From: Porogramme epimiltina
Lineage: Eukaryota > Basidiomycota > Agaricomycetes > Polyporales > Polyporaceae
Assembly: GCA_900155495.1 (NCBI GenBank)
Contig: FTLJ01000307.1
Coordinates: 124,001 to 188,000 of the forward strand
Length of the DNA stretch: 64,000 nt
Reading direction: 5' to 3'
Shown here one piece after another: positions 1-64,000 of this stretch. How positions within the stretch are numbered: position 1 is the stretch's first letter; the number at the start of each line of letters is the position of its first letter. The translations under genes were made by a program, and so were the position numbers. The notes under the pieces are model-generated. The model did not search any database. It was not told the DNA's origin and was given only the letters and a program-made list of their open reading frames with translations.

Positions 1-3000
1 TTTCTGTTTCGCATAGAACGCGAACAAGTCTGCGATGTGCGCCTCCAAGCCTTGTCGCTCCCTCTGAAGCCGGGTCACCTCTTGCGTCATTAGCATGACC
101 TCCCGCGTGAGCTCCTTCTTGAACTCTTCGACATGAACTATTATCAACGCATGTTTTAGTGTGGGCGTGAGGACGAGAAACCCGCTAATGCGTACTTTGA
201 ACGTTAATGGCCGTCGCTTCCTTCATAGCCTCCACGAAGCGCAGCCTCTCTCCTCGTATATCGTTGGATAATTCTGGCACCCGCCGTTAACGGATATGAA
301 AATGCCAAATATTGCCCACGCACCTGTAGCAAGCGCCCTCAACATCCTCTCCTGGTCTTGCCGCTGTTGGTCAATCATTCCAAACACAGATTCTGTGGCT
401 GCATTACGGCCTCTCGTCAGTCGGCCCCTATAGAAGCACAAGCCGAGGTACGTACTCAACGCGCTCCGAGCCTCCGCATTGCGCCGCATGTCCTCCTGTA
501 CCGCGGCGATCAGGCCATTCACCACAGAATGCATGTCCGCGTTGCTCTGTTCTCGCTCCTTGTTCTCGACTAGAAGCCGTCGGACGTCGTGGAGTAAGCC
601 GCTGCCGCTCCCTTTCTGATCTCCGCCATTCCCCTCTTCGTTTCCGCCTTCAGCGCCGTCTTGAGGGGCATCTTGGAGCTCAGGGATAGGGCCGAGGTCT
701 TTGCACAGCTGCTGGACCCCGGCAGCCACGCCTTCGATCTGGCTTGTGCCGTGTTTCACGAACGCCTCGAGCCACTGTAGGGCGGCCTGTGTCAGCCGCG
801 AGTATATGATGGTTATACGCGCGGCGCTCACGTACCCCGTTCAGCTGGTTGAGATATCGGATGCTATCCGTTTGTTGCTCCATCTGTGTCACACGCTGCT
901 CTTCTGCGTCCTTAAGGATTGTCAGAACTTCCTCAATCTGGCCGTCCGATCAGCGCGCTGACATAGAGTTTAGGGATACGTGGAACGTACCCCTCCGGAA
1001 GCTCCTTCGCCACTTCCGGAATCTGATTCCGCGCCTGGGGCAGATTTAGCACCTGGACGTGCCTGCTTGGACAGTTCGACGAGAGCGTCCAGCTTTGTGT
1101 GGACTTCCGCCACTCCAGGCAGCTCAAGCCCCGAACCTGCGGTGCCATTGGAACCGCGTGTCCCCTCGATAGCAGCGCGGAGCCCCGAAATATTGTCGCT
1201 GATGTCTCCTTGAAGTTCTTCAAGTTTACGAAGGACGGTGGGGTCACCAGTGTCCCTGGATTCCGACAGGCGACGCAGCTCGCCGAGAACTTCGTCCACC
1301 TGGGTACGTATGCCGACGATGTTCGTGCTCTGCGTTGCCGACCGATTTTGCAGGGCCTGCACGCCGTCTTGAAGGTTCTCCAGTACGGGCTTGATGTTCT
1401 TGGTTGCACCCTCGGGAGCGTGGCTTCTCTTCGGCGGGGCAAGATTGGCCAAACGGATCTCCATCGTGGGCAGGCCCTCCACGCCCTCGTCCACAGAATA
1501 TCGCGAAGCAGGCGAGAATAGCCCCCCATCTGCCATCGGAAGATCGAGAAGGCGACTCCTTCCCCCACCACCCTTCTCCAGGTTCCCAGCCTTCGGTTCC
1601 GCCCTCATCGCGAAAAGTGCCGACCCCAGCGCCGACTCCCCAACTTCCGCGGGAGCCATGTATGCGTTCAAGATCGACCCCGTCGACGCCCCCGTGCCCG
1701 TCCTGCGCATCTCACTCCCCGCACGCCGTGCCAACGGGGACGTGGGCGTTGACGGGCGCGACTCCGAGCCGGCGCGCTCGATCTGTGCGAGGCGCTGCTT
1801 CACGACAGACCGCTGGCCGAGGTTGCGGATCGACGGGCTCGGCGCGCGGCTGGGGCTGCCGGGCGTCGAGCTCGGGGACAGGAACGATGAGCGTGTCGCG
1901 GTTGGGGTCTCTGGCGGGGGTGCGGGGAGGGAGGACAGGGCACGCTCGGTGAAGGAGAGCGTGCGCTGCTCGAGAGGAGGGCGGGTGCGTGCCGGCGTGG
2001 CCGGTGTTCCCCCATGGCGGTCGTGCTCTGGCACAGGCTTGTCCTGTGGGACCGGCGGGAGGTCGCGGGCGGACATGTACGACACCCGGGTGCGGGTCGC
2101 GGCTGGCTCTTGGGCTGGCTCCTCGGTGTATCCCGGGTCTGTCGTCAGCGTCGACATACGCGTGGGCGGATCCAGGAGCATCGACCGGACGCTCTCAGAC
2201 ACCGGCGTGCGCGCCGCCCGCTCCTCTTGCGCGTTCAACACTGCGTCCCTGCATCTCAACATCAGCCTCTTATGCCCACACCACACCCCCCACCGAACAC
2301 CCGGACGGCGCACTCACCAGATCGCGCTCACCCACGTCGCGCGCTCCGCGAGGTTCGCAGCCGCGAACCGCTCCCGTGCGCGGCCCTCGAACACGAGCTC
2401 GAACACGCGCCACTCGACGCCGCCGCCGCCGCCCGCGGGGAGCGCCGCGCGCTCGTCGGGCGCGAGGTCCGCCGGCGCGAGCGAGCGCACGTCCACGCAC
2501 GCCGCGAACGGCACGAGCCGCGGCGCGGGGTTGCCCCCCGCGGTCGTCCAGCGGAGGAGGACGTGCGTCGTGTGCAGCTGCGCCGCGCACGGCATCCACA
2601 CGCCCGGAAGCTCGCCGCCCCCGCCGGAGGAGGAGGAGGAGGAGGCGGGCGCGTGGCAGAGGTAGAGGAGCTCGCCGGCCTTGCCTGTGTGCGCGTCGAC
2701 GGGCGAGAGGCACACCGCGCGCACGTCGTCGCCGGCTGTGGCTCTCACGTCCGCGCGCTGGGGGATCTGCAGGCGCAGGCTGAGGGCGGCCGCGCTCGCC
2801 CGGTTCGGTGGTGAGGGCGACGGCGGGTCCTCCGTGCCCGGCTCCGTGCGCTCGCGCACCTGCATCATCAGGGTCGGTGGTGGGGGCGCGGGCGGCTTGG
2901 TCTTCTTGAACACCGCGAGGAGGTTGCGGAACGACTGGCGGATCGGGGAGCGGCCCTTCCCGGGGCTTTTGTCGCGCCCCTCGCGGGACGCGCCCCCCGC

Positions 3001-3381
3001 TTGGTCGGGGCCATGGCCCGCGCTCCTGCTCGCCGCTCTGTGGCTGGACTGGCGCGCGGGGGGCGCGCGGGCGTCGCCCATCGCCTCGAAGCGGCCGATG
3101 AGCTCCTTCGTGGTCCCGCGCCGGCCGAGCATCGCGCCTCCGCTCCCGGCGCCGCGAGGTGGTTCTTGGGGCTGCGCGAAGTACGACTCCGGCCGGGAGG
3201 CGCGGGGGCCGCGCGCCCGGACCACAGGGACGTCGTCGAGACCTGGTTGCGCCCTCGACTTCCCATGTCGTGAGGGGTGATGCCACTCGTCTTCGGGCGT
3301 GTCGAGGGGGATTGTGGAGTCCGTTGCTGTGCTCCCCCTTGTGAGTGGTGGGGAGCGCGGGGGCGGCGACAGCAGCGACAT
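1..3381 (-). CDS. PH-like domain and coiled-coil protein, 3' end outside the window
   Basis: Six exons on the minus strand keep frame: 3381-2318, 2248-991, 937-836, 786-324, 273-196 and 137-1, all with GT..AG introns (donors GTGAGTG, GTACGT, GTACGT, GTGCGT, GTACGC). The protein is at least 970 residues long and continues past position 1. The N-terminal ~170 residues are basic and Pro/Ser-rich. Residues ~190-360 resemble a PH fold that ends in the typical Trp-containing helix (WVSAIW, continued as DAVLNAQEE across the first intron). A Ser/Pro-rich linker follows, and from ~residue 620 onward come long heptad-like helices rich in Glu, Gln, Leu and Arg. A scaffold or membrane/cortex-binding role is inferred from this architecture only; no enzyme motif is visible. 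The start at 3381 is the first Met of the open frame. The splice model is well supported by frame and by the continuous coiled coil; the family assignment is moderate. Confidence 0.72.
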
Positions 3382-5074
3382 GCGATGCGCTAGTTTGGGC
3401 GGATTCTTGCAGCGGACGCGGGGTGGGAGCGGGTATAACGCCCGCGGGCTGTGTACGCCCTGCGCAACGTGAGGCTGGCGAGGTCAGCCTCCGACTGTCC
3501 TCTCTCCTTTCCACCGGAACCTATGGGATTTGTTGAAATACGGTATGTCTTTACACTTCTTGGGTGGGGCTTGCATACGTGGGAGCAACCCTCGTAGCAA
3601 GTTTCATCGCAGCGCGGAATTTCCTCTCCGCGCTGGTGTTCCCACCTTACAGACAAGTCCACTGAAATGCCTCCTTCCTCCAGCGTCGCCTTCGCCAGGG
3701 CACCGGTGAGAGCGCTGAAGCATCTTTAGAAACTTTGCGGGGCCGGCGGCTGACTGGTCCTATGACGTCAGTCGTTCCCCCCGCCGCTTTCCAACCACTG
3801 GCATGCGGTGCACCCAGGCACCGTGTCCAAAAGGCATTGGCCCCCGCTAGCGCTGCAGCGCTATGCAGTCTCTAACGACTCGCACGTGTCGGCGAGCCTG
3901 TCCACCGTGGAACCCCCACGCGCCAGGGCCCAGCGGTACATCAACACCCCCGCACAACTTACGCTCACGTTCACATCCGCCGGACACCGACCAACGCCTC
4001 GCCCGACTTTGCCCGCGCGCCCGACAAGAAGGAGCCCGGGCCCACAAACCGTAACTCTAACTCGAGCGCGGTGGGGGGCTCCGGCAACGCACAGGTCCCC
4101 GGGCGCTGCACCGCTGCGAGGCCGTGCGCCCGAGGCACGGTCGATTTTGACTTCAAGTTCAGGGGGCGGGGCTCCATCTGCGGTGCGGTGCGCGCAGTAG
4201 CTTGAAGTGCCAAGCGCGACGTACACACGTCATCGAGGCACGCCGTCAGACGGTACATGCACGGTACACCGAGCACACACGGAACAGCGACGCGCTAGGT
4301 GTCTAGGCGCGGCGCAGCGTAGATCGTATCGCGCGTCAGGACTGACCAACGAGTAACTTTAGCTGCCGAGTTGGGCGGTGCGAATTCGTTGCGGGGTGCT
4401 CCACCCGTTAAAGCCCTATGACGGCTCTAGATGCCACAGTCGTCTATGTAGTGAGCAAAATTCGTACTATCATGGCACATGAAATACTATAGAAGTTCTG
4501 CAGCACGGATTCGACAATACCAGTTCGACTTCCTCGGTAAGCGGGCGAGAACCGCCACTGTGTGACATCTGGTATTCTGCCTCCCCAGTTCACTTCCCCC
4601 ATCCGGCGCGTAGCAATACGACGTTGCAAGCAAGTTGCCCAGGTAGCGGTCACCATCCAGTGACAGCGTCGGCGCCCGGAGGCCTGCGTGGAATTCGCCT
4701 TTGAAAAGGAGCCGAAGACGGCCTACGCCAAGTCGCGTTGGGGAACGTTAGAGTGCTCGCGCCGGGGTCGCGGTTGTGGAGGAGGCGTATAGAAAGCGGC
4801 TGAGGCTCAGAAAGGATCAGTCACCGTGCCAAGCTCTGCGCGCGCCCGCTCTGCTTCCCGGCCAAACTAACACCACAAGGTCGACCTCCTCTTCGACCTC
4901 AGCCCGTCGAGTGCGGAAAGGGAAATACCATTCGCGGGTGTTCGATACAACAGCGCGCCGAGGATGCTGCAAGAGAAGCCGTCTCGATCTCCCCTAGAAA
5001 CATAGTAGTGATACAGTGCAATATACACTATGATACATGTTGTGCCTTCTTCGATGCAATCCGCGCATTCGATA
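3382..5074. other. Intergenic region
   Basis: No convincing gene. It holds the upstream region of the PH-domain gene, one copy of a degenerate inverted repeat (3757-4260), and unremarkable sequence downstream of the BLI-3-like gene. Open frames here are short and show no family motif. Confidence 0.5.
3757..4260 (+). repeat. Degenerate inverted repeat, left copy
   Basis: Collinear similarity with the reverse complement of about 9150-9581. Shared landmarks in order: a CRE-like TATGACGTCA, a GCATGCGGTGCACC-type block, a CTCTAACGACTCGCAC block, a CCGTGGAACCCCCA block, CACGTTCACATCCGCCG, and CCCACAAACCGTAACT. Short translated stretches are also alike (TFTSA, PQTVTL), but no shared intact frame covers the whole element. 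It may be a decayed gene pair or a noncoding repeat; I cannot decide. Confidence 0.6.
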
Positions 5075-6018
5075 TCACTCCTGCCCAAGCCCCCGCACCG
5101 CCGCGATCTGCCCACAGAAGCCCGTCAGCCAACGCGGGACACCGCACCCTCAGAGGAAAGAAAGGGAGGAAGGAAGGAAGGCCCGCGGAGACGCACCTCG
5201 TCGCTCGTGATCGTCCTAATCTCGCCAGGGGCCGCCGCGCGCCCGGTGACGGCGCCGACGGCGACTTCGAGCGCGCGCCCGACGGCGCCGCGCGTCGCGA
5301 GCCAGTAGCGGACCTCGTCGGGGACGACCTCGATGAGCGCGACGCGCGGGTCGTGCTGGTCGCCCTTGTGCACGCCGTCGCCGAGGTCGCCGAACCACGC
5401 TGCCGTCCTGCATGGGTGTGTGTGCGCGCGCGTCAGTTGGTTTCTATGGGCACGGCGGGCGGGCGGCGAGGGAGGGGAGAAGGGAAGCGGGGGTGAAAGG
5501 GAAGTGCGGGGAGGAAAGCGACGAACGGGAAAGGGGAAGGGAAGATAGAGAATGGGGAAGGGAGAAGAGAGGGACGCACGTGGCGCTCCAGTGCTTCGCA
5601 ATCTGGTCCTTATCCTGCGAGACCTTCGCGGTGCCGGCAAACGAGGCCCAGTTCGTGCTTTTCTCGTCGTAAAATGAGACATTGACGTGCGCGTCGTTCT
5701 CGAGCTCGTCGAACTTGTGCGATGCGCGGTTCGCGATGAACACGAGTGAAAGCTGTGTTTGGGACACCGCTGTGCGCAGCACGCCGCGTGAGCGTGAGCG
5801 TAGCCCGGAGAGCAGACAAGGAAGGAGGGGGGCTTACGGCCTGCGGGGGCCATCGCGCGGGAGTGGAAGGCGCCACTTGGGGAACGGGTGGTGAGCATGC
5901 CCGTTTTGACCGCATTGATGATCGCGTGGAGGCCCTCGATCTTCTCTTGTGGGGAGAGCTTGCTGCTCTCCGCCTCCGCCTTGGCCGTGTACGGGTCGAG
6001 TTCTTTGTTCGTGGACAT
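5075..6018 (-). CDS. BLI-3-like pyridoxamine 5'-phosphate oxidase-fold protein
   Basis: Four exons (6018-5838, 5769-5580, 5407-5197, 5107-5075) give a 204-residue protein, the usual length of the fungal BLI-3 / general-stress-protein-26 family. Recognisable parts are the N-terminal helix ending in KIEGLHAIINAVKTGMLTTR, a flavin-binding split-barrel strand (QLSLVFIANRASHKFDEL), the stretch VNVSFYDEKSTNWASFAG, and the family-typical AAWFGDLGDGVHKGDQHDPR followed by VALIEVVPDEVRYW. Members bind FMN or a related cofactor; the substrate is unknown. BLI-3 of Neurospora was found as a blue-light-induced transcript, so light or stress control is possible but not shown here. The last exon codes only ten residues. 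A TATA-rich stretch lies 55-75 bp upstream of the start. Confidence 0.88.
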
Positions 6019-6073
6019 GGTGATACTGTTGAGTGATGGGTGGAGAAGAGGTGAGACGCCACCCTCGGAGGTG

Positions 6074-6090
6074 TGTATATATGCATATAT
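6074..6090 (-). promoter_or_regulatory. TATA-rich core promoter of the BLI-3-like gene
   Basis: The alternating TA stretch TATATATGCATATAT lies about 60 bp upstream of the ATG at 6018 on the minus strand, in otherwise GC-rich DNA. Function is inferred from position and composition. Confidence 0.45.
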
Positions 6091-7298
6091 GCGCTGGGAG
6101 ATCTTGGAGGGGGTCTTGGAGAGCTCTGACGGAGGCTGTGACATCATGGCACGATTGCTCCCTCGGCGTCCTGTGGATCGGCCCAGAGCGAGGTGCCATC
6201 TGAGCTGGTGACAGCCCCGTGGTGTACTCGTCGATCCACACCCCAATGTGCGGCGGAGAACATAGGGGTAGACCGAACCCACACTGGGCGAGGCGGTGGT
6301 TACGTTACGACGTGGATGAACAGTCGAACGGTTCTAGAGCGGGCCCCAGCGACACAGGGACAGCATGCTGAGTATAAATCAAGTCAAGGCAGTCGAGCCC
6401 CGTGATAGAAGTAGTTAGAAAATCAAGCAGCGCAGTTAGAGCAGTGGCGCGTATATGCATGTCTGCGTGCATCAGCAGAATTTTGACGTCATAAATGGCC
6501 CTCACGACCACAGACCCCGTCTCATTCCTACTACTTCCTGCTCGAGAGCCGGGAATTAGTAGGAATTAGGAGGCATTAGTAGTCGCAATTAAGCGGCCTC
6601 AACGCGCACGAAAGCCAAGACGGAGGTTGTAAAGTGAGCACCCTCCCGATGACTCAGTCACGAATCTTGGGGCTGTGCGGAAGCTATTTGCGGGAGAACG
6701 GACGCGGGCGTGTGCGTAGCCAGCCACAGTATCATAAGATGGATGGGTTGCACTGTGGACGGGCGGGGATTGCAGCCGGGCGAGCAACGAGGGCACCGTC
6801 GAGGTGGGGCTAACCGACGGAACGCCATTAGGAGGCGGGCAAAGGTGGCGCGGGTGAAGACGAGGTGAAGGCGAAGTGAAGGCGCCACCTCACGGCAACC
6901 ACGGAAACAGCCGGGGGGAGGGCATGGCCGCGTTCGGAAGGTCGCTGGCCCCGGGCGCCCATGCGCGTTGTTTGGTTGGGGCCAGGTTGGCAACGGGCGT
7001 CAAGGGGCCGCAGAACATGGGCGGCAAGGGGCAGTTGCCCGTTCGACTCGCTTGTTCGGAGTTTGTTCCCGTCCATATATCCCTCCACCCGCCTCGCCCT
7101 CGCCCCATCTCTTCTTCTCTACTCCTGCACGCCCCTCCCCAGTGCAAAAACACGCCTTCCGGCACCGCCCTCTCCCCCACTTGTACTTCATCATCCCTCT
7201 CCACGACCCTCACGCTCTGCAAAATATTCATAACGCCCATCTACTAGTGCACTCCCCCAACTCACCCGCACTCACGACCCCATCCGCCAACCCGAACC
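6091..7298. other. Intergenic region between divergent genes
   Basis: Promoter space for the BLI-3-like gene (minus) and the Ser/Pro-rich gene (plus). A short AT-rich patch with repeated ATTAGTAG/AATTAGGA units lies near 6550-6590, and a CT-rich leader runs from about 7080 to the start at 7299. No gene is supported. Confidence 0.45.
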
Positions 7299-8183
7299 AT
7301 GGCCACGTTCTACTCCTCCTCCTTCTCATCCGGCCTCCTCGCAAATGAGATCCCCCACGTCCCCTCCCCGAGATCCGGCTCGCCCTCCACGCCCCGCTCC
7401 ACCCCCCGCGCCACGCCCTCCTCGCTCGCGCCCATCGACACGACCCCCACGGGCCCCACCCAGTCCTCCATGGACGTCGTGCCCGAGGACTCGAGCCTCC
7501 CCACGATCGCCGTCGCGTCCTCGGACGACCGCCCGCGCCTCCGCCGCCGCCGCTCCTCGCTCGCAGACTCCGTCTCGCCCCTCGCGGCGCTCAAGACGTC
7601 CGGCCCCGTGCGCAGCGCGGCCGCGTCCGTCCAGCGCAGCCTGCGCGCGCGCTCCGGCAGCGACGCGAGCATCATCTCCCTCGCCGCCGTCTTTGCCGCA
7701 CCCGAGCCCGCGCCTGCGCCCTCTGCGAAGCCCGTGGGGATCGTGGGCCGCCTGCGCAGTGGGAGCGTTGGGACCGCACTACGGTGAGTTCACGTTCCCT
7801 GCTCTGCCCCCCTCTCCTTATTCCCGCCTTCTGTGGCCACTATAAGCTGATGAGCCCCCCTTCCCCCCAGGCCCCGCCGCGGTCTGCGCCGCATCGTCCC
7901 CGGCGTCCCCGCGCTGCCACCACCGACGTCGCCCCTCCCCGAGGTCCCGCCCGTGCCCCTGCTCCCCGCGGGTGCGTCCGCTGCTCGGCGGCCGCTCACC
8001 CGCCGCATGCACGCGCTCGACAACTTTGGGCGTGCGGGCGGCGCCGTGGAAGACGCGTGCGCGCACGCCCTGCCCGTGCCACACCGCCGCGGCGGGTCCG
8101 AGAACGCGATGCAGGTCGACTACCCGAGCCCCGTCGACGGCGCCGCGTTCGAGTGGGCGCGGCCGTCCGCTGCGCAGCACTGA
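7299..8183 (+). CDS. Unknown Ser/Pro/Arg-rich protein, 265 residues
   Basis: Two exons, 7299-7783 and 7871-8183, joined in frame by an 87-nt GT..AG intron. The product is 265 residues, very rich in Ser, Pro, Ala and Arg, without signal peptide or membrane segment. Several SP/TP sites precede a basic cluster (RLRRRRSSLAD), so it is a plausible phosphoprotein. The C-terminal half contains a less biased stretch (RRPLTRRMHALDNFGRAG) that is the best candidate for a conserved core. I do not recognise a family. The start follows a CT-rich leader with good context (ACCATGGCC). It lies between the two inverted copies of the repeat at 3757 and 9150. Confidence 0.68.
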
Positions 8184-9149
8184 GCGGCGCGCCCTCCGTA
8201 CGTGTGTGCGCGCGCGCGCTCGAAGAAAAGAATGCTCGACACCACATCTCGGGGCTCGTTTGAGGCCCGCTCTTTCTGTGTGTACATAGCGGCGGTGCTC
8301 CCGCGGGGCACCGGCCGTTCTTGAGCCTCGGACGGCGGCGCGCGGAGCGACGCTGCCGCTTGCGCGGACGCGCGTGCTCGCCGTGACGACGGCGGATGCG
8401 CGCGCGTTTCTGCGGTTCCTGTCCTTACCCGGTCTCCTTTTTCTCGTTCCGTCTTCCGTCTTAGACTGTATTTGCTCTCTCTCGCGCCTCCGTTGTTGCA
8501 TATAACCCCACGTCCCGCGCTCTCTCGCTGTTAATCCTAATATTCGCGCTCCGTCTCCGCACCGACGTTAGATACGTACGTACACCCGACTCTGACTCTG
8601 ACTCTGACTCTGCCCCGCGTCTCGTCTCATCTCTACCTTACTGTATACTCCCTTCACCCCGCTGCGGCCGCGGCGCGCTCCTCTCCACACGCATATATCT
8701 ATATCGATCTCCCATCGTACACGCCGCCCAGACTTTACCCTACGTTCGCCCCCCGCGGCAGTGCAGATATTTTCAGCCTTCATGAGCCCTGTTTCTCCGC
8801 GCACGTGTGCGCACATACATCTACCTTAGCCGTTCCCGTACGTATTCCCGCTCGTGCGATGCACGAGCGCGGTGCCGAGCCACGCTGTCAATGACGATGC
8901 TTTTCACGCCCCCCAACGTGGTCCGAGTGTGCGACGCGCGTGCGGTGCGGTTCCCGCGAGGCTGGCTGGCTGGCTGGCTGATTCGAGAGCCGGATCACGA
9001 CGCACCGCCTGGGAGCCCGCGAGTCGCTGTTCCGCACCGGATGCATATGACGGTGTGTACGTCCCCTCGCTGCTGTGCGTAAGTACGTAGTGACGGGGTC
9101 CGGTGTTCAAAGTTTTGCACGCACTGCAGATGGGGCCCCACTGGCACAC
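8184..9149. other. Intergenic, CT-rich 3' region
   Basis: The first ~450 bp is pyrimidine-rich, TATA-containing sequence that could be the 3' UTR and downstream region of the Ser/Pro-rich gene. A short GGCT tandem run lies near 8962-8980. No gene is supported. Confidence 0.4.
8588..8611. repeat. Hexanucleotide microsatellite (GACTCT)4
   Basis: Four perfect tandem GACTCT units downstream of the 265-residue gene. No function is implied. Confidence 0.85.
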
Positions 9150-9581
9150 CCTCGTGTCAACGTGCGCCGTACTTACTTACTAGAAGCTCACGCAGCGCAC
9201 GGCCTCGTGCGCATGCGCAGCGGTGCGGTGCGGACGTGACGCTGCGCCCCGGGGGAGCTGTGCGTCGCCGGGGGGCCCCACCGCGCTCGCCGCTCTGGCT
9301 AAAGTTACGGTTTGTGGGTGCTCCCCACGTAGGGCGCGTGCGCAAAGCCCGGGGGCGATGCGCTGGTCGGCGGACGTGAACGTCACGGTGTTGAATGTGG
9401 GTTGTGCGGACATGTTAATGCGCTGCTGGTACATATGGGGGTTTCACGGTGTACAGGCGCTCCGACTCGTGCGAGCCGTTAGAGAGCTTGGGAGGACGTG
9501 GCGCTTCGACGCGCCGATGTCTTCTGGTGGACCGCATACCGGAGATTGGAGGGTTGGGCTGGGGAGCGGTTGACGTCATAG
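9150..9581 (-). repeat. Degenerate inverted repeat, right copy
   Basis: The reverse complement of this stretch matches 3757-4260 in order, with many substitutions and small gaps, including a TGACGTCA palindrome at the outer end. The two copies face each other and bracket the BLI-3-like and 265-residue genes (about 5 kb). Confidence 0.6.
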
Positions 9582-9639
9582 GAGCTAGCCGCCCTGACAA
9601 GCTGCAGGGGCTTCAGCGCTTTGATAGTGAGAGAAAGTG

Positions 9640-11225
9640 CTCCGTGTGAAGCAGTGCCATTCAATGAGTGGGCTATGTATACGAGGAGCTCCACCTCGGC
9701 GTGTATCCCCTCCGCGGGCGCTACCAGGGCACGATCTCGCCCTTGTAGTTAAAGAACTTGCCGGTGTCCATGAGATCGAGCGATTCGACGACCTTGAGTA
9801 TCCCGCTGACCCCGACCGACACGGGAAGTTCGGCGCCGGATCCGCCCATATCTGTGCCGAGTTTCGTGAGCCCTTTGGGACGTGGAGGCTATGGGACTCG
9901 GGAGGAGTACGCGTACCTGTTTGCAGCCACCCGGGACACATCGATATGGTCACGATATCCGGACGCGCTATCGCCTGTTTGCACGTCTAGAAGGTCAAAA
10001 AAGGGTGTGATTGTCAGCCGTGCTCCTGCGTTGGGAATCTCAACGTTTAACGCACAAACATGTTCAGCGCGCTTTTCGCCGCCGCATACGACGCCTGTCC
10101 CGCGCCGTTGGTCGAGGTGATGCTCCCGAGGGTGCTCGAGATGTTGACGACCGTGCGCTTGTCGCCGCGCTCTATGAGCGGGAGGAACGCCTGCGTGACG
10201 TACACGGGCCCGAGCGCGTTCGCGCGGAAGACGCGCGCCGATGCGTCCATGTCGAAGTCGGTGGCGGTGTCTTGGATGAGCTGGGTGGGTGGATGGGAGT
10301 GCGCGCACGTTAGTTGACAGGTGCATAGCATAGCAATGGAGGGGAAGGAAGACGTACGATGCCGGCATTGTTCACGAGGTAGTCGATGCCGTGTTCTGAG
10401 TTCTCGAGGAGCGTGCGAGTGGCATCGGCGGCTGCGCGGATGGACTCGGGGTCTGTCACGTCGAGCTGGACCGTGTGCAGAGTGCCTGGGGCGTTGTCTG
10501 CGAGGGCACGGAGAGAGGACGTTTTGGCGAGGTCCCGGCATGCTGCGATGACGGTGTTCGACGGGGTCTGCAACAACTGTTCGACGAAGGCAAGGCCAAT
10601 GCCGCGGTTGGCACTGTGGAAGTCGGGCGTTCAGCGAATCGTATTGGAGGGATTATGATGAGATGTAGATACCCTGTGATAAGCCACACGGATCCTTTCG
10701 TAGTGGACATGGTTGAGGAAGATGCGGAGGTTACGGTTTATGGGTGTACTACTGTGTAGATAGACAACCTACGTCTCGCCGACTATAAATGCGCGGCACA
10801 TTCCTGAGCTGTCAGAGAGCTGATGATGTTGGAGGGAAAACACTCTCACCTAGAGGGTAGTCTGACCTAAACCACACTACGAAAGGAACGGGGACGTGAC
10901 CGAGACATCCTGTTGCCGATTCAATGCGTTAGCCAGACAGCGGCACCCGAGTGGACGCCGGGTAACATGGCCGAGAGACTCACCCACAAGCTCAGCGGAG
11001 GCGCGGTGGGTCGGGGCGGCGGCGATTACTTACATATAGGTGAGCTTTTGACACCAATCGGTAAGCCGAATCGGAAATGGCGAATGAGCGATTTGTCAGC
11101 AGGATTCTCGAGTTATAGGACGGGTAGCTGGACGGGCTTTCTGGTTCTCAATGCTCGCATTTCGGGCGTCTTAGACGTAAGCCCGGCGTCGGTGAACAGA
11201 AATGGCGCTAGGTAAAGCTCGGGGG
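9640..11225 (-). repeat. Segmental duplication, copy A (dehydrogenase and promoter)
   Basis: The whole block, from just past the stop codon of the dehydrogenase to about 500 bp upstream of its start, is similar to 57805-59360 in the opposite orientation. Landmarks in the shared upstream part include CGTTCCTTTCGTAG, GGTTTAGGTCAGA and TACCCTCTAGGT. Exons are clearly more conserved than introns. Confidence 0.85.
9721..10710 (-). CDS. Short-chain dehydrogenase/reductase (C-factor-like), copy A
   Basis: Five exons (10710-10673, 10613-10358, 10280-10056, 9986-9917, 9851-9721) give 239 residues, normal for a classical SDR. The NAD(P)-binding glycine motif TGANRGIG is at residues ~12-19 and is split by the first intron. 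LDVTD, NNAGI and the catalytic YAAAK (Tyr ~163, Lys ~167) follow in the expected order, then CPGWLQTDMGG. The family contains NAD(P)H-dependent oxidoreductases of the bacterial C-factor / sniffer type, cytosolic, with unknown substrate here. A near twin with identical exon lengths lies at 58302-59272 in the opposite orientation. Confidence 0.92.
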
Positions 11226-13034
11226 TCCGTTGTGCCGCCGAGGATTCCATATGGTTGGGGTTGCCGAGGGGCTGACATCGATTACGGGGTATCAGATACG
11301 ACCGACCACGAGTTTGAAATTCAAGCCCGACTTATTCCAAAGATAGTGGAGAGTACATAAACGTTCTTTGGAGGTGATGGCGGTGTTGGAGGAGCTATGG
11401 CACGTGCCACTAACCCGATCATCATGGACGTGTGGGTATAAATACGATGGCCGACTGCCAATGCCTGTGTGTGTGGGAGGTCTGAGCCACCTGGCCACGT
11501 GGTCAAGTTAGAACATCAAGTACAACAGTCAGTGCAAGATAGGTCATTGTGCTTGTACAGAACACTCACCGTCTTCAAAGTGATGCGTTTATTGGTCGAC
11601 CAAAGGGCAGCCAAGGGCAGCATCCTGTCGCTCTTAGGCCGTCGGCTTGTACCCGTGCTCTTATTCACTGGACTTACCCACCCGAACTCGAGAAGCTCAA
11701 TCAGGCGGAGCTTCTCCAGCGACATGAGGATCACAGCGCGCCTTTCACCAAGACAAAAGCGCTCCTGTGGAGGCTACTTTTGTAGCTAGGGAAGCCTTAA
11801 ACAGCCGCCCTTGACTCTTCGTATAAACCTTGCTCTCCAGAAAGCAGGTCAGCCGAATCGACCCTATGGAAGAAGCCAAAGGCGTTTAGAGACACGTCAT
11901 CAGCGTATGATACGAGAACAGCCCCTCCTCTTGCCTTGTAGTAATCGTAATCGTATATCCTGCGACAAAACACAATCATCGGACTTCGTTTGCAGCGTCA
12001 AGCAAACAAGCTGTGAGTTCTCATAGTGGCGTCAGTTTAATCCCCAGGAGACTACTGGATTGAAGGAGATGCGTACAGGGTGACAAGGCGCGGGTTCTTG
12101 AAGATGTCTTCTAGTCAGTACACGCTGTTTACACCATTTAGGAGGCGATCGCGAGGCATATGATGTCAACGATATGATTTTTGCGTCCTCGTGGGTAACA
12201 CTCAAAGCGGTGCGAAGGTACACGCAATCTTGAATCGACCACAGCGGCGGTGAGATAACTCAAGGTTTGTTAGTCCGAGACCTAATCATCATTTGTAACG
12301 CGTGATTAATGGCTTACTACTGGTCATTTTTGGTGCTTGCAACTAGACAGCGGGCTTATTCGCAGCTAGGGCCTAGTAAAGCACTACAGACAACGCTCAT
12401 CGGATGTTGACCTCATGAGGTAAACAGAGGAAGTAGTTTCCGGACACGGCTCGGCGGCTACGTCGCAGATCTCCTCCGGGCACCGCGCGTGACGTGGGCA
12501 GTCTGGCGAGCGCCGAAAACGGAGCCTAAATAGGCAAGCGCCATCAAAACATGACTACGCGTCTTACCAAGAACTTGCTATAGAGCTCCTCTGCGCAGCA
12601 CAATGCGCACGTACTTACTTGACCTTGACACTCCCGGTATAGATCAGAGAAGTAACTAGGTGAGGGTATGGCGTAATTTTCTGGATGCCGCCATGACTTA
12701 CGCAGAAAGCGCTTCCATCACAGGTCAACAGAAGCCCAGAAACTTCTACAAGTTGGCGTCTGGTTAGGCAGAGTGACGGCGACGAACCTACTATAGCAGC
12801 CACTCACCACATGAGCCCTCCACAATAGGCGACCAGCGGCGTGCTTGCTAAACTCTCATCCCCAGCTCGGACATGCCCCGACTTGATAGGATAGGGTACG
12901 GTTCAGACCTCTTTAAAAGGTCTGTGCTCCTCTCCGCAATCGGCACACTCGTCTTCTCCGTTGTTCTCTACAAGAACTGGTCAAGCCCATCAACACAGCT
13001 CTCGCCTTTCCCCTCATATAAGACTCCAGCAAAC
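10711..13034. other. Long intergenic region
   Basis: The first ~500 bp is the duplicated promoter of the dehydrogenase. From about 11230 to 12870 I find only short open frames without motifs. A TATA-like TTTAAAAG at 12912-12919 and a TCATATAAG at 13014-13022 precede the old yellow enzyme gene. Confidence 0.45.
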
Positions 13035-14372
13035 ATGTCCAACTCTGCCCTCTTTCAACCCATCCGTATAGGCGACATCACTCTCTCTCATCGCGTCGTC
13101 TTGGCACCTCTCACTCGGTACCGCAACGATGACGCACACGTCCCTACTGACCTCGGCGTCGAGTACTACACTCAGCGTGCGAGTGTCTCGGGCACCTTGC
13201 TTATCACCGAGGCTACGTACGTGTCCGGCCAAGCCAGCGGACAACCCAACGCTCCCGGCTTTTGGACCGACGCTCAGATCTCCTCTTGGAAGAAGGTGAG
13301 TAGTCCCATACGACCTCAGTCGATGCGTCGAAACTGAGGAGATGTGTACATTATAGATTGTAGACGCTGTTCACGCAAAGGGATCCTATATCTACCTCCA
13401 ATTGTGGGCCCTCGGCCGCGCTGCCCGGCCTCCCCTGTTCCACAAGGAGTTCCCGGACTACCCTTACGTCTCCGCTTCGGACATCCCCCTCAGCACCCAG
13501 ACGGAGCATATTCCCCGGCCGCTCACGCCAGAAGGTCAGCTATTTTCTCTCCGTCTGTTATCAATCACGTTCCTCAGCTCATTGTATTGCAGAAATCAAG
13601 GACTACGTCCGCTGGTACGCCGAGGCCGCCGCAAACGCCGTCAAGCGGGCGGGCTTCGACGGCGTTGAGGTGCACGGCGCGAACGGGTACCTCATTGACC
13701 AATTCCTGCAAGACGTCTCGAATAAGCGCGATGACGCGTACGGCGGCTCCATCGAGAACCGCGCGCGGTTCGCGCTCGAGATTATGGACGCCGTCGTCGC
13801 CGCCGTCGGGCAGAGCAAGGTTGCAATTCGTTTAAGCCCGTGGAGCCGCTACCAGGACATGCGGATGGACGACCCAATCCCGCAGTTCACCTACCTCGTG
13901 GAGCAGCTCAAACAGCGCTACCCCCACCTCGCGTATCTGCATGTCGTTGCCCCCGGTGGGCCCGGTGGTGAGGGACCGAGGGACCCCGAGGTGAGTAGTT
14001 TATAGAGGCTACTGCAGCTTGCGCTCACAGTTCATCTAGCAAACGCACTTCATCCACAAGATGTGGGCTCCGCGTCCCGTAATCACTACTGGAGGTTATG
14101 ACCGCGCATCAGGTCTGAAGACTGCAGAGGAGACTGGCCAGATCATTGGCTACGGTCGCGCCTTCTTGTCGAACGTGAGTAGAGTTGTCACCCAGTTGCG
14201 TCATGCGAGCCAGAGGCTAAAGCATTTTCCGTAGCCCGACCTGCCATTCCGACTACGCCACGACATCGTGCTCAACGAGCCTGACTATTCCACGTTCTAC
14301 ACGGCGAAGAGTCCGGAGGGCTACACCACATACCCGTTCTCTGAGGAATTCCTCAAGACACAGCCTGCGTGA
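13035..14372 (+). CDS. Old yellow enzyme family NAD(P)H:flavin oxidoreductase
   Basis: Five exons (13035-13295, 13357-13534, 13593-13990, 14040-14174, 14235-14372) code 369 residues. The TIM-barrel begins [17 protein letters not shown], with the FMN-site APLTR and the ITEATYVS strand. The substrate-binding pair is in [14 protein letters not shown] (His ~172, Asn ~175; the following Tyr is the proton donor). TGGYD and GRAFLSNPDLP, the phosphate-binding end of the barrel, are present. It is an FMN-dependent ene-reductase for alpha,beta-unsaturated carbonyl compounds. The start at 13035 fits the usual family N-terminus and the TATA boxes at 12912 and 13014. An in-frame ATG at 12873 would add 54 residues with a hydrophobic segment and is the less likely start. 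Confidence 0.93.
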
Positions 14373-16736
14373 AACCTGGACTTTCTGTGCTGAATATCAG
14401 TGTAATTGTAGTCCTTTGCCTCGACATTCGCGTAGTTGTAGGATAAACGTCCCCTAAGGAAGCTCAACCGGAAGGATTGTCATAATGAAGGCTATATTTA
14501 TAGTGGTGTTATTCTTGTCTGATGACGCGAGGTGTGAAGGGCTATCAGAACTCTTCCCTCGTGTACGGGGCACTGTTCAGTGGGGGAAGAAATCAGAGGA
14601 CTCCAGGGTATGACGTTGGCATCTAAGATACTGGCCCTGACCTCCTCCATCGAGGGACGGGCGCTAATATGCGGCCTTCGTGTGCGTGGCGCTAAGATGA
14701 GAATATGGACGGCTTGTCTCCGACCACGATGATGCATGGACAATCACATATCTGTCCACCCCTTCATTCTTGCTCAAAGACCCCTCATGCTCTTCATGCG
14801 TGATTGATGGTGCTATCTGTCCCTAGTTATGTATGTGTCGATGCCGTAGGCCCCAATGCTCGCGGTATCGATCTATCCTTCTACAGTGAGTCGAGCTCTC
14901 TGCGGTTTCTGTCGCCTTCTAGTCATCAACGCGATGCCATAAACCCATCTACAGTGCAACATGCTCTATCGAGCTCTGCCGAGAATATTAGGCGTCCACG
15001 GATTACTGCTGAGTTGATCGGTCTTCCAGTTGTTAATATAATGAAAATCAAGTGAGTACCCCACTCCCCGTATCTCTTGTCTTCCCGCATGCCTTCCGTC
15101 CCGTGTATTCCCGGCCCATTCGTTCATGGCCAGTCATAGTTGACGTGAGGGCCGTCGTTCTTAGATATCGGCGCGCCGTGCCGCTGCACATGGTGTAGCT
15201 CGCAGAAGGGCAGTGACGCGAGCCTCCCACACGGTCGTCACTTTAGGTGATGAAGGTCTTGTGCTTCAGCATCGTACCAGATCGGGCGGGCTGATGACAT
15301 CAGGTGTCTCGCAGAGCTTCCACCTGAAGCCAGCGTCGCGGGCCCGACAGGGTTCCATTTCGCCTCTGGCGCCGATTGGTGGAAGGCGGGTGTGCTGGGC
15401 GACGCAGAGAGTCAACGCAGAAGATCTTATTTGGACCCGCGGTTCATTAAACCAGGCACTCGAATGGCGGCTTCGCCGCGGCCTCGTACCGGATGTTGTC
15501 GGCGGTCGAATTCACAACGTTCAAGTTTGAATGAGCGCAACGCGCGGCCGGGCTCTAGGTTTTAAGAGACGCGTCATCGGAATATATCCGTCGAAGCATC
15601 GACGCTTCCCGGTGACGCTGTTGCGGAGTGTATCCGACTGAATGTACATGGGAGTCTGCCCGGCGCTTGATGTATTTCCGAGGTTCATCCGGGTGGAGAA
15701 TTTGACATGGGTCGATCGCATGCAAGGGGTGAGCATACCATGACATTCATCGTGACCTGCATTTGTGGTCGTAGAACATGCTGATGTAGAGGTTACGAAG
15801 GCGACACCGGCCTCGTGGGTGTAGCATCCACCCGTGGGCCGATCCCGGGCGCAGGGTCCAGACACCTGATTGTCGGTAGAGATTTTCAGAAAGTCGTCGC
15901 ATCTGCGGAACAACAACTCCTCAAAGTACAACGAAAGGGAATGTTCTCAAAAGATCTGTGGAGATTGTGCCTAAGTTGAGGTACGTCGCATACACTCGTC
16001 AGTGATCTCAGCTGATCCCCCACAATGTTCTCTAAGCATACTCTAATCCGTGCTGTCCTCGCCCGGTGCTTTGTCGATCCGTCGTTCCGAAAAAGAAGGC
16101 ACGCACATGGTGGACACGGCGCGCTCGGGAATCCGCTTCAATTCCCACTGTACATGCATCCTGAAGAGAGAGTACCGAAACTTGTACGTCATGTGGCCGT
16201 GGTGTGGGGTAGTTTTGACTCGCGTCTGCGTTTTCCGCCGGGGTAACGACATCGCAGATGAGCTACCGAAAGCCCAGCTTTACCAAACGTAGCGGCATCG
16301 CCCTCCCTCCCCGCGCGGGCGAAGCAGGTGCGCGGGGCGGCGGCATCACACGTACCGCGCGTTGCATGTGCACGTGAACGGGTAGACACGCCCCCGTGCA
16401 CATGTGGCCGCACATCCTCTCCCGCGCCGTGGCAGCCATCAACCCTCTTCTCTGCCCCCCCGCCACACGGGGGTCTCGGCCCACTCCACCGCCGAATCAG
16501 TCCTCATGCCCCCTCGTCCTGTTTCCATTTCCGTCGCGGATCGTCGTCCGGATGCGTCCGTGCCACTTTCCCGTCGCCAGGGCTCGCGTCCCCACAAGCT
16601 CGCAAATTTTGCCGAGGCGCTGGGCGGCAGACAAATGCAGCGGGGTGAGCGCACCGGGGTCGCTTCTGAATCTTATCTGCGGCACCAAGACCCCCCGGAG
16701 CCGTTTACATGCCCCTTCCGCGACGGAGGGCAGGGT
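14373..16736. other. Long intergenic region
   Basis: No supported gene across about 2.4 kb. A fairly long open frame on the minus strand (15521-15931) has no recognisable motif and lacks neighbouring exons; it could be a relic. The last 300 bp before the GH55 gene is CT-rich promoter sequence. Confidence 0.4.
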
Positions 16737-16737
16737 C

Positions 16738-16744
16738 TATAAAA
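16738..16744 (+). promoter_or_regulatory. TATA box of the GH55 gene
   Basis: TATAAAA in GC-rich surroundings, 100 bp upstream of the ATG at 16845. Position and sequence fit a core promoter element. Confidence 0.6.
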
Positions 16745-16844
16745 CCGCGGATGTGGTTCGTGGACCACGCTCCCCAGCAGCACTGCGAGCCCAAGCCCCC
16801 GCAGAGCGACCTCCCTGCAGGCCCCTGCCAGCCTCTTCCTCAGG

Positions 16845-19800
16845 ATGCGCCTCAGCATGCTTCCCCACCTAGTCTCCGCTACTATACTAGGGCTTACCGC
16901 CCTGGTCTCCGGCCTGGGCACATCATGCTCTGCGCCCGTCGCCAGTGGCACGGCCGCCCCGAGCGACCCCTTCTGGATGGAACAGATCAAGCACCAAGGA
17001 ACCTCCCCATTCAACCCCAACCCAAGTGGGTATCAGGTCTTCCGCAACGTAAAGGTACGCCACGCCACACCGCCGCGCTACACGCAAGGCTCCCCAGTTG
17101 CGGATACTGACTGCCGTTTTCCTCAAGGACTTTGGCGCCAAGGGAGATGGAGTCACCGACGATACGGCAGCGATCAAGTGAGCACGCTCCGTCTTTTTTT
17201 TTCGTTCGCGTGGTGCTTATACCCTCCGCAGCGCAGCAATTTCTTCCGGTAACCGGTGCGGAAATGGGTGCGGCCAGTCGACGTAGGTCAAACTTAGTGT
17301 GCCTATTATTAGTTACCCGCTCAATGTCCGATCCTCTAGTGTCTACCCTGCTACTGTGTACTTCCCTGCTGGGTGAGTCGCATCATACCCTCTGACGGTG
17401 ATCTTACAAGGGAGACTAACATGGGCTCGAAGGAACTACATCGTGTCATCGCCTGTCATCTCGTATCTATACACGCAAATGATCGGAGACCCCAAAAACA
17501 TGCCGACTATTACTGCGAGCGCTAACTTCGCCGGTATTGCCATCATTGGTATGCACTTTGCTTGACTCTACGGTACTGCCTCTGACGTGGGCCTCTAAGA
17601 TGCCGATCCCGGCTGGTACGTAAACCAGAACAACTTGTGAGTCGTGTGGCCATTCCTGTTACAGGGCGGTTGTTGAGGTTACTGCTCAGCTACCACTCTA
17701 TCCGGAACTTCAAGCTCGACACGACTCGCATGCCGATCTCTGCCACGGGGACCGGCATCCACTGGCAAGTCTCACAGGCCACTTCTTTGATCAATATCGT
17801 CTTCGAGATGCCTACCACAGCCGGGAATGCCCACCAAGGTTCGTTGCGGCCTTAACGCGTAGATCCACTCCTCCACACGCCAAACTGATCTCGCTCCTTG
17901 ACAGGTATCTGGATGGAGAATGGAAGGTGAGTTCGGGAAGAGCTCCTCTCGGGCACGTGGATGTGCTGACTTCGGGGGGCGATCCCATTAGTGGCGGGTT
18001 TATGGGTGGTAAGTCCGAGCTCTGGCTTCGGGTGTGCGGGAGAGATCTTCTGACACTCCACTGCAGATCTCGTATTCAACGGAGGCAAATTCGGCATGTG
18101 GGTCGGCAACCAGCAGTGAGTGCAACGAGGCCATCGGGGAGCCACTTTCACGTGTTAAACGAGGCAACAGGTTCACTGTCCGCAACATCACTGTCAACAA
18201 TGCTGGCACAGGTAAGCTATACGTCCATTCCATAGGATGATCCGTACTAACTCCATCCTTCCGCAGCTGTGAGCCTCATACAGATGCTCCCCTGAGCACA
18301 TTCATCTCATCTTTGTGTGCCGCCAGGTGTACATGAACTGGAACTGGGGCTGGACATTCCAAGGGGTTACCATCAACAACTGTGGGGTCCGTAGAGGCTT
18401 TCATTGACCACAGTTGTTCCATGCTCACTCGTGTATAGGTCGGCTTCGACTTCAACACGGGCGAAACCGGGGCGGAGGCGATCATCGACGCCGTCGTGAC
18501 CAACACCCCCATCTTCTTGCGCAGCGCCGCTGCGAGCAACGGCGTCCTGCAGGGCGCGCTCGTCCTAAACAACATCAAGCTGAACAACGTCTCCACCGCG
18601 GTCGGCGTGCTCAACGGCCCGACGGTCCTCGCGGGCGGCACGACCACGATCGACTCGTGGGGGCAGGGCAACGTCTTCAAGGGCTCGAACCCTACGGGGA
18701 CGTTCGTGCAGTCGAGCCTCCCGTCGATCCCGAAGGCGGGCGTGCTGCTCGACAGCGCGGGGCGCGTGTTCGGGCGCGGGCACCCGCAGTACGAGAGCTA
18801 CGCCGCGGCGCAGTTCGTGAGCGTGAAGAGCGAGGGCGCGGTCGGCGACGGGACGACGGACGACACGGCGGCGATCCAGGCGGTGTTCGACAAGTTCGCG
18901 GGCTGCCGCGTCATCTTCTTCGACGCGGGCGTGTACCTCGTCTCGGACACGATCACCATCCCTGCGGGCGCGCAGGTCGTCGGCGAGGCGTGGTCGACGA
19001 TCCTTGGCGGCGGCACCAACTTCCAGGACTACAACAACCGTGAGCGCCGGCTTTCCGCCTCTGGCTCTTGTTGAGGAGGCTGACAGTTGTCCCATCACAG
19101 CGCGGCCGGTCGTGCGCGCAGGCACGGCGGGATCGGCTGGCGTGCTCGAGATCACAGACATGATCTTTTCGACGCGCGGGCCCGCTGCTGGCGCGATCAT
19201 CATCGAGTGGAATGTACATGACCCCTCGAACCAGCAGGGCGCGGCCGGAACCTGGGACACGCACATCATCATTGGCGGCAGTGCGTACCCTCCTTCCCAC
19301 CTAACGCTCTCCGTACGCTGACACGTCTCGGCGCGGCGCGGCAGAGGCGGGGACGAACCTGCAGGCGAGCCAGTGTCCGACGAGCCAGACGGGGAGCACC
19401 GCGTGCTTCGCGGCGTTCATGGGCCTGCATATCACCTCTGGGGCTAGCGCGTACCTTGAGGGCCTGTGGGTGTGGACTGCGGACCACGATATCGACTCGG
19501 GCCCGCAGGTGAACATCTGGAGCGGGCGCGGGATCATGTCTGAGTCGCAGGGCCCGGTATGGATGGTCGGCACTGCGAGTGCGTCTTTTTCTTTCCCGTG
19601 GGTCTGTTAGGGGTAGGTGCTGACGCGCGGGGGGCGCAGGCGAGCACAACATCATCTACCAATACTACCTCTTCAACGCGAAGAACCACTACATGGGCCT
19701 CATCCAGACCGAGACGGTGAGTCCTTGCTCCCCCTCCGCACCGGGCCACACGTGCGCGCGCCGCTCACACGTCCTTGCCCCGCACGCAGCCGTACTTCCA

Positions 19801-20287
19801 GCCGAACCCGGTGCCCCCCGCGCCGTTCGTCACGAGCACGGCGTACCACGACCCCGCGATCGGGCCGGGCGCGGCGTGGGCGCTGAACGTGGCGAACTCG
19901 CAGGACATCCTCGTCTACGGTGCGTGCGCCGCTTCCTGCTCCTACCCCACTCTTCCTCTGCTTTGTATCGCACCAGCTGACTTCGGCTCCTCGGGATGCA
20001 GGCGCGGGTCTCTACAGCTTCTTCCAGGTGCGTTCCCCACCCCACTCTTCTCTGCGCACGAGTCTAACCCCACCCGCCGCGCGCAGAACTACGGCCAAGA
20101 CTGCATCGACAGCACGAGCTGCCAGCAGCAGATCGTGAACGTCGACAGCGCGTCCTCGGCGGCGCTCTACATGCTCTCGACCGTCGCCGCGCAGGCGATG
20201 GTGAGCGTGAACGGGGACGCGGTCGTCGCCGCCTCTGCGAACGCGAACGGCTTCGCGGAGACGCTCACGGCGTGGACGCCGTCGTGA
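16845..20287 (+). CDS. Secreted GH55 beta-1,3-glucanase
   Basis: The model has 20 exons: 16845-17054, 17128-17177, 17232-17282, 17340-17372, 17433-17548, 17600-17636, 17690-17838, 17905-17926, 17992-18008, 18067-18115, 18171-18211, 18267-18268, 18327-18386, 18439-19039, 19101-19280, 19345-19578, 19640-19716, 19790-19919, 20002-20027, 20087-20287. They sum to 761 residues, the usual GH55 size. A signal peptide (hydrophobic residues ~5-22) is followed by two pectate-lyase-like beta-helix repeats, each opening with the hallmark GAKGDGVTDDTAAI (~residue 73) and GAVGDGTTDDTAAIQ (~410). The family cleaves beta-1,3-glucan (laminarin, fungal wall) as exo- or endo-glucanase. The C-terminal domain carries the typical paired Cys region (QDCIDSTSCQQ). 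Every junction keeps frame, but this requires a 2-nt exon. One donor is GTCCGT. Confidence 0.92.
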
Positions 20288-23200
20288 CTCTCTTCAGGGG
20301 CGCCCCAGCCGTCCCCGCCCCCACCGGCTGGGGGCGCGCCGCACCACTATCGGTGCGCGCTGCGTCCCGAGGGCGAGGCGGGTGACGCGGGTGGTGAGGG
20401 GGGTATGGGCGGGCTGAGGCGGAGGGCCGGCCGCGAGGTGCGCGCGTGGGGCGGGCGCGCGCTCGCGGCGCTGCGGGGGCTGCTTCGTGTGGGGTATGCG
20501 TGACTTGAACGTGTGTGTATCATATCGCCATCGCTCTCGGGGACCCGGGCTTCGATAGAGGCGCGTGCGCGCGCTGTATGTACGAGTATTCGGTATTCAA
20601 TATTCAGTTCTCAGTATTCGATATTGTCCGACGAGATGAGCGCCTTTCGAGGGTCGCGGAGGGCCTGCGCGCGTGCGCGGGGCCGGTGCTCCGCGCCGTG
20701 GGGTGCGGGTGGGCGGCCTCGGTGCGTCCAGGTTGGTGGGCGCGTGGCGGGCGAGAATGTGAACGGCGGGGGCGCGCCAAGAGCGTTGCGTGGGCGTCGC
20801 TGCGGCCGCGCTGGCGGTTGGGCCGTTAGTCGCCGGTGCTTTCCTTCGTGCGGATCGTGCTGCCGATGACGGTCCCAGGAAGACGGCGTGCTATAGCTAA
20901 ACCTCGGGAGGCGTACTCCGATGGTTCTCTCATCTCCGCTGAGTGTGTATCGTCTTTTGCTCGCTCGTGGCGTTTCAAGTGTACGTAGCCGATGGCGTTG
21001 AATACGAAGAACGTGAATCGTATGAACTTGAGCGTACCGGCTCCTCCTATCAACGTGATGACTGGATCATTGGTGAAACGGGGGTTCTATCCTGCGTCGC
21101 ACCCCACGAGGGCCGGGCTTCGAACTATGTAGTCATGTTCCAAGCAAATCCCACACTAGAATCACGCGTCGTTCAACATGCAATACAGGAGACTATCTCA
21201 TAATGAATAGCCTCGGGACCCTCAATTCATTATGCAATATGAGATGGTGCTTTGGCAGGTGGATTGGGGGTCGGGTCCTGCCCCATACCATTTATTGTGA
21301 TATTGTATGCTACGCACTATCAGATGGTCTACTGTAATCTTTAGAGGGCGTTATCATAATACGGGACGCTTCGCCCGGTAAAAGAACCGCACTGAACACG
21401 AGGCTACGTGGGGCGCACCACGGTGACTTACCGAGATGAATGAGAAAAAATCGCTACTAGCTCTCGGGAACTCTACCCCGACGGGCTCCTGATCGGCAGG
21501 GACGCCGGGAACCATCGAAGGGGGTAGGATTTGCGCAAAGGGCTCGTGCTTCCGTCATCCTATATGAACGACAGCGTCCTCTCGGAAGTCCGGCTCGCGC
21601 TGCAGCGTTCGTTGGAGCATCTGACGTCAATGCCATACAGAATGGAGGCAACACCTGCGCAGGCCGCGGCTGGCGGAATGTGCTCACACCCAGCGGCAGC
21701 CGATTGGAATACCGCGACCGCCCGCGTGCCGCGACCGCCACCCATCGCACCGGAGCGCGGAGACTCGAGCCTGGCGCTGCGCAGGACGAGGCCGCGCCTC
21801 GCCCGCCTCGTATGCGCCTCGCGTGGCACAAGCGTTTGCATGAGGAAGCAACTCACCGGTCGCCATCTCCGGAGGCGGCGAAGGGCCAAGGCGGGGGTGC
21901 GCGCGCGCCTCCCGCGGCCCGCAATGGAAGGCCGCGGGGGGCCCCTCCGAGGCCGCGTCTGCGCTTCTTGGGTTTCGTACGCGAGCGTGTGTGCGTGGGT
22001 GTATGCGGGGAAGGTGGGGGAGAGGGGGGCGCTGGGCCGGCTGCGGGGAGGGGCGGGCTTCCCCCGCAGACTCTGCGACTCGATAGGGTGCTAGAGGTGG
22101 CTCAAGCCTCAGGCCTCAGGGCTGGCCCTCGTCGAGCTCGGGGATGGCGGGCGCCGGAGTTTGAGTGGAAGCGTTTGGGCCCTAGATCTGTAGCGGGGTG
22201 TGGCGAGGGCAAGTGGGCTGCGCCGAAAGGCGGCGGCGGCGGCGGCGCTCGCGCTGTGGGCCGACGAGGGGCGAGCGAGCTTCGTCGTGCCAAGACGAAC
22301 TATGAACTGGAGAACTCATCGAATAGAGGAAGCGTCTTGGAAAGCCGGGGAAGGCGCGTGTTTTGAGGTCCTTCTATTCACGACAGCACGAGGCATGAGG
22401 GTGTTGCATGGCTAGAAGTACGAGCAGCGACTTGGTCTGCGGGCAGCCGCAGATCTAGAGAGCTTCTCATTTGTTGGGCGTGGTGGCCCGCGGCAGCGCG
22501 AGGCGTGAGAAGACCGCCCGAATACGGTAGCTACCACATCCGGATAGACCGCGGTCGAGGCCTGGTCGAACGAAGAAAGAAGCCGGGCTTCCAGCTTCGA
22601 GGGAGGTGATGGGCAGGCCGGGATGGAAGCACGGGCGGGCGTCGGCCTAACAAAGATGAGTGGGCGGCGCACACAATCTTCGCGTTCAATGCAACGAACA
22701 GGCACCGCTGGCGGCGGAATACGAATACAAACGTCCGCGCGTCACGCTGGAACGCGAACAATCGTATGTCCGCCCGCACGGCGCCGCGGCGGTGGGACAG
22801 GCCACCTAAACATGACGCCCCCGCGGGCGAGCATCATCTATCACGAATCACGCTATAAAGAAGCCCAGGGCCCTGCACGGTCGCGGTCCCCGCGCAGAAC
22901 AAAGGTCCCGTTTGGATCCCATCGCCAAGCACGCGTTCGCCAAACGCGAACGCGAACGCGGCCGCGCCAGCAGTTGCGGCGGGTGCGACGCTGCGCAGTA
23001 CGCGATACCGGTCGTCATGCATATCACCAGCGGACGGCTCGCCGGGGGTGGCGCGAGCTGCTCGAGGGCTGGGCGAGCCGCCTTCGTGTGGGCTGTCGCC
23101 ACACATACGGCACGCCGGTGATTGGCCCAAGTGGAACGAGCGAGCCTGCTCGGTCGGGGTTGGTGTCGGACGGGATCTTCGCCGGCATTTCAGTCTTGTG

Positions 23201-24244
23201 TCCGTTTGCCGTCCGGTGCGCACGGGCCTCGAGGAGGCGAGTGCTGCGCTCGCGTGGCCGCTGCCCGTGGTGAAGGGCGCAGAAGAGGTCGGGCTGCCGC
23301 TGCGGTGAGCCGGGGGCCCGGGGCGGCGACTGGAGAGGCCCGGAGGGGCTGCTGTGCGTACGACGCTGTCGCGGGTGCCTTGCGGTGACGTCGACCGCGG
23401 TGGCCTGTGGGGCGCGCGCGATTCCGGACGCGATCAGGCCCTCCCCTGCTCGTCCGCGAGGGCTTCTAGCGGTCCAGGGCTCGCGCGACGATCTTCCCGA
23501 TCCGGGCGAGGGCATCGAAGTCGGCGAGGGTGTGCCCAAAGGGGGATCGATCTGGACAAAGGGGGCAGGCGGGGAACTCGCGGCGGTGGCAGACGAGCGT
23601 GGGCGAGCAGGAAGATGCCCGGCGACAGAGCGTGTGGCAGCCTGGCGCAGAGCCAGCGCGGCCCAGCGCCTACCCATCGATCCCTCCGGCCAGCTTCCGC
23701 GGCGGAGGCGGAGCGCCCGTGGGAAGGCCATCCTTCCCTTATAAGTCCCTCTCAATTTTGCGTCTCGCTCAAGGACTCCCTCCTTCTCCCTCGCCCCCTG
23801 CCTCTCCCCACCCTCGCCTCTAGCGATTTCTGCTCAATCTATATGGTATTCTCGCCACCCTCCTGGTGCGTATCATGCTCTTCCAGCGGATTTCCCTCAT
23901 TCTTGGCTCACGCTTGTCCCCTTCTGTCTCCTCCAGCCCTCCACATCAGACGACCAACATTCACTTCGGACCCCTTGGACTCCCTCTCCTCGACACAGAC
24001 CGCCCCCCTTAGGACTAGCTAGCGTTCAGCGCACAACCCGGCACCAGCAATCTATTCTTCTCTATGGGCTAAATTCGTCAAATCCTCTCACTCGGATCCA
24101 GGTCGCCTGCTCCGTCGTTAACAAAACACACATCCCGCTACACATCCAATAGATAAATAGACCCCCCACCCTACCCCGTATATCCCCCCGCATATATCCA
24201 CCCCACACTAGCGACCGCGGCCTCGCGACCTCGATCCTATCACA
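20288..24244. other. Long intergenic region
   Basis: About 4 kb without a supported gene. A GC-rich 3' flank (to ~20830) is followed by a more AT-rich patch (20930-21470), then GC-rich sequence with long but composition-driven open frames. From ~23740 the DNA becomes CT-rich with a TATA-like GATAAATAG near 24150, probably the promoter and leader of the gene at 24245. Confidence 0.45.
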
Positions 24245-25982
24245 ATGTACGCCCTCAAGACCACGACGTCCCTCTTCCGCCCTTCCAGCAGGCCGACCTC
24301 GCCCGTTCCAGTCTCGCGCCAGGACGGTGTGGTGGCGGCAGACAGGTCGGCGCGCTCTTTGTCAAAGCTTTCCCTGTCGTCCTTCCGACGCCCCTCGCCG
24401 TCTCCGGCCTCAATGCCTGCACCTGCTTCCACGGTCGTCCAGGATGGCTCGTTCATGGAGGTCCTCAGCCTCAAGCTCAGCGAGGCCGTGTCAAAGGCAC
24501 TCGCACAGCCTGCAGGCCCTGCAGCACCAGGCGAGTCACTTGCAGGGAGGCGTCCCATCCCCGCAGGGCGCGGGCGTGCCCTCGGTGCTCTGATTGTCTC
24601 GTGAGTCTTGTTCCGACCGTGCCACAGTGCGGTCCATCTGACTGCGCCACTACAGCGAAGTCAAAGCTGCTCAGGAGAATCATCACCTGTACCGCGCGGT
24701 CATCCGCACCCTCCAGCGGCCGCTCTCGGTCCTGATCACAAACCTCTCAAACACCCTCATCCCCTTGCTCTCGTCACCGGCGTTCCACAGCCCCGCAGCG
24801 CCTACCCCGCAGGAACCGCAGCTGACGCCCACGCAGCTGCACGCCGTAGGCCTCGCCACCTTCGCGGGCGAGCTGCTCGAGTCTCTCGACGAGAGTGGGC
24901 TCAGCATGGAAGACAGCCTGCAGAAGACGCGGGAGCAGCTCGTCTCCATCGTCCAGCGCGTCGTCGAACCGCTTGTCAACGCCATCAAGAACGAACTTGT
25001 CCCGCTCATCGAAGCCCTGGAGACCGTTTCTCCGCCACCCCCGCCGACAAGCGGCTCGGCCGCGAAGACCGCCGCCGGTGCTATCCGGTCCCCGGTGCCT
25101 CACTCGTCCATCATGACCCTCCAGGTGGTGGTCCCCATCTACGCGCGCGCACTCTCGCGCATCGTCGCTTCTGCCCCCGCGGAGAACGCGCTTGCCTCCT
25201 TCGTCATCTCGCTCGTCTGGCGCGGTATGGTAGCGCTTTCGCACAGGCCGGCGCCGCCTCCGTCTCCGCCTGCGTCACCTTCTCTGGGCCTCGCGACGCT
25301 CAAGACCAAGGATTCGAAGAAGGCGCTCGTAGCGAGCCCGCCCGTGACACCGCCCGCGAGCCGCTTCACGCTCAAGCTTCCACCTTCGCGCCCGCCGTCT
25401 CCGCCTGCGCCCGCCTCGCGCGGACCGACCGTCGCGAGTGACGCGCGCACGCTGTACGACCTTCTCGGGCTGCTCCCGAAGCCGTCTGCGGGTGGGGAGC
25501 GCTCGCGCCTCGCACGCGAGGTGGTCGATGAGGCGTTCGAGGGGCTCAGCGCACTCATCGCGCTGCTCGAGTCCATCCAGGTTCACGTTCCCGTCCCATC
25601 TTCCGCCGCGACTACGATCGCGCGCCCGGTCACGGCGAGCCCCAAGGCGACGGGGATCGCGGAGCTCGCGGCGGACTTGGACATGCTCACCGCGGAGCTG
25701 CCGATCGTGCTCGCGCTGCCTTTGCTGATGCGCACGCTTGCGCCTGGCGAAACGCGTGGCGTGCCTGCTGTCCTCGGGATGGCGGAGAGCGAGTACCGAC
25801 GGAGCTGCCTCAGCGGGTTCGGGCGCGCGGAGGAGTGTGGGATCGCGGTTGGCGAGCGCGTGTTGTCCGTGCTCCGTGCGAGTGCGGCCGCGGGACAGGA
25901 GGAAGAGGGAATGAGAGAGCTGCTTGGGTGGCTGAGGCGCGAGTTGGAGACTGCGCGCGCGGAAAGGGATGCGTTGCATTGA
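24245..25982 (+). CDS. Conserved-looking unknown protein, 560 residues
   Basis: Two exons, 24245-24600 and 24656-25982, with a 55-nt intron (GTGAGT..CTACAG). The 560-residue product has a Ser/Pro-rich N-terminus, a helical middle rich in Leu and Glu (residues ~120-260, e.g. REQLVSIVQRVVEPLVNAIK), a Pro-rich linker, and a helical C-terminal domain (from IAELAADLDMLTAELPIVLA to the end). No signal peptide, membrane segment or catalytic motif is visible and I do not recognise the family. Its C-terminal ~110 codons were copied to 28745-29081, where they are broken, so the original rather than the copy is under constraint. Function unknown. Confidence 0.72.
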
Positions 25983-26404
25983 CTATATGGCCCTGCTTCT
26001 CCTCTTTGGGCTACCACTACGCCTGTGGCTGTTACTACGCTTGTGGTTGTGTATAGTTGGTATCGTGAGACGTTCTGTGATCGGTATCATTATGGTCGCA
26101 ATATTATTCGCTTTCAATCACACTCTGTCTGTTTTTGGGCGTGCACGGGGTTCGTTTTGGCTCCATCATCTTTGAGTGTCACGGTCACACCGACGAAGGA
26201 ATGGTATGGCTAACGAAAGCGGGTCGATATCAAGAAAGAGTCCCGGGTATAGTACATACATATATCGACCGTGCAGTTGCGGAAAAGCTGTTGGACGCCC
26301 GTTCCAGAGTCGCTGGCACGGTCAAAAGTACAGGAAGGAATGGGGGTCGCCAAACTCCTGTAAGAGACCGCTTGTGGCATCGCGCTCGTAACTTCCCACG
26401 CGTG

Positions 26405-27055
26405 GCTTAAGGCCATAGTAAACTTGGACGCTTCCTTGGGAAACAATTACGATGGAGTGGAGTACGAGCCTATCTATGTCATGGAAGACATAGTTCGCTC
26501 GCTGAAGGTCGGCCTGTAGCCAAACGCGCCGATGTTGAGTAATACAGACAGACTTGGAGGATGCAGCTCACGATATGCCTCCTCATCTCCTGCGCCGCGA
26601 ACCGGGCGAACCGAGCTTTCGTCGGCTGCCGGGGCTGTCCCTTTCCGGCGGTGAGGACGTTCACTTGTCGCGCATGCCAGAGGTGCTCAGGGACGCCTTG
26701 GATCTACGGTTGTATGGTGAGAGGTAAGGCGCGAGTAAACGGACGCGAAAGGACTCGTGCCTGGATCCTGAACATAACCTTTTGCTTGAACTCGATGCGT
26801 GGAAATGCCAGGTCTTCCGAAATGTCGGTCGGTCGGTCCAGCAGGAAGCTGAGGTCTACGCCGGGGGCGAAGTGAGCTTCGCTGCCCCCGTAAGGATTGA
26901 AAAAGCCGTTGCTGTATTGAGTCTGGCTCAGTTGCTAGAGATTATATATCAGCTGAAGAATGAGCGAGGGCCGGGGGCTGGTCGCGGCGCACAGGGTAGC
27001 TGTATGATTGCACATTAGTCTCGGTCGTCCGGATAGGCTGAAGGCGGAGTGCCAT
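26405..27055 (-). pseudogene. Broken copy of the small unknown gene at 29432-30088
   Basis: It aligns exon by exon with the intact paralogue: start at 27055, a second exon (HFAPGVDLSF.. to KVMFRIQ), and a third (QGVPEHLWHARQVNVLT.. to EMRRHI). Three lesions are visible. The donor after the second exon is GC instead of GT. The acceptor before the last exon has changed from CAG to CGG. The stop codon has been lost, so the last exon reads on for about 24 codons. A GC donor can work, but the lost acceptor argues for a pseudogene or a re-spliced product. Confidence 0.65.
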
Positions 27056-28289
27056 AAGGCTAACTGGAAACAGAGAGTTAGCGGAATGGAGTAGACGTCG
27101 TCATTGAACGCTTACTTCAAGGCCTACAGCCACAGGAAGTGTGAGAGGTGGTGGTGGAGTGATTACAGCAGAGGTCCGATGCATTGCGCCGGATTTGAGG
27201 GGCAAAAGGGCTGGATATCCTTGCGTAATTTGAAAGATTGATCGCCGAACTCCCCCGGTTGTCTCGCCTGCGGCCAGCAGCGCGACGGAAGAGAATGGTG
27301 AGTGTACTAATACCACAGGCCTCGCACAGGGCGCTTCGAGCTGGCGGAGTCTCGCACAGGGCGCTTGCCACATAACATTACGTTATCCCTAGTAATATTC
27401 TTCATCCCATGTTGCAGACATTTGCTCGTTTGTCGGGGAATTTCTGGCACTCAGTGGGTATACTTGCATGACTTTGTGCAACAGCATATTGACACGATGA
27501 CTAGGTGACCCGGGGGTGGTCAAATGTACGAAAATCAAGCGCCATCGCTTGGTTTGGAGGTGACACGGATCACGTCCGAAAGGCACTGTTCGGGTCTATT
27601 AAAGGCATTACATACTCCATTTCTGCCTTTGAAAAATCCAGAGACATGGCTGATTTCTCGGGAAAATCATCACGGTGCTTGTGTAGAATTGAGAAGAAGT
27701 GTGTCTCGACTTTGTCTCAACTTTTCTCATGCAAAGAGGTGCAAAATGCGGCCATGTCGGTTTTCGGAGGGCGCCTAGCGAGAAGGTACCACATGGTCAA
27801 TGGTAGCCGAACTATAAGCGATGGCCCTTAGCCCAGTCCCCTCAACAACGCAATTCAACCCGGGGCTTCCATCCCACAGGCTACAGCGCGCATGGCTGAA
27901 TGGGGCTCCACATACAAACCTTTTGTATGCCAATAACAAACGATTACAAAGGGTTTGTATCAAACCAAGGATGTCACGTACATGTCATATGCCCTGACAT
28001 TCGGCCATGCACGCCGTGTCCGGTCTCATAAAACGAAGGTGCGTCCTAAGGGAGGGCGAGCAGGATAAGGACCGGAGCCGCGGAACAAGAGCCCATAGTG
28101 AGGGAAACCAACATGGCCTGATTTCCTTCTTTCTCCCCCGTCTCAGTTACTGACGACAGTAGGCGGGGTCTCGAGTAAAGCATATCGTGTGTGTGCCTCC
28201 TTAGTATTATCTCTTACTACACCAAGTCTACTCTACTATACTATATACCCCACACGCACACGCTGCTCACTCAGCCAGTGTCTCCTCGT
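27056..28289. other. Intergenic sequence within duplication unit 1
   Basis: Holds the upstream flank of the broken small gene (similar to 30100-30260), a stretch with no counterpart in unit 2 (about 27380-28020), a direct repeat TCGCACAGGGCGCTT (27325 and 27352), and an imperfect hairpin at 27912-27960. No gene is supported. Confidence 0.45.
27912..27960. repeat. Imperfect inverted repeat (hairpin)
   Basis: Arms ATACAAACCTTTTGTAT and TTACAAAGGGTTTGTAT are reverse complements over 15 of 17 positions with a 15-nt spacer. It lies in the part of unit 1 that is missing from unit 2. Confidence 0.6.
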
Positions 28290-28720
28290 CCGCGACGACA
28301 TGCTCGTCGACTATGCCTCTGCCTCCTTCAAGAGAACCACGCTTCCTAATATCGCATACGCACGCTCGTCTCTGATCGCCTCCAACCCTTGCTCGCTCTT
28401 CCCACGGACCCGAGCGCGTTCTCGCACAGCTCCTGAACTGTGCAGTGTGGCCCGTGCGCGTCGCGCGCACGCGACACGACTCGCACGCGGTGAAGCGCGA
28501 GGAGGACGGTGTAGGAGGGCCTGGCGCGGCAATGCGGGCGCCCGCTTCACGGAATGGATCGCGGCGTCGAGAGTCTCTACGTCTGCGCCGGTGTGCAACG
28601 AGAGCGGGAGGCGGCAGACGGAGCTCACATAGGGGAGGAAGGGGATGCTGATTGGCTGGTCTGGTGCGGTAGGGGAGGGAGGCGTTAATGCGAGTTGCGT
28701 GGGAGTGGAAAGGATGCATA
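28290..28720 (-). pseudogene. Ap4A phosphorylase relic, C-terminal fragment
   Basis: The DNA aligns with the C-terminal part of the longer relic at 30690-32030, including the promoter-like flank further left. Frames are disrupted and only the last segment of the gene is present. It is recognised through the longer relic, not on its own. Confidence 0.55.
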
Positions 28721-28744
28721 CCGTCGCGCTCGACATGCGCGGTG

Positions 28745-29081
28745 CACGCGACTCGCGGAGCTCGCGGCGGACCTAGACGTGCTCACCGTGGAGCTGCCAA
28801 TCGTCCTCGCACGATTTCTACTACGCGCGCTCGCGCCAAGAGCGACGCGCAGCGTGTCCGCGGTGCTCGGGATGACGGAGAGTACCGGGGGAGCTGCCTG
28901 AGGGGGTTCGGGCGCGCGGAGGAGTGTGAAATCGCGGTCGGCGAGCGGGTGCTGTCCGTGCTCGGCGCGAGTGCGGGCGCGGGCCAGAATGAGGAAGGAC
29001 TCCAAAGGAATGGAGGAGCTTATCAGGTGGCTGAGGCGCGAGTTGGAGACTGCGCGGGCGCAGCGGGATGTGTGGCATTGA
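28745..29081 (+). pseudogene. Truncated copy of the 560-residue gene (C-terminal ~110 codons)
   Basis: It starts at the codons for AELAADLDVLTVELPIVLA, matching residues ~450 onward of the gene at 24245-25982, and ends at the homologous TGA. A 4-nt deletion (GAGAGTACC against GAGAGCGAGTACC) shifts the frame and brings in an early stop. There is no start or upstream exon, so it is a dead fragment left by the tandem duplication. Confidence 0.85.
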
Positions 29082-29431
29082 CTACATGGCGCTGCTTCTC
29101 CTCGAGCTACCACTTCGCCTATGGCTGTGTACATATAGTTAGTATCGCGAGTCGTTCTAAGTGTGCGAGCGCCACCGCCTGATGTTGGCGGCGGCGCCAT
29201 CGGTATCATGATGGTTGCATTTATTGTTTACTTTCGATCACACTCTGTCTGCTTTTGTACGTGCGCAGGATTCGCTCTAGTTCCGTCATCTTTGAGTTTG
29301 TGATCACCAACGAAGTAATGACATAGCTGACGATAGCTAACGAAAGCGCATAAATATCAAAACGAATTCCAGTCATAATACATACACATCGTCCGCGCGA
29401 TTGATTGATCGCAAAAAATTCGTCCGTGACG

Positions 29432-30088
29432 TCACACGCCCGGCTTAAGACCGTAGTAAACTTGGACGCTTCCTTGGGAAACAATCACGACGGAGTGGAG
29501 TACGAGCCTATCGAAGGCATGGAAGCTGTAGCCCGCCTGTTGGAGATTATACTGCAGCCAGTTGTGCTGATGGTCAGTAACAAGGAAGACAGGTTTGGAC
29601 GATGCAACTCACAATGTGCTTGCTCATCTCCTGTGCCGCGAGCCGAGCCAAGCGCGCTTTCGTCGGCTGCCGGGTTTGTTTCTTGTCCGTGGTGAGGACG
29701 TTCACCTGCCGCCTGTGCCAAAGGGGCTGAGGGACGCCTTGGACCTACAGTCGCACGTTGAGCAATAGGCCAGAAGCGCGAAATAACTCAGAGTACCTGG
29801 ATCCGGAACATGACCTTTTGCTTGAACTCGATACCAGGGAATGCCGGATCGTCCGAAATGCCAGCCCATTCGACTAGCGACAGGCTGAGGTCTGCACCGG
29901 GGGCGAAGTGCACTTCAATTCTTTTATAAGGGGTGAAGAGGCCGTTGATGTAGTCGTATTGGTTGATTTGCTGGGTACTACGTTAGCAGAAGAATGAGCT
30001 AGGGCAGGGGCTGGTTGCGACACACAGGGTAGTTGTACGACTGCAGATAAGTCTCAGTCGTCTGGATAAGCTGGACTGGGAGCGCCAT
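29432..30088 (-). CDS. Small unknown protein, 167 residues
   Basis: Four exons (30088-30026, 29970-29797, 29744-29613, 29566-29432) with GT..AG introns give 167 residues. The second exon carries YDYINGLFTPYKRIEVHFAP and ends KQKVMFRIQ; the third has QGVPQPLWHRRQVNVLT; the last ends SVVIVSQGSVQVYYGLKPGV. There is no signal peptide or membrane segment. I do not recognise a family. The paralogue in unit 1 (26405-27055) has lost splice signals while its exons remain alignable, which supports this as the protein-coding member. An additional upstream exon is possible, since an acceptor-like TTTCAG lies 9 bp before the ATG. Confidence 0.65.
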
Positions 30089-30689
30089 GGGGAACACTGA
30101 AAGCAGAGCATTAGCTGGGCAGGGTAGACGTCGTGACTCAATACACACTTGGCCTACGACTGAGGGAAGTGCAAGAGGTGGTGGTGGGGCGGTCGAAGGA
30201 GACGTCTGAGGTACATCAACGAACTTAAAGAAAGAGGCTGGATATCCTGGGTCGGTGTCCGGACCCCCCCGATCTCTCTTTCTCGGAGGGTTCTCGCTGT
30301 GTAACGCATGTTGCTACAGAATGGGCGTTGGGGAGGTGTTAAGGGTGCTTGCCTAGAGCCTGATGGATATAAATGGAAAATGGCCTCGATGATGCCGGCC
30401 ATCCTGGTGATCTCTCCTGTCTCTTCGGAAACTTAAACCTGGGGCCCCCACCTGGTCTCATAAAACGAAGGAGCGTCCCAAGGGAGTGCGAGCAGAGGTA
30501 AAACAATATGCGCTGAATCTCTTCTTTCTCGTCCGTCTCAGTTACTGACGACTGTAGGCAGGGCATCGAGTAGAGCAAATCGTGCTTCCTTATCTACTAT
30601 CTCTTACACCAATTCTGTTCCACTATACCGTACCCCACGCGCAGGCGCGGCTCACTCAGCCAGCACTTCCTCTGTCCGCGGTGACGTGC

Positions 30690-32030
30690 CCGTCGGCCCG
30701 CGCCTCCACCTCCTTCGCGAACGCCAGGTCGCCCAGTATCACACGCACGCCCTCCGTTCTGGCTGCTTCGAGCTCGCTCTTCAAGAGCAGCATGGCCGCG
30801 AACCCGAGCGTGTTCATGCCGAGCCCCTCGCCCGTGCCGGGCAGCCTGTGCGCGTCGCACACATGCAGCACGACACGTGGCGAAGCGTGGAAGCGTGAAG
30901 ATGACGACGTACGAGGACGTCCAGGGGCGGCGCGGGCGCCCGCACGGACTGGATCGCGACGTCGAGCGTACTGAGGAAGGGCTACGTGTGCGCGGCTCTG
31001 AGCGTCTCTGCGTCTGCGGTGGGCAACGAAGGCGGGAGGCGGGAGACGTGGTTTATGTATGAGAGGGAAGCTGCGTGGGAGGACTAGCGTGGAAAGGACG
31101 CGCACCTTCATGCCCGGCGTGTACGGGGCACGCGAGGGATTCGATCGAGGGCCCGTCCGCGTCGTCCTCGAGTGGGAGCAACTGGACGTGCTTGTGCGGC
31201 TGGCTCGCGCCGCTCAAATCATCACCTGCGAGGGGAAGGAAGTTCAGCGTGGCTTGCATTGTATGGGAGGGGAGGGTTGGGGTAGGGTCACGCACGATTA
31301 TACCACGCGAAGAAGCTCTGGCTAGCCTTCTTCACGGCGACGAGGAAGAGGTAGACCTGGATGGGGTCTGCGGGGAAGAGCGGTGCCGTCTACGATCCGA
31401 GCTCTGTGCGCACGGGGTTACTATCCATAAGCAAGCAAGGGGCAGGATCGGTGCAGTGCGCACCTTTTGTGACCAGTTTGAAGTGGTGCGGGACGCCTGA
31501 ATATGCATTGAACCGCACCACAGGACGGCATCGCGCAGATTGTGCGAACGGGCATCGGGAGCAAAGAAAAGAAAGAGTACGTCCTCATAAACTACCGCCC
31601 TCAGGCCCCCTCTGCCTACGCCAGAGGAGGGAAGGAAAAGACGATCGCACCAGGACGACGTCCTCCAGGCCTCCGAACTCATCGCGCACCTCGCCGAGGA
31701 GCAGGTTCGGGATGTACGGCGGTGCGAAGGGATCGCGCTTCTACTCTGTCTGTGTTCCCTTCTCTCCATTCTACCAGGTGCTGAAGTAGGGCTGCAGGAG
31801 GCGCGGATTGTCCTGCAGCGCGGGCACAGGCGGAACGCTTACTGCATCAACGTTGCGATGGCACACCACAGCGAGTGACGGCGCGGCGCCGAGCGGAGCG
31901 GGATATGGCTCAGCGTACACGGGGTGAGTAAACAAGACCGGGGGGAAAGCGGGACTGACGTCGAGGTCGCCCTCGGAGTGGACGTGGACGGTCGGGGGAA
32001 AGAAGAGCAGGACGCCCGGCGACGTCTAGA
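30690..32030 (-). pseudogene. Ap4A phosphorylase (ATP adenylyltransferase) pseudogene
   Basis: Minus-strand fragments in three frames match the APA1/APA2 family in the right order: an N-terminal GRPALLFF segment and CPALQ-like PALQDNP, then DPFAPPYIPNLLLGEV.DE, HHFKLVTK, IQVYLFLVAVKKASQSFFAWYN, the nucleotide-binding SGASQPHKHVQLLPLE, and the C-terminal MNTLGFAAMLLLKSE. The family splits diadenosine tetraphosphate to ATP and ADP. In-frame stops and at least two frame changes that introns do not explain separate these blocks, and the C-terminal middle is poorly matched. I call it a pseudogene; a heavily spliced gene is less likely. Confidence 0.75.
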
Positions 32031-33395
32031 TGTGTGCGAAGCTCCGTGGGAGCGCAGCAACGATCTTGTGATGTGGCGCCGTGGGCGCAGGCGGCATTGA
32101 TGTTTCTTGAAGCTCGAAACACTGACGTTATATAACGTTGAGCGCTGAGCGACTCGGAGGTTTGGCTGGGGCGAGGAGCTGTGGTGGCCCGGGTGTGCAC
32201 TGTGCGTGTTCGGAGCCAGTCATGCGGTCTCGCAGAACGCCAGGCATCCATCCCTCCGAACCCCAGCGCTGGATGCCGCGGCCACGCCGCTCCGCCCGCG
32301 TCGGAATACAGATCGCTTCCTAGGGTCATCGCGGGCGTCGATTGCACTTGTTCTGCCCCGCGCGTGCGTGGTTCAACGCTTGCGGTGCTCTATGTAATGT
32401 TCGGGCGAGGGGTTGCCTTGTTTTTCGGACGGCCATAAATCGATCGTTCGAGTTCGCAGCTCATCCGCAAGACTTAGACAGAGGTAAGATTGTTCATTAA
32501 TTTAGTCCTGGGCGCACGCCACGAAAGGGAGGGGGATATCTGCGCGACGATATGAATCAAGTATATAATGGCTGCTCCGAGCTCGGAAGCGAACAGCCAG
32601 GCGTGCGCGAGGCCGCTATGGCTGACTATGAGAGGGACCATCAGGAATAAGGCATCGGGGACGTCGATCGATTGAAGATGTGGGTCTTGGGGAGACGTCG
32701 CAGTAGGTAACGTTCGATGTGGCCGTCCGGCTTCCATCGTTGGCTGCGCACAGGCGTGGGGTATAGAAAGGAGGACTGTCGTCTGCGTGCCGCGCTTTCA
32801 GGCTTCAAGTCTCACGTGCGAGCGGGGAGAACGAAACGGGCAACGCTAGGGGCGGATTCTCCACCTCGCCCACGGCAACTACTTACTTGGTCTATTTACT
32901 AATGCGGAAGAGGGGGGAATCTCTCCCACGACAGTTGATGATGTCGTTTGTCTTCCGTAGTGTCTAAAATATGCCACTCCGAGATGCGACGAGGGCGTCG
33001 ACCATGACTATGCCACCAATCATTCTACCTACTGCGAGTGAGCGCCTCCGAAGTTTTATGACTGACACCCGACTATACCACCTGAAGCATCAGTACTATC
33101 AGATGACAGCACCTGAGTCACAACGACACCAGGGAGAGCCATCAGGATTCACCGGAGCCAGGGACGTTGGAACTGGCCAAAGGCTGACTCGGCAATGAGC
33201 GCGCAAGGCGTGGCACGTAAGCGCTCGTGCGAACACTTGGGCTGCCTCTTTTGGAGGCTCGGGAATCTCCGAGAAGAGCTATATAGTCGTTCCCAAGCCA
33301 CCGACTGGCCGCCCGCGAGTGGCAGAGACTATCGACGGCAGCACCGAAGACGATACCGACACCGCCGACAGCGACAAGACTCACGCTGCTACAAG
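32031..33395. other. Intergenic region before RPL11
   Basis: No supported gene. The last ~130 bp before the RPL11 start carries purine-rich leader sequence, and a TATATAG at about 33280 may serve the ribosomal protein promoter. Confidence 0.4.
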
Positions 33396-34174
33396 ATGGT
33401 CCGTCTCCTACTCTGCCCCGTTGCCGCCTTGCTCGATGCTGATCTAGGGTGGAACTTTGAACTTGCCCTCTCGACGTACAGGCCGAACAAAAGACGACCC
33501 CCACGAACCCCATGAAGGAGCTCCGCATCGACAAGCTCGTCATCAGTGCGTCCCACTCTACTCTCCGTGTACCCACATCGCATTCAACAACCCTCCCACC
33601 CCGTCCCCTCTTTTTCCTTCAGACATCTCCGTCGGTGAATCCGGTGATCGTCTGACGCGGGCGTCGAAGGTCCTTGAGCAGCTCACCGGCCAGACCCCCG
33701 TCACCTCCAAGGCGCGCTACACCGTCCGCCAGTTCGGCATCCGTCGTAACGAGAAGATCGCGGTGCACGTCACCATCCGCGGCCCCAAGGCCGAGGAGAT
33801 CCTCGAGCGCGGCCTCAAGGTCAAGGAGTACGAGCTCAAGCGCGGCAACTTCTCCGAGACCGGCAACTTTGGCTTCGGCATCCAGGAGCACATCGACCTC
33901 GGCGCGCGCTACGACCCGACGATTGGTATCTTCGGCATGGACTTCTACGTCGTCATGGGCCGCCCCGGTGCGCGTGTCGCGCGGAGGAAGCAGAAGAAGG
34001 CGCGTGTCGGCTTCCAGCACCGTATCAGGAAGGAGGACACGATGGGCTGGTTCAAGCAGCGGTTCGATGGTATCATCTTGGTGCGTTTCTGTCTTTTTTC
34101 TGCGCATTTGCGTGGTGTGGCGGGCTCGGGACTCATCCGTGTGGTTTTTTCACCCCCTTTTGTAGGCGAAGTAG
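33396..34174 (+). CDS. RPL11: 60S ribosomal protein L11 (uL5)
   Basis: Four exons: 33396-33398 (only the ATG), 33482-33545, 33623-34080 and 34166-34174 (last two codons and stop), 177 residues in all. The sequence is unmistakable uL5: [74 protein letters not shown] and the basic tail [20 protein letters not shown]. It binds 5S rRNA in the large subunit's central protuberance. A start-codon-only first exon is common in fungal ribosomal protein genes; its donor here is GTCCGT, the least certain splice site. Without that exon the first Met would be NPM, losing the N-terminus. Confidence 0.95.
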
Positions 34175-34504
34175 AGGTCTTGTATCATCAATGTTTATGC
34201 TGTCGTATTTCTCGCTATGACCCTACTGCACGCCATGTATTCCACATGCACCAAAAGCACGCTACCACCGCATTTTTCCGACGGACCTCTCGACTCCGAT
34301 CTACAGAACGAAGTGAGGCGTTTTGAATAGGGGCCAGAAGTACGTATATCACGTTTGAAGGAGCGACTGAGAGTGCTTCAGGACGCAAATTTCTCCCCGA
34401 GGTGTATGTCTATTCGGGCAGAACGGTCCAAGATCATATGTCCTCCCGAGTATCTGAGCAGCAGCTATATAGTACATGTTAGATCCTACTCCTGAAATCT
34501 ATCC
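34175..34504. other. Convergent intergenic region
   Basis: 330 bp between the stop codons of RPL11 (plus) and the Josephin gene (minus). It is expected to hold both 3' UTRs; no other element seen. Confidence 0.5.
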
Positions 34505-36487
34505 TCAGCCACCAAATCGTGCCAGCCGCCTCCTCCTGATCTCCTCCATGCTAAGCTGCTCGGGCTCCGGCTCCGCTGTACCCTCTGACTCCGTTTCGAA
34601 GTCCTCTGACGCTTGTCTCTCAAGCGGTGGCGGCTGAGAGGGGGGGTGCGCCGGTACCGGCGGTGTCAAGGCCTGCGGCGTGCTCTGCTGGGATGCTCGG
34701 CGGACAGGCGCAGGAATCGGGGGCGGGCTGGGCATGCGGAAGCCCTCAGGGACGGTCTCGAGGGAGGCGCGGAGCGCCGCCTGGAGCTCCTCATCCTCGT
34801 CGTCGTACACCCGGTGCTGCTGCCACGTGGGTGCACGCGCGGGCTGCCTCGGCGCGTCTTCGTCCTCATCTTCGTCCTCGTCCGGCTCTTCGACGACTCC
34901 GCGCTCGCCGTGCGCCTTCGCCATCGCCTCGCTCTCCGCGATCGCGCGGCGCAGCATCTCGTCCTCGTCTTCGGCCTCCGTGCGGCGCCGGGCGCGCGCC
35001 CGCGCGGTGGCGTCGAAGCGCGCGACCTCGTCCTCGTACTGCTCCTGCAGCGCGAGCTCCTGCGCGGCGCGCATGCGCTCCATGACCGCGCGCTGGCGCG
35101 CCATGCTCGCCGCGACCGGGTCCGCGCTCACGCTCGCGCTTGGGGCGGGGAGGGAGCCGGGCATCGGGAGGGGCTCGGCGTACATTTCTGCGTCGTCGTC
35201 GTCATCGTCATCGTCTTCCGGCTCGATGACTTGGTAGTCGCGCCGGATGGGGACGCCCGACGCCGTGCGGGACGGCGGCTGGGGGAAGGACGAGGGTGCA
35301 GGGGCGGGAGCGGGAGCGGAAGCGGGGACGGAGAAGCGTTGGGGGATGTATGCGCCGTAGTCGCCGCCGGAGAGGGAGGCCTGGAGGGCGGCCTGGAGCT
35401 CCATGTCCGCGTCCTCCATGTCTTCGAGTCCGTCGATGCCGTGAGCGGTGTTGGAGAAGTTGGACTGGGTGGACCCTGAGGTCGTGTTGGACGTGTTGCG
35501 CTGGAAGTTCGTGTTCCCGCCCTCCTCGGGGATCGAGGAGAAGAGCTCGTCCACGTTCACGCGCGGGAGCGCGAGCTCTGCGCCGAGGTCACGCTGGATG
35601 ACTGCGAAGATGGAGTAGCCTGCGGGGCGCGCCAATCAGCTGTGTGTGGGCGGACGAAGGGGGAACACGAGGCATTACTCACCCTGCTGGGCGGCCTGCT
35701 GGAGGAACATGCCGAGGTAGAGTTTGCTGATCCGCTCTGGGGCGCGGACGAACGAGTTCAGGTTGAACCAGTGTCCGCCGCCGGGGTCCGCGTCGAGCGC
35801 GGGGTCGGCGGACACGCTCCCGAAGCGGCGCAGGGTGTACCAGTGTTGCGCGTGGTTTAGAATGAAGGCCATCTGGGTGCTGATGTGATGTGAGTTCCGG
35901 CGTGAGCCCGGATGGCTGCGCGGTGTAGAGGGGCACGCACTGGGGATGGTCGTGGTAGGGTCGCAGGTCTTCCGCGCCCCAGGGTACGAGCCTGCAATGT
36001 CGCTCCATCAAGATGTAGCCGCATATATGTGGAAGAAGCACGCACGCGAGGTTAAAGTTGTCCAGTAGAGCCTTTTGTAGGACCTGGACAGAGAAGAAGC
36101 CTAGGAAAGAGGGGATGAACATTTTGAGCGTAGCAAACGTGAACATTCGGCGCACCTGTGTCGTCCATGTTGTTACTTGTCTGTGCACGCTCGCCTTCGT
36201 CGAGCTCTCGTTGCTCATCCTTGTCCAACTCGCGTGCGATCTCGGCCAGATCGGGTGCGGAGAACTGTTCCGAAGAAAGGTCAGCGCGATGCCAGGATGC
36301 GCCCAGATCGCGCACTAACATACTGGCCTTCTGCGTGGGTGGCGGGTCAGCGGACGCCACTACCGACGGCACAAACGCGATGGGGCTTACGGAGGAGAGA
36401 GTTGAGAGCGTGTTGAGCACAGAGCATCTCGCCCTCCTGCTGCTTCTCGTGGTAGATGTAGGGTATGAGATCCTGGATTGCAGCCAT
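34505..36487 (-). CDS. Ataxin-3-like Josephin deubiquitinase with UIMs
   Basis: Seven exons (36487-36391, 36330-36320, 36264-36156, 36100-36046, 35991-35941, 35879-35683, 35619-34505) give 544 residues. The Josephin domain has the catalytic triad in context: Cys23 in MLCAQHALNSLLQG, His120 in NHAQHWYTLRRF, and Asn147 in HWFNLNSF. ISKLYLGMFLQQAAQQGGYSIF closes the domain. The tail is acidic and Pro/Ser-rich and holds three ubiquitin-interacting motifs (DMELQAALQASL, DEELQAALRASL, DEMLRRAIAESEAM). The enzyme trims ubiquitin chains in protein quality control. The second exon is only 11 nt but is needed to complete the LLQGQYFSAPDL junction. It is divergent from ATG27. Confidence 0.95.
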
Positions 36488-36858
36488 GGTGGCGGCAGTG
36501 GTGGTCGGAGGCAGAGAGGGCGGCGGGGCGCTCTTATAAGAGAGTCTCGAGAGACAGTGGCAAACGAGCGCGAGGCGCACTTGCAGGGAATGACGCGTTC
36601 CGGTAATTACGCGTCGGAGGGCGCTTCCCGGGGCGTGCTGGGGTCGCGTATATTACGTAAGAGGCTATCCGCGCGGACGCGACAGATGAGGCGGCCACTC
36701 GTCGGACGCGCGCGTACTCACTTCGGACATCGTCGACCTCATTGCCTTCCGCTGCCGCTGCTCCCAGCCGTACGCCCCCCCAGCCGTCTCTCCCCGACCC
36801 TCTTCCCCTTCGCTTCGCTCTCTACTCTACTTGTCTCTTTGCTCCTCCTCAACTTGGC
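36488..36858. promoter_or_regulatory. Shared divergent promoter region, Josephin gene and ATG27
   Basis: 371 bp separates the two divergent start codons. The ATG27 side is CT-rich (36740-36855). A TATTACGTAA palindrome lies at about 36651-36660. Co-regulation of the two degradation-related genes is inferred from this arrangement only. Confidence 0.45.
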
Positions 36859-38179
36859 ATGGCTGCGTTCTCTAGACACCCCCTCGCACGCGTCGTCCTC
36901 TTCACGCTCGTTTCCGCACTCGCCGTTGCCGCGCAGGACGACAGCAAGACGTTCGACTGCAAACCCACCATCGGCGAGACCAAGTACGATCTCGAGAACC
37001 TTGCGTCCGAGTACGAGCTGTCGTGGGAGAACGGCCTCCCGCCCTCCGTGATCCAGGACAAGCTCACCTTCAACCTCTGCTCCGCCCTCACACATAAAGA
37101 TAACGTGCCCTCGGATGAACAGGTGCGTGTGCTCGGTTCTGTTGGTCTATATAGCCCCATGAGGCTCAACTGTGGGTTTGGTATGTTTAGTGCCCGGCTG
37201 GAACGCGTGCATGTCTCGTCCGCTCAAGTAAAAGAGAAGGAAAGGACGCCACCGTGATTTCCGTCATACCCCTAGCAAACTCGACAGAGTCCTCTGTATC
37301 ATTTGAGCAGCTGTCATGTGAGTATCTAACCACATATGCCGCCACTTCCCTGCTTCCATGCGTTACTTCATGGCCGGGCTCCGAAGACCGAACCGCAGCG
37401 CCGTCCTTGCTGACCTACTCTTTCCCTTCAGCACCAAAGGGCATCGAGCTCACCTTCTCCGGCGCGTCGTATCCTCCGTCGGTAGGCGCGGCACCGGCTC
37501 AGCAGCGCCTCCACGTCCGCCTCCTCTGCGAAACCGACAAGTCCGAAAAGCACCCCGCGAATTTCACGTCGTATGACGGGAAGGACCTCTACTTCGAGTG
37601 GCGCGACCTTGCAGGATGTCCATTCAGTGGGCCTCCGGACGGCGGCGACACGCCCGCCCCCGATAAGGGCGATGGGGAGAAAGGAGAGAAGGGGGAGGAG
37701 AGCGTCGGTTCTGGGCTCGGGTACTTCTTCCTCTTGTGAGTCCTCTCGCCCTTGGCCAATCTAGGGCGTAATTGCTGATCGGAGTATGCCCCCGTTCGCG
37801 CCGCTTTCTGTGCTGCAGATTCTTCCTCGCGTTCGTGGCGTACTTCGCGCTAGGAGCATATTACAACTACTCGACATATGGGGCTACTGGCGCGGACCTT
37901 ATCCCGTAAGCTCCTTTCTTCTCACAATCCTCCCCCCTGTTTCTTCTATCTCGCTCTCACCGTGTCTTCTTCCTTCTCTTCGTCCTTCTCCTTCATTCCC
38001 TCCTCTTGCATCCTTTCTCGCTGACCATATGCTGCCCCATGAATGCTCACGTCGTACTTTACAGACACCGTGACTTCTGGCGTGAAGTGCCGTACATGCT
38101 AAGAGACCTTGTGTCTCATATATGCTCCGCTGTCCGCCCACGACAAAGCGCGAGTCGCGGCGGGTATATCGCGGTATGA
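36859..38179 (+). CDS. ATG27: Autophagy protein Atg27-like membrane protein
   Basis: Five exons (36859-37122, 37191-37317, 37432-37735, 37819-37905, 38065-38179) code 298 residues. A signal peptide (VVLFTLVSALAVAAQ) leads into a luminal mannose-6-phosphate-receptor-like domain with spaced cysteines (FDCKP, NLCSAL, CPAGT, LLCET, AGCPF), then one transmembrane helix (GYFFLLFFLAFVAYFALGAY), a DFWREVPY juxtamembrane stretch and a cytosolic tail ending YIAV. Atg27 cycles between vacuole, Golgi and Atg9 vesicles and is needed for efficient autophagosome formation in yeast. The tail ends in a YxxPhi sorting signal, as yeast Atg27 does. Architecture, length and tail all agree. Confidence 0.9.
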
Positions 38180-39302
38180 CCAAGATGTCGTCGTGCTGGG
38201 AGCATCAGAGCGGCAGCGGTGCTCATTCGAGGGCTTGTGGGGCGTGGGTGCTGGAGGAGGGAGAAGAGGGGTTTGCACACTAGCTTTCTATATGCTGTCA
38301 TGCCTTCAGTTTGGATACGTATACCTACGTACATAGCTCATTCTAGATATCCTCGTCATAATTCGATCCACGTTCCTTCCATCCAGGTTCCCGCAGCTTT
38401 TGCACGCGCGGCGGTCAAAGTCCTTCGCCGCAGGGGCTGGTGTTGGGTGGTTGTTACTGGCAATCACTGGGACAGTGGTGGACTTGTATGTCTGGGACAT
38501 GGTGGCAATGTCTGATACCCTATACTTCTGGTCCTGGTACCTACAAGGCTTCGAGAAGGCCGACTGAGTTGCTGGTGTGAATTCTAGTCCATGGGGTCAT
38601 GTGCGGCGGAGAAAGGAGCCCAATCCGTGCTGCAACTGCCTCAAAAAGTAAATTACATTGGCCTCTAGAAGTACAGGCTGAAGCATCGCTTATTTGTATG
38701 CTGCTTCCCTCCCCAATCATGGCCACAATCTCTTGATCAGGTTGCATGCTTCCTCTGCGGCGGCCGCCAAGGATCATCAGCCCATTGCAGTTGCTAGGAG
38801 TTCACCATTAGTGCTGAAAACGTAATATTGCCTGTGAGACGTTCCGTAACACATGTATTCCGTGGGTGTGTAGCCCGACGAGACCGCCTTCCATTTCCTC
38901 CGCCGCGCTGCGCAGGCCCTGGCAATCACAGCAGGCCTGAGGGTGTCCTAGGGTTTCGACGTGCACGGTAGCGTCCTTATGCCTTTTATATCAAGTCCGA
39001 CGCGGGGCGCGCGACGGGGGCGGGCCTGAGCGTCGCGGAACCAATTTCGCGATCTCCTGCCGTGTCTGATGGCGGCCACCGATCGCAGGGGCGGCCCTTG
39101 TAGCGTCGTCCGGGGCCTCTCGCGGCAATGCGGCACCGGAGGCGAGTAGCCTGGGGGCGGGAGTCTGGAGTCTGGGAGCGCTGCAGTACGCGTTGGCGTT
39201 CGCTATTTAGTAATTAGCCCAGACGCGTCGCGCTCCTCGCAATCTTACCTTCCCCCATCCTCTGACGCGCTGCACGCGACTGTTTGTGAACGCTGTATAC
39301 GG
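38180..39302. other. Intergenic region
   Basis: 3' flank of ATG27 and promoter of the next gene. No gene is supported; the last 100 bp contains an AT patch (TATTTAGTAATTAG near 39203). Confidence 0.45.
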
Positions 39303-41761
39303 ATGGGACGCAGAGCATCGACGTACGTCGTCATTGCTGGCATCAAGACGGGGTTATTTCATACCTGGTGAGTTCCTCCCTTCACAGCCAGACGGGGCGG
39401 GGTCTACCGCAGCTCGCCCACGCGTCATGGAGTCTCCGGGTGGACTTGAGTCGAGGAAAGCCGTTGACGGCAGTGCCTCGAGGGTTTGGCCGTGGTGGCG
39501 GATACATTCTAACCAATTCCTCAGGTCAGAGACCTGCGCCTACACCAAAGGGGTGCCAGGCGCGGTCTTTGAGTCGTTTTTGGACCATGCTGACGCTGTG
39601 GAATGCTTTAACACGGCGGAGGCCAACGGCTGGTTGCGAACAATTACCCTACACCCCCAGCGCATGCGCAACAGAAATGCGCGCACCCAAACCCCTCCTC
39701 GCGACGACGGCGAGCGCGGAGGCCAGCCTCGCACCCATTCTGAGCCCGCTGTGGACACAAGGTCCGGAGATGGGCAGTCGAGGCCCGACGAACCCGCGCG
39801 ACGTCATCCACCGCCCCCGACCAAGACGAAGGGCGTGCCAGCGACCGAAGCCGGTAAAGCAAAGCGGATCGACGATATTCTGGATGGGTTGGTCGCGGGC
39901 GCGCAGGACCGTCGAGAGAGGGAGCGCGCGGGCGGAGGCGACAAACACAACGTGGACAAGCCCGCCGCTGGGCCCAATGCTTCCCGACACACGACGGCGC
40001 CACCCTCCGACACGTCCCCGCCCCACCATCATAGCCGCGACAAACGCGCCACCGTCCCAGCCGGGTCCCGTACGTTAGCGGGGTCGACGTCGTCGGGTGG
40101 CAAGCCGCCGTCCAGGGCCCCCTCCGAGCCGTCGACAGGCGTGAGCTGTTCGCTGAACTCGTTCAGCAGCTCGCCCCCGAGCAGCCCCGTTGGGAACGAA
40201 CCTCGGTACGAGCAGTCGCTCTCGTACGCGAGCTCGCCCGACCGTAGCGGCGGCGACGGGAGCTTGCACGAGTGGGGCTGCATGTCGACCCCCTCAATCG
40301 CGTCGAGCGACCAGCGCACGCACATCTCGTCTCCGTCGACGACCGGGACACGGTATTTCCCCGACGACTTCCAGGCGCGGGAGCGGCAGCGGCTCGCGGG
40401 GGTTGTTGGCTCTGTGGAGGTGTCCAATGAAGACCGTCGGGCGTGGAGTCCCCCTTCTAACATTGTGACGGTGTGGCATGAAGACCAGCTTGAAGATCGT
40501 GCGCGAAGCCCCGGCCTGTCCGAATACCGAACGGCGCCCAACTCGCCCGAAGCCCAGCCCCAAGCGTTGCGTGCCGTCGACGAGCCTGCGTGGTGTGCCG
40601 TGGCCAGCCCGAACGTGGACGCGGACGCCCGCCCGAAGGTTGTGACCTCAAGCGCAAGGCCGTCCGGCGGTCCGAGTGCCCCCCTGCGTGAGTCGACAGC
40701 TGCTCCAAGCGCGGCCGCAAGTGCAAGCCCCCAGCCGCCCCCAAGTGCAGGAACGGGGCCCTCCAGCGAGCGCAAGCGCAAGGTCACCGCCGTCCGATCC
40801 CACAGCGACGCCGAGGCGCAGACCGAGCCCCAGCACCGCCGCCGCAAGCAGACGACCGTGTGCGCGACCGCCGGCGTGCAGACCAGCCCCCCCGCGCCCC
40901 AGCGGCAGCACGCCGAGCGTGGTGCGCAGGTCTCGCGCGCGCCCTCCCCCTCGCACTCGTTCTCGTCCGCGGGCCTGCGCGCGGCCATCGCCGCGGGCCA
41001 CGTCCAGACCAGGCGCGCCGCCGTGCAGCCCCCACACGGCGGCGCGTTCTGCGCGTGCCCCGCGCCGGCGCCCGTGTGCCAGCGCTGCATGCTGCCGTCG
41101 CGTGCGCTGCCGCCGCCCGCCGCGAGCGGCCTCGCGCAGGCTCAGTCCCGGTCGTCGCCGGCCTCGTCGCCTGTGTCGTCCCCGTATGCGTCGTCGTCGC
41201 TCCCGAGCTCCTCGCCGCCGGCGGTGTACGCGGTCCCCGCGCCCGCAGCGCGGACCGTTCCGCTCCCAGCGGTGGCGTCGCCCGCGTCCTCGGTGGCGTC
41301 CCCGGGGACCTCCGTGTCGTTCGCCCTGGCGAGCGACGGGTCTTCCTCCCGCGGTGCGTCTTCCGCCGCATGGCCGTCGAGCCCCGCTGGGCAGTTTGAA
41401 CCCTTCCCCACCGCGCCGTCGTCTCCTGTGATCCCTGGTGGATACACCCCGGTCCTGGGCCCGAGCGAGGCGCGCGCTGGACGCGCTGCTTCCGGTCTTG
41501 AGGCTAGGTTTGGGATGGCGCCGCTCGCGCGGCCGGCGGGGGGCTCCGAGGCGGTCGTGCACGAGGTCGCGTTCGACCCGCGCTCGCCCATCCAGGGGGG
41601 CACCCGTATTCCCGGAAGGTACGTCCACGTTCAAGCTATCTTCTGCGTCGACGGAAATTTACCCTTTCTGCTGCTCGGCGCTCAGGTCCAGTGGCGGGGC
41701 GACGCGCCCGTCCCCGTTCCAGTTGGCAGTCCCGATGGGCAGCCTGCTTTTCTCGCCGTGA
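39303..41761 (+). CDS. RNase H1-N/viroplasmin-like domain fused to a long disordered protein
   Basis: Three exons: 39303-39367, 39525-41618 and 41686-41761, 744 residues. The first exon gives MGRRASTYVVIAGIKTGLFH and joins TWSETCAYTKGVPGAVFESF, which together form the short viroplasmin/RNase H1 N-terminal fold (TYVV..G...G.F..W....V.G..GA.F.SF) that binds RNA:DNA hybrids in RNase H1. The following Asp/Glu and Cys residues do not form a catalytic RNase H domain. The remaining ~650 residues are Ser/Pro/Ala/Arg-rich and disordered, with one Cys-rich patch (GAFCACPAPAPVCQRCM). The last 67-nt intron is optional: without it the frame runs to 41787. Function unknown. Confidence 0.75.
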
Positions 41762-42542
41762 AAGAACTGAAAGTTTTTATGATCTGAACTTGTATGCTTG
41801 GCTCACCATTATGTTCCCTCTGGATGTATGTACGGAATTCTTGCGAACTGCTTAGAAGGCAGAGGACGGAAATAAATCGTTTGCCGTATGTTGGATTTCC
41901 TTGCTCGCCGTGCGCACTGTTGAAAAATCATCGATGACGTGATTGCAATTTGCGGGGGTCTTGGGGCATTGAAGTGGGGAACCATCGGACGGCACACTGG
42001 GGGGGATGTTCGCAACGGGGCAGCGCTGATCATAGTGGGTGTAAGAAGGGCGATCCGTACAAGAGCCAGTGTTTATAAGGACAGCACGGACCAGCGGGAA
42101 TGTGCGGATACCGTGGCGTCCTTCTCATGCTCCCAACTCCGCGAAATGCGATCAACAACGCGGTCACGTGACAAAGATTTCGACTCATTCGTGCCACATT
42201 TGGACGCGTTCGCATGTATCGTGATGACTCTAGCACGTCTATCCTGTTCCGGGACCATTGTGTCACCAGGGAGCGGTTCATACACGCAGCAGAGGGCATG
42301 ATGGAAGGCTACGAAGGGCGGTGACACAGCGTGTGTCGGCGCGTGTCGGCGTGCGTCAGCCCCGTCCGCCTCATCGGAACCGGGAATTGTGAGCCTGTGT
42401 AAGCAGTGTAAATATATTACTGGGGAGCGTATGAGGGGGCGTTGAGCCATACAATGACACATCTGTCAAACGTCGACAGTTCTCGTCCCCCTCACCAACG
42501 AAAGGCTGACGTCAGGCTAATGGTGAAAAAGAGGAACAATGG
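41762..42542. other. Intergenic region
   Basis: Sequence between the viroplasmin-domain gene and the U6 gene. Short open frames only, no motif. Confidence 0.45.
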
Positions 42543-42608
42543 AAAAATAAATATTGAGACCCGTAGGTCTACCACTCCGGGAAAGCGTGTCATCCTTGTG
42601 CAGGGGCC

Positions 42609-42639
<31 letters not shown>

Positions 42640-42663
42640 TTCGTATGTCACCCCGAAGGGGAC
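42543..42663 (-). ncRNA. U6: U6 spliceosomal snRNA gene
   Basis: The minus strand shows the U6 signature: a 5' stem-loop (GTCCCCTTCGGGGTGAC), the ACATACG...AAATTGGAACGATA spacer, the invariant ACAGAGAAGATTAGC box that pairs with the 5' splice site, CATGGCCCCTGC, and AAGGATGACACGC, which forms the U2/U6 helices and internal stem-loop. It ends in a T5 run (42547-42543) fitting an RNA polymerase III terminator. No intron interrupts the conserved core, in contrast to some basidiomycete yeasts. The exact ends are estimated from the stem-loop and the T run. A TATA box is not evident about 30 bp upstream. Confidence 0.95.
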
Positions 42664-42902
42664 ATCTCTGAGGGGAGGGTCGTGGACGCAAGCGCCGAAG
42701 TTGCGCATTTTGCTCAGTCATCGGGTTGCGCGTGCTTGCCGACAGGCGTCCAAGCCAGGTCACCCGGTCCGATCGGCTGCGGTTCTCACTCAAGAACTGC
42801 GTATCGGAAGAGCTGGTGGCGACCCATGGGATTCAATACTACTACTGTACATATGCTTTCCATACTTCGACGACACAACAGACGCACCGGTGATGGCGGG
42901 AA

Positions 42903-44701
42903 CTACGCAGCAGGGGTGACCACGAACCACTTGTTGAATACCAGATCGGGGTCATACTTCCTCTTGACCTCTTGCAGCCTCTTGTAGTTGCTTCCGAAGT
43001 TGAGCTCCGACCTGTCAATCGGGGTAGAGCCCTCTGTGGGGAGCGCGTCACTGTCCGGACCTGTGACGTGGTAAGTACTCGCACCACGGATCCGGGCCAA
43101 TGAGGGAAGTGAGGACTCACTGTAGTTACCGTACCCCACGTTCCCTGCCTCCGCACCAGCTACGAGAGTGATGAGCTCGCGCGCGGAGTCGCGCGCATAC
43201 GTCAGCGCCGCCTCCGTGTCCTCCTTAGCATATACTGCGCATAACACGTTCGGCGCGAGCCCACGTCGGTAGGCCGTTGCACCGTCAGGAACGGCGTTGG
43301 TCTTCGCGAGTGGGAAATATTCGAAGAGAAGGCCGAACATGTACTCGGCCGGCGCGGAGAGCTCTGTGAGGCGCTGGAAGACTTGGGGGAAGAGCGTGCG
43401 GGGGTAGGGCTCCGGCGCGAAACAGCCTTTCATGTAGACGTTCTGCCCGGGCGTGGCAATTTCGTTCTGAGGACATGAATACACTCAATAGAGCCATCAG
43501 GGAGAGCGAAAGGCTCAAGGCACACCTGTAGTGCGTTGAGCTTCTCGTAAGGCGTTTCCTTGGCCATGTCTGCTATGGGCTCTGGGGGCGACGGTAAGGT
43601 GACGTCAATAAGAACGATCGTTAAAAGCACGTACTGAGATCGAAGAACGCCTTATAGTTCTGTCTACCCTCCTCCTCTGATCCATTATAGAAGATGAATA
43701 CCACAACACATGGCTGACAACAGAATTGAGATGAGACCCAACCATAGAAACATTCCAAGGGACTACGAACCTGATGCCCCGGCCCACGCGTGTACACTTG
43801 TATCATGCCCTCCTTCTCTGACGGACCTTTGGACCACCATGCCTGCGTTACGTCCGAGAGAGCCTCCAGTTGGTCCGGCGAGTAAATCACGAGACCGCAG
43901 AAGATGTCACGGCGCTGGGGGTACAGCCTGAGTACAAACTCCGTGACAACGCCGAAGTTGGAGCCACCACCGCGGATGCCCCAGAAAAGGTCGGGGTTCT
44001 CGGTTTCGCTCGCTGTCAAGATACTTCCATCAGCAGTAACCACTGTGGCCTAACCTTGAGCGTAAGAAAGGCGGGACGGACGACCATACATGCTGTTCAG
44101 GACTCACTTGCACGAGATTGTCCACAGCTAGGCCGTATGCGCCGCTGAGCCATCCATAGCCTCCTCCAAGGACCAGCCTTATCGCCAAAGATCAGCGTAG
44201 TGCCCACTGAGATGCGCACATACACACCCGCCCACGCCGGTCTGCGACACCAGCATCAGCGCCGCCCATCCCACCAGGCTCGCATCTGCGCAAAGCACTC
44301 ACATGGTTCACAGTCCCGCCGACCGTCGCCAGCCCATGCGCGATCGCCTCCCGATCCACCGTCTCCCACAACGCGCCGCCTCCCACATAGCCGAGCTTCG
44401 CCTCCGGATCGACGCGGACCCCGCTCATGTGCCGCGATAGGTCGATGACGAGCCCACCCTCCGCACTCGACGCGCCTGAGGCGCTGTGGCCGCCGCCTTT
44501 GATTGCGGTAGGGAGGCCCGCCGCGCGGGCGTATGCGATGGCCAATGCGACGTCCGCGGGGGTGCGCGCGAAGGCGACGAGGGCCGCGCGCCGTGCAGCG
44601 TTCTTCGCCCAGCGCGCGATCGCCGCGGCGTATCCGTCGTCGGTGGGCGTGACTATGTCCCCAGTGAAGGAGGCCTTGAAAGTATCGAGGGAGTTGGACA
44701 T
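42903..44701 (-). CDS. Berberine-bridge-type FAD-linked oxidoreductase
   Basis: Eight exons (44701-44303, 44241-44228, 44177-44108, 44049-43771, 43713-43635, 43581-43526, 43466-43121, 43060-42903) give 466 residues. The FAD_binding_4 domain has IKGGGHSASGASS, whose His is the usual covalent FAD attachment site, then VGGTVNH, TGVGG, LVLGGGYGWLSG and IRGGGSNFGVVTEF. The C-terminal BBE segment ends NYKRLQEVKRKYDPDLVFNK. The second Cys attachment site of bicovalent members is absent (TGVGG in its place), so a single covalent bond is expected. Such enzymes oxidise sugars or alcohols or act in secondary metabolism; substrate unknown. No signal peptide is visible. The second exon is only 14 nt but is required by the family motif. 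Confidence 0.92.
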
Positions 44702-45494
44702 GGTTATCGTGGATGCAGAGAGCGAGAGAGGCGATAGTGTGCGGGGACGGGCTGATGCATGATGAGTGGGCACAACGTGAGCAATGCGCTGAATGTCGTG
44801 GGAGTGGTAGATGTCAGATTAGCTAGCACGTCGGCGGTCGCGAAAGGGCTTACTTAGAAGCAGCTATAAGCTCCCCATATGTGAAGTGTTGTTCAGGAAC
44901 TAGTCGCATGGTGCTGGGAACAGAGCGTCCGTTTCAAGGGAGCATCTAGTAAGCCTTGAGAAGAATCCCCGGGACCCCGAGCCTGGGGCGTCTTCAGCTG
45001 TTATGGACCTCGTGGGCCCTATAAAAACGAAAGAACTCACCTGCATGCATCCTCTTGATCTGGATGGTCCAACACGAGTTTGAGTGAGTATAGGCAATTG
45101 TAGTGTTCGTGGCATGTAACAGTGAGTTAGAGGAGTGAAGGAGAAGCGCCAAGCTTACGGCAGTCACCCAACGGGGCTGCCCAAACTCGGATGACCTCAT
45201 CTTAACCTCTACGACGTCAACATCAACCATTTGTGCCTAATCTTCGCTTTGGAAGTCCTGCGCGTTCCTGGTCATTTGACCTGCAGATCGTCATCACAGC
45301 ATAACAAAGAGACATATCACCACACTTCAGCTGCGACCCGACTGGGATTACGGTAACAACGCCTTATTCGACGGCGCAAACAAATCACATTCCATGGTAC
45401 AGGCCGTTCGAAAGTCGCTACCGGCGACACAATGACGTTCAAATGTTGTACATATTCCTACAATCCCGTTTCAAACCTCCGACGATACGGCGAT
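44702..45494. other. Intergenic region
   Basis: Promoter side of the FAD oxidase and 3' side of HSP9/12. No gene is supported. Confidence 0.5.
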
Positions 45495-45923
45495 CTACTG
45501 GTCGTTGTTGAAACCCATGGCGTTCTTCGCCTTCTGGGTAAGGGATTCCTGTCGACGCGTGTCAGTTACGAGGCAAAACACTTAACAAAACGCCGACTGA
45601 CCTGGTTCTCATTCGAGTTGCTGCTGAATGTATCTGCTGCCTTCTGGCCCCACGACTTCTCGCTCTACGATGATAAGGTTAGATGTTGATCCCACGCTAG
45701 ATACTGCATCAACTGACCTCTGGTTGGGCAGAAGAGGCGAAGGAGTCATAGTTGCCTTTGAAGGTGTCGCCGACTTGCTCAGTGAATGATTTCTGGCTGT
45801 CGGGCTAGGTATTGCAGAGCACAAGATTAGAACCCCTATCCAGGCGGGAACGCGACAGGCGCAACGTACCTTCATGGCCGCGCTGGCCTTGTCGGTCCAT
45901 GACTGTCTGCCGGTGTCGGACAT
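45495..45923 (-). CDS. HSP12: HSP9/HSP12-family stress protein
   Basis: Four small exons (45923-45870, 45804-45718, 45664-45602, 45548-45495) code 85 residues. The N-terminus MSDTGRQSWTDKASAAMK, followed by PDSQKSFTEQVGDTFKG and the later repeat of the same SxxQKAxD pattern (SWGQKAADTF), identifies the Hsp9/Hsp12 (WH11) family. These are hydrophilic, membrane-protecting proteins that are unfolded in solution and form amphipathic helices on lipids; they accumulate in heat, osmotic and stationary-phase stress. The length matches the family (80-110 residues). The upstream region has a TATA box and an AGGGG stress-element core. Confidence 0.93.
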
Positions 45924-46020
45924 GTTGTGGAGAGTTGGGCGAGAGGAGATGAAGAAACGGTTGGGGGACAGGTGAAAGTGAGTGGATCGGATGCTCCTCT
46001 TCCATTTGCCTACCTGTCTC

Positions 46021-46080
46021 CTTATATACACTTCTACACCCACTCAACATTTCGACTCGTGCTGTTTCCACAGGGGAAAC
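46021..46080 (-). promoter_or_regulatory. HSP12 promoter: TATA box and STRE-like core
   Basis: On the minus strand GTATATAAG lies at 46029-46021, about 100 bp before the ATG. An AGGGG/CCCCT core sits at 46072-46076 within the palindrome-like GTTTCCACAGGGGAAAC. STRE elements (AGGGG) drive HSP12 in yeast; that they act here is inferred. Confidence 0.45.
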
Positions 46081-47776
46081 TGTCCGCCACCTCCTTTTGT
46101 GGAGCGGAGGAGTGCTCTGACGTAGAGCGAAGACATTGCCTAAACCGGCATGTAACCTGCCCTAAGCGGTAGCGTATGTGCGCTGACGTCGACCCAGGGC
46201 ATCGAATGGTCGAGCCCATGACATATTCCGCGTCATTGGGAGTCGTCATGGGTCGATGCGCATCGTGTTAGGAGTTGATTTGGGCAAACATCGTGCTCGT
46301 GAAGATCCCCCGTGTATCCCTTTGCCTCCTCACCGCTGCGCAAGTATGTAGAACCTCCCTTCAACGCGAAATATCCTCATGTTCTCATCCGCCCCGTGAC
46401 CAACCTAGCCGCTGCCCGCAGCAACGACTCCCTAGGCGAAGATGGCGCGATTGGTATGGTAAACCATCGTCTATTATTAGTAGTCGAAGAGGCTCAATCC
46501 ATCAGGCCATCGAGTGGCTCTTCTCTGCCCCAGATATCTGTACGTTCGCCCCCGGGGTGCGTGCGCACTTCTTTGGCCTGCCGAGACCTGCCTTCCATCC
46601 TGTTCGGCCGGGACCTTCGGTGCCTAGCGGCGGTGTTCCGAAAGGCTCATCGACGCCGTCGACGTCCCAAAACATGATGATGGATCCTCCAACTGAGGCA
46701 TCAACTCTAGCATCTGCCGCTAGTGCTTACGCGTTACACGCCCCCTGAGTGGTGGATTTCACTGATAACCCCTTGTGACAGGTATGGACTTCACTCGCCT
46801 CCGCAATACGCGTACTCGCACCGAATCACTAGGAAACTGCTTCGGCCAAACCTCCATCCCGCGGATGAACGCTCTCCAATCTGATCACCCTTAAGACAGG
46901 TGCCGATGAAAGCTGGTGTAAGTTATTCTGGGACGCTCGGCTACCGGCAACCCAGGAGGAGATCCGGGTCGACCCTCGGGGGCGTCGGGATTGACGCGCA
47001 CGAAATGACGCGTCAACACAGCCTCCTCTCTCACAACTCCGATCATGCCGTCACGCGATTCCAGCTTCATCCATCTCGACCTTCCACTCAGCGACTCGGT
47101 GAGCCTATTTTTGTTTCAAAGCTGTTCAGATGACGATGGTTGACCTTGGGACAGAGCTTGTGTTGCGCTCTACATCCTACGATGGCTGAGCATCTGCGAC
47201 CTCAGCGATGGGAAATGGATACCGCTTGGACTGCTCAGATGCCGCGGTGGGCAATTCAATAGACGGACACACCGTCGGTAAGGCTCTCATGTGAGTCCCG
47301 TTCATAGTGATCGACAATCATTCGTGATCTTCTGAATCTTACAAACTGAATAGGACGCGCATGCCCTTGGAGGCGCTACGAAGCAGACGACGGCCCTGAC
47401 ACTGTGGTGACGGCCATGATGCTCTGCCACGGTCCACATCACGCCCTGTTCCGCAATCCTGCACAGATGCAAAATTGGCGCAGACGCAGTTCTGTGATCT
47501 CTGCTGATGTTTGGCCGTGCAGGCCGCACGCCTATTAGTTCGCACGTCGCGACGGTACATAAAGGCTGGCACTCGCACGACGGCTTCCCCGAGTCGCCTG
47601 CCGACACCACGTCTCGTCGTCTTCCCCTTCCCTTTCTCCCTCCCTTTCTTCCTGCGGGCCCTGGCGGTTCCCTTTCCTTTGCCTTCCTGTTCATCTTCGC
47701 CGCCGTCCCGCATCGCGTTCTTCTCCTTCTCCCAGCTGTATATCTAGCTTAAAACACCTTCTTCACGACCCGGATC
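46081..47776. other. Intergenic region
   Basis: About 1.7 kb between HSP12 and the lipase gene. Several open frames near 46275-46748 lack recognisable motifs. The last 150 bp (47610-47760) is CT-rich leader with TATATCTAG just before the lipase start. Confidence 0.4.
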
Positions 47777-49029
47777 ATGACCCGCATCCTCAAGCCCTTC
47801 CTCGGCTTCGCCGCCCTGGCCGCGCTCGCACGCGCCGCCCCCGCACCGCTCTTCGGCATCAACTTCAGCTCGGGCGACGAGAGCAGCGACGCGCCCGCGG
47901 ACCTCTCCCAGACGGACATCTCACAGGACCTCGTCCGGCCCGCGCAGTTCTCGCGCGTCGCGTACTGCTCGTCTGGCGTCGTCACCAACTGGACGTGCGG
48001 CCCCCCGTGCGACGCGCTCGGGAAGAACGTGAAGGTCCTCGTCGCCGGCGGTGACGACGGCGAGATCCCCTCGTGTGAGTGCCCTCTTTGTGCCCCTGCA
48101 GCCCGCGCAACCCTTGCTGACATGTGCGCGCCTCGCATAGTCTTCGTCGCGCAGGACCCGGACACGCAGACGGTGGTCGTCGCGCACCAAGGCACGGACC
48201 CGCACAAGCTGCTCTCGATCGCGAACGACATCGAGTTCCTGCAGACGGACGCGAACGCGACGCTGTTCCCGCAGGCGGGCGCGGACGTGCAGCTGCACAG
48301 CGGCTTCCAGGACACGCAGGGGCGCACGGCGGACGTCGTGCTCGCGGCGGTGCAGGGCGCGCTCAACGACACGGGCTTCAAGAGCGTGATGGTCACGGGC
48401 CACTCGCTCGGCGCGGCGGTCGCGTCGCTCGACGCGGCGATGCTCCGAATGGCGCTCCCGGAGGACGTCGATGTCGGCGCGGTCGTGTTTGGGCTCCCGC
48501 GCGTTGGGAACCAGGCGTGGGCGGACTTGTACGACACACTGGTGAGCGTCCCCCCCCCTTCCTCCGCTGACGCTCGGTCTGCGCGCCCGCGGTCGTTTCG
48601 CTGCGCACCGCCGCTGCGCGGGCGAGGCGCTCGGTGTGCGCGCGCGCTGTTGGGTTGTGAGCGCGCGATGCTGACTGGCTCCTTGCTCCGCCCGCGCGTT
48701 TAGATCCCGAACTTTGCGCACGTCACGAACCAGAACGACCCGGTGCCGAACGTGCCGCCGCACGCGCTGTCGTTCCAGCACCCGTCTGGGGAGCTGCACA
48801 TCAAGACGGTCAGCTCTAACACGGGCAACGCGACGATGCTCGACTGCCCCGGCCAGGAGAACGACGTGAGTGCTGCAGCGCTCGTGGGCTCGCGGGGGTA
48901 TGAGTGTGCTAACGCGGCCTTCTGTAGAACTGCTCGGCGGGCAACTCGCTCCTCGACACGTCCATCCCGAACCACCTGGGCCCGTACTTTGGGGGCATCT
49001 CGTTCGGCGACAAGGCGTGTCCGCTTTAG
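47777..49029 (+). CDS. Secreted class 3 lipase
   Basis: Four exons (47777-48074, 48141-48541, 48704-48865, 48928-49029) code 320 residues. A signal peptide (LKPFLGFAALAALARA) precedes a mature alpha/beta-hydrolase. The oxyanion strand VVVAHQGTD, the nucleophile elbow VMVTGHSLGAA (Ser ~188), the acid in NQNDPVP (Asp) and the histidine in IPNHLGPYFG are in the order of the Rhizomucor-type lipase family. Extracellular triglyceride or feruloyl-ester hydrolysis is expected. Cys pairs (YCSS, NWTCGPPC, LDCPG, KACPL) fit a disulfide-stabilised secreted enzyme. Intron three is longer (162 nt) than the others. Confidence 0.94.
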
Positions 49030-51197
49030 GCGGCTCGTTCGTCGCTCTGTTGGTTGTCTATCGTCGGGGTGCATACTATGATGCGGACATGTGAACTCGT
49101 TATGCTTGAGCCTATGTATATAGTGCGCTTTCTTACTATTCGACATCTAATTTGAGGCTTTATGGGAAAGGCAGACACGATGCGCGCAGTTAGTTTTCGT
49201 GTCCGTCTGTGTATGCGTGCCAAGGAATGCCCTTTGGAGGAGCGTGTAGACAGCATAAAGAGTTGCTTATGAAGGAGGGGCGTCATTAAAGAAGAGAAGG
49301 TAATTTATCCTTTGTGATGGCTTCCCGGGGCGAAAGTTTGGTCATGCGCGCCGTGAGAGGTGTCTTCATTCCCCAGCTCAACTACGGTAGTTCATAAATG
49401 AAGTTGTGGGTCCCAGCGCTATGAAAGATGGCGGCCGTAGAGTGGATCCCAGCACGGCCGAGGGGCTGGAAGCCGTCCGGGCCGCAACAGGGACGCGTTC
49501 GACGGAAGAACGGTGAGGCATCGCGATCGGCCTGGCGCACCGCGATCGCGTCGGCTGCGCTCGGCTAGATGTGCGCCCCGGAGCGGTATCGGCGCCACAA
49601 AGGACGGGGAGCACACTACGCCCTCGGCTAAGCTGTCCATATCGCCCGCCACCCCCTTCGCGCCCCCGCCCGCCGCCCCGGGGCGCGCTGCGGGCGACGT
49701 ACGCGACGCGGGCGTGTGGCGCGCTCGCCAGCCCCGTCCGTGCGGGTCACGCGCCGCCGTCAGGGGGCCGCCAGACTGTATTGGAACCTTGTCTGGCGGC
49801 CCCACGCACGCCATTGGCGGCGCCGCAGGGTGGCCATCGCATGTCTTTACGGTTTCGGACGTGTCGGACGCGGGGGAGAGAGGGCGGGGGAGGGCGCGCG
49901 TGCTGTGGAAGGCGAGAGACGATAGCCGGAACGGGAGTCCCGAGGCTCGGCTAGACCGTGCGCCGGGGAGGATATGAGGGGCTCAACGCTTTACGCACGG
50001 GGCGGCCAAGCTTGCCTCCTCCACCTCGGTGACTCCCTCCGATCGATACTTAACGCTCCTCGCCCCCAGACCGCCACCGCACCTCATGCTTTCGACCGGC
50101 CGCACTGCTCTCCACCCGTCTCGGATCGCACTCGCTGGAAACGTCCATTCTGCGAGGTGAGTGCAGTCTCGATCCCTCTTTTTGTCTGGGTAGGCGTGGG
50201 ACGGGGAGCTTGGGAGCTTGGGGGGATGGTGGCGAACGGGCTGCGGATGTATGAGAACGACAGACTCGCGTTCGCGTGCTCGATAGGACGTCAGATGCAT
50301 GCACGCTCTTCCATGGTGCGTTACTGGCAAGTTGTTAGCCATGTCTCGCGGCTATGATGTATGCTTCATATCCTCCAGGAAGTGCAACACAGCGCACGGG
50401 CTGAGCTCCCCGTATTCGCCCCCACACGGCGTTCATCGAGAGCTATCCGATGGTTCTGCTGCGCGTCGTGCATCTTCGACGACGTCATCGGTCCGTCATT
50501 CTTTTTGGCGAAACAACACCTTCCGCCTCCCCGGGACCGCGTGCGCATCAGGAACCCCATATCGCTGCTACGCGCACTTGAAATCACGTCCTGCGAGGCG
50601 ATGCGGACGTGCACCGCGCGGGCTAGACCCTGCGGGCGAATCAGGCACCTCGCGTTCGGGGACAGGCCGTCCAACGCCTGAGCCACCTTCTCGCCCGGCT
50701 AGTCGCCTCCCGGACGTGCACGAGGCGTTTATCTGCGGACTGGATTACCGTGTGCGCGCCATGCCCCGCGCGAGATAGTCTGGTGCGCTCGCACGAGGGT
50801 GCTCGCATTGGTGGGGCGGGCGGACCATACGGTCTGGCCGTCGTCGATGAGATGACACCGAGCATGGACGCCCTCCTTCTAGCTACAGAGAAGGAGAGAA
50901 GGGGCTGCATGGCGTCTTACGGCGGGCTATATGCGCGCCCTCCGCGCTCACACGAACCCTGTTTATCCCGATCGCCTCCTATGATTTTTTCGCGCTCCCG
51001 ACCACGACCTCTTTCTTCCCCATTCACCACCAGGGTCCTTTGGGCCCGCGAAAGGCTCGTCGCTGACACGGCCGCCCCGCTCCAGTTCTCGCCACGCATT
51101 TTCTACTGCGGCATTGTCACGGAACGTGCACGAAGCCCTCCAGAGCGCCCCCTCGTCCAGCATAAAGCCCGCACCGCGACGCACCTCCGTCCGCACC
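49030..51197. other. Long intergenic region with possible 5' exon
   Basis: Contains the lipase 3' flank, a perfect 13-bp hairpin (49764-49803), and a possible first exon for the aminotransferase at 50092-50154 (see findings). Otherwise only composition-driven open frames. Confidence 0.45.
49764..49803. repeat. Perfect 13-bp inverted repeat
   Basis: GGGGCCGCCAGAC and its exact reverse complement GTCTGGCGGCCCC are separated by 14 nt. It lies 0.7 kb downstream of the lipase gene, with no T-run after it. Confidence 0.8.
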
Positions 51198-52869
51198 ATG
51201 GCATCTTCCTCCCAGTCCCACGCATCGCTCGTCGAGTTCGGCCAACGGCACGTCACGAAGGGCCTCGGGCGTATCGTCGAGGCGGTCATCACCAAGGGTG
51301 AGGGCTCCTATGTCACCCTCGGCGACGGCCGCAAGATGCTCGACTTCACCTGCGGTATCGGTGTAACTAACCTCGGTGAGTATGCAAATGGTACGAGGGG
51401 GATGAGGGCTCACCGTTTTTCGCCTTTGCTAGGCCACTGCCATCCGAAAATCAGCAAGGCTGCTGCTGATCAGTGTCTGAACGGCATCGTGCACGCCCAG
51501 GTGCGCTATTCCGATCATTCCAATGACGAAAAGTTTGGCTGAAGAGATATGTGCTCTCAGTGCAGCATCGGCTTCCACGAGCCCTACCTGCAGCTCATCG
51601 AGCGCCTCCTCCCAATGATGCCCCACCCCTCCCTCGACTCGTTCTTCTTCTGGAACTCGGGCTCTGAGGCCGTCGAGGCGGCGATCAAGATGGCGCGGAC
51701 GGTCACGGGCCGCCAGAACATCATTCACATGCAGGGCGCGTACCACGGCCGCACGTTCGGCGCGATGGCGGTGACGAAGAGCAAGACGATCTACAGCGAG
51801 GGCTTCCACCCGCTCATGGTGCGTGCCCCTACCAATGTTCTGCGCGCAACGTGGTGTTGACTACGCGCCCAGCCCGGCACGTACGCGCTGCCCTTCCCGT
51901 ACTGGCACCAGCTCGGGCTGCCGGTCGACACGCCGGCGGAGACGCTGTCGCAGATGTGCCTGAACCAGCTGCACCTGCTGCTCGCGCAGGCGAGCGCGCC
52001 GCGCGACACGGCGGCGATCATCATCGAGCCCGTGCTCGGCGAGGGCGGGTACGTGCCCGCGCCGGCGGCGTTCCTCGAGGGCCTGCGCGCGGTGTGCGAC
52101 CAGCACGGGATCCTGCTCGTCATCGACGAGGTGCAGTCGGGGTACGGCCGCACGGGGAAGAATTATAACATTGAGTACTCGGGCGTGCGGCCGGACATCC
52201 TCCTCAGCGCGAAGGTGCGTCCCTGTTCCGTTTGCGGCGGCGCGGGTGCCTGTCAGGGGAGAGCTGACTGGCGGCGGCAGGGCTTGGCGAACGGCTTCCC
52301 GCTGAGCGCGATCATCAGCCGGAAGGAGCTCACGGACAAGCTCAAGCCGGGCTCGATGGGCGGGACGTACGCGGGCAACGCGGTGTCGTGCGCGGCGGCG
52401 GTCGCGTCCGCGGAGGTGATGAAGGAGGAGAACATCCTCGAGAACGTCAACGCGCGGTACGTCCCCCCCTTCCCCTCCCCTCACCCTCTGCCTCCGCACA
52501 GACGCTAACGGGCGGGTTTCGACGTGACGTAGGTCGGCGGAGCTGTTCGCGGCGCTGCGCGCGGTGCGCGACGACCCGGCGACGAAGGGCGCGGTGCTGG
52601 ACGTGCGCGGGCAGGGCCTCATGGTCGCGGTCGAGTTCGCGTCGCCCGCGGGCGCGGGCGCGTTCGACGCGCTGCGCGTGGCCGGGGCGCCGGAGAAGAT
52701 GGCGGGCCGCGTCGCGCGCAAGTGCGTCGAGAAGGGGATGTTGTTGTTGACGACGAGCGTGTATGAGGTCGTGAGGTTCATTCCGGCGCTGAATATCTCG
52801 AAGGAGGATCTGGAGAAGGGGTGTAAGATCTTTAAGGAGGCGGTGGCGGAGGTCGTGCGTGAGGGGTGA
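51198..52869 (+). CDS. Class III PLP aminotransferase (4-aminobutyrate aminotransferase type)
   Basis: Six exons (51198-51375, 51433-51500, 51561-51818, 51873-52214, 52281-52456, 52533-52869) give 452 residues. Family marks are GHCHPKISKAAADQ, FFWNSGSEAVEAAIKMAR, the GAYHGRTFGAMA segment, IIIEPVLGEGGYVPAP, LLVIDEVQSGYGRTG and the Schiff-base lysine in LSAKGLANGFPLSA (Lys ~282), then GGTYAGNAVSCAAA. It transfers the amino group of GABA or another omega-amino acid to 2-oxoglutarate. The start at 51198 has a strong context (ACCATGG), but in-frame codons upstream and a possible presequence exon at 50092 suggest a longer, mitochondrial form. Confidence 0.92.
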
Positions 52870-52975
52870 GGTGGGGTTGGGGGCCCGGGAGGAGGGAGGA
52901 GGGCGCGGGGGTGTTTTGGGTGCTGGTTGTTGGTTGGACGCGCCGCGGTCGGTGGGCGTGAAGGACTTGGGGAGC

Positions 52976-53281
52976 AGCTTTGTACTGTATAGAAAAGGAA
53001 TGTGAACGCGAATGTACAATTAGTGCGAGCCCTTTTCGCAGAGGCCATCGCGGAGGTTGTGCGCGAGGGCTGAGTGGCCTGGTTAAGGGAGAGAGAGGTA
53101 TTCTGCAATTGCAGGGGTGCTAATTGAACGAGGGCAGCGAACTTTGTACTGTATAGGAAAGGAATGTGAACAAGATAGTGCAATTGATCCTGACCCTTTG
53201 CGCAGAGGTTGTGCGCACTGCGCGAGGATTGCAGATGAGAGGACGCGAGAAGGACCAGGGCAGCAGCTCTAGAAAAGGAAC
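52976..53281. repeat. Tandem copies of the aminotransferase 3' end
   Basis: A ~70-bp unit (CTTTGTACTGTATAG, AAAGGAATGTGAAC, TTCGCAGAGG) occurs at 52976-53045 and 53140-53207. The first copy is followed by codons for EAIAEVVREG and a stop (53041-53073), matching the end of the real gene (EAVAEVVREG, stop at 52869). A shorter third piece (GCAGCTCTAGAAAAGGAA) lies at 53264-53281. The array is untranslated remnant sequence. Confidence 0.75.
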
Positions 53282-54154
53282 CTAAGTAGCTGGTTGTTCG
53301 TCAATAGATCACCGTCCAATAGCGGAGTTCGCTCGGCAGGTGGCGGCATGACCCGCCGATTGATGTCCGCCGGAGTCTGGCCCGATATTGGCTGAATGCG
53401 CGCAAACCAGTGGCCAATCCGGTGGTTGGACCAGACGGCCGATCCAAGGAGGTGAGCGTTTTGCTTGACGAATCGTCGACCCGCGGCCTGCCGCAATACA
53501 AACCGTTGGCGGCATCTCGAAGCACGTCGTGCGAGACATCGGCGCAGGAGACCGCCTGCGGCGGGCGACTCGGAGGTTCGAGGCGTCGGCCGGCATGCTT
53601 CGGCGGGGATGTGCCGACGATCGGCAGGCGTGTGCCGATGTCTGCACGCGTGCGCCGATAGCTGTATGCGGCATGCAGCCTGTACTCATCCTCGCTACTC
53701 GCCCTCCCAGTCGTCGTCTGTGCGCGCGCCCGCCGCTGTACGGGTCGCTGGCGCGAAGGCTGGTCGGACTCCCAGGTTTATTCTTGGCCTTGCACACACC
53801 CGGGGGGCGGCTGCCCGCAATAGGAACGAGGGCTGCCACGGACGGGCCTTCGAAGACGGGAGAACGCAGGTTATTCTCGCTCGCGCGGCCGGGGAAGCCG
53901 TCCGCGCCGGGACCGTGCCGCACCCTCCCTGCCACTCGCGCTCCCACCTGCCGCCTCTCCTGCCGCCACCTCCGAGTCCTCCCACCTCTCTCACCCTGAT
54001 TCCCCTTCCCTCCTCCGTCGCCCGCACCGCCTTTTTCTTTCCGCTACGCCCACCTCGAGCGACGGGCACCGCTCTCCCCCGGCTCTCCTCCTCCTGCCCC
54101 CCGCCCCCGCCGTGGAATCCGCCGCCCTCCGATTCCTGAGCACCGCCTCCCACC
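53282..54154. other. Intergenic region
   Basis: Promoter and leader of the RING gene. The last ~230 bp is strongly CT-rich. A short GCCGAT/CGGCA-rich cluster lies near 53580-53660. No gene is supported. Confidence 0.45.
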
Positions 54155-56798
54155 ATGCTCCCCAGATCCTCCCCCGCCACAGCCAGGCTTGGATCTCCCG
54201 GGGGGCTCAGCCCCGCCCGGCCCAGTCACTGCCGCAGCAGCAGCCCCACCACCACGCGACATCCGCGCGGCGCACGGCCCCAACACCGCGCGCCCCCTCT
54301 CGCGCTCGCGCTCGTGCTCACCGTGCTCGCGGTGCTGCTCCTCGCGGCGCCGGCCCGCGCGTACGTCCCCGCGCAGCCGACGAACAACACGGACGTCGCC
54401 CAGGCCGCGGGCCAGAACTTCACGGACAACTCCAAGCTCGGCCTCCAGTGGTTCTCGGGCGGCTCGTACTCGGAGCAGATCTCGTACCAGCTTGTGGGCG
54501 CGGAGAGCACTGGCATCAACAAGGTGTGTCTTTATTCGTGCATCTCTGCTAGGGCGCTGGATGGGTCGCGCAATGGGTGGTGGTCAGGCAGGCAGGATGG
54601 CGAGCGGATGGATGCGGAGGAGGTGGGCGGGGCAATGGTGGCAGGATGGTCGATTTGGGCTGGGTGGCGGGAGATGGCCGCGAACGGGATGTGAAGATGG
54701 GTCGCGGCAGCTCGGGCGGAGCTTACTGGCGGGAGGATAGGCGCGAACGGGACGGGCGGGGCGGACGGCAGAGTTGGCCGATCGCGACTCGTCCGGTCGT
54801 CATACATGACTGCCGTACCCCGGCTTCTCTGCTGAGCTTCGGCATGAACTGATACCCCGCTTCTTCCAGGGAGCGCTCGTTCACTTCTCTGAGGAGAAGC
54901 TCACGAACGGTACAAGTGAGTGCTTGGTGCCTCTCCGAGTGCTCGCCTCTTGACTGTATTCGCATCGACCTCGTTAGCGACTACACCATGGATCGCGCTC
55001 GTCTCGTGCGATGCGAACTCGACGGATGCATCCATGGAAGACGACATCTTCACTCTGGCCAAGGATCGCGGAGCGGTGGCTGCGGTACGCTCCCTTTTTG
55101 CTATATCTCACCTCACGCTCGCCTGACACGAGTATAGCTCCTATATTCCCTCACGTCCAAGTCGTGTTTCATCAACCCCGAGTACTCGAACCCCGCAAAT
55201 TTTGATCAAGTCATGGACATCTTTGCCACACAGTCTCTGTCTTCATCCAAGTAGGCTTCCGTGCTTGCCGTCCGAGTACTTTACTGACTATTCTTTGTAG
55301 ATTGATTGAAGGCGAGTTCGACAGCATCCTAGGCAACTCTTCAAAGTATTACTGGTTCAGCGCGTCTATGCTAAACGACTCCGCTTCCGACATCAACACC
55401 GCGATCAAGAAGGGTAACGTCCCTGAGCCGGGGTACCTATTCGCGACTCTGGTTGCGTCCAATGCAACAGATTCTACCAACTCGACCGACTCGGGGAGCA
55501 CCACGTCCAGCTCGGATAGTGGTACCTCCCCTAACCCAGGTAACACGAATACGAGCCTCGCGATGTATGTTCTGCTGTGCCTGTTCGCCGTCCTCATGTA
55601 TTGAACGCCCTCTCATCTCAGGATCATCCTGTATGCCATCACGGGCTGCGTTTCCGCGCTCTTCTGCATCGTGATCGTTTCCGGCGTACGTCCGCTTCCC
55701 CAACTCAATGCCGGCCAGGCCGAGCGGGCCCTTCTGACGGGCGCACCCCCCCACAGGCGATCAGGGCGATCCGGCACCCCGAGCGCTACGGCCCGCGGAC
55801 GGGGACCGCGTTCGGCCCCGAGGGCGGGCTCGGCGCGCAGAGCCGCGCGCGCGGCCTCACGCGGGCGATTCTCGACACGTTCCCCGTGGTCAAGTTCGGG
55901 CGCTCGGACGACGGCGCGGCGCTCCCCCCCGGCGGAGGTGTGGGGAAGGACGTGGAGAGCGCGGGGAGCACGGAGATGGCCGCGGTCCCGGCGCGCCCGC
56001 CTAGTCGGAGCACCGACGCGGGCGACGCGGACGTCGCGGTCGAGCTGCGCGACTGGAAGGCGATGGACATGGTCGTCTCTGGCGCGCCTGCGGCCGTCTC
56101 GCTCCCCCTCGCTGACGGCGCGGACGACGAGAAGGCGGCGGTGCGGCGTGCCGCCGCGGGGACGCGCGCGGACGCCGAGGTCTCGGGCGAGAACCAGCGC
56201 GCGAGCACGTCGTCGGATCCCTCTTCGTCGTCGGTGGGTGCGGTGGCGGTGCCGCGCCCGCCCAAGGCGGCGGCGGGCGAGGAGCGCGACGTGGTGCCGG
56301 ACGCGATCGGGCACGAGACGTGTCCGATTTGCATCGTCGACTTTGAGGAGGGCGACGACCTGCGCGTGCTCCCGTGCGAGGGGCACCACCGCTTCCACCA
56401 GGAGTGCGTCGACCAGTGGTTGCTTGAGCTCTCGAGCAGCTGTCCGATTTGCCGGCAAGGTGTGTCCTGTGTCCCCCTCCCTCTCCGCTCTCTCCCTCTT
56501 TCTGAGCGGTGCTGACGCGTCTGCGACAGACTTCCAGGCCCTGCAGACGATGATGTCCGACGGCGAGGAGGCCGCGGAGCACTCCGAGCCCGCGCACACG
56601 CTCCACCCCAGCAGCGCGGGGGGCCCGCATCTGGGCGGGGCGCGCCCGATCTCGTCCGCGGCGGCGCGCTTCTCGAAGTACCTCCGCACGGCGCGGCGGC
56701 GGCGGCGCGCGCGCGAGGACGCGGGCGGGTACGACGCGACGAACCCCCCGTTGCCGCTTGCGCTGCATACGGCGCTGCGCGAGGGCGAGGTGGAGTAG
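54155..56798 (+). CDS. PA-domain, RING-H2 transmembrane E3 ubiquitin ligase
   Basis: Eight exons (54155-54523, 54870-54915, 54978-55084, 55138-55250, 55301-55564, 55622-55685, 55757-56459, 56530-56798) give 644 residues. A signal anchor ([21 protein letters not shown], here residues ~48-68) leads to a luminal protease-associated domain ([29 protein letters not shown]) with many N-glycosylation sites. A transmembrane helix (~301-321, [20 protein letters not shown]) and a cytosolic part with a C3H2C3 RING follow (CPIC..., [21 protein letters not shown], ~508-553). This is the layout of RNF13/Tul1-like endosomal ligases. The first intron is 346 nt, far longer than the rest. The basic Ser/Pro-rich stretch before the signal anchor may mean the true start is further downstream. 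Confidence 0.92.
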
Positions 56799-58301
56799 GG
56801 GGGCGCGGGTGGGGGCTTTGGGCACTGGGGGTTCGGGCACTGGGGAGTGGGGAGGCTTTGGGTTGGTGTATGCGCCCCGCGAGAGGAGGGGGAGAGGATG
56901 TGCGTGTGGACTTCTGGAATGGGACGCTCGCTTTGTGTCCTGCCCCGCCCCGCCGTGCGTGTGTGGTGTTCCAGAGTGACGGTCCGACTTCGACTCGGCT
57001 CGGTTCGACGTGGGCGTGCGCAGTGCGCGCGCGCCCTTGTATTACTAGACGATACGCGGTTTGTACGACTTTTCACTACTTGTCCTGCTGCTCTTGATGC
57101 TTCGTTCGTTCCTTCGGGATTGGTACGCTAAGTAATAATCTAACTATCTGCAGAATCGCTCTGGAGATGAATGGTTTTACCACCTCTGATTTGGATGTTG
57201 GACGAGCGAGTGGCGAGGTGGATTTGTGAATCGAGTCTAACAGTTTACACAGGGTACAAGAGGTGGTCCTGCGGCGCATTCGAACTGACTATAGATGCAA
57301 AACTTTGATGATTCTGAGTGAATCATAGTGGGCTGTGGTACGTCCGGTTAAGGCTTTACTGTGACCAGCGTCCTGTTCTAACTCGACGGTGACTTGTTGC
57401 AGCAGGTGATGCAATGCAGACAGACTACGCGCGCAAACAGTGTCAATCGAGTATCGTTTTATACCCAATGCGTCCACGGTGATCGGACGACCGGGGCGGT
57501 TACACGCGTCATGACTCGCCCAACATTATCACCACCCCCGAGAAACGCTTAGTCGTGGTCCGACGAGTTGCAACTTACTTACAACACACAGCCACGTGCA
57601 CTCCCATCCCGTGACGACTGCTAACATTTACCGCTAGGAAATACTCAGAGTTCTCAGTGGAGAAATTGTACTCTGGACACTCTTTTGGGATAGGGCTTGA
57701 CCCGACACGCGTGGTCGGTCATATACAATATACCCTGCAACCAACGCCAGTCCCTCGACAGCTCCCGTGACGTCCATTCCTCTGTGGTGCGGACGAACCA
57801 ACAAATTCTATCCGGCGCCATCTGTAGCCCGCCCAACCGGGCTTACTGCAGAGACGCTCGGAATTTGAGGACCAAGAAGCCTATTCAGCTACCCGTTCTA
57901 TACATCGAAACGTCGTTGACAAATCGCTCTTCGCAATGTCCGTTTCAGCTTACCGAGTGTCCGTTCAACCGCGTGTAATCGTTGTCACCCTGACTCACTG
58001 TCCCTCTGTTGAGCTTGTGAGTCTCTTGGCCTCGTTGTCCGACGCCCACTCGGGTACCGCATTCCGGCTAATGCATTGGTTCGGCTACACGATGTTGCGG
58101 TCACGTTACCGTTCCTTTCGTAGGGTGGTTTAGGTCAGATTACCCTCTAGGTAAGAACGGTTCCTCATTTCCCCTCCGACAGCATAAACTCTGGGACAGT
58201 TCGGAGTTGTGCCGCAGGTATATAGACCAGACGGGCGACGCAGCATGGTTCTCTACACAACAATACACCCACAGGTCGTAAACTCTACACCCTCCTCAGC
58301 C
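56799..58301. other. Intergenic region, right half duplicated
   Basis: 3' flank of the RING gene to about 57100, then AT-richer sequence without genes. From about 57805 it is similar to the promoter side of the other dehydrogenase copy (reverse complement of ~10711-11225). Confidence 0.5.
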
Positions 58302-59360
58302 ATGTCTGTTACGAAAGAATCCGTGTGGCTTATCACAGGGTAACCATCTTTCACCGTGATCCCTCCATTATGATCCACTGAACAGCCAACTTTCACAGTG
58401 CCAACCGCGGCATCGGCCTCGGTTTCGTCGAACAGTTGCTGCAGACCTCGTCGAACATTGTCATCGCAACATGCCGGGACTTGGCCAAAGCGTCCTCTCT
58501 CCGCGCCCTCGCGGCAAACGCCCCAGGCACTCTGCACATCGTGCAGCTTGACGTGACGGACCCTCAAACCATCCGCGCAGCCGCCGATGCTACTCGCGCG
58601 CTCCTTGGAGACTCAGGGCGTGGTGTTGATTACCTCGTGAACAATGCCGGCATCGTGCGCCTTCCTTCTCTATTGCTATGCAGACGTAAACTAACGAGTA
58701 AATACGGTTGCGAATCCAGGTAGTACGCGATAGCGCCTTTGAAATCGACATGGAGGCGTCGGCGCGCGTCTTTCGAGCGAACGCGCTCGGGCCTGCATGT
58801 GTCGCCCAGGCCTTCCTCCCGCTCGTAGAGCGCAGCGACAAGCGGACGATCGTCAACATCTCGAGCAGTTTTGGGAGCATTGCGGCTAGCCTTGGCGCGG
58901 ACTACCTGACGTATGGGGCGGCGAAGAGCGCGCTGAACATGTTTGTGCGTAGATTCGATGAAACCATACACCCAAATAGGAGCACGGCTGACAACCATCC
59001 TTCTAGACGTGTAAACAAGCGAAGGCGCGTCCGGACATCGTGACTATATCGATGTGTCCTGGGTGGGTGCAAACAGGTGCGCGTCCTTCTCCCAAGTACG
59101 TTAGTCTCTGCATTCCGGGGAGCTCACGAGATTCGGGGCAGATATGGGCGGACAGGGCGCCGATCTTCCCGTGTCAGTTAGCGTCAACGGAATTCTCAAG
59201 GTCGTCGACTCGCTCACTCCTGCCGACTCTGGGAAGTTCTTCAACTCTAAAGGCGAGATTGTACCGTGGTAGTGGGCACGGTGATGTGAGATGGATGGGT
59301 AGTCAAGTAACCTGAGCAGGAGGGATTTCTACCAACATGGCAGGAGCATGGATATAGATA
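57805..59360 (+). repeat. Segmental duplication, copy B (dehydrogenase and promoter)
   Basis: Matches the reverse complement of 9640-11225 from about 500 bp upstream of the start codon to just beyond the stop. The two copies are ~48 kb apart in opposite orientation. Confidence 0.85.
58302..59272 (+). CDS. Short-chain dehydrogenase/reductase (C-factor-like), copy B
   Basis: Five exons (58302-58339, 58399-58654, 58720-58944, 59007-59076, 59142-59272) of exactly the same lengths as in copy A (38, 256, 225, 70, 131 nt), 239 residues. TG.NRGIG, LDVTDP, NNAGI and the catalytic YGAAK (Tyr ~163) are intact, as are CPGWVQTDMGG and the C-terminal KGEIVPW. All splice sites are canonical, so both copies look functional. 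Divergence is concentrated at the start of exon 3 and in introns. The substrate is unknown. It converges on the HET/transportin gene with 198 bp between the stop codons. Confidence 0.92.
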
Positions 59361-59470
59361 GGGGTTTAGATACCGTGTTCTTGTGATACAGGGTGTATGA
59401 GACACCGTGACGCGTTAGATGGCGTTGAAGAGCATGACTCTACACTCGCGGGAGCCTCGATGGAAGGTTA

Positions 59471-61793
59471 TTATACTCCGTAGCGCGTGGCGAGACCCTC
59501 CTGTATGACTTGCGGGAACGAAGCCACCTGAGCGGCCCATCCGACGGCATCGTGCTGTTTGAAACCAGTCAGGAGCATTTGGAACATGCTGTTCAGCTCT
59601 GGAGATGGTTGTTTCCAGTCCACGATCGCGTTGCAGAAGCTGAGTAGGCACTGCATCGAATCGCGTCAGAGCTGTACGTACGCGGTAGATAGCATGGACG
59701 CTGCACACTTTCGTGATCCCTACAGGATTCGTCTGGACGAGCGTGCAGAGGCCGCGGAACGCCGAGTCCTTCTCCTCGCACTCGGGGACCTCGTGCAGCG
59801 CCTGGCACCACGCCTGTGCAAAGTCGTGCAGCAGTAGGGCCACTAGCATCGGGTGCATAAGTCCGATCCGCCCTATCGACACTGCTGCGTATTTACGTAT
59901 GCTCCCCGGGGCCTTGGGGTGCAGCAGGATCGGGATCAGGCGCGAGATGAGTGGGTGCACCCATAATTGGAAGTCACTGTCATCTGTTGGAGCACGCGAA
60001 AACGAGCGTCGTAAGCGTGTGCCCCGCGTGACAGCAACTACTAAATGACACTCACCACGGCCGCAGCGGAGCGCGATCTCACCGACCGCCCACGTTGCGT
60101 TGATGCATGTGCCGATGAACTCGACCTTGGGCTCGGGGTCAAGCTGCATCACCAGCTCATTCATCACCCTCGGGATGTACTGCCGGAGTAGGGGAAAGCG
60201 GTTCATCGCCATGTAGCCGACGAGCGCATACCCGGACTGGCGTACTTCCGCTTGCGGGTGCCTCAGACACTCCGTCAGCAGCGAGAGTAAGCTCGGCTGT
60301 CTACGCGAGACGTACGGCTCGAGCTCTAGTACGCCTTGAAGGCCTCGCGTCAGACCAGATAGCAAGCTAAGGGCCGCCACGATGAACTTCAACCTATAAG
60401 GCTTGACCATCTCCGGGTTCTCATGGTACGCTTGGTATTGTACCAGATACATGTAGATGATCGATTTACACCCTTCGAAGATCGGCCGGGCGTAGGGCAG
60501 GAGCGCGGAATCTGTCGCGATGGTGACAGAGTTCAGGCACTACAGCATTCGATTCAGTTCCCGAGGATAACCACGGAAAAAATGGCTCACTTCGAGCAAG
60601 GGGACGAGTTCGTCGTCGTCGTACCTGAGCTTCGACCAGTGCTTCAGCAATGGCGGCATGAGGATGTCGAGGTAGGTTCGGTCCTGCAACGACGCCCCTA
60701 CTGCGTTCGCCAGCGTGCCGATGGCGTCATATAGGATCAAGATGTTCCTGCCCTGATACTTATCGAACGCTAAGACCAGATTCTGGAGCACGAGCCTCAG
60801 GTAGGGAACAATCTTGGGGCCGGCGTCCTCTTCCAGAGTCGCGACAGCGCTGCACCCTGCTTCTTGCACGCGTTTGTTGTTGTCGAGAACCATGCGAAGG
60901 AGCTGAGGAGATCTTCAGTTACTTCACGTCAGAAGTAAGCGCGCCACTTACTCCTTCAAGGGTGGGAACGAAGAATTGGTTCCTGTGTTCGTCGGAGACC
61001 ATTTGGGTCCACCATCTCGCGTACCTCCCAAGCGTCCAGCATGTAATATACCGAACCAAAGGCTATGAAAACACGGCTGTCAGAAGCGACACTCGTGAGA
61101 GCAGGCCGTGGGTATGCACCTTGGGGTCGTTAAGAGTATTAATCAAGATAGGCACCAGAGTCGGTAGATGAGGCTCGATGGCGTAAAAGCACCCTATGAT
61201 GAAATGCCGGTGATGAGTGAGTATACTCGAGAATTAGACAGTGGCAGGAGCTGACCTTTCGATATTGCGCCGAGCGCAAGGATGCCGCTTTCCCGCTCCA
61301 GCCAGTCGTCGCCCCACAGCTTCGTCTTCAGATGCTCCAACAGGACGTTCGTTAGGTCAGACCCGAAGCGCCTCGCGAGTACGTCTAGTGCCGCCGCAGC
61401 GCACTTGCGCGCGTTCCACGGATTGTCGACAAAGTCACCGTAGTCGCCCTCGTCCTGCACCGCCGCGTCCTCGTTGTTGCCTTGCAGTAGCAGTAGATCG
61501 TCTTCCGAGTATACCATGCAGTCGAGCAGGGCCGGTGCCGCCTGAGCGAGGAGAGGGTGGAGGTATGGCGCTCCGTGCGGGTCTTTGGCGAAAGTGAGCC
61601 AGAACTCGCACCCCTCGAGCGCGATGTTCTTGCGGCTGTCCTTCATCCAGTCCAGCGCGTACATCGCTAGGTTGATCATCCCTGTTGTTAGATTTTCTGG
61701 GCGTGATGCAAGGAGGGGCACGAGTGCCTGTTTTAGCCTGACTGGACCCGGGCCATCAACGACCTCAATATGCACCTCCAGCATGTCCACTGA
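59471..61793 (-). other. Transportin-derived segment of the chimeric gene
   Basis: Corresponds to roughly residues 240-890 of human transportin-1: the acidic loop region ([16 protein letters not shown]), the cargo-binding HEAT repeats and the complete C-terminus. A splice-acceptor-like AATAATAGCTCAG lies exactly at the point where similarity begins (about 61793), suggesting that the breakpoint fell in a former transportin intron. Confidence 0.8.
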
Positions 61794-64000
61794 GCTATTA
61801 TTGAAATGACTTTTTGTAAGAGATATTCGAAGGTAATAGCCTTTGTTTATTCTTGGATTCCACAACCATTTGAGTATCCATTGGCAGGTGGTTCCTGCTT
61901 CAACATGGTCTTTCTTGCAGTCGTGTGGAGAGACTTTCGGTTGGTTGAAGTCTTCTACAAATTGCACGGTGATGAAGTGAGGACCGATAGGATGGTCACA
62001 TGTGCACAGACCTAGTGCCAAGAGGAAACGACATTTGGTAAACCGCCACGTGTAACGGAACTGCAGTACAATGGGGGGTGTTCCATCCCACCTAGGAGGT
62101 GGTACCTCAGATATGCCCACGAAGTTGATAACCTCGTCATGCTTGAGCGCCGACAGCATACTAATGCCGATACGGAATGGAGCAGTCGGATGGAGACTCA
62201 GCCGAGATATGCACTCATGTTCATTTCTGAGGAGCCTTGGGGAATATGGAGGGCGTGCAGAGATGTATATGTCCATCCATTCACTGGAGCCAAGTAGATG
62301 GGCCACACTAGACTCATCCTTGAATGATATGATTGAATGGTTGGTCCTGTCGCCACCGGTAGCAGGCATGAAAAAGTCTATATGTCAGGATTTCGGGAAG
62401 TACCCCAATCAAATCAATAGTGGTTTCAATAGCTTCAATTGACATACTCACTGTTTGGATAAGTGGGGTGGCGTCGGAGGAGAAGGTATAGCACTGAGCC
62501 TTCGTCGAGCTCCGATGTGTTGTAGCAATATTGATAGGTCCACTTGAGTCGTCGACAGAATATGTTCACCAGTATGTAGTCATTGGGGAGCTTGAAGACA
62601 GGAAGATGTGCAGAGACTCCCATCGGGGTTATACTGAGCGAGGGAATCGCTGGGTTGCCCTGTTAAGATCGAGAAAGAATAAATGTCGAACGGCATGGCT
62701 CAGTAGGGACGGTATCATTCAGGAATATGGCAACCTACAGTGTGATGAGGATCGATGTCATTCGTCCACTCTGTTGTGGATATTACAAGTCTGGAGAAGG
62801 AGGATGGGGATGGTGCAAGGAGATAAGGATAGTCGGAGGATCCGAGGTCGGCGCTGTCCGCACCGGACCGCATAACGCTAGACTCAAAACCCTCCCGGTC
62901 ATAGGAATAGATAATCGAAAAATCCCATGCGATAAGAGAAGTGTCGGTCGAAGTCCGCATAATCTCCTCCTGCAGCCGGTAGAAGGCATTCTGACCCTCT
63001 CCATACAGAGTTGGCATATTGATCCCGAAAAGTCCAAACAGGCAGTAAGCCTGGTCTTCGACTCGCGTTGTTTCGCGATGGGCCGCCCACGACATGCGCT
63101 GCGAGACACTCATCTCTGTAATGTCCTTCTCGAACCGTAGCACACATGCCGGAGGGTGTCTGTGTTTATCAAGCACAACCATGTACCGTTCTATCTCGTG
63201 AGCAAGCTCGTATTTGGTTCCGATACGTGTCCAGTCGTTTGCCATGAATATGACCACCTTCGGTGCAATGAGCTCTTGTAACGTCCACCCGCGCTTGTAC
63301 CACGCACTGAATTGGATTTCGGAGGGTATTTCACCTTGCTCGACCGCAGGATAGATATCACTGAGGTACGCATAGCAGACCTCCGAGAGGGAATAATACT
63401 GGAACATGGAGTTGATGGCTTCAGTGAGTTCGGCGCTGCTCGTCTTGTCGATACAGCAGGTGTCGGCCCAAGCCCAGTCGAATCCGTGTTCCTCGGCCTT
63501 GAGGAGGAAGTTTCGAATTTTCGGCGACAAGCAGTCGCGAGCGTTCGTCCGGGGGGTGGCGGCGGCAGCGTCTCCGGGTGTATCCAAATCTGTGGAAGGA
63601 CACTGTCGGGCGGAAGTGGAAGCACGATGGGTAGAGAGTAGTGCTGTAAGAGTGGGATCGTGCTCCTGTAAGGCGGTAACGAGTGCTTGGAGCTGAGAGG
63701 TAAGATGCTGGACCTGTGCGGACAGGTCGTTGACTTGTGCAGACAAGGCAGAAAGGGTCTCGACGGGAGTGTCGTCAGAAGGCGTCGCCGACGTTAGGAT
63801 ATTCGCGGAGTTGCGTGCGTTCTCCTGACACTCCTGGAACGCGCTCTGGACTTTTTGAAACGTGTCTTCCTCGTCTGGGTCCTCATTTTCCTTGCTGAAA
63901 ATAGACTTTGGATTCCCCCAGACGTGCGATAGGATTGCATATCCACCAGGGACTTTCTCTGGTTTGGAAAAGAACTTGAGCTCGGCAGTGCGCGTGTTCA
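59471..64000 (-). CDS. HET-domain protein joined in frame to a transportin (importin beta-2) C-terminal part; N-terminus outside window
   Basis: Nine exons keep one frame: 64000-62739, 62659-62452, 62377-61256, 61193-61120, 61062-60952, 60902-60591, 60539-60056, 59983-59709 and 59650-59471, at least 1341 residues. The first ~500 residues are a HET domain: [10 protein letters not shown] near the edge, an inserted coiled coil ([15 protein letters not shown]), [20 protein letters not shown], and [15 protein letters not shown]-associated C-terminal region follows. From about 61793 the same exon codes transportin HEAT repeats ([79 protein letters not shown]) to the natural end at TRYGV. HET domains trigger cell death in fungal incompatibility; transportin imports PY-NLS cargo. 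The N-terminal Ran-binding third of transportin is missing. No stop or frameshift is seen. Confidence 0.82.

Follow-up and report, generated by a model that had tools for sequence, protein, structure and literature searches.

An in-frame fusion of a HET protein to a truncated Kap104 import receptor in Porogramme epimiltina, a possible cell-death sensor

The window, a stretch of 64,000 nucleotides of Porogramme epimiltina DNA, harbours on its minus strand a gene that, as predicted from splice signals, comprises nine exons and codes for a protein of 1345 residues, with its last base at 59471 (Table 1). The ATG is found at the window equivalent of position 64010 (C251:188010), ten bases outside the window, and four codons were completed from there. 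Splicing out the eight GT-AG introns of the model (49-79 nt) leaves a single open frame, in which residues 1-700 correspond to nearly a whole HET protein and are followed in frame by residues ~236-921 of Kap104/transportin. A preliminary description of this DNA had proposed a HET domain fused in frame to transportin HEAT repeats, with an uninterrupted 1122-nt exon (62377-61256) across the junction. Both claims hold: the spliced frame is open, the exon contains zero stops, and the matches to PF06985, PF02985 and PF13513 exceed the Pfam cut-offs. The importer portion does run up to the native stop as described, although it represents about three quarters of the 921 residues of Kap104 rather than two thirds. 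All six introns 3' of the junction occupy the same positions as in the normal Kap104 gene, and near the site of intron 1 the tblastn pieces of most unfused HET relatives also break.

Table 1. Coordinates of the fusion gene and its features in the window
Feature	Position	Strand	Basis
Exon 1: HET domain, aa 1-424	62739..64000 + first ten bases C251:188001-188010	-	Open frame, PF06985, pLDDT 83
Long helices inserted within HET domain, aa 83-131	63618..63764	-	Structure model and relatives
Intron 1	62660..62738	-	GT-AG; counterpart intron in C712 fusion
Exon 2: C-terminal region of HET protein	62452..62659	-	Spliced frame, alignment
Intron 2	62378..62451	-	GT-AG; counterpart intron in C712 fusion
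Exon 3: HET protein end, junction and start of Kap104 part, stop-free	61256..62377	-	Open frame, blastn
Fusion junction, aa 701-709	61731..61757	-	blastn limits of HET and Kap104 homology
Scar of acidic H8 loop, 52 residues shorter than normal Kap104	61425..61454	-	Alignment, gaps 44 + 8 aa
Intron 3	61194..61255	-	GT-AG; position as in normal Kap104
Exon 4: HEAT repeats	61120..61193	-	Spliced frame
Intron 4	61063..61119	-	GT-AG; position as in normal Kap104
Exon 5: HEAT repeats; W901 = transportin W460	60952..61062	-	Spliced frame, contact alignment
Intron 5	60903..60951	-	GT-AG; position as in normal Kap104
Exon 6: HEAT repeats	60591..60902	-	Spliced frame
Intron 6	60540..60590	-	GT-AG; position as in normal Kap104
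Exon 7: HEAT repeats; W1183 = transportin W730	60056..60539	-	Spliced frame, contact alignment
Intron 7	59984..60055	-	GT-AG; position as in normal Kap104
Exon 8: HEAT repeats	59709..59983	-	Spliced frame
Intron 8	59651..59708	-	GT-AG; position as in normal Kap104
Exon 9: native Kap104 C-terminus ...ATRYGV and stop	59471..59650	-	Spliced frame, phmmer

HET is described as a cell-death domain of incompatibility genes (PMC10197012, PMC4986451), and HET genes as some of the most numerous genes that fungi carry, only a small fraction of which have a known role in allorecognition (PMC10197012). In this genome they occur at no fewer than 150 places. The HET domain of the fusion scores 37.8 bits against a Pfam cut-off of 22.5 (E 3.1e-9), the best stretch covering only residues 157-218, past a helical insertion. 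The conserved HET blocks are present: when 63 of the 120 HET matches listed are aligned with it, 29 columns are invariant and many more are nearly so. In the structure model of exon 1 (pLDDT 83) the inserted helices are model residues 79-127, a model residue being the protein residue minus 4, and this stretch also aligns in unfused HET relatives (residues 46-155). Phylogenetically, the HET half groups with genes on contigs C147, C143 and C795 (support 0.857). Direct descent from the HET gene that adjoins Kap104 on contig C108, which entered the tree as 200 residues only, is thus not supported.

As for the importer half, its sequence is homologous to the HEAT superhelix of transportin (phmmer match to transportin-1, E 2.9e-152, chain residues 237-854), and identity to the Kap104 of the same genome is 78% over 642 aligned residues. 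Homology begins at residue ~237 of the human protein and ~236 of the organism's own Kap104; the N-terminal RanGTP-binding HEAT repeats H1-H4 are missing. The long acidic H8 loop, on which cargo release depends, is 52 residues shorter than in the organism's own protein. RanGTP contacts on transportin are reported in H1-H4, H7-H8 and the H8 loop, whose removal lets cargo and RanGTP be bound together (PMC7930572). For a human transportin fragment, H8-E (271-890), the tested chaperone and import activities are reported to be kept, with slower fibril disaggregation (PMC9860449). Relative to the organism's own Kap104, 15 of the 22 PY-NLS contacts named in PMC3466232 are kept, namely 7/7 of the PY epitope or pocket and 8/15 of the others. 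The equivalents of transportin W460 and W730 (W901 and W1183) are both retained; D550, D646, D693, N726 and N770 are altered in the window copy. Overall retention is no better than the 78% background (p 0.30), nor is that of contacts identical in the human protein and the organism's own Kap104 (14/20 against about 84%, p 0.12). Among the 15 contacts that lie outside the pocket, retention falls short of expectation (p 0.03, one-sided). Conservation of the pocket itself is not significant (p 0.17), and we dropped it as proof of cargo binding.

The junction had previously been placed at 61793. Its existence stands, but its position must be corrected, since DNA likeness to unfused HET genes extends down to 61758 (L037) and likeness to the Kap104 gene of the same genome starts at 61730 (L021). 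At all eight ends of unfused HET genes examined, read without splicing, the first in-frame stop lies 2-41 codons past the equivalent of residue 700. The retained introns rule out a retrocopy origin. Insertion of a HET gene into a Kap104 gene with its N-terminal exons upstream was also rejected: the first 236 residues of P0001 find no match in the 4.4 kb from the HET start to the contig end. An alignment of exon 3 with 39 Kap104 proteins pulled the HET part across the Kap104 N-terminus and was discarded as a basis for folding.

A second HET-Kap104 fusion, on contig C712, has an identical junction and exon pattern, which rules out an assembly join. The two fusions are 74-77% identical in DNA, and with a dS of 0.37-0.60 they are unlikely to be alleles. 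The C712 copy has its exon 1 out of frame. It retains most of the H8 loop, and loss of the loop is therefore not general to the fusions. The search for a separate full-length Kap104 that had been suggested earlier was successful: an intact normal gene coding for 921 residues is located on C108, near HET genes. When 38 of the 120 Kap104 proteins listed are included in a tree, the two fusions and the C108 Kap104 separate from these 38 with support 100/98. Both fusions depart from the normal state, defined as that shared by the organism's own Kap104 and that of Pilatotrama, in 49 columns; at 20 of these they have derived residues in common, and D693 is replaced by Y in both. Tree and shared substitutions are consistent with a single fusion event in this lineage that was duplicated afterwards.

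The two halves have changed at different rates. On the C251 branch since the split of the fusions, the nonsynonymous/synonymous rate ratio is 0.09-0.17 for the HET domain (three outgroups) and 0.505 for the importer half (43.5 synonymous and 70.5 nonsynonymous changes; Fisher p 0.0004-0.022 for the difference). That of normal Kap104 is 0.15, and the ratio of 0.5 found for the importer half in both copies is three times as high. By this measure, purifying selection acts on the HET domain in the window copy. The ratio of the importer half is below 1 in both lineages, but its test against neutrality weakens to p 0.05 when transitions are strongly favoured. The importer half of the window copy has no stops, against 3.6-3.9 expected from C251-specific changes alone (P 0.02-0.03), and that of C712 has none against 6.0-6.5 (P 0.001-0.0025). 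The indels of both importer halves are all in frame (5 over 639 codons in C251, 9 over 666 in C712). Within the importer half no hot spot of change reached significance, and no segment of it is distinct in rate (C1 versus C2, p 0.69).

The fused frame, the second copy, the intact Kap104, the loss of the Ran segment and of the greater part of the H8 loop, and the combination of a slow HET domain with a fast importer half are the basis of the reading that we prefer, tentatively and at somewhat short of an even chance. The protein might be a cell-death sensor rather than an import receptor: its fast-changing importer copy would serve as bait, or integrated decoy, and its conserved HET domain as trigger. 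The importer half would remain able to engage some ligands of Kap104, candidates being parasite proteins, or those of another fungal strain, that exploit or attack this receptor. The parts for Ran-dependent release being gone, such ligands would be held rather than imported, and the bound state might bring HET domains together or unmask them, leading to local cell death, while nuclear import would be carried by the normal Kap104 gene. The single fusion origin, the stop-free importer halves, the activities reported for human H8-E and the 7/7 kept PY contacts also favour this reading. Against it count the cargo contacts, which are retained no better than the rest, the uniform rate along the importer half, and the C712 copy, with its frame broken in exon 1 and its H8 loop mostly present. 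It is tempting to speculate further that a fungal death receptor has here been built on an import receptor: insensitive to Ran, the fusion would trap nonself proteins entering the nucleus via Kap104, whose capture fires HET, and would be an integrated-decoy immune receptor lacking an NLR core; in this specific form the idea is rather unlikely.

The main rival, which is possible if somewhat doubtful, is that a HET gene picked up a Kap104 fragment by local rearrangement, and that the HET part functions as it did before while the importer tail is tolerated and slowly decaying. The elevated ratio in both copies is in keeping with such a passive tail, and a value of 0.5 can also result from relaxed constraint, which weakens the decoy reading. 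So are the loss of cargo contacts at about the background rate and the broken frame of the C712 copy, and HET genes are so numerous that accidental fusions are likely. It is countered by ratios below 1 in both lineages and by importer halves with only in-frame indels and zero stops over 639 and 666 codons. Of the earlier suggestion of a chance chimera formed by rearrangement, we retain the rearrangement; chance alone fits poorly, because two copies stem from one fusion, their importer halves are open and HET is under purifying selection.

Another proposal, already made in the preliminary description, is that the fusion monitors nuclear import or PY-NLS cargo. It would bind ordinary cargo in competition with Kap104, and HET would be released or activated when the amount of free cargo changes or import fails. 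The kept PY pocket, with both tryptophans, and the reported action on cargo of the C-terminal segment of human transportin alone (PMC9860449) support this proposal in part. The loss of the Ran segment and of the bulk of the H8 loop, the changes at 7/15 other contacts, including the five listed above for the window copy, and the shared D693 to Y substitution speak against it, and we consider it improbable. Karyopherins are described as binding FG-nucleoporins and RNA-binding proteins (PMC7930572, PMC9860449), and the importer half might serve only to place a HET effector at the nuclear pore or on RNA-granule proteins, with recognition elsewhere; this appears more improbable still. Finally, an assembly or annotation artefact merging two genes, conceivable as the assembly is fragmented (926 contigs), has a negligible chance given the same structure in two divergent gene copies on separate contigs, the open frame and the derived residues shared by both fusions.

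HET-domain incompatibility proteins include HET-E/D/R of Podospora and TOL, PIN-C and HET-6 of Neurospora. The fusion resembles them in its N-terminal HET domain with conserved blocks, followed by another C-terminal part as in some members. It differs in having a shortened nuclear import receptor in that place; neither a NACHT or NB-ARC core nor WD40 is found among the 8 Pfam matches of the 1345-residue protein (E <= 0.001). With Kap104/transportin-1 (importin beta-2) it shares 78% identity, the native C-terminus and both PY-NLS tryptophans. Compared with that receptor, residues 1 to ~235 are missing, the H8 loop is 52 residues shorter, and 7/15 non-PY-pocket contacts are changed. As in plant NLR integrated decoys, a duplicated host protein is fused to an immune or death receptor and the original gene, here the C108 Kap104, is kept. 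In contrast to those decoys, the duplicate is joined straight to the HET effector, an NLR core was not found, and the decoy role is putative. Decoy domains have been suspected in fungal NLRs (PMC5658179).

No HET-Kap104 relative, and no other species with the fusion, was found among the protein matches listed or in the literature searched, and within this scope the earlier statement that no HET-karyopherin fusion has been described holds. If the preferred reading is correct, this would be a clear fungal example in which the copy of a housekeeping protein has become part of a death receptor, following the logic of plant integrated decoys. The ancestor of the would-be sensor is known, its structures have been solved and its ligands identified, and what the HET protein senses is therefore directly testable. 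HEAT or importin families accompany HET in none of the 120 rows listed. Like the present gene, the HET fusions with ankyrin, MFS transporter, alpha-kinase or SDR combine HET with an unrelated domain in one predicted protein. Some of those listed, such as the HET-SDR protein P0123, may represent merged gene models. P0123, from Ganoderma sinense, was rejected as a model for this locus, because the SDR it carries is only 35-37% like the SDRs here.

The preliminary description of a HET domain joined in frame to the part of Kap104 (transportin) that runs to its native stop is borne out: predicted splicing at eight GT-AG introns, each 49-79 nt long, joins nine exons on the minus strand into a single frame. 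The predicted protein has 1345 aa and opens with MWLLNTRTAEL, its start codon beginning 10 bases outside the window. Residues 1-700 are similar to HET proteins and residues from about 709 to the end to Kap104/transportin, through the native ATRYGV-stop. Pfam matches above the respective cut-offs include HET (PF06985, 37.8 bits for a cut-off of 22.5) as well as PF02985 and PF13513, both HEAT families. By blastn, similarity to unfused HET genes ends at 61758 and similarity to the species' own Kap104 begins at 61730, so the breakpoint lies between the two. The HET subfamily has a long helical insertion within the domain, also found in unfused relatives.

Location of the fusion genes, their parts and neighbouring features (C, contigs; L, extracted stretches)
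Feature	Location	Remark
HET-Kap104 fusion, window copy (C251)	last base at window 59471	minus strand
Breakpoint	window 61731-61757	
Helical insertion in HET domain	window 63618-63764	aa 83-131
Second HET-Kap104 fusion	C712:34593-39234	same junction and exon pattern as window copy
Normal Kap104	C108:16086-19756	921 aa, no inner stop
Normal Kap104 with HET genes on both sides	C108:14003-31643 (L021, L024)	
Short-chain dehydrogenase-like gene, copy 1	window 57870-59281	strand opposite to fusion
Short-chain dehydrogenase-like gene, copy 2	L009:5976-7393 (C251:188976-190393)	strand opposite to fusion

In the assembly (G000; 41.9 Mb, 926 contigs), where the window lies at C251:124001-188000, there is also the separate full-length Kap104 that the preliminary description had proposed to look for. 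With the Kap part of the fusion and Pilatotrama Kap104 as queries, three Kap104-like loci were found (on C251, C108 and C712), together with distant matches of 27-31% identity on C641 and C285. Members of this HET subfamily that are not fused lie on C147, C143 and C795, and the seven loci compared share 59-69% identity with the fusion over its first 424 residues. In eight unfused HET genes, read unspliced, the first in-frame stop falls 2-41 codons past the counterpart of fusion residue 700; the fusion thus holds a near-complete HET protein, minus only the tail and stop. HET domains exceed the Pfam cut-off at no fewer than 150 places in the assembly (150 of 364 first-look candidates scored). 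Tandem clusters hold many of these, for example on C522, C616 and C431.

The Kap104 part retains all six intron positions downstream of the junction, which points to a DNA-level duplication. On C108, the nearest HET gene found is about 1.5 kb downstream of Kap104 on the same strand. In at least three other genera among the matches listed, Pilatotrama (P0001, P0125), Epithele (P0017, P0140) and Cubamyces (P0005, P0151), a reading by eye gave longest contigs equal to the base for a Kap104 and a HET protein, suggesting the same linkage there. If a tandem duplication had one breakpoint within Kap104 exon 3 and the other where a HET gene ends, this fusion would result. The HET gene now beside Kap104 does not come out as the closest relative of the fusion's HET part. 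The short-chain dehydrogenase-like gene, present as direct copies of 73% DNA identity on each side of the fusion, could favour local rearrangement. Two Kap104-like proteins of Trametes meyenii are among the matches listed (P0047, 898 aa, and the shorter P0103, 800 aa), and Kap104 duplication may recur in the family. Ganoderma sinense P0123, a HET-SDR protein with a related kind of HET, is possibly a merged gene model or another HET fusion.

Compared with the window, the second fusion is 77% identical in DNA at 61448-64000, which takes in the HET side and the beginning of the Kap104 part, and 74% identical at 59419-61412. Its exons 2-9 are open through to the final stop; the frame of exon 1 does not match exon 2 and reaches a stop after 418 codons, an apparent break that is either real or a sequence error. 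The two fusions have a derived residue in common at 20 of the 49 columns where both depart from the state shared by own and Pilatotrama Kap104. A midpoint-rooted tree of 41 rows was built from the two fusions, own Kap104 and 38 of the 120 Kap104 matches listed; in it, both fusions and the normal Kap104 split from the 38 others with support of 100/98. If the root is instead set among the other species, where it is expected, this grouping would place the origin of the fusion within this lineage, a placement to be read with care given the long end branches (0.49 for C251 and 1.03 for C712; 0.004 for normal Kap104). The search for the same architecture elsewhere, also proposed earlier, covered about 5.8 billion proteins (best 120 of 1824, 120 of 402 and 120 of 857 matches, with lower-ranked matches and unannotated genomes outside its scope), and none of the matches listed carries HET together with a HEAT or importin family. 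The best 120 Kap104 matches, at 751-951 aa, are too short to be fusions, and those listed for the whole-length query are Kap104-like, with at most 69% identity over 43-49% of the query. Literature searches found no report joining a HET domain and heterokaryon incompatibility with a karyopherin, and nothing related to an incompatibility-importin fusion protein in fungi.

The two halves evolve differently. Each change was placed on a lineage at codons for which the remaining two sequences concur. The HET domain is constrained as in unfused relatives: with three unfused outgroups in turn, rate ratios for residues 1-390 are 0.14, 0.09 and 0.17 in C251 and 0.20, 0.26 and 0.22 in C712. The C-terminal region of the HET protein (425-700) is faster (0.32-0.46 in C251, 0.52-0.69 in C712), similar to the outgroups (0.36-0.47). 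The importer half evolves about three times faster than normal Kap104, yet its frame remains open. Its rate ratio is 0.505 in C251 (43.5 synonymous and 70.5 non-synonymous changes) and 0.498 in C712 (77.7 and 124.3), versus 0.152 in normal Kap104 (43 and 21, fusion-stem changes included). HET domain and importer half differ by Fisher tests in C251 (p 0.013, 0.0004, 0.022) and C712 (p 0.006, 0.048, 0.020). As the assumed transition bias rises from 1 to 4, the p value for a departure of the importer half from neutrality goes from 0.001 to 0.05 in C251 and from 8e-6 to 0.007 in C712. Neutral simulation of the lineage-specific changes predicts 3.6-3.9 stops in C251 and 6.0-6.5 in C712; none is present in either (P of none 0.02-0.03 and 0.001-0.0025), and all indels (five and nine, respectively) are in frame.

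The favoured, though tentative, reading of these sequences is an integrated-decoy death sensor, in which the conserved HET domain would trigger the death response and the changing importer half would serve as bait, its import function gone. Some fungal NLRs may bear decoy domains, according to PMC5658179. The main rival, a functional HET protein carrying a passive importer tail, is only somewhat less probable.

As for the remaining capacity of the importer half, its transportin part begins at about human residue 237. PMC9860449 describes human H8-E (271-890) as retaining most of the full protein's activity on the cargo FUS, with slower fibril disaggregation. According to PMC7930572, RanGTP contacts HEAT repeats H1-H4 and H7-H8 and the H8 loop, and removal of this loop lets cargo and RanGTP bind simultaneously. 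The N-terminal segment is absent from the fusion; the window copy lacks 52 residues of the H8 loop, most of which the C712 copy retains. Scored relative to own Kap104, the 22 PY-NLS contacts named in PMC3466232 show no departure from background in the window copy (15 of 22 retained, p 0.30), nor do those of the PY epitope (7 of 7, p 0.17), while retention outside the epitope is low (8 of 15, one-sided p 0.03). At the 20 contacts where human and own Kap104 have the same residue, C251 retains 14 (p 0.12) and C712 retains 13 (p 0.29). No rate difference was found between the two main importer segments (p 0.69 in C251, 0.54 in C712). With the N-terminal segment and the loop residues of the window copy gone, and contacts at or below background, the fusion is unlikely to be a working import receptor. 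Classical cargo binding by the importer half possibly continues.
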